Below are positions 1 through 25,085 of a stretch of DNA of 25,085 nucleotides, piece by piece. The notes below the pieces were generated by a model, which saw nothing but the letters and a program-made list of their open reading frames with translations, did not search any database and had not been told where the DNA came from. The stretch's first letter is position 1, and every line of letters starts with the position of its first letter. The stretch spans positions 1-25,085 of IMG/VR virus record IMGVR_UViG_3300034102_001820; one strand, written 5' to 3'. A program made the position numbers and the translations under genes. This stretch comes from a virus.

Positions 1-152
1 GCAATTAAATTCTGTGCTGATAAAATATTTTCATCTGCCGCAGTTAGATAAGCAACTCTTAATGATTTTTTTCCACTTGAGTAGTGTATCCCTCTTGAGG
101 GTAGTTCCACAACGTCATACGCAATGGTTGGGTCGACTCTAAATTCTTCCAT
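1..152 (-). CDS. T4 baseplate-family protein (gp26/gp51-like), partial, 3' end outside window
   Basis: Only the first 50 codons are present; the gene runs off the left edge. The ATG at 152 gives MEEFRVDPTIAYDVVELPSR and continues with LRVAYLTAADENILSA. The pattern 'LPS+G..Y....-(K/R)V..LTA.DE.IL' is typical of the N-terminus of the T4 baseplate hub/assembly family (gp26/gp51, Pfam T4_baseplate), whose members help assemble the baseplate hub. The gene lies downstream of the tail tube and is separated from it by a hairpin terminator, so it probably has its own promoter. No Shine-Dalgarno is seen; the leader is A-rich (AACAAAAACATTT before ATG). The family call rests on recalled motif resemblance over 50 residues, so it is moderate. 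Confidence 0.6.
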   Translation of the reverse strand, partial: MEEFRVDPTIAYDVVELPSRGIHYSSGKKSLRVAYLTAADENILSAQNLI

Positions 153-194
153 AAATGTTTTTGTTATAACTATATAAGTTTACGTAATTTATAT

Positions 195-228
195 AAAAAA
201 GTAAAGGTCTTCCTTTTGAGAAGACCTT
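195..228 (-). terminator. Rho-independent terminator after the tail tube gene
   Basis: A perfect 9-bp inverted repeat, AAGGTCTTC (204-212) and GAAGACCTT (220-228), has a 7-nt loop. On the minus strand it is followed within three bases by a run of six T (positions 200-195). It lies about 25 nt past the tail tube stop codon. Confidence 0.85.
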
Positions 229-251
229 CGCTTTGACAGATTTTTTTTATT

Positions 252-740
252 TTAGTATACTTGAATACATCTATCCATTCTCAATGAACAAGTGATAGTT
301 GCGATATCATCTCTTGAATAATCAAGTTCATTGAAGTTCAAATCGGTAATGAAAGTACCTTGAAGAATCCATTTTTCAACCACAACACCCGTTGGGTCTA
401 ACATTTCTAATTCAATATCTTTCTTATAACCCGCTGCATAACCCATACGACCTGTTACTGATTCAGCATGTAAACGGAACCACTCCATCAATGCTTGTGA
501 CGCTGAAGGACCAATTGGGTCTTTAAAGGTTACCCTTAATTCATTCCATTCAAATCTACCAGCCACATATGTTGATGTGTTGATGAAAGGAATAGCAACT
601 GAGTTAATTTTAGCACTTGGTCTAGCTGCTGATGAAACATACCATTCGTTGATACCCAATGATGAAGGGAAACGAAGGATAAATCTGTTTACTCTTTTCG
701 GTTCGTATGGAACCGGCATTTTCATTAATAAATCTGCCAT
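252..740 (-). CDS. 19: Tail tube protein (T4 gp19-like)
   Basis: This 162-residue protein is the size of T4 gp19 (163 aa), which stacks as hexameric rings to form the inner tail tube inside the contractile sheath. Features consistent with that family are the N-terminal RVNRFILRFPSSLG, the central WNELRVTFKDP.....SQALMEWF and the C-terminal 'G.FITDLNFNELDYSRDDIATITCSLRMD', a beta-strand pattern shared by T4-type tubes. The order sheath then tube, both on the minus strand, matches the T4 18-19 order. The ATG at 740 is preceded by an A-rich leader without Shine-Dalgarno and by an ATATTTATA box 40 nt upstream. A strong hairpin terminator follows the stop, so it is probably a monocistronic, highly expressed late gene. 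Confidence 0.9.
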   Translation of the reverse strand: MADLLMKMPVPYEPKRVNRFILRFPSSLGINEWYVSSAARPSAKINSVAIPFINTSTYVAGRFEWNELRVTFKDPIGPSASQALMEWFRLHAESVTGRMGYAAGYKKDIELEMLDPTGVVVEKWILQGTFITDLNFNELDYSRDDIATITCSLRMDRCIQVY

Positions 741-780
741 GTCTATGTTTTTTTAATTTTTTAAGTTTATCTTACTTTCT

Positions 781-789
781 TATAAATAT
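781..789 (-). promoter_or_regulatory. ATATTTATA box upstream of tail tube gene (candidate late promoter)
   Basis: The coding-strand sequence ATATTTATA lies 40 nt before the tail tube ATG, downstream of the sheath terminator. It is one of seven exact copies in the window in the same gene-relative orientation. A promoter role is inferred. Confidence 0.5.
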
Positions 790-860
790 GTTATTATCTA
801 AAAAATATAATTTGTTTACCTCACCCCTTGTTAATGTCAAATTTATTTCGTATTTTTTCC

Positions 861-936
861 ATACTAGTATTAATACTAGAACCAGAAATAAAACTAGATA
901 AAAGATAACTAGAACTAGATACTAGAATATTCTGGT
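861..936. repeat. Cluster of six ACTAG motifs with a 16-bp palindrome in the sheath-tube intergenic region
   Basis: ACTAG occurs at 863, 875, 893, 908, 914 and 921, five of the six followed by A. The first two copies form a perfect 16-bp palindrome, CTAGTATTAATACTAG (864-879). ACCAGAA (881-887) and TTCTGGT (930-936) form an inverted repeat around the other four. No open reading frame of convincing composition covers it. Its function is unknown; it could be a protein-binding array or simply degenerate sequence. Confidence 0.6.
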
Positions 937-998
937 ATAATACTGGGTGGTTTATCAAAGTATATTTTTTATAAATTTTGGTTCCATGTGAAACATAT

Positions 999-1028
999 AA
1001 AAGGGGAAGCGGTTAAACTTCCCCTTTT
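999..1028 (-). terminator. Rho-independent terminator after the tail sheath gene
   Basis: A perfect 11-bp stem, AAAAGGGGAAG (999-1009) and CTTCCCCTTTT (1018-1028), has an 8-nt loop. On the minus strand the stem ends in TTTT followed by ATATG. It begins a few bases after the sheath stop codon. The stem alone is symmetric, but its position fits termination of the sheath mRNA. Confidence 0.85.
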
Positions 1029-1032
1029 TCAT

Positions 1033-3879
1033 TTAGATATTATCAAATGATGCTCCTGTTGGGGTAATTATGAACTCAACGTCAATGAATTCAAGTGAAC
1101 GAGTAGGTTTGATGTAAATCTTACCTCTAAGAGTGTTTGCATCGATGTCCTCAGGGTCATTTGATACAGTTACACGGAATTCGTATAAACCTCTTTCTCT
1201 CTTAATTGCTTCAAGAATTGGGTTAACCAATCTCAAGAATTCATTTCTTACTTGTTCATCGTTTTGTTCGAACAACAATCTAACCGCAACTGCTGAAATT
1301 AACTTTCTTGCTCTTAACAACAATCTTCTTACGTTAATTCTGTCCAACGCAGATTCTCTAACTTGAAGGGTTTTGTTACCCCAAATGATAGTACCAGTAT
1401 CTGAGAAGGTTGCGATTGGGTTAATTCTGTTTTTATATAATTCATCTCTTTCGTCAAGTGTCAATTTCTTAGTTGCTTTGATAGCTTTTACTAAACCTCT
1501 TGAGTAACCTGCTACTGCGAACCATGGGAATGACACATTGTCGGTAAGCGCGATGTTTCTAACTACTTCACCTGTTGGTGGGATGTATAATTGGGTCGCA
1601 TTGTCTTGGTCTCTAACCTGAATCCATGGCCAGTAGGTTGCCGAATAGTTAGTATCAAGAGCAACTCCATCCAACGCATCTACAACTTCCTCAACTGTTG
1701 GGAAATTAGGTGGAGCAATGATGTAAAGTGAATCCGCTCTATCATTTTCCATAATATCAATCGCTTGTGATGTCAATGAACTATGGTCGTAGAAGTTAAT
1801 ACCCGGAGTTGCGAAGATGTTGATATCCACCGCTTCAGGGTTAGCGAATGTGTTAATACCATGTAAGTATGCGTAGTAATCTGAGTTTCCAACAGTTGTA
1901 CTAAACACACCACCATTTGAAGTGTTACCACTTACATATGTTGGTTTTCCGAAGATATAAGCGTCCCCGAATGTTTTTACCTCTCTGTAGATATCCCAAC
2001 CATCATAACCACCGCATACACCGAAGGTGAATTTACGGAAGTTGATGTTTGTTAATACGTTATCTACTCCTGACTGTCCTTCTAAGTCATAAGGAGTTGT
2101 GATAAATGTGGTACCTGTGATTGTGGAAGCGTTAGTTGATAAGTGGAAACCACTAGTTGAACCCGCCGCCGCAGTTCCTTTATATTTGAATAGGTCCTTA
2201 TCGAATCCAACTTGTGAAGAAAGACCAAATGTGATTTTTCTTACTTTATCACCAGATGAAAGTTTTTGTGTACCGTCAATTTCATAACCAATAACATCAC
2301 CAGCATCGTAGAATTCTGTTTTATACATCACAGAACCCAAAGTTGAACCTGAGAATGATGTATTTGCTGTAAATCCTTTGAAACCTGCAGGGAACGCATC
2401 CACCGGATGGTTACTTGCCATATTCAACATAATGTATTTTGAACGTAATTCATATTCACCGTCAGATGTACCAACTTTTCTTGCCACATAACCTGGTAGG
2501 TCAGGGTTCATTGAACATCTTGTGAATTTCTCGATAACAACCATGTTATCATCAGAATCGTTAAAATCACGAACAATCATATCAAACTCACCTGTTTCTA
2601 AGTTGATGTTGATGATTGATACTTTAACTTGTTCGTTTGCTGCGTTACCGTCAGAAATTGTAATAACTTCAAATAGGTCAGATACTTCACCACCACGAAC
2701 TTCAGATACAACTGTTGGTGACATTGGGGTATCCCACTGTCCAACGAAATTGTTTCCTTCTGCTACGAATACCTCTGTTAAACTTAAACCCCTTACAAAA
2801 CCTTGTTCGAAAGCCGCTTTTAAGTAACTTGGGTATGTTTCGTAAACATAAACAGGAACTTCTGATTTTGGTTTATCAAATACATCGGTACCTAAAACCT
2901 TAGTAATATACTTTGATGAAGATGTGTCCATTGAACAAGTAAATGTTTTCACACCACTTGTTGCCCCTGTTACAGTAATTGTAAATTCAGAGAAAGGATT
3001 GTATTGTAAATCGGCTCCCGTTACATTAAAGTGAGTGTTTCCTGTTACCTCCAAGTTCAATGTTTGTCCTGAATAAGAACCTCTTGAACGGAAAGCAGCA
3101 ACAACGTGGTTGTTGTAATCACTCAATAATGTTGAATCATAAACGAATTCTGTTACATTAAATGTACCTGTACCGCCCGATGTATATTCAAATAGATATG
3201 AATAAACTTCAGTTCCTGCGGTATTACAGAATTGGTTGTACCATTCTTTACCGTTTGGATTGTCGGCGTTATTTAAACCTGTTAAAGGAGAAATTTCTTC
3301 TAATATTGCGGATAAACCTGAAGTTGCTGAAGATGGTACCTCACCAATTACGAACCATTGTCCGTCATCTGCGGAAGTGTTACCACTGAAGATTGAGAAT
3401 AGGTAATCACCCATTGACTGACCATCATATGCAGTTACCCCTGACATATTTGCGAAGAATGTACTACCTGAAACACTTACTGCCGCAGATGGGTCACAAG
3501 TTCCCGTGGTGGAACCACTAAGAGAACCTAAAGTAACACCCCCAAGGGTTTTAATTGCGAATGTTTTAACAGGTTTGTAACCTGTAAGACCAAGAATTCT
3601 GGTCACGAAAAGTTGATTTGATTCCTCAAGGTATGCTTTAGCAACATAAGGTAACTCGAATTTAGGGTTACCGTTTCCATCTTTTACTGGTGATGAACCT
3701 CCGAAGTAAAGTTTGAACTCATCGTAATCGGTTACTAGAATTGGTTCGAATGCTGGACCTTTAAGGGTCTCACCAACCAATCCAAGAGTTGTAACACCAA
3801 CACTTTGTGCCACGAATGTTAAATCTTTTTCTGATGTGTAGACACCCGGAGATACAAATACTCTATTTGAATTTGCCAT
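1033..3879 (-). CDS. 18: Tail sheath protein (T4 gp18-like), enlarged
   Basis: The protein has 948 residues, against 659 in T4 gp18. The N-terminus (VFVSPGVYTSEKDLT, then VGVTTLGLVGETLKGPAFEP and 'VTDYDEFKLYFGG') is the typical sheath start. The C-terminus (from about residue 847: RINVRRLLLRARKLIS, then NEFLRLVNPILEAIKRERGL, then a 'LRGKIYIKPTRSLEFIDVEFIIT' segment) is the conserved sheath core that contracts around the tube. The middle (about 130-690) is Ser/Thr/Gly-rich and poorly conserved to my eye, and probably carries the extra surface domains. The ATG at 3879 has an A-rich leader (CCAAACTATTAAAA) and an ATATTTATA box 37 nt upstream. It is followed by a terminator and then the tail tube gene. 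Confidence 0.93.
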   Translation of the reverse strand: MANSNRVFVSPGVYTSEKDLTFVAQSVGVTTLGLVGETLKGPAFEPILVTDYDEFKLYFGGSSPVKDGNGNPKFELPYVAKAYLEESNQLFVTRILGLTGYKPVKTFAIKTLGGVTLGSLSGSTTGTCDPSAAVSVSGSTFFANMSGVTAYDGQSMGDYLFSIFSGNTSADDGQWFVIGEVPSSATSGLSAILEEISPLTGLNNADNPNGKEWYNQFCNTAGTEVYSYLFEYTSGGTGTFNVTEFVYDSTLLSDYNNHVVAAFRSRGSYSGQTLNLEVTGNTHFNVTGADLQYNPFSEFTITVTGATSGVKTFTCSMDTSSSKYITKVLGTDVFDKPKSEVPVYVYETYPSYLKAAFEQGFVRGLSLTEVFVAEGNNFVGQWDTPMSPTVVSEVRGGEVSDLFEVITISDGNAANEQVKVSIININLETGEFDMIVRDFNDSDDNMVVIEKFTRCSMNPDLPGYVARKVGTSDGEYELRSKYIMLNMASNHPVDAFPAGFKGFTANTSFSGSTLGSVMYKTEFYDAGDVIGYEIDGTQKLSSGDKVRKITFGLSSQVGFDKDLFKYKGTAAAGSTSGFHLSTNASTITGTTFITTPYDLEGQSGVDNVLTNINFRKFTFGVCGGYDGWDIYREVKTFGDAYIFGKPTYVSGNTSNGGVFSTTVGNSDYYAYLHGINTFANPEAVDINIFATPGINFYDHSSLTSQAIDIMENDRADSLYIIAPPNFPTVEEVVDALDGVALDTNYSATYWPWIQVRDQDNATQLYIPPTGEVVRNIALTDNVSFPWFAVAGYSRGLVKAIKATKKLTLDERDELYKNRINPIATFSDTGTIIWGNKTLQVRESALDRINVRRLLLRARKLISAVAVRLLFEQNDEQVRNEFLRLVNPILEAIKRERGLYEFRVTVSNDPEDIDANTLRGKIYIKPTRSLEFIDVEFIITPTGASFDNI

Positions 3880-3916
3880 TTTTAATAGTTTGGTTAATTT
3901 ATTTTATTTGTTATTC

Positions 3917-3925
3917 TATAAATAT
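3917..3925 (-). promoter_or_regulatory. ATATTTATA box upstream of tail sheath gene (candidate late promoter)
   Basis: The coding-strand sequence GATATTTATAG lies 37 nt before the sheath ATG. The spacing is nearly the same as before the tail tube gene (40 nt), which supports a shared promoter element for two major late structural genes. Confidence 0.55.
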
Positions 3926-3959
3926 CTTTGTTTTTAGCAAAGATTTCGTGACTTTTTTG

Positions 3960-3986
3960 AAAAAGGATAATAAAAAATCCTTTTTT
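3960..3986 (-). terminator. Probable hairpin terminator between gp15-like and sheath genes
   Basis: AAAAAGGAT (3960-3968) and ATCCTTTTT (3977-3985) form a perfect 9-bp stem with an 8-nt loop, flanked by T-runs in both directions. It could end the minus-strand transcript coming from the gp15-like gene before the sheath promoter, or block antisense reading in the plus direction. The stem has only three G/C pairs, so strength is uncertain. Confidence 0.55.
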
Positions 3987-4002
3987 ATCTTTATTTATCT
4001 TT

Positions 4003-4164
4003 ATGGAAAAAGAGAATCTTAAAAACATCAAAGTCAGTGAAAAACATCATCAGATGTTAAAGGAATATTGCGATAAAAATGGTTTGAAAATATACAAGGT
4101 TGTCCAAAAATGGATTGATGATACTTGTAAACCAAAAAAGAAGGATATCTACGGTGAAAATTAA
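4003..4164 (+). CDS. Small possible ribbon-helix-helix-like protein
   Basis: An unlisted short gene of 53 codons opposes the surrounding minus-strand tail genes. It reads MEKENLKNIKVSEKHHQMLK followed by EYCDKNGLKIYKVVQKWIDD and a basic tail ending KKKDIYGEN. The layout 'short beta strand IKVSEKHH, helix, turn around NGLK, helix' is that of small ribbon-helix-helix proteins common in phages, which often bind DNA. Its stop TAA (4162-4164) overlaps the stop of the convergent gp15-like gene within one TTAA. It starts 17 nt after a hairpin, and a TTATTTATC sequence related to the ATATTTATA box sits just upstream (3991-3999). The composition is coding-like. The fold and DNA-binding role are inferred. 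Confidence 0.7.
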   Translation: MEKENLKNIKVSEKHHQMLKEYCDKNGLKIYKVVQKWIDDTCKPKKKDIYGEN

Positions 4165-5414
4165 CTCAGATAAACCACACTAACTTTAGAACCCACAACA
4201 GGAGTTCCGAGTAGTTTTACCTTATAAGTTCCCGAAACTTCAAATCCCGCACCCTCGTCTTCCACGAGACCATTAATATCCAAACTAATTACACTATCGA
4301 TTGCACTTGACGTGGTAAATTCTAAACCACTACCATCATAAGTAAAAGTATCGTAAACGACATTTAGTGGTCGACCAAAAGTATCGACAAACGTATCATT
4401 TCTACCCTTGTAATATGTTATAGTAACTACTGACCCCTCGGGTGGTGCTTCCACAAAGGTAATTTTTGATGTTTGGGCAACGTGAAAATAATCCTCATCT
4501 CTAACTTGGATAAGACCGTTAATTGCTACGGTGAATAATACATTTATTGTTTCACCAACGCTAAACTGAGTTTGTATACCATCCGCAGGGAATGAAGCAA
4601 TAGTAACCTCAATAGTTTTTACCACGTATTTTTTGGTAAAATTGTTACTCTTAATGAATTCATTTAAAAGAAACATTCTACTAACTGCCGGTTTTACCTC
4701 AAACTCCTCATCGTCAATTAAGAAACCTAACATTGTGAAAGTATAGTTCTGAATATAGAATCTACGACCTTCTAATGTATCCATCGGGGTATTATCCTCG
4801 ATTCTATCCAATACAATTGGGATATAATGACCTTTAACACTCGTGTATGATTGACGAGATGAAAACTTTTGAAGTACAATTCTATTAAAACGGTTAACGT
4901 CCCTAAGTTTGGTACATACAATCGTCACATCATATGTTAAATCGATTGCCACGGGTTGTGGTATCTTGTATATGTCTGCTCCCATTTGAGTTCCGTTCCA
5001 TGTTGGAACCGATGCGTAGAAGAAATCTCTTCTATCGGGGATTGTTCTTTGAATTGATGGGTTTGTGCCAGGTTGAACATCGGGTTTTCTAATAACCGCC
5101 ATGAATGGTAGTTTCATATTACCATCTTCATCGGCAAATGTCCAATTGTTTGTCATCTCACCCCATCTTTGAATCGTTAAAATTCTCGGTATGATTGGAA
5201 TTTGGTCACCATCAGAAACTATTTTGAAGTTTTCTTTAACATAATCAAGCATACCTAAGTCAAGGTCCTCATGTAAAATCGAATCAGGTAAAAAGGTATC
5301 TGACTTGGTTATTCTCTCCAATAACTCTTTTCTTCTGCCGACAATATCGGGTCCGTTCATATCGGATTTAACTCCGTAAACTTGGATGTTATTTTTTCTT
5401 TTAGGTATTCCCAT
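4161..5414 (-). CDS. 15: Tail sheath stabilizer / tail completion protein (T4 gp15-like) with two C-terminal beta repeats
   Basis: The protein has 417 residues; T4 gp15 has 272. The segment at about 155-250 reads PVAIDLTYDVTIVCTKLRDV, then a 'RIVLQKF' helix, then IPIVLDRIEDNT, then GRRFYIQNYTFTMLGFLIDD. This follows the gp15 pattern in which gp15 hexamers cap the tail tube and sheath and join the neck. Residues 280-336 and 363-417 are two related repeats ('tqFsv...v.v.INGl.....ddy.v.....i.f...p..Gs.V.v.Y'), a beta-module often seen appended to phage surface proteins and absent from T4 gp15. The start is 2 nt after the stop of the upstream gene, so they are co-transcribed. It is followed by a convergent small gene and a hairpin. 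The gp15 call is from pattern memory plus context. Confidence 0.65.
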   Translation of the reverse strand: MGIPKRKNNIQVYGVKSDMNGPDIVGRRKELLERITKSDTFLPDSILHEDLDLGMLDYVKENFKIVSDGDQIPIIPRILTIQRWGEMTNNWTFADEDGNMKLPFMAVIRKPDVQPGTNPSIQRTIPDRRDFFYASVPTWNGTQMGADIYKIPQPVAIDLTYDVTIVCTKLRDVNRFNRIVLQKFSSRQSYTSVKGHYIPIVLDRIEDNTPMDTLEGRRFYIQNYTFTMLGFLIDDEEFEVKPAVSRMFLLNEFIKSNNFTKKYVVKTIEVTIASFPADGIQTQFSVGETINVLFTVAINGLIQVRDEDYFHVAQTSKITFVEAPPEGSVVTITYYKGRNDTFVDTFGRPLNVVYDTFTYDGSGLEFTTSSAIDSVISLDINGLVEDEGAGFEVSGTYKVKLLGTPVVGSKVSVVYLS

Positions 5415-5416
5415 GA

Positions 5417-5929
5417 TTATATTCCTCTAAATTCAGATTCTTGCGCCGGTGTACAAAGTATCGTCCTGTAATATGGTTTGAAACCAAACATATTATGTTT
5501 ATTGTCTGAAGTTACTTTACCATCGTTTGTTACGGTATAGTATCTTATTCTATCTTCAGATTCAGGGTAACCTATATAATCACCGTATCTAATATCTATT
5601 TTTAATTCTTCTAAATGTCGTATGTATACAGAAATCGACATATTTCCTGGCTCCAAATATCTACCCAAACCACCCTTATATGTGGTGTTTTTTGGTTCAT
5701 CAATCTTTACCAATCCATTAAATTCTACCGGTGGTAAAAACTTAATTTGGTCTTTACCAACTTCAGCATAAACTTCATCGGTATCTGTTTTCTGTCTATC
5801 AACTCTAAACAACACCAATTTCATGTTTATGTCCCCATGTAGGTATTCCTGTCCGATTTGTTGATTCAAATCAAAATCGGTTTCGGAGAAGAATTTACTG
5901 ATTCTTGTTATGGGTAACTTATGCTTCAT
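5417..5929 (-). CDS. Conserved virion/neck protein, possibly the gp14 equivalent
   Basis: Starting at the ATG at 5929 (a TTG at 5935 is in frame two codons earlier but less likely) this encodes 170 residues. I do not recognise a named family with certainty. Visible features are VDRQKTDTDEVYAEVGKDQI followed by KFLPPVEFNGLV, an acidic/aromatic segment IDIRYGDYIGYPESEDRIRYY, and a C-terminus NMFGFKPYYRTILCTPAQES ending EFRGI. No signal peptide or transmembrane segment is visible. It sits 2 nt upstream of the gp15-like gene on the same strand; in T4 that position belongs to neck protein gp14, so a head-tail connector role is a reasonable inference from order. A CTATTTATT sequence related to the late box lies 4 nt before the ATG. 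Confidence 0.6.
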   Translation of the reverse strand: MKHKLPITRISKFFSETDFDLNQQIGQEYLHGDINMKLVLFRVDRQKTDTDEVYAEVGKDQIKFLPPVEFNGLVKIDEPKNTTYKGGLGRYLEPGNMSISVYIRHLEELKIDIRYGDYIGYPESEDRIRYYTVTNDGKVTSDNKHNMFGFKPYYRTILCTPAQESEFRGI

Positions 5930-5979
5930 ACTCAATAAATAGTTTAATTATTCATTCTATTTTATTATATTTAGTTTAT

Positions 5980-7731
5980 ATGCAGAATAAAATACCCGAA
6001 ATAGAGGCGAGGGATATACTGTTAATTTACGAAGGATTCAATAACCAAATGTTAGATTGGAAATTGAAGTTCTCTACTGTGAAGAATTTTCAACTTACTC
6101 GCCCACAATCAGAATACGTCCTGAAATATCATGAGACGGTACCTCGGGTTGCTCGAAAGTATATCAGTATCGCCAAGAATTTTGGCGAAAAAATAATGGA
6201 TGAGAAAAAACTCACATCTGCTCCTGAAAAGATTTGGTGTGAAAAATTACTATGTGAAAGTGATAAAGCGTATCATATTTGGGGTAAGGTAGTTGACTCA
6301 GAAAAAAATTATGCGTTTTGGTTACCCAAATCATCCATCATCCAAGAAGAAAAAAAGTTAAATCGAGAAGTCGATTATTCACCATACTCTCATCGAGCAC
6401 CGATGCCACATCAAAAAGAAGCAATTGAAAAACTATTAGCAAACGATAGATTTATTCTTGCTGATGATATGGGTCTTGGTAAGACGACTTCGGCAATTAT
6501 TGCATCATTAGAAAGTGGTGCGAAAAAGGTTTTAATTATTTGTCCGGCTTCTTTGAAGATTAACTGGTCAAGAGAAATTGAAAACTATTCTAAAAAGAGA
6601 ACATTAATTGTTGAGGGTAGGAAATGGGGTTCAACCTATGATTACTATATTATCAATTATGATATTATAAAAAACTATCACACAACTGAAAAATCTGAAG
6701 ATAGTGAAGCGTATAAATTAATAATGAATGAAGGATTCGATTTGGTTATTATCGATGAAGCACATTACATTTCAAATCCGACCGCTCAGAGAACCAAATT
6801 AATTAATGACATTGTTAGACAAATCCCAAAGGTTTGGTTATTGACAGGTACACCGATGACCTCAAGACCAATCAATTATTATAACTTATTAAAAATTGTT
6901 AATTCACCAATCGCATTGAATTGGCAAGGTTATGTTAGAAGATATTGTGCAGGATATCAATTCAATGTGGGAGGAAAAAAGATATGGAATACCGGTGGCG
7001 CAAGTAATTTGGATGAACTAAGAGATAGGACAAAGAACTTAGTTCTAAGAAGAATGAAAACTGATATTCTTGATTTACCTGAGAAGATTATTACCCCCGT
7101 TTTCTTGGATATGAAGAGTACATTCTATGATGAGGAATTAGAAGACTTCATGAGGATTTCTAAAGACAATCAAAAGAATGAATCAATCACAGTTACACTT
7201 AATCGTCTGATGAAAATTAGACAGGTTATTGCATATGAAAAGGTACCATATACATGTGAATTAATCGATAAGTTTATTGAACAGGGTAAGAAGGTAATCG
7301 TCTTTACAAACTTCACAATGAGTCTTGATATGATACATGAGAAGTACAAGAAAAACTCTGTTACTCTCGATGGTAGAATGTCAAAAGAAAAAAGACAAGA
7401 TAGTGTTGATAGATTTCAAAATGAAGATAAAATAAAAGTGTTCATATCAAACATTAAAGCCGGCGGTGTGGGTATTACTCTAACTGCGGCGGAAACTGTT
7501 ATTATGAATGACCTTTCATTTGTTCCTTCTGACCATTCACAAGCAGAAGACAGAGCATATAGATACGGGCAAAAAAATAGTGTCCTCGTTTACTATCCTG
7601 TATTTGAGAACACTATTGAGATGATTGTGTATAATATCTTACAAAAGAAAAAGAATATTATTGACCAAGTTATGGGTGACGGCGAATACTCTGAAAGTTT
7701 TGCTCAATCACTTCTTAACGAATTGCTCTAA
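5980..7731 (+). CDS. SNF2-family DNA-dependent ATPase/helicase
   Basis: The protein has 583 residues from the ATG at 5980; an upstream in-frame start at 5905 would add 25 hydrophobic residues and overlap the divergent gene, so I reject it. Helicase motifs appear in order: MPHQKEAIEKLL (Q-like), Walker A FILADDMGLGKTTSA (about 158-171), ICPASLKINW (Ia), VIIDEAHYISN with DEAH (about 259-262), WLLTGTPMTSRP (III), VIVFTNFTMSLDMI (IV), ISNIKAGGVGITLTAAETVI (V) and QAEDRAYRYGQ (VI, the SNF2-type arginine finger). This is closest to the SMARCAL1/HepA-like SNF2 group, which translocates on DNA to remodel forks or displace proteins. T4 uses UvsW and Dda for such tasks; this may replace one of them. 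Its 3' end overlaps the convergent possible nuclease gene by 24 bp. Confidence 0.9.
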   Translation: MQNKIPEIEARDILLIYEGFNNQMLDWKLKFSTVKNFQLTRPQSEYVLKYHETVPRVARKYISIAKNFGEKIMDEKKLTSAPEKIWCEKLLCESDKAYHIWGKVVDSEKNYAFWLPKSSIIQEEKKLNREVDYSPYSHRAPMPHQKEAIEKLLANDRFILADDMGLGKTTSAIIASLESGAKKVLIICPASLKINWSREIENYSKKRTLIVEGRKWGSTYDYYIINYDIIKNYHTTEKSEDSEAYKLIMNEGFDLVIIDEAHYISNPTAQRTKLINDIVRQIPKVWLLTGTPMTSRPINYYNLLKIVNSPIALNWQGYVRRYCAGYQFNVGGKKIWNTGGASNLDELRDRTKNLVLRRMKTDILDLPEKIITPVFLDMKSTFYDEELEDFMRISKDNQKNESITVTLNRLMKIRQVIAYEKVPYTCELIDKFIEQGKKVIVFTNFTMSLDMIHEKYKKNSVTLDGRMSKEKRQDSVDRFQNEDKIKVFISNIKAGGVGITLTAAETVIMNDLSFVPSDHSQAEDRAYRYGQKNSVLVYYPVFENTIEMIVYNILQKKKNIIDQVMGDGEYSESFAQSLLNELL

Positions 7732-8910
7732 TATACTTAGATTCTCTTCCTTAGTTGGTCCCGAATCGTATATCTCGATTAGTTGTCTCCATGCTTCGAG
7801 TACAACTGATTCATCAAAGTTTTCTTCTTTTTCAGGTAAATAGAAATTTATTGATTTTTCTAAAATCTCGAATTTTGTTTCACTTTCTGAAACATTCATA
7901 TCAAATGCAATACCTTGTTTTGAACAGTATTTAAAGAACTCAAAGAATGGTTTTGATTTGAATATTGTACTTATATTTTCTTCCATAATAATATCGTCCG
8001 AATTGAATGTGTAAGTGTCTTTCTTTCCGTCAAAACTTTTATTTGTCTTTAACAAATCTTCTTTCATCGGTAGAAAAACTAATGTTTTAGGGTCGGGAAC
8101 ATGAGATATATCGTCTCTTAAATCTATTTGAGCCAATACTAAATAATGAACTCCTTTCTTTTTGTAATCCCTTGTGTTTATTGATGTATAAATGGTGTTA
8201 CCACTATATATTTTTGAATTCTTTACTTGGAAATTCTTTACTTCACTTGGATTACTTTTTAGTGTTGTATACAAATCAGTCCCCGTAATCATATCGGAAA
8301 AATCACCTCTTGTAGATGAATTTCGATACACATTATATCTATTTTTCAGTTTTGTTTTAAACAAATATTCGGTAGATAATTCACCAAAGGTTCCTTGTGC
8401 CATTGTGAAATTGGCAATCTCCAAAACATGATGTAAAGGGTCTTCTTTAGTGATTTCATTTAAGTTCTTGAATATCTTGTCTCCAAAGTAATCAATCCAA
8501 TAAAAATAGTTATCGATTTCAGAACGAATATAATCGGGGTCTTCTGACTTTGGGTCAAACTCAATAAGTTTGATAATTCTCCCATTATCCTCATCGATTC
8601 CCCGAGCAATGAATTTATTTGAAATCTGTTGGTTCAAATATTGTATTAGAATATCCTGAGCGGTTGCATGTGTATTGATTTGATTCACCGCAGACCACGT
8701 TCCTTTGGATGTTAAAACACCCTCAAGACCACTATCAGGATTAACACCATATTGATTATGTGGGGTGTAGAATTTCTTATAAACCCTATCCCAACCCTCC
8801 TTTAATCTTGGTTTTTCTTTACTATGAACTGACTCCCTACCGGTGCATATCTTATAGATTCCCGAGGAATATTTGTTTTTGTTATATTTGAACTTATATT
8901 GAGGTTTCAC
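7708..8910 (-). CDS. Possible PD-(D/E)XK-type nuclease, uncharacterised
   Basis: The protein has 400 residues from a GTG at 8910; an in-frame TAG lies four codons upstream, so no longer start is possible. I do not recognise the full-length family. Residues 173-232 have the layout of a PD-(D/E)XK nuclease core: GTFGELSTEYLF helix (E177), a 'NRYNVYRNSS' strand, GDFSDMITGTDL (D206/D212), then VKNFQVKNSK, giving D-x15-QxK (Q228, K230). The rest is charged and Lys-rich with no membrane segment. It is convergent with the SNF2 helicase (24-bp coding overlap) and divergent from the gp13-like gene 51 nt away. It could act in recombination, host DNA degradation or exclusion of rivals. The nuclease call needs structure-based confirmation. 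Confidence 0.5.
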   Translation of the reverse strand: MKPQYKFKYNKNKYSSGIYKICTGRESVHSKEKPRLKEGWDRVYKKFYTPHNQYGVNPDSGLEGVLTSKGTWSAVNQINTHATAQDILIQYLNQQISNKFIARGIDEDNGRIIKLIEFDPKSEDPDYIRSEIDNYFYWIDYFGDKIFKNLNEITKEDPLHHVLEIANFTMAQGTFGELSTEYLFKTKLKNRYNVYRNSSTRGDFSDMITGTDLYTTLKSNPSEVKNFQVKNSKIYSGNTIYTSINTRDYKKKGVHYLVLAQIDLRDDISHVPDPKTLVFLPMKEDLLKTNKSFDGKKDTYTFNSDDIIMEENISTIFKSKPFFEFFKYCSKQGIAFDMNVSESETKFEILEKSINFYLPEKEENFDESVVLEAWRQLIEIYDSGPTKEENLSILEQFVKK

Positions 8911-8940
8911 AAAATATTTCTATGATATGCTAATATACGA

Positions 8941-8949
8941 ATATTTATA
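8941..8949 (+). promoter_or_regulatory. ATATTTATA box upstream of gp13-like gene (candidate late promoter)
   Basis: GAATATTTATAG lies 12 nt before the gp13-like ATG, inside the 51-nt divergent intergenic region. If it acts as a -10 element the leader would be only a few nucleotides long. Confidence 0.45.
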
Positions 8950-8961
8950 GATAAAAACAAT

Positions 8962-10080
8962 ATGGCATCCACAATAATAACGCAACCGGACAGAGAGAAG
9001 TTATATACACAGGTTTTCCATCTTTTGGGAATGCCCGTTAGAGGTATTGAATTAACTGAAGAACAGATGGATACTTTCTTAGAGTTGTCCCTTTCTGAAT
9101 ATGAACAATATGTAAGTGATTGGTTAATTGAATCCCAATGGTCCGCGTTAGCTGGTTTGGATGTTGATACTCAATCATTAACAAGAGCGTTTACCACAAG
9201 AAGTTTGGATTATGAAACTCAATACACCCATTCTTATTCAAAAATCGTGGGTCTTCAAACAGGTGGTAATGCCGAATTAAAGAAAGATTATATATCACTT
9301 AGTGCTAATACCCAAACATATACAATTCCTGCCGGTAGAGAAATAAATGAACTTTTATGGTTCACAAGAGCGGAATTAACCGACTCAATCGTTGACCCGT
9401 TCTTGGGTGGATTCGGTGGTCTTGGTGGTGTTGCATTTGGTGGTGTTGGTGGTTTTGCTCAGGTAGGTTCTTCAGGTTCATACTTTATGTTACCTGCTTA
9501 TGACCTTCTATTGAGGATGCAAGACAGAAACATTAAAAACAGATTAATCGGCGCAGAATTAACATATCGTGTAACTGCGGGTCCAAATGGTACTAAGATT
9601 GTTCATTTGTACAATGTACCGGGTGGTAGATTTGACTTTGGTTCAATCCAAAACAATAGAGAAAAGGTTTGGTATTGGTATTATGATACAATGGCTTTAG
9701 ATACCTGTTTAGATAAAAACAATGGTATCGTTAAATTACCATCGGATGTAGAAACCGAAGAATTGACATGGGATATGTTAAACAAACCCGCACAGAATTG
9801 GGTTAGAAAATACCTTATTGCTTACGCCAAAGAAGGGTTAGCAAGAATATGGGGTAAATTCTCGGGTGATTTACAAGTACCTGATAGTTCAGTAAAACTT
9901 GACTACTCATCACTTTTAACCGAAGCAAAAGATGAGAGATTAAAATTGGTAGAGGAACTAATGCAAAGATTGGAAAGACTTCGTCCTGAGAAAGTTCTCG
10001 AAAGAAAAGGAAACGAAGCTGAGAATCTTAACAAGGCATTGAAGTACAGACCAATGCAGTCACCATTTAACGTAATTTAA
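8962..10080 (+). CDS. 13: Neck protein, head-tail connector (T4 gp13-like)
   Basis: The protein has 372 residues; T4 gp13 has 309. Family features are the N-terminal helices with LLGMPVRGIELTEEQMDTFL and a following acidic helix (LSLSEYEQYVSDWL), and the C-terminal NWVRKYLIAYAKEGLARIWG KFSG...VPDSSVKLDYSSLL segment followed by a long helix (about 320-342). In T4, gp13 and gp14 form the neck that closes the filled head and receives the tail. Residues 149-164 are an unusual Gly-rich loop (GGFGGLGGVAFGGVGG). The ATG at 8962 has no Shine-Dalgarno. The gene is on the opposite strand from the gp14/gp15-like genes and separated from them by helicase and nuclease genes. Its stop shares TTAA with the convergent polymerase stop. 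Confidence 0.75.
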   Translation: MASTIITQPDREKLYTQVFHLLGMPVRGIELTEEQMDTFLELSLSEYEQYVSDWLIESQWSALAGLDVDTQSLTRAFTTRSLDYETQYTHSYSKIVGLQTGGNAELKKDYISLSANTQTYTIPAGREINELLWFTRAELTDSIVDPFLGGFGGLGGVAFGGVGGFAQVGSSGSYFMLPAYDLLLRMQDRNIKNRLIGAELTYRVTAGPNGTKIVHLYNVPGGRFDFGSIQNNREKVWYWYYDTMALDTCLDKNNGIVKLPSDVETEELTWDMLNKPAQNWVRKYLIAYAKEGLARIWGKFSGDLQVPDSSVKLDYSSLLTEAKDERLKLVEELMQRLERLRPEKVLERKGNEAENLNKALKYRPMQSPFNVI

Positions 10081-12974
10081 CTTTCCACCGCGTGGTAAGC
10101 AAAGTCGTTACCATTGGTTTCGATTATCTCATCCTCATTACTCTTTGTACTGGCAACTTGTAGGTTGACAACCTTTCTATTGTGGTCCACCCAATATTGG
10201 TCAACTAAATCAATACTATTCTCTACGTACATAAAGAATGGGTCACGTTGTACTCTGTTCCAAAACATAACTTCACTATCTGAGAGAGTCATCACTTCGT
10301 CAAACTTATCTTGACCATCTTCTTTCAATGGATAACCACTAATAAGTTCACATTGTGATTTTGTGAAGTATTGTCGGTCCTTCGGGTCCTCAACAAGAAT
10401 GTCTTCTCTAATCTCAGGTTTGAACGCACATAACAGAGGTTCAATACGTTTATTAAAGTTCGTCAAATAACGAGCAACATTATAATCACCTGTTAAATCA
10501 GGATTGTTTTGGATATCCTTTTCAGGAATCATATAACAATTGATTTGTAGATAATCATTTGGCATTGGAACACCGTGTTCTCTCATGTATTCCTCTTGCA
10601 TCTTCTTCGTCGGTTTAGAAATCTTCTGAACATCACCATCTGATTTCTTAACTCCGTTATTCACGTAATAAATTGTTTCTCCAAGACCTGCGGGATAGTT
10701 GTTTTGTAAAACCAACTCCATATGTGCTTGTCGAGACATCAATGAACCCGACTTAGTTGTTTTCTTAATGTGTTTCTTATAATCATCTACAGATTGCTTA
10801 ACACGTGCTTTGTTGGCAATTTTAGAAAGAGGTATTTCTTTATTGTGAATCTTCTCTACATATTGATAATACAATTCAATAAATGAAAGACCATCACCAC
10901 TAAGTAAATGTTTCAAACCCTCGTCCAAAAATTCTACAATATACTGTTGTAGTTTTTTAGATTTGATTGTGTTACCAGTTAACTTAATAACCTCTTTACC
11001 TTTTTTATTTAATTTGATGATGTAGTTCTTACGAGAAACATTGATACATGACGGTGCAGTGTAATCAATATCCAATCCCATTTCATTTCGCATAAAGATG
11101 TCATTGAACTCGGCAGTATCTGCTTCAATACCTTTATATTCTTTACCCTCGTCCACCAACTCATTCAATCCCTTACCGATGTAAGTGTGTTCATTAATTG
11201 TATCGGGAGTTTCAAAGTTTACACCGTCCGTGTCCATTACGAGAGGTTTGTAACCTTTTTTCATGAAGAACATAATCATCATACGAAGACATTGACGACC
11301 TGTACATGTAATGGTTTCACCCATATTCATATCTCCCCATGGAAATACTTGTGGTGCCGATAATGAACCAAAATATGCGTTGATGAAAATCTTAATTGGT
11401 AATTGTTTACGGTCATACATCTCCGCTTGAACGGGGTCAGATGATTTCAATTCACCGGCAAGACGTTTGTACTTAATACGAATGTTACGGAAATACTTTA
11501 ACATCGATTTTTGTACGTGCATCACATCACAATCAGGGAATACATCATATACCAACTGAATAGATGGATAAAGAGATGCGTAGTCAAACTTAACGATGTT
11601 CTTCGCATAACCAACGTTTAACAAACGTGATAATCCACCGGTAATTGCTCGTTTCTCATCTTTTGCGGGGATGGCGAGATTGTTTTCATATGACCATGCC
11701 AACATGATAATCTTCCACAATGTCGCAGTACCCATCGTCGCAATTCTCTCGTAGGTTGTGGGTACCAACTTTGATAGTAAGAATGTAGATTGTGAGAATG
11801 AATCATCTACAATCATAGTTTCATACAAGTCATCGTCAAGATACTGTTCAACAATCTTTCTACCCGGCCATACCTCAAATTTATTTGGGTATTTTTCAAG
11901 TAATCCTTCAGTACCGGGTTCACCAATCTTTTTGTAGTTACCCGTTTTTGGATTTACGTAGTAACTATCATTTTCTAAATAAATCTTCGAGATATATGCC
12001 CCATCCACATAAACACGATTAGGTTTTTCCTTCTCCAAATATTTGGTGATGTACTTCAATCCCCAAGATTTGATTTCGGAATTGATTGCTTGTGCTCTAC
12101 GAACAGAGTGGGCAATATCAATAATATTGAAACCCCATATAACGTGTTGGGTATAGGGTTCAATTTCGTTTGCTAATTTTAATACTCCCTCTTTTTCCTT
12201 CATTCCCTGTGTTGTGAATATTTGTGTTAATCCACTAACATCCACACCCAACATCTTTGCTCGTTTTAGAATAAAGGGCCAGTCAAAGAAAGCTGAGTTG
12301 TATCCACCAATAATTGTTGGTTTTACTTCTTTTATTAATTCGAAAAATCTCTCAATACATCTTTTCTCACCATCCTCACCAAATGCGGGAATGGTTTCCT
12401 GTAAACCACGGTTGTCTTTAACTCCAATCAAGATAATTTCACTCGATTCTGCTTCCAACCCCGTGGTCTCGATATCGAATACAAATCGATGAACTCCCGA
12501 ATAATCGTCAATACCTTTAAAAAGACGTTTCTTTTTCTGTATCAAGTATTGTTCTACAGGAGATAGTATTGTAAAAAAAGATTTTGTTTTTTCACCCCAT
12601 GGGTCGACCCCACCTTGTCTGAAGAAGTTTACTAACTCGGTATAACCTTTCATACACTTAACTAAGTGTGTCATACCATTCTGTAAACGTTCATTACCGT
12701 GGGTTTCCAATTTCTCAATTAAAATTCCATACTCACCCATCTTCTTCTTTTGAAGGGCTTTGTTGTTTTGGTAAAAGTTTAATCCACTAAGGTCACCAAC
12801 CCATAGGAATGGTACCAAGGTATCTTGTTTTACAAGTTTACCCTTTTCAGGGTCCTGAATAATTTTGAAAATTTTGTTGGTTCTATAATCGTATTCAACC
12901 CCCACTATGTATTGCTCGGGGTCCCAACCATTTAAGAAGTTCTCGATAACTTCTTGAGAAATTACTTCTGACAT
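10077..12974 (-). CDS. 43: Family B DNA polymerase with 3'-5' exonuclease (T4 gp43-like)
   Basis: The replicative polymerase, 965 residues (T4 gp43 has 898). The exonuclease domain has Exo I HRFVFDIETTGLE (D167, E169), Exo II IIGGYNSAFFDWPF (D231) and an Exo III-like segment VEQYLDDDLYE (Y378, D382). The polymerase domain has motif A VKFDYASLYPSIQ (D464 to S471), motif B LPIKIFINAYFGSLSA (K528, Y534, G536) and motif C LVMDTDGVNFE (D581, D583). Motif C is DTDG rather than the commoner DTDS. All catalytic acidic residues are present, with no intron, intein or split. The ATG at 12974 has no Shine-Dalgarno. A Bacteroidota-like promoter and a 19-bp palindrome precede it, so it is probably transcribed separately from the fibre operon upstream on the same strand. 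Confidence 0.96.
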   Translation of the reverse strand: MSEVISQEVIENFLNGWDPEQYIVGVEYDYRTNKIFKIIQDPEKGKLVKQDTLVPFLWVGDLSGLNFYQNNKALQKKKMGEYGILIEKLETHGNERLQNGMTHLVKCMKGYTELVNFFRQGGVDPWGEKTKSFFTILSPVEQYLIQKKKRLFKGIDDYSGVHRFVFDIETTGLEAESSEIILIGVKDNRGLQETIPAFGEDGEKRCIERFFELIKEVKPTIIGGYNSAFFDWPFILKRAKMLGVDVSGLTQIFTTQGMKEKEGVLKLANEIEPYTQHVIWGFNIIDIAHSVRRAQAINSEIKSWGLKYITKYLEKEKPNRVYVDGAYISKIYLENDSYYVNPKTGNYKKIGEPGTEGLLEKYPNKFEVWPGRKIVEQYLDDDLYETMIVDDSFSQSTFLLSKLVPTTYERIATMGTATLWKIIMLAWSYENNLAIPAKDEKRAITGGLSRLLNVGYAKNIVKFDYASLYPSIQLVYDVFPDCDVMHVQKSMLKYFRNIRIKYKRLAGELKSSDPVQAEMYDRKQLPIKIFINAYFGSLSAPQVFPWGDMNMGETITCTGRQCLRMMIMFFMKKGYKPLVMDTDGVNFETPDTINEHTYIGKGLNELVDEGKEYKGIEADTAEFNDIFMRNEMGLDIDYTAPSCINVSRKNYIIKLNKKGKEVIKLTGNTIKSKKLQQYIVEFLDEGLKHLLSGDGLSFIELYYQYVEKIHNKEIPLSKIANKARVKQSVDDYKKHIKKTTKSGSLMSRQAHMELVLQNNYPAGLGETIYYVNNGVKKSDGDVQKISKPTKKMQEEYMREHGVPMPNDYLQINCYMIPEKDIQNNPDLTGDYNVARYLTNFNKRIEPLLCAFKPEIREDILVEDPKDRQYFTKSQCELISGYPLKEDGQDKFDEVMTLSDSEVMFWNRVQRDPFFMYVENSIDLVDQYWVDHNRKVVNLQVASTKSNEDEIIETNGNDFAYHAVES

Positions 12975-12997
12975 AATATATTAGTTGACTTATTAGC

Positions 12998-13016
12998 TTA
13001 TACCACCGTGGTATAA
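12998..13016. promoter_or_regulatory. 19-bp palindrome in the polymerase leader (candidate operator)
   Basis: TTATACCAC-C-GTGGTATAA is a perfect inverted repeat with 9-bp arms and a single central base, 23 nt before the polymerase ATG. It lies just downstream of the predicted start point of the promoter at 13030-13062. The one-base centre favours a dimeric DNA-binding protein over an RNA hairpin, although an 8-bp stem with a 3-nt loop could form in RNA. Confidence 0.65.
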
Positions 13017-13029
13017 TTTGTCTTACTAA

Positions 13030-13062
13030 CAAATATAGGTAAAAAAAATTGAATTTACAAAA
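13030..13062 (-). promoter_or_regulatory. Bacteroidota-type promoter for DNA polymerase
   Basis: On the minus strand TTTTG (13062-13058), 20 nt of spacing and TATATTTG (13037-13030) match the Bacteroidota primary-sigma consensus (TTTG about -33 and TAnnTTTG about -7). The -33 element overlaps the last codons and stop of the methyltransferase gene. Use of host-type promoters fits an early or middle replication gene. Confidence 0.5.
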
Positions 13063-13669
13063 CGGGTGGATAATAATTTTCTTTTAGGTCGTGTTCACTA
13101 AAATTCCACCTTTTAATTAAACCTAATTGGTACCCATTGAAAAACAACTCTAAATGTTTGTGAAACGCAAACGCAAATGAATCGACTCCCGATTTTACTT
13201 GTAGATGTTTTTCTTGTTCCAAACCTCCCAAATAATCGTCAAATATCATTACACCACCATCCTTTAAACAATAAAACGCATTAACGGCATCTTCTAACAC
13301 ATGACATGACATATGACTCCCATCAATGTAAACAAAATCAAGAAATTCCTTTGTTTCCCCTCTATGAGTGAAAGATTTAAACGCATCTCTCGATTCCCCA
13401 TGAAATAATGTGACATTCTCATAAGGTTCTATATTTGATAAAAGGTATTCAGATTGATTTATATCCATTAGATATAAATGAGAACCCTCTAAACCACAAA
13501 GACGTTCTCTTATGTAAACAGAAGATGCTCCATGATAACTACCAATCTCCAAACAGGTATTTGGTTTATCAAAAAGAAATGATAACGATTTATCCCAATT
13601 AACAATATGGTCCTTAAACCAAATGCGTTCATTTTCGGGATAATTAAAATGTGATGGATACTCAAACAT
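13055..13669 (-). CDS. Class I SAM-dependent methyltransferase (Methyltransf_24-like)
   Basis: The protein has 204 residues. The Rossmann-fold motifs are visible: motif I NTCLEIGSYHGASS (about 37-50) for SAM binding, an acidic residue after strand 2 (YLMDINQSE, D69), then DFVYIDGSHMSCHV (D116, H119) and LKDGGVMIFDDYLGG (about 135-149). The 'IDG.H....v..D.......L..GG....DD' pattern is that of the methyltransferase 24 / macrocin O-methyltransferase-like group, which often methylates sugars or small molecules and binds a metal through the DD pair. It is the last gene of the minus-strand fibre operon, so a substrate on a virion-bound or host-surface glycan is plausible but unproven. Nothing suggests a DNA methylase: no DPPY or NPPY motif and no target-recognition domain. 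Confidence 0.8.
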   Translation of the reverse strand: MFEYPSHFNYPENERIWFKDHIVNWDKSLSFLFDKPNTCLEIGSYHGASSVYIRERLCGLEGSHLYLMDINQSEYLLSNIEPYENVTLFHGESRDAFKSFTHRGETKEFLDFVYIDGSHMSCHVLEDAVNAFYCLKDGGVMIFDDYLGGLEQEKHLQVKSGVDSFAFAFHKHLELFFNGYQLGLIKRWNFSEHDLKENYYPPVL

Positions 13670-13708
13670 AATTTAAATCAATAAATTATGATATGAAAAA
13701 TAAAATGT

Positions 13709-14077
13709 TTAGTAAATGGTAATAAACAACTTCTCCTTAATGGGTAGAATGAGTTTTGTTGTGGGATTCAAGTTCGTATCAAGGAATTGAACTGTGATTT
13801 TACCTTCGTATTTACCGGCATTTGATGTTTGTGATTCAGTAAAACGATGAACAATGTAATATTCATCAGTTGTTTGGTCGTATTTTTTATTACGGGTGGT
13901 AATATTACATTCAGAATTCAAAATCTCAGGTTCACCATCTTCGATTCTATACATATCCAAAGTGATGTCACAATTTTCCAATAAATCGTTAAATGATGAT
14001 TTATCATTCTTACCATCATCAATCAACCTCATTTTTAATATTGGGTCACTAGCACCCTGTCTGATAAAAAATTCCAT
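13709..14077 (-). CDS. Small beta-rich tail/fibre accessory protein (BppU N-terminus-like)
   Basis: The protein has 122 residues and no membrane segment or cysteine cluster. It starts MEFFIRQGASDPILKMRLID and ends LPIKEKLFITIY, with a central 'ITLDMYRIEDGEPEIL' strand and a 'NAGKYEGKITVQFLD' segment. The pattern 'f.iRqG...P.l...l.D.........C...f.M......i.....y..............aG.Y.g...v.F.D......I' resembles the N-terminal baseplate-attachment domain of BppU-type proteins in other phages. Fit with a fibre operon is good. It follows the propeller fibre gene by 12 nt. An ATATTTATA sequence ends 4 nt before its ATG and overlaps the previous stop codon. The family call is from pattern memory. Confidence 0.5.
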   Translation of the reverse strand: MEFFIRQGASDPILKMRLIDDGKNDKSSFNDLLENCDITLDMYRIEDGEPEILNSECNITTRNKKYDQTTDEYYIVHRFTESQTSNAGKYEGKITVQFLDTNLNPTTKLILPIKEKLFITIY

Positions 14078-14081
14078 ATCT

Positions 14082-14090
14082 TATAAATAT
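14082..14090 (-). promoter_or_regulatory. ATATTTATA box immediately before the BppU-like gene
   Basis: The coding-strand sequence ATATTTATAAGATATG has the box ending 4 nt before the start codon and overlapping the first base of the upstream stop. At this distance it would give a leaderless mRNA, or it may act in translation instead. Weakest of the exact copies as a promoter. Confidence 0.3.
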
Positions 14091-15307
14091 TATATAGATG
14101 CAATTGCTCTAACCGCAGTTCCAAGCCATTCAAGATTATAATCGTTATAAACAGTCCAAGTAATTAGGTCTGTCGATGTTATCAACCATTTACCTGGAGA
14201 AATCCCACTATTATCAAAGGCCCCAACATACCACTTATCACCGTTCCAATGAACAGTAAATGCGGTACTAACTAAGATAGAGTTAGCACCTGTAGATGTT
14301 GACCAATTAAACCCATCAGTTGAATATGCTACTTTATTTGTACCGGCACCAACCGCAACAAAATAAACACCATTATAATCGATTCCATAAATATTGTTAT
14401 CAAATATTACATTATCATTTGTCGAACCAGTCCAAGTAATACCATCATAAGAAACCGCAATTTGTTTTCCACCTTGACCACCAACAGCAACAAATCGGTC
14501 ACCACCATAAACAATCGAATTAGTTACTGAGGATAAAAAACTATTATCTTTAGTTACTGCGGAAAATGTTACACCATTATCGGTGGAAACGTATAAATTG
14601 GAGATGGAGTTTCCCCCACCAACAACCCAAGTACCTAAATTATTTCCCGCGACGCAAAATAAACCACTACTTAATGGAATATTGCCGGTAACTCCGGTCC
14701 AAGAAATGCCGTCTGTTGACTTAGCGATTTTTCCGGAACCACCACCAATACCTACCGCCATAAAAATACCATTGGAATAGGTTATTCCGGCAACAAGTCC
14801 TTCAGTAAATATGGTATTTGCTGATGACGATGATGACCATGAACTACCATTTGTAGAGTAGATAAGTTTATTTAAACTATTTGTGTTACTTCCAACAACG
14901 TAAATTAACCCGTTAGTTGACACCGACCTAGCATAAGGACTGGTAATTAATGAATCAGCAGAAGATGAATTTGTAAAATAATTATTTCCACTATTTTGAT
15001 ATAAAACTTGGGAGCCAGTCCCACCAACAATTACCATACTTGGTGGCATTTCAGGAGATGGTGTGGGTGTAATTGTTGGAGTTAAGGTTGGGGTAGGTGT
15101 TTGAGTAGAACTCAAAGTTGGTGTTGGTGTGGGTGTTTGTGACGAAGTTAATGTCGGAGTTGGAGTAGGTGTCTCAGTTAAAGTTGGTGTTTGAGTTGTG
15201 GTATTGGTTGGCGTTAAAGTTTGGGTAGGAGTATTTGTTGGCGTACTAGATGACGTTGGTGTTGGTGTCGGTAAATTCCCTAAAACTCTCGAATAAACTG
15301 ATATCAT
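14090..15307 (-). CDS. Fibre/adhesin with Thr/Pro-rich stalk and BNR-type beta-propeller
   Basis: The protein has 405 residues. A short N-terminus ([12 protein letters not shown]) is followed at about 13-86 by a Thr/Pro/Ser tract ([16 protein letters not shown] and so on). The remainder (about 90-405) is a run of strands carrying Asp-box/BNR-like units: [48 protein letters not shown] and TSTDLITWT, each followed by 'Y..G.(F/R)(V/M)AVG'. Such propellers occur in sialidase-like and carbohydrate-binding adhesins; no sialidase catalytic residues (RIP motif, Tyr/Glu pair) were recognised, so binding rather than cleavage is favoured. The Thr/Pro stalk is the same kind as in the 16336-18582 gene. 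It probably projects the propeller to the host surface. Confidence 0.75.
15050..15271 (-). repeat. Thr/Pro linker-coding repeat tract in the propeller fibre gene
   Basis: Degenerate repeats of short units encode TPTPTLT/TPTQTLT. On the plus strand they read as variations of gttggtgtgggtgttt. Similar sequence occurs at three places in the 16336-18582 gene. Confidence 0.85.
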
Positions 15308-15320
15308 ATTTTTTATTCAT

Positions 15321-16334
15321 TTATAATGTAACTTCAAAAGTTGCGGAATAACCTTTACTTCCTACCTCAGGACCTCCACCCGAATAATTAATATTCAATG
15401 TGTTACCTGATGTTAATGTTAATGATGTTGGGAACGTATAACTAAAATTCCTACTTCCTCCGGTATGTACCCATGATACCGATGATGTAACGGTATTTGA
15501 TGAATTCCTCATCTCAAGTAAAAATGTTGTATCTGTTGATGATGTTACATCACCATATGAGCCATTTACACTTGTAATTGTTTTGTTGTTGTAATCTGAT
15601 GGAATAACAACATACGCATCTCTCATTGAATTATTTACAACAAAATCTGATATTGATATTGAAGCAGGAACTGAGTTTATCGCAATATAATCCGATGATG
15701 AGTTTGTGTAACCCGTAATTGTTATTGTTCCACCGGTGTTATTATAAAGTGTTGTTGTTCCATTTGAATGTGTTCCTCCCGTTATTTGAACATCGGAACC
15801 ATAAAAAATTCTCCATTTTGCATTTTCACGAGTAGTTCCACTCACATTTTCTATGGTAGAACCCGTCCAAGCAGAAATTAATGCTGCTCCCGATGCTTTT
15901 TCAACACCACCAACTCTATTTGAAACTGTATATGAGATATCAGTGGAAGTTATACAGTTATCGGTAACCGCATTATCCCATAATGTTTCATAATTGTCAA
16001 TTTGAAATTGATACGTTGTTTGGTTTTCATGTACATAAACCAACATTCCAAGTTTTCTTCTACCACTTGAGATACCATCAGAATTTAATGTAATTCTATT
16101 CGTAATTGTTGATACCGGACTTTTATAAAAAGTAACGGGAATTGTATTTCCACTATTTGATATGTTACCCGTTACCCCAAAGGTTGAAAAATCTAAATCC
16201 GATAATCTCCACACTTCTTGATAACCACCAACAAGTGATGTACTAAACGTAGAACCGTAAGTACTTGTTAATCCAACACCACTTGGTGCGGATACCTCAA
16301 CAGATGATATTGGGTTTTTATAAGTTAATGCCAT
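15321..16334 (-). CDS. Beta-rich structural protein of the fibre operon, unknown family
   Basis: The protein has 337 residues, rich in Ser, Thr, Asn and Gly, with predicted beta strands throughout, one cysteine and no signal peptide or transmembrane helix. I recognise no family. The N-terminus, MALTYKNPISSVEVSAPSGV, is followed by a first part (about 30-170) with aromatic strands (LGMLVYVHENQTTYQFQID). A middle segment (about 180-225, GGTHSNGTTTLYNNTGGTIT) may be a small beta-helix-like stretch. The C-terminal part ends SGGGPEVGSKGYSATFEVTL. It lies between two Thr/Pro-linker fibre genes, with 1 nt from the upstream stop and 13 nt to the downstream start, so the same transcript is likely. A fibre subunit, fibre cap or receptor-binding role is inferred from context only. 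Confidence 0.6.
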   Translation of the reverse strand: MALTYKNPISSVEVSAPSGVGLTSTYGSTFSTSLVGGYQEVWRLSDLDFSTFGVTGNISNSGNTIPVTFYKSPVSTITNRITLNSDGISSGRRKLGMLVYVHENQTTYQFQIDNYETLWDNAVTDNCITSTDISYTVSNRVGGVEKASGAALISAWTGSTIENVSGTTRENAKWRIFYGSDVQITGGTHSNGTTTLYNNTGGTITITGYTNSSSDYIAINSVPASISISDFVVNNSMRDAYVVIPSDYNNKTITSVNGSYGDVTSSTDTTFLLEMRNSSNTVTSSVSWVHTGGSRNFSYTFPTSLTLTSGNTLNINYSGGGPEVGSKGYSATFEVTL

Positions 16335-16335
16335 T

Positions 16336-18582
16336 TTATGATAATGTTGAACCTCTAAAGTAATTATTTGTTGAATCTAATACTCCTGCACTACCAACTG
16401 AGAATCCGGTGACATTAGTGAAGACCCTATAAGTACCATTCCAATAATTTGGACCACTATATACCACATCGATAACTCTTAATCCACTATCAGTATTTGT
16501 GTTTACCAACGATGTTGGTTGATTATTGAAATTCACACCAATTTGAGTATAAACCTGTGTTGAATTATTTAATAAACTATGTGGAACAAATATTGAATAA
16601 TATGCATTTCCACGAACACTGTTTGCTGGTATTTCAACTGTTTCAAATTTATATGATTCTTTTGCATTACCATATAAATCAGTTCCTCCCGAAGATTGTG
16701 GTACATTAGATTCTATAACACCATTTGTGTTATTTGTGGTTCCCGTAACGTGACCCATCCAATCCATGTAATATTCCAAATCGTTTGCGTTTATATCGAC
16801 CAATCCTGAAGTTTGGAATCCAAACCAAGTTGCTCCGGTATTTGCCACCATGTAACTTCCGATATCTGTTGAGATGGAACCCGTAAATTGAGCATCATCC
16901 CCACTTTCAATAAACACAAGAGCCATAGGTGTACTACCTGACGGTGTTGTTGATGTTGGTGTACTTGTGTTTGTTAACGTAGGTGTTGGACTATTAGTTG
17001 GAGTACTTGTCAACGTTTGAGTTGGTGTATTTGTACTTGTTGGTGTACTTGTTAAAGTTTGAGTCGGAGTGCTTGTTAAAGTTTGAGTTGGGGTTGGTGT
17101 TGGTGAATCATAAACAACCAATTCCACAACGTTACCATTACCATAATTCCAAGTGTACGTTCCTGAGGTAACACCTAATGTCGATAAAGAGGTATTTGTT
17201 AATGTAACATTACCACTTAGTTGTTCACCTGAGTAACCTATAGGTACAAAAATGTTTCTTTGATTAGGTCCAAATCCAAATCTGTCACCTGTGTTATCAA
17301 AACTATCTGCAAAATCAAAATCTACACCTGAACCAATAGATGTTGGTCCTGTCATAAGTAAGTCACGATATTGTTGACCATTCCCATTTAAAGAAGGTCC
17401 AATCGCTAAAACGGACGGTGTTCCACTTGCTCTAACACCGGGGAAAACCCCTGTTGATGCCGATATTAACGTAAATGATGTTAAGTTAACTGTACCCTCA
17501 CCCGTTAACACAACATCACTACCCACTTCTTGCATTGTAAAATACAAAGATGCGGTTGTTATTGTCTGTGTTGGGGTATTTGTTGGTGTATTTGTTGAAG
17601 TGCTCGTTAATGTTAATGTTGGAGTACTTGTTAAAGTTTGAGTTGGTGTACTTGTTAAAGTTTGAGTTGGTGTACTTGTTAAAGTTTGAGTTGGTGTACT
17701 TGTCAACGTTTGTGTTGGGGTACTGGTTGTTGTGCTTGTTAAAGTAGGAGTTGGCGTCGGGGTACTCGTTAAAGTTGGTGTAGGTGCTGCAGTGCTCGTA
17801 CTTGTTAATGTTGGTGTTGGAGTTGGTGTAGGACAATCATCAACAGAAGCAATGATACCATTAACAACATATAATAAATTAAATGTATCTAATTTTATAT
17901 AATAACCGTTTGTTCCCACATAATATGTGGTTAAGGTTGCATCATTATGAAGTTTATCACCAACCTCAGGTACATAATTTGAAAAATATGCATTGGTACC
18001 TGCAGTAGAATAACATGTTGTCAATTGTAAACATGACAACGAGTTACATGCCAATGTTTGGTTATTTACAAAGCTACCTTGTGTGTTTGTTGAAAAACTT
18101 AAATTGGCAAAATATGCTTGACCTCCCGAAGAACTACTGGTATTTGTCAATGTGGGTGTTGGAGTACTCGTTAATGTCGATGTTGGAGTACTTGTTGGTG
18201 TAGATGTCTCGGTTAACGTAGGTGTGCTTGTTAACGTTGGAGTTGGGGTACTTGTTAAAGTAATCTCAATTGTTGCTGTTGGTGTAGATGTCTCGGTTAA
18301 CGTAGGTGTGCTTGTTAACGTTGGAGTTGGGGTACTTGTTAAAGTAATCTCAATTGTTGCTGTTGGTGTAGGTGTGGAGGTTGTTTCCACAACTTCAATT
18401 TCATACATATAATCGTATAGTGGGACATAAATCTCATATGTACCATAAACATAATCAGCAATATAGTTAAACGGTATTGTTTTTGAACCAATACTTACCG
18501 TACCCCCTGTTAAAGGTAGAAACGTTACCGTGGCCGTTTTCCCACTTAAATTATCACTTGTTATTCTTACTCCAGATGGCAT
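16336..18582 (-). CDS. Long modular fibre/adhesin with three Thr/Pro-rich linkers
   Basis: The protein has 748 residues, built of four globular modules joined by Thr/Pro tracts at about 68-150, 250-343 and 493-551. Module 1 (1-67) has aromatic strands (PFNYIADYVYGTYEIYVPLY) and may anchor to the virion. Module 2 (152-249) contains five cysteines. Module 3 (344-492), from SLYFTMQEVGSDVVLTGEGT to NVTLTNTSLSTLGVTSGTYT, resembles a secreted beta-sandwich domain common in PEP-CTERM proteins. Module 4 (552-748) is unidentified. The linkers come from tandem DNA repeats, including a perfect 84-bp duplication. It is probably a receptor-binding or surface-searching fibre. Its start at 18582 follows the LamG-like gene by 19 nt, and its stop is 1 nt from the next ATG. 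Confidence 0.7.
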   Translation of the reverse strand: MPSGVRITSDNLSGKTATVTFLPLTGGTVSIGSKTIPFNYIADYVYGTYEIYVPLYDYMYEIEVVETTSTPTPTATIEITLTSTPTPTLTSTPTLTETSTPTATIEITLTSTPTPTLTSTPTLTETSTPTSTPTSTLTSTPTPTLTNTSSSSGGQAYFANLSFSTNTQGSFVNNQTLACNSLSCLQLTTCYSTAGTNAYFSNYVPEVGDKLHNDATLTTYYVGTNGYYIKLDTFNLLYVVNGIIASVDDCPTPTPTPTLTSTSTAAPTPTLTSTPTPTPTLTSTTTSTPTQTLTSTPTQTLTSTPTQTLTSTPTQTLTSTPTLTLTSTSTNTPTNTPTQTITTASLYFTMQEVGSDVVLTGEGTVNLTSFTLISASTGVFPGVRASGTPSVLAIGPSLNGNGQQYRDLLMTGPTSIGSGVDFDFADSFDNTGDRFGFGPNQRNIFVPIGYSGEQLSGNVTLTNTSLSTLGVTSGTYTWNYGNGNVVELVVYDSPTPTPTQTLTSTPTQTLTSTPTSTNTPTQTLTSTPTNSPTPTLTNTSTPTSTTPSGSTPMALVFIESGDDAQFTGSISTDIGSYMVANTGATWFGFQTSGLVDINANDLEYYMDWMGHVTGTTNNTNGVIESNVPQSSGGTDLYGNAKESYKFETVEIPANSVRGNAYYSIFVPHSLLNNSTQVYTQIGVNFNNQPTSLVNTNTDSGLRVIDVVYSGPNYWNGTYRVFTNVTGFSVGSAGVLDSTNNYFRGSTLS
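16930..17106 (-). repeat. Thr/Pro linker repeat tract 3 (residues 493-551)
   Basis: Diverged copies of a 24-bp unit encode TPTQTLTS, with interspersed TSTNTPTQ and PTPTLTNT variants. Confidence 0.85.
17554..17835 (-). repeat. Thr/Pro linker repeat tract 2 with perfect 24-bp tandem units
   Basis: Three perfect copies of a 24-bp unit (plus-strand phase starting gtacttgttaaag) lie at 17624-17647, 17648-17671 and 17672-17695, with diverged copies on both sides. Each encodes eight residues, TPTQTLTS. Confidence 0.9.
18133..18381 (-). repeat. Thr/Pro linker repeat tract 1 with a perfect 84-bp tandem duplication
   Basis: Positions 18193-18276 and 18277-18360 are identical base for base, followed by the first 11 bases of a third copy. 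Each copy encodes 28 residues containing [20 protein letters not shown]. Identity without any silent change points to a recent duplication. Confidence 0.92.
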
Positions 18583-18601
18583 TTTTTTTTAAATTTTTTC
18601 T

Positions 18602-20059
18602 TTATAAAAGTTCATATTCCAAATCATTCTCGGGTATTAATAAATATTCCAAATCATTCTCGGGTATTAATAAATATTCCAAATCATTTATTAATGGTGT
18701 TAATTTTCCTGTAACAGTATCAATACAATTAGAAACACATTCTATAATGTTATAGTTTGGTTTTATTGTTGATTTATAGTGGTGTTTAACATGAACAAAA
18801 TCGAGAGGTTCATCAAAATATTTGATTCTCTTAATGTTAAAACACGTCACTCCGTGGTTATGTATACCACCAGAACCAATTGTACCCCTACCCCAAGATT
18901 GAATGAATGGTTGAGTCCCTCTTGTTGAAGGGACAACCTCCTCAAAATCTTCAATCTTATATACAGGTCGACCGTTTAAATATATTTTTAATGTACCTAA
19001 TCTTCTATTTCTTTCATCCGCCCACTTTTTCCATAATTCCTCGTCGGTAGTATAAATTGATGTTTGGGTTGAAGTGATTGAACTTCCAGATTCGGGCGTA
19101 TATGGAATCGGTTTTATTCCTCTAACCATATCGTTCCAACCACCATCGTTTTCAACATTACAATCGGTTAACCTTCTATATCTGTCAAATGTGATTGTGA
19201 TTTCAAAATCCTCGGAAGTACCATTAACACATAATGGAGGGGTTTGTCCCGATACCGTGTAATATCCTTCAGTGTACCCTGAATCACCACAATAACCACT
19301 GTAATGGACCGCTTTCCAAACTATTCTTCTATCGGAAGTAAAAGAGAATGATAAATTGTTGTCGGCATATTCAGATATTGTTGTTGTACCTCTGGTCCCC
19401 CAATAGTAAAATGTCCCACCGCCAAACCATGGTAAATCTTCCCTATTGAACACAATATCTATCGTCCAACCCTTTTCAGGTCTTCTATCTACAAAAAATT
19501 CACAATTATCACTTCCACCGCCGTGGTTAATTTGATATGCCCACGGTTTTGCGTTTTTTATTGGGTCAGTATCACAACATAAATTAGGGTCAGATAATAA
19601 TAATTCACAATCGGTAATGTCACCGGTAAATCCCGTAACATTTAACGAAAATAAGTTTGATAACGGTTGGTTGTAAGTTGAGATTTTAAAATAGTGGGTT
19701 AAACCCGAATTATCAACAAAATCATAAACATCGTTATCTAATATTGTGTCAACATTATTAAGTTGTGCTGTAAAGCTAGAATAAGTCAGGCTCCATGTAT
19801 ATCCTGAATAAGGATAACTCGGGTCATTTGGACGGTTGTCAATTTCAGTTAGGTAAATCGTACTCTTTGCGCACGATGCGTTCATCAACCCCGTAGTATT
19901 GATTTTTAGTGAGGAATACGATATAGGTGTGTTAAAATCTAAAACTTCTACGTTATAGTCAGTTTCAGTCTTCCCTACCTCGTAATCATAAAATTCTGAC
20001 GTATCGAGCTTTATGTCGAGTTTCGTCCCCCAAAATTTGAGTATGTTCTGACTATTCAT
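18602..20059 (-). CDS. LamG/concanavalin-like virion protein with C-terminal decapeptide repeats
   Basis: The protein has 485 residues. About residues 195-430 have the layout of a LamG/ConA-like jelly-roll: GWTIDIVFNREDLPWFGG, NLSFSFTSDRRIVWKAVHYS, EDFEITITFDRYRR, LGTLKIYLNGRPVYKIEDFE, then PFIQSWGRGTIGSGGIHNHG and FNIKRIKYFDEPLDFVHVKH. The pairing 'L.IY.NG..V..' with 'I..ik.fd.pL....v..hy' is characteristic of laminin-G-type domains in phage baseplate and fibre proteins that bind glycans or pack against other subunits. The last 28 residues are two and a half copies of NDLEYLLIPE. It is the first gene of the fibre operon, so it may be the baseplate-proximal part. It is divergent from the 20114 gene. 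The ATG at 20059 has no Shine-Dalgarno. Confidence 0.7.
   Translation of the reverse strand: MNSQNILKFWGTKLDIKLDTSEFYDYEVGKTETDYNVEVLDFNTPISYSSLKINTTGLMNASCAKSTIYLTEIDNRPNDPSYPYSGYTWSLTYSSFTAQLNNVDTILDNDVYDFVDNSGLTHYFKISTYNQPLSNLFSLNVTGFTGDITDCELLLSDPNLCCDTDPIKNAKPWAYQINHGGGSDNCEFFVDRRPEKGWTIDIVFNREDLPWFGGGTFYYWGTRGTTTISEYADNNLSFSFTSDRRIVWKAVHYSGYCGDSGYTEGYYTVSGQTPPLCVNGTSEDFEITITFDRYRRLTDCNVENDGGWNDMVRGIKPIPYTPESGSSITSTQTSIYTTDEELWKKWADERNRRLGTLKIYLNGRPVYKIEDFEEVVPSTRGTQPFIQSWGRGTIGSGGIHNHGVTCFNIKRIKYFDEPLDFVHVKHHYKSTIKPNYNIIECVSNCIDTVTGKLTPLINDLEYLLIPENDLEYLLIPENDLEYELL
18614..18688 (-). repeat. 30-bp tandem repeat at the 3' end of the LamG-like gene
   Basis: Two perfect 30-bp copies (18614-18643, 18644-18673) and a 15-bp partial third copy (18674-18688) encode NDLEYLLIPE repeats at the extreme C-terminus. 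Confidence 0.92.
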
Positions 20060-20064
20060 ATTAT

Positions 20065-20073
20065 TATAAATAT
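20065..20073 (-). promoter_or_regulatory. ATATTTATA box before the fibre operon (candidate late promoter)
   Basis: The coding-strand sequence GATATTTATAATAATATG has the box 5 nt before the LamG-like start. It forms a divergent pair with the box at 20089-20097, only 15 nt away, facing the opposite gene. Confidence 0.45.
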
Positions 20074-20088
20074 CTTTCCTTTCTTTTG

Positions 20089-20097
20089 ATATTTATA
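20089..20097 (+). promoter_or_regulatory. ATATTTATA box before the plus-strand gene cluster (candidate late promoter)
   Basis: GATATTTATATAG lies 16 nt before the ATG at 20114. Together with 20065-20073 it puts one box toward each of the two divergent genes. Confidence 0.5.
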
Positions 20098-20113
20098 TAG
20101 AAACTACAGTTAA

Positions 20114-20863
20114 ATGGATAAATATGTAAAAAATATTATCGAAGAGACATTCTCCTCCAAAAAACAACAAAGATTCTTCTATGCAAAGGCATCAGATAAG
20201 TCTTTGTCAAAAAAAGAAAGGAATAAATGGTCTAAATGGGCAAAGGAATATTCTTCAGATACTGATTTTGAAAAAATTCCAGAAAAGGCGGAATCCGAAA
20301 TTGAAGAGGTGGTTGACGAAAAAGGTAATGTTTCAAGAAAAAAAGTTCCCGTAAGTAAGGATAGTAAAGGTATTACTAAGAAAACAACTGACCAGATTGT
20401 TAAAACTGGTGCGGGTGCTATGGGTATTCATGGTGTACACGGTACACATACTTCCCTAAGATATTGGGCGGAAGCAGATATGAGTAAAGCACTCGGATAC
20501 GACAGTACTTTAGGTCAAGATGCTGATATGGAAGATGCGGAAAAATATTTTGAAAAAGAATTAGGAATGGGAGACAGAGAAGCTGAAGAAAGACTCTCAT
20601 CTTACGGTTATGATGAAAATCTTGAGGGTGATAAAGTAAGATTGATAGAAAACCCTAAAAAATACATTCAAGATTATGTTGAAAGTGTTCTTTCTAAAAA
20701 ATCACAATCGGATGATTTGGTAAAAAAAGACCAAACAGAAGATATTGAAAAGAACCTCAATCCAATCATCAAAAAACAATTATCCGCACTTAAAAATACA
20801 TTAGTAAAGAATAATCTTTCAGTAAAAGACATTCTTAAACTTTTAGATAAAGACGATGAATAA
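20114..20863 (+). CDS. Hypothetical phage protein with capsid-targeting-like N-terminus
   Basis: The protein has 249 residues, highly charged, mostly helical, with no cysteine or membrane segment. I do not recognise a named function. The first residues, MDKYVKNIIEETF, align position by position with the T4 capsid-targeting sequence MKTYQEFIAEA at Y4, I8 and E10. Next is SKKQQRFFYAKASDKSLSKK, with a following KKERNKWSKWAKEYS helix, which resembles the 'SK.QQ+.f' start of small DUF3008-type phage proteins. A Gly/His segment lies around 97-113 (KTGAGAMGIHGVHGTHTSLR), an acidic helix around 130-150, and a Lys-rich C-terminal helix. It begins the plus-strand cluster, and its stop overlaps the next ATG by 8 nt, so the two are translationally coupled. 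Confidence 0.6.
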   Translation: MDKYVKNIIEETFSSKKQQRFFYAKASDKSLSKKERNKWSKWAKEYSSDTDFEKIPEKAESEIEEVVDEKGNVSRKKVPVSKDSKGITKKTTDQIVKTGAGAMGIHGVHGTHTSLRYWAEADMSKALGYDSTLGQDADMEDAEKYFEKELGMGDREAEERLSSYGYDENLEGDKVRLIENPKKYIQDYVESVLSKKSQSDDLVKKDQTEDIEKNLNPIIKKQLSALKNTLVKNNLSVKDILKLLDKDDE

Positions 20864-21353
20864 AGATTTAAAAGGTAGAGTATTCGATGTTCCACAGGAC
20901 ATTCTTGATAAGATAAACCACACAATTACGGGTTTAAATGGTCAAAATGTGCGTGGTATTCAAAGAGCAAAAAAACTTCTACAAGATAAATCTGTAAAAT
21001 ACGGTCAACTAAAGAGAATCATTCATGACATCCAAAATATGGATAAGGTGAACGAAAGAACCAAATTTGACCTTTGTGGTGGTGAACTTATGGAAAAATG
21101 GGCAATGACTCATTTACAGGGTGAACGTGATTTAATTAAAGGAAATAAACAATCAAGAAAAAATGCAGATGAGATGTCAGGTTTGACGGGTGAAAGAAAA
21201 AACAGTCACTTAAAATCTCACAGTAAAAGATTTAGTTTTAAAATCCCAACCAATTTGGTCAAAAGTAATTCACATAAAACAAGTATATCACCGATTACTT
21301 CTTTAGGGTTATTTGAAGAAGTTGAAAAAATAAAGAAATTAATATCATACTAA
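20856..21353 (+). CDS. Hypothetical helical phage protein
   Basis: The protein has 165 residues, basic and helical. The N-terminal part (RVFDVPQDILDKINHTITGL, then GIQRAKKLLQDKSVKYGQLK and RIIHDIQNMD) looks like three helices. The central DLCGGELMEKWAMTHLQGER is followed by a Ser/Lys/His-rich stretch and the C-terminal tail TSLGLFEEVEKIKKLISY. That tail resembles the end of the WYL-like protein two genes downstream (PLQESISRIKTLIFF). The start codon overlaps the preceding gene by 8 nt, and its stop is 1 nt before the next ATG, so it belongs to one operon with both. No enzymatic motif or nucleic-acid-binding fold is recognised. A virion or prohead-core role is inferred only from company. Confidence 0.6.
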   Translation: MNKDLKGRVFDVPQDILDKINHTITGLNGQNVRGIQRAKKLLQDKSVKYGQLKRIIHDIQNMDKVNERTKFDLCGGELMEKWAMTHLQGERDLIKGNKQSRKNADEMSGLTGERKNSHLKSHSKRFSFKIPTNLVKSNSHKTSISPITSLGLFEEVEKIKKLISY

Positions 21354-21354
21354 T

Positions 21355-22302
21355 ATGCCAACTCAATTAGAAATAATAGCGGAGCAACAAAGACAACAAC
21401 ATTTGGCAAGAAACGAATACAACTACGGTGATTTGTATAGTTCAAATAATACAGGAGCATTATCCGACGGAGATGAAAGAGGTAAAGGAGAATTAAATGG
21501 TAATGTTGGTTCTAAAACAGATATTGTAGAGAGAAAATCATTGGTGGCTAAAAATATCTATAACCCAAACTTTATCTACGATTCTAATAACCCCAACGCG
21601 TTATCTAACGGTGACGAAAAAGGTAAAGGTGAAAATGCATCATCAATTGGTAGTGTTACGGATATTAACGAAAGAAAATCACTTTTATCAAAAAATATCT
21701 ACAATGAAAATTTTGGTTATGGTGTAGTTAACCCAAATGCGGTATCTGACGGTGACGAAAAAGGTAAAGGTGAAAGTAATTCAGGAACTATTGGTTCCGT
21801 TACCGACATCAATGAAAGAAACGCATCATATGCAAGAAACATATATGGACCATCTTTAGGTTATGACTCAAATCACCCCAACGCATTATCTAATGGTGAT
21901 GAAAAAGGTAAGGGTGAAAACGGAACATCGATAGGTGGTTTAACCGATATCAATGAGAGAACTTCATTATTGGCAAAAAACATATATAACACGGGTTTTG
22001 AGTATGATTCCAATAACCCAAATGCATTATCTAATGGTGATGAAAAGGGTAAGGGTGAAGATTCGGGTAATATTGGAGGTTTAACCGACATCAAGACAAG
22101 AATTACCTTATTGGCAAAGAATACTTATAATGGTGGTTTTGAATATTCATCAGTAAACCCTAACGCCATTTCTGATGGTGATGAAAAAGGTCGTGGTGAA
22201 AATGCCGGCGGTAGTGTTGGTACGAAAACCGACATTAATGAAAGAGTTGTATTAAAGGCGAAAAACAAATACGGCGATACTAAACAATATCCCGATTTTT
22301 AA
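21355..22302 (+). CDS. Repeat protein of six ~47-residue units, unknown function
   Basis: The protein has 315 residues. After a Gln-rich start (MPTQLEIIAEQQRQQHLARN) it is almost entirely six tandem units starting at about residues 20, 67, 114, 162, 209 and 256, plus a short seventh. The consensus is NIYN..F.YDSNNPNALSNG, then DEKGKGE, then ...IG..TDINER..LLAK. The most constant part is (D/N)GDEKGKGE followed by TDI. No known repeat family is recognised; the DGDEKGKGE loop loosely recalls acidic calcium loops but has Lys where an EF-hand has a ligand. No signal or membrane segment is seen. Silent differences among units show an old amplification, unlike the fibre linkers. It is linked in an operon (1-nt gaps or overlaps) to both neighbours. 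It could be a virion scaffold, a repeating linker or an internal protein. Confidence 0.75.
   Translation: MPTQLEIIAEQQRQQHLARNEYNYGDLYSSNNTGALSDGDERGKGELNGNVGSKTDIVERKSLVAKNIYNPNFIYDSNNPNALSNGDEKGKGENASSIGSVTDINERKSLLSKNIYNENFGYGVVNPNAVSDGDEKGKGESNSGTIGSVTDINERNASYARNIYGPSLGYDSNHPNALSNGDEKGKGENGTSIGGLTDINERTSLLAKNIYNTGFEYDSNNPNALSNGDEKGKGEDSGNIGGLTDIKTRITLLAKNTYNGGFEYSSVNPNAISDGDEKGRGENAGGSVGTKTDINERVVLKAKNKYGDTKQYPDF
21412..22263 (+). repeat. Six tandem 141-144-bp coding repeats
   Basis: Units begin at about 21412, 21553, 21694, 21838, 21979 and 22120, with a partial seventh from 22264. Copies 2, 4 and 5 are most alike (YDSN.PNALSNGDEKGKGE); copy 1 is most diverged. Confidence 0.85.
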
Positions 22303-23144
22303 TGATAAATTTTGAAAAAATATTATCTAAATTAATAACTGAAGCACCCGTTGGTAGTAAAAGGGAAAGATTGTTACGTGCAATAAAAAGTCGTAACCCT
22401 GTTTCATTTTATTATAATGGACCAAGAGAAGAAGTATTGGCAGGAAGAAGAATTAAGTCCGAGTTAGTTGCTATGGGTGTTACCAAAAAGGGTAATCTTG
22501 TGGTAAGAGGTTGGGTACAACCACCTTCAGTATCTAAAAAAGGATTTGGTGACCATGGATGGAGATTATTCATCTTAGATAGAATGTCAGGTATTCAGAT
22601 TTATGAGGACGAAACGTTTGATGCAAAAAGACCGGGTTTAAATCAAGATGGTGACAAGAGTTTAGATGTTGTTTATGCAACAAGTGATTGGGGGGTTATT
22701 CAAAAACCTGAAAAACCAAAACCACAACCAACTCCAACAAGAGAACCAGAACCACAACCAACTCAACCAAAAGTGGAACCTGAATTACCTCAACCTAAAC
22801 CTGAGGATAAACCTTCAGCAACACCACAACCCGAAGTTAATTTTGCGACACAAGTTTATGACGAACTTAAAACTAAGGTTCAGGACGTTGATGGTCAAAA
22901 ACAACTTTCACCAAATGATTTCTCAGTTGCATTGGATTCTTTACGTAAAAGAAAGATTTCTGATTGGTCAAACAGACAAAGAGAGATTGGTAAAAACACA
23001 ACTCCCGGTGAAGGTACACGTAGAAGGATTGAAAAAGATGCTGAGATTGAGTTGTATAATGAATTAAAGAAAGATAATGTGGTGGTTACACAAACCCCGC
23101 TTCAAGAATCGATAAGTAGAATTAAAACTTTAATATTCTTCTAA
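22302..23144 (+). CDS. WYL-like-domain protein with capsid-targeting-like N-terminus
   Basis: The protein has 280 residues in three parts. The N-terminus MINFEKILSKLITEAPVGSK resembles T4 internal-protein capsid-targeting peptides (MKTYQEFIAEA followed by RVG); it contains ITE/A at residues 12-15, the T4 prohead protease consensus (I/L)-x-E before A/G. Residues about 22-106 fit a WYL-type beta-barrel: AIKSRNPVSFYYNG, EVLAGRRIKSELVAMGVTKK, GNLVVRGW, then HGWRLFILDRMSGIQIYEDE. A Pro-rich linker (about 135-178) leads to a helical C-terminal part ending LQESISRIKTLIFF. WYL domains bind nucleic acid or nucleotides in bacterial regulators and CRISPR accessory proteins. No helix-turn-helix is present. 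The start overlaps the preceding stop by 1 nt. It may be packaged in the head and injected. Confidence 0.6.
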   Translation: MINFEKILSKLITEAPVGSKRERLLRAIKSRNPVSFYYNGPREEVLAGRRIKSELVAMGVTKKGNLVVRGWVQPPSVSKKGFGDHGWRLFILDRMSGIQIYEDETFDAKRPGLNQDGDKSLDVVYATSDWGVIQKPEKPKPQPTPTREPEPQPTQPKVEPELPQPKPEDKPSATPQPEVNFATQVYDELKTKVQDVDGQKQLSPNDFSVALDSLRKRKISDWSNRQREIGKNTTPGEGTRRRIEKDAEIELYNELKKDNVVVTQTPLQESISRIKTLIFF

Positions 23145-23146
23145 AA

Positions 23147-23155
23147 ATATTTATA
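23147..23155 (+). promoter_or_regulatory. ATATTTATA box before the 23174 gene (candidate late promoter)
   Basis: AAATATTTATATTTT lies 18 nt before the ATG at 23174. The segment AAACTATTAAAA right before that ATG also occurs right before the tail sheath ATG. Confidence 0.5.
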
Positions 23156-23173
23156 TTTTAAAAAACTATTAAA

Positions 23174-23740
23174 ATGTCAGGAAAAGGAGTAATATCAGAA
23201 AATGGATTAATGCAAAGATTGGTCCAAGCAAAAAAAGTAATGAATAAGGTTGATGGTGGTAATTATGAAAGGGGTCATGTGAATGAAACAGTTCTTAGGT
23301 CAAATCCTGAAGAATTAAATGTTTCTGAGGTTAATGCACCAACACAAAAACCCGCAAACTATACACCAAATAAAGTTATGGAATCAAAACTACCTGATGC
23401 AATTAAAAGAGCAATGATTGAAAATCCGATACCACAAATTAGTTTAAGTGATTCTCTTGACATGGATTTTGTTAAGAATACCAAAAAATTAATGGAAGCT
23501 GAGGGCGTTGCCACAAAATCAAAACAAACCTCATCCCCAAGGTCAATTCCACAATCGTCCAATATTGACATGAATGAGATTGCGATTATCATCGAGAATA
23601 CCGTTAGAAAGGTTTTAGATGAAAAATTAAATCAAATCTTAACTGCTCAACAAACATTATCAATTAATGAAAACTTGGTCCTTAAAGTAGGTGACTCCGT
23701 GTTTAAAGGTAAAATTACCGGAGTAAATAAATCCAAGTAA
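23174..23740 (+). CDS. Hypothetical phage protein with C-terminal coiled coil
   Basis: The protein has 188 residues, and I do not recognise its family. The first 70 residues are polar and probably disordered. KLPDAIKRAMIENPIPQISL (about 72-91) looks like a docking motif, and DFVKNTKKLMEAEG (98-111) contains LME before A, a possible T4-type prohead protease site. A Ser/Pro-rich spacer leads to an amphipathic helix, NEIAIIIENTVRKVLDEKLN (134-153), likely to oligomerise. The end LVLKVGDSVFKGKITGVNKS is a short beta unit. The arrangement (disorder, helix, small C-terminal domain) would fit a scaffold, prohead-core or assembly protein, which is inference only. It has its own upstream ATATTTATA box and no Shine-Dalgarno. 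It is followed by a T-rich 50-nt gap before the glycosyltransferase. Confidence 0.6.
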   Translation: MSGKGVISENGLMQRLVQAKKVMNKVDGGNYERGHVNETVLRSNPEELNVSEVNAPTQKPANYTPNKVMESKLPDAIKRAMIENPIPQISLSDSLDMDFVKNTKKLMEAEGVATKSKQTSSPRSIPQSSNIDMNEIAIIIENTVRKVLDEKLNQILTAQQTLSINENLVLKVGDSVFKGKITGVNKSK

Positions 23741-23794
23741 CGTTTGTTTTTTTCAATTTTTTTTCTTATTATTTAGACATACAAGTATTATTTG

Positions 23795-25015
23795 ATGTCG
23801 AAAATTAGAATATTAGCAATTCCACCCGACCAGTTCGGAGTGGGTAAATACAGAATCTTGGACCCGTTCAAATACATCGGGGATAACTATACAGACGAAT
23901 TCCATGTCGATATCGTAATGAATGCAGACGATAATGACGAGTTTTTCAAAAACTACGATATTGTTGTCTTTCATAGTTTTATTCACCAAGCATCTCACGA
24001 AAAGAATCTCGAAAGAATTGGGAAATTGAAATCACAAGGAATCAAAGTTGTGATGGATATTGATGATTTTTGGTCCGTTGACCACAGACACCCAATGTAT
24101 CATCAAATCAAATTGAATGAAATCCCAAGAAAGAAGGTTGAACTGATGAGAGCGTCCGATTGGGTAACGTGTACTACTGAGGTTTTTGAGAAATCAATAA
24201 AAACTAAGTTAGGTATTAAAAACGTTATCGTATTCCCAAACGCCGTTGACCCCAACGAACCACAATTTCAATCAAATCCAACAGAATCAGATAAAATAAG
24301 ATTTGGATGGTTAGGTGGTTCTACACACTTTCATGATTTGGAACTGATGTCATCAGGAATCTCCTCAACTTTAAACCAAACTAAAAATACTCAATTTGTA
24401 TTATGTGGTTTTGATTTGAGAGGTAATGTTACCGAGGTAAACCCTCAAACAGGTCAACAAAGAGTTCGACCAATCCAACCAATGGAAACTGTTTGGTATA
24501 GATACGAAAAGTTGTTTACCGACAATTACAAATACGTTGACGAGGATTACAAAAAATATCTATTAACATTTACGGAAACCGAATACGATATAACCAATAA
24601 AAGATATCGTAGAGTTTGGACACAACCCGTTGGAAAATATGCATCAAATTACAACTTATTTGATGTCTCTTTAGCACCGTTAGTTCCAAGTGAATTCAAC
24701 GCAAACAAATCACAATTAAAAGCAATTGAAGCCGGATTCCATAAGAAGGCATTAATTGCGAGTGAAACATTACCATATACACTTGATTTAGTTAGTGCGG
24801 TCGAATTCGGCGGTGGAATCAATAGTAAGGGTAACTCATTATTAGTTTCTCCAAGTAAAAACCATAAACAATGGACACAACACATGAAGAGATTAATAGA
24901 CAATCCAAACATGATTGAAGATTTGGGTAATAAACTTTATGAAACCGTAAAGGACAAATACTCTCTTCCGAATGTTTGTAATAACAGAACACAATTTTTC
25001 AAATCAATAATTTAA
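23795..25015 (+). CDS. Glycosyltransferase, GT4/GT-B-like
   Basis: The protein has 406 residues from the ATG at 23795; a TTG one codon earlier is a less likely start. It has a two-domain GT-B layout: an N-terminal Rossmann-like half (KIRILAIPPDQFGVGKYRIL, YDIVVFHSFIHQ, GIKVVMDIDDFW, WVTCTTEVF, VIVFPNAVDPNE) and a C-terminal half (IRFGWLGGSTHFHDLELM, TQFVLCGFD, FDVSLAPLVPSEF, SQLKAIEAGFHKKALIAS, GNSLLVSP). 'FPNAVD', 'GGST.H' and the 'K..EAG....p.iAS' nucleotide-sugar site are typical of group 1 (GT4) enzymes. There is no signal peptide or membrane helix, so it is cytoplasmic. Substrates could be DNA bases, virion proteins or host surface glycan; the first is less likely because known phage DNA glucosyltransferases look different. 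Confidence 0.82.
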   Translation: MSKIRILAIPPDQFGVGKYRILDPFKYIGDNYTDEFHVDIVMNADDNDEFFKNYDIVVFHSFIHQASHEKNLERIGKLKSQGIKVVMDIDDFWSVDHRHPMYHQIKLNEIPRKKVELMRASDWVTCTTEVFEKSIKTKLGIKNVIVFPNAVDPNEPQFQSNPTESDKIRFGWLGGSTHFHDLELMSSGISSTLNQTKNTQFVLCGFDLRGNVTEVNPQTGQQRVRPIQPMETVWYRYEKLFTDNYKYVDEDYKKYLLTFTETEYDITNKRYRRVWTQPVGKYASNYNLFDVSLAPLVPSEFNANKSQLKAIEAGFHKKALIASETLPYTLDLVSAVEFGGGINSKGNSLLVSPSKNHKQWTQHMKRLIDNPNMIEDLGNKLYETVKDKYSLPNVCNNRTQFFKSII

Positions 25016-25028
25016 AACCCAAAAAACC

Positions 25029-25085
25029 ATGCATTATTTAGTAACAGTAGGTTACGAGTTGGAGCAACTCGACCGCAACGGAAAC
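25029..25085 (+). CDS. 5' end of an unidentified gene, partial
   Basis: An ATG at 25029 opens a frame that stays open to the window edge: MHYLVTVGYELEQLDRNGN (19 codons). It starts 13 nt after the glycosyltransferase stop on the same strand, behind an A-rich leader (AAAACCCAAAAAACC) typical of this genome. Too short to identify. Confidence 0.55.
   Translation, partial: MHYLVTVGYELEQLDRNGN

Follow-up and report, generated by a model that had tools for sequence, protein, structure and literature searches.

A WYL-like protein with putative prohead-protease sites at both ends, a probable head protein of uncultured jumbo phages

Introduction

Does a phage load a WYL-like protein into its head? 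The question is raised by a 25,085-base virus fragment (the whole stretch of DNA analyzed here, hereafter the window), which encodes a protein beginning MINFEKILSKLITEAPVGSK, with a short leader ahead of a WYL-like domain. The WYL fold binds nucleic acid and occurs in bacterial regulators of DNA damage and defense. We came across no description of a WYL protein in virions, or of an injected one, in the literature searched. We addressed the question by comparing the gene with its relatives in viral contigs and with the head proteins of phage T4.

Results and Discussion

The gene, its surroundings and its relatives

The features of the locus are collected in Table 1. The start codon of the WYL gene shares sequence with the stop codon of the gene before it (TAATG), an arrangement of a type common among the relatives. 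A head-tail adaptor was recognized near it in the window by its PHROGs match (phrog_211), and around it lie genes which, from reading their sequences, we take to be those for tail tube, sheath and DNA polymerase. On the minus strand, at 14090-18582, two proteins carry long Thr-Pro-rich tracts, perhaps tail-fiber or adhesin linkers.

Table 1. Features of the WYL locus (window coordinates unless a contig is named; a slash within a sequence marks a predicted cut)
Feature	Coordinates	Strand	Evidence or remark
Gene of the putative doubly tagged WYL head protein	22302..23144	+	280 aa; ORF call, 156 relatives in viral contigs
N-terminal leader, residues 1-14 (MINFEKILSKLITE)	22302..22343	+	predicted cleavage after E14
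WYL/Sm-like domain, residues 18-130	22353..22691	+	Pfam, AlphaFold, Foldseek, charge
Pro/Glu/Lys-rich linker, residues 134-180	22701..22841	+	low confidence in model
Helical domain, residues 181-262	22842..23087	+	alignment and model
C-terminal tail, residues 267-280 (LQE/SISRIKTLIFF)	23100..23141	+	predicted cleavage after E269; kept in 57/57 homologs
Neighbor gene, 249 aa, leader MDKYVKNIIEE/TF	20114..20863	+	phi-x-E site in 55/56 homologs
Neighbor gene, 165 aa, tail LFEEVEKIKKLISY	20856..21353	+	synteny, tail comparison
Neighbor gene of ~46-residue repeats	21355..22302	+	repeats GDEKGKGE...TDINERKSLLAKNIYN; stop overlaps WYL start (TAATG)
Downstream neighbor, 188 aa, without C-terminal tail	23174..23740	+	conserved in 75/80 loci
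Examples of the K-[FIY]-x-[IL]-T-E N-terminus in contig G001	9980-11110, 20614-21000, 25685-26143, 30859-32178, 33554-34498, 35251-36303		

Sixteen relatives emerged from an initial scan and 156 from a profile scan. We retrieved 80 of these loci, which lie on T4-like jumbo-phage contigs and provided the 57 distinct full-length homologs compared below. One relative with an ortholog, the near-complete 310,691-base contig G001, was examined over its whole length and 293 of its proteins were counted, and 119 proteins were counted in a second relative, G003. A further contig, G004, contains many frameshifts, most likely through assembly error, with the WYL gene and the scaffold among its broken genes (L017 8001-8635 and others), so that C-terminal patterns on it are uninformative. 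A search of 50,697 phage records returned no match beyond two distant relatives in LR756502 and LR745206, metagenomic phages of 640 kb, and none in an isolate; both distant proteins are without leader and without tail. We found no relative in the cellular genomes searched, and the PHROGs search gave no usable family for the protein.

The N-terminal leader

The window protein carries the motif ITE14/A15 at the end of a 14-residue leader, for which AlphaFold predicts a helix at residues 4-13 and then drops to low confidence over residues 14-17. By itself this lone motif proves nothing, because short phi-x-E motifs show no enrichment at N-termini genome-wide in G001 (97 observed versus 89.7 +/- 7.2 in shuffled sequences). 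It is conservation over the homologs that makes the site significant. The (I/L)-x-E motif was present at residues 10-14 in 57/57 distinct full-length homologs (shuffle mean 29.5, maximum 39), a count that does not amount to 57 independent events since the homologs share ancestry, and in 0/54 sequences of a neighboring glycosyltransferase used as control. When 42 distinct leaders were aligned on the glutamate, P1 was E in all 42 and P3 was L (27) or I (15) only; our motif search also permitted V, M and F at P3, none of which occurred. P2 was free, and P1' was mostly Q or A. Seven different codons encode the P3 leucine or isoleucine across the leaders, and the leader length shifts by indels (10, 12, 13 or 14 residues) with the site retained.

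This P1/P3 pattern equals the specificity published for the T4 prohead protease gp21, L/I-X-E (PMC9026906). In T4 leaders, residues 4 and 7 direct targeting and residues 8 and 10 direct cutting (PMC9026906), and the leader of one clade of homologs, MNNFKKILLE/M, overlays that of T4 IPII/IPIII, MKTYQEFIAE/A, at the residues that matter in T4. The protease and capsid genes were read in the relatives; the 25-kb window fragment stops short of them. In G001 a T4-type major head protein (phrog_138, 1e-65), a gp21-family protease (phrog_207, 6.5e-40), portal and terminase form one block, and relatives of the protease were found in 510 contigs. The presumed maturation site of the capsid protein, YLINE/AA, is kept in 26/27 relatives. 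Because it sits at the place of T4 gp23 FLTE/AE, the protease of this clade is plausibly L/I-x-E-specific as well. The earlier note on this DNA had claimed a capsid-targeting-like leader trimmed after E14, and the comparison strongly supports it, through the homolog alignment with an (I/L)-x-E site in 57/57, the T4 rule and the presence in relatives of a gp21-type protease with a matching capsid site.

A wider leader PSSM gave an excess of N-terminal matches in each of G001, G003 and W01 (in G001, 14 matches versus 2.4 expected), although the WYL family itself is included for G001 and G003. The individual matching proteins are unproven candidates.

A second site and a shared C-terminal tail

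Near the C-terminus of the window protein we noticed a second site, LQE269/S, which is absent from the earlier note; the model places a tail helix at residues 266-279. All 57 of the 57 homologs end in L-x-E (V-x-E in one) followed by I-x-R-I-K-x-L-[ILM]-[FY]. The helical domain that precedes this end is missing in many homologs of 220-250 aa, and the site and tail are kept even in these.

A tail of the same kind was found in 53/53 distinct homologs of the 20856-21353 product, and in relatives it also ends two proteins of the head core. Their gp22-like scaffold, identified by its place beside the protease and its acidic composition (PHROGs gave no name), ends in L[SA]E/[SA]KAYENPQFKRMKDLMSKIK, i.e. 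L[SA]E/[SA]KAYENPQF[KR]RMKDLM, across dozens of contigs. The prohead protease ends in RMKKLM..LD.FLSK, again in dozens of contigs; its tail is present in most genomes, with the G001 version (NKMINLM) missing the strict C-terminal motif. Whole-proteome counts of the C-terminal pattern [RK][MIF][KRV]x[LM][MIL] are descriptive, because the pattern was framed after some tails had been seen: it occurs in 3/293 proteins of G001 (the gene 20856 product, the WYL protein and the scaffold) versus 0.39 expected, and in 4/119 of G003 (the same three families and the protease) versus 0.25 expected, and no further protein of either set carries it. Having its tail in common with scaffold, gene 20856 product and protease places the WYL protein in the prohead core. 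The shared C-terminal helix is apparently a new tag for head loading; alternatively, it may stay uncut and serve simply as a stable contact between proteins. Taken together, the comparisons strongly suggest head localization and cutting at both ends.

The first of the six syntenic genes, at 20114-20863, has a T4-like leader, M[DN]xFIKQVIEE across its family, and its product is a candidate second head-core protein. The six-gene order is kept in 74-78 of 80 loci, with the repeat protein upstream of the WYL gene varying from 125 to 731 aa between relatives. Between G001 and G003 the WYL protein shows 47% identity, the scaffold 57%, the capsid protein 73% and the protease 85%. Judged by these comparisons, the WYL gene is a conserved clade gene that drifts faster than the shell proteins, and not a patchy hypervariable effector.

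The same observations bring up the possibility that the protein is a prohead-core assembly factor, like T4 gp67/gp68, acting in head size or scaffold nucleation, with the barrel as a structural or DNA-organizing module and no useful delivery to the host. Its synteny and presence throughout the clade, the tail common to scaffold and protease, and a sequence drift like that of the scaffold would all suit such a role. However, T4 gp22, gp67 and gp68 are cut into fragments (PMC9026906), whereas both sites here are at the very termini and leave a folded, conserved domain intact; moreover, WYL domains bind ligands, and the basic patch that is conserved here (see below) fits nucleic acid. We regard a purely structural role as possible but rather unlikely.

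Other tag-like proteins

Leader-like sequences were also seen elsewhere. In the first 324 kb of the 642-kb LR756502 genome (L063-L079), some 70 of the 386 ORFs with a length of 90 aa or more open with MK[HY]L-K-x-Y-[KN]-[IL]-[FY]-E-[SN] (e.g. MKHLKTYKIFES), a shared leader that resembles the T4 capsid-targeting sequence and ends in phi-x-E/S, which points to a common destination for a very large group of proteins. A different N-terminus, K-[FIY]-x-[IL]-T-E-[SN]-x-x-[LKM], recurs on many otherwise unrelated proteins of G001 (L020-L021; examples in Table 1). Tag-like sequences at both ends were observed in G001 170978-172432 and G003 20266-21543, and in G001 29042-30859 (e.g. MRLEDLFESLLLE/A ... 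KLFE/NVKNIKNLL). No Pfam domain was found in the G001 copies of these two-ended proteins, and a Pfam scan of ten further G001 proteins with a leader or a tail gave no recognizable effector.

The WYL-like domain

AlphaFold models built with 40 and 25 sequences fold residues 18-100 into a WYL/Sm barrel, with a helix at 20-30, five strands over 34-100 and an extra strand at 121-127. In a Foldseek search of the PDB the nine best matches were all WYL proteins (PafBC/DriD; probability 1.00, TM 0.49-0.62), the best being PafBC (6sj9; E 5.5e-4, TM 0.62) and ssDNA-bound DriD (7tzv; TM 0.61), and Sm and Hfq folds ranked lower. At the sequence level the Pfam WYL family (PF13280) gives the window protein a sub-threshold score of 13.8 bits (cut-off 21.8, E = 0.061) and matches 28/40 homologs at E<0.1, with a best E of 7e-4; sequence-profile searches of the PDB found no WYL structure, and the fold search alone did so. 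That the protein contains a WYL-like domain, as had been claimed from the DNA, is therefore supported by the fold and weakly by Pfam. The same WYL-like fold was seen in two unannotated phage proteins in BFVD, A0A8S5VTW8 (Ackermannviridae sp.; TM 0.75) and G3MA37 (Bacillus phage G gp296; TM 0.50).

Strand 3 reads NLVVRGWV, without a W-Y-L triplet, and we found neither HTH nor WCX in the window protein, whose leader directly precedes the WYL helix and whose Pro-rich linker follows the domain. Since triplet, HTH and WCX are all missing, this is not a standard WYL regulator. In the homolog alignment R50, W87 and R88 show no variation and R94 almost none, giving the conserved stretch W87-R88-x-F90-x3-R94. 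The net charge is +11 over residues 15-100, and the WYL domain is charged +8 to +18 in 57/57 homologs. PafB binds ssDNA via the WYL arginines R181, R204, R208, R211 and R214 together with Y196 (PMC11804915).

These features bear on a narrower version of the injected-cargo reading, in which the protein binds ssDNA, or acts as a DNA-damage decoy, at ends or gaps of the incoming genome and fends off host DNA-damage regulators or nucleases. In PafBC and DriD, which have the nearest folds, the WYL domain is the part that binds ssDNA, and the conserved tryptophan and arginines and the domain pI of 11.2 would fit such binding; on the other side, the W-Y-L triplet is absent and R211, one of the two PafB arginines in the loop between strands 4 and 5, appears from the motif register to be replaced by a variable residue. 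We put this version forward tentatively.

Proposed pathway and function

We consider it probable that the protein belongs to the prohead core, carries two removable tags, is cut at both ends by a gp21-type protease and is packaged, its WYL barrel being cargo that is probably ejected and may bind nucleotides or single-stranded nucleic acid. Two helices, one at the N-terminus and the I-x-R-I-K-x-L helix at the C-terminus, would attach the precursor to the scaffold core as it grows; scaffold and protease of this core carry the same C-terminal helix. The activated gp21-type protease would then cut after (I/L)-x-E at E14 and E269, and a mature protein of 28.9 kDa would stay in the head with the DNA. 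In the window version this would comprise the basic WYL/Sm barrel, the Pro/Glu-rich linker and the helical domain. It would probably leave the head with the genome, and its barrel would bind single-stranded nucleic acid or nucleotides. Docking, cleavage and packaging are modeled on T4, and we infer them with more confidence than ligand and ejection; ejection into the host with the genome is plausible by analogy to the T4 internal proteins and Alt. A bolder proposal is that the clade recruits scaffold, protease and cargo alike to the head core by a cleavable C-terminal helix, and that the doubly tagged WYL protein is an injected sensor that binds ssDNA or nucleotides at the first moment of infection; we hold this to be possible, if somewhat doubtful.

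The earlier note had further suggested that the protein interferes with a host defense system. An injected anti-defense effector might sequester cyclic or oligonucleotide signals in its barrel or block a host WYL regulator. WYL domains are reported to regulate or sense signals in phage-defense systems (PMC9122601), and T4 IPI, once injected, inhibits the GmrSD restriction enzyme (PMC5694885). The WYL gene, however, is single-copy, holds its place in the gene order and occurs throughout the clade instead of varying, and no defense-type gene was seen adjoining it in the loci examined. Because the synteny is universal, a fast-evolving effector becomes less likely, and we judge the anti-defense role unlikely. 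Least convincing, indeed very improbable, is an ordinary cytoplasmic phage regulator with end helices for dimerization and coincidental (I/L)xE sites: WYL domains are usually transcription regulators and single phi-x-E motifs are common, but this protein has no HTH domain, 57/57 homologs combine a strict N-terminal L/I-x-E with free P2 and a C-terminal L-x-E, and the tail is common only to head-core proteins and the gene 20856 product.

The two-tag reading would extend the T4 head-loading rule to a widespread uncultured jumbo-phage clade and points to a WYL protein as probable virion cargo. With a packaging code that can be read, other head and injected proteins in these phages could be predicted from sequence only.

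Comparison with known systems

The domain shares with PafBC and DriD (6sj9, 7tzv) the helix and five-stranded Sm-like barrel and a basic conserved W-R-x-F-x-x-x-R stretch, but differs from them in having no HTH, WCX or W-Y-L triplet and in a sequence below the Pfam cut-off. At its C-terminus the protein has the same R-[MI]-K-x-L-[MI] helix as the gp22-type scaffold and gp21-type protease of the relatives, whereas T4 gp21 and gp22 themselves have C-termini of their own without the tail motif. With T4 IPII/IPIII it has in common a 10-14-residue amphipathic leader, aromatic or hydrophobic residues at positions 4 and 7/8, an (I/L)-x-E site before A or Q and, in relatives, a gp21-type protease; it differs in its WYL cargo, which is unrelated to the internal proteins, in its second, C-terminal site and tail, and in being conserved and syntenic. 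The internal proteins of T4 vary and can be dispensed with (PMC9026906, PMC5694885), and variability of that kind between relatives is not seen for the WYL protein, given the gene order kept in nearly all loci. Both ends of Alt, the injected ADP-ribosyltransferase of T4, are trimmed, with the cuts falling after ITE-6 and LTE-619 (PMC5694885). Alt loses 63 C-terminal residues versus 11 here, its ADP-ribosyltransferase domain is absent from the window protein and we claim no homology, but with L/I-x-E propeptides at both ends and an identical N-terminal ITE it provides a direct precedent for a doubly tagged cargo.
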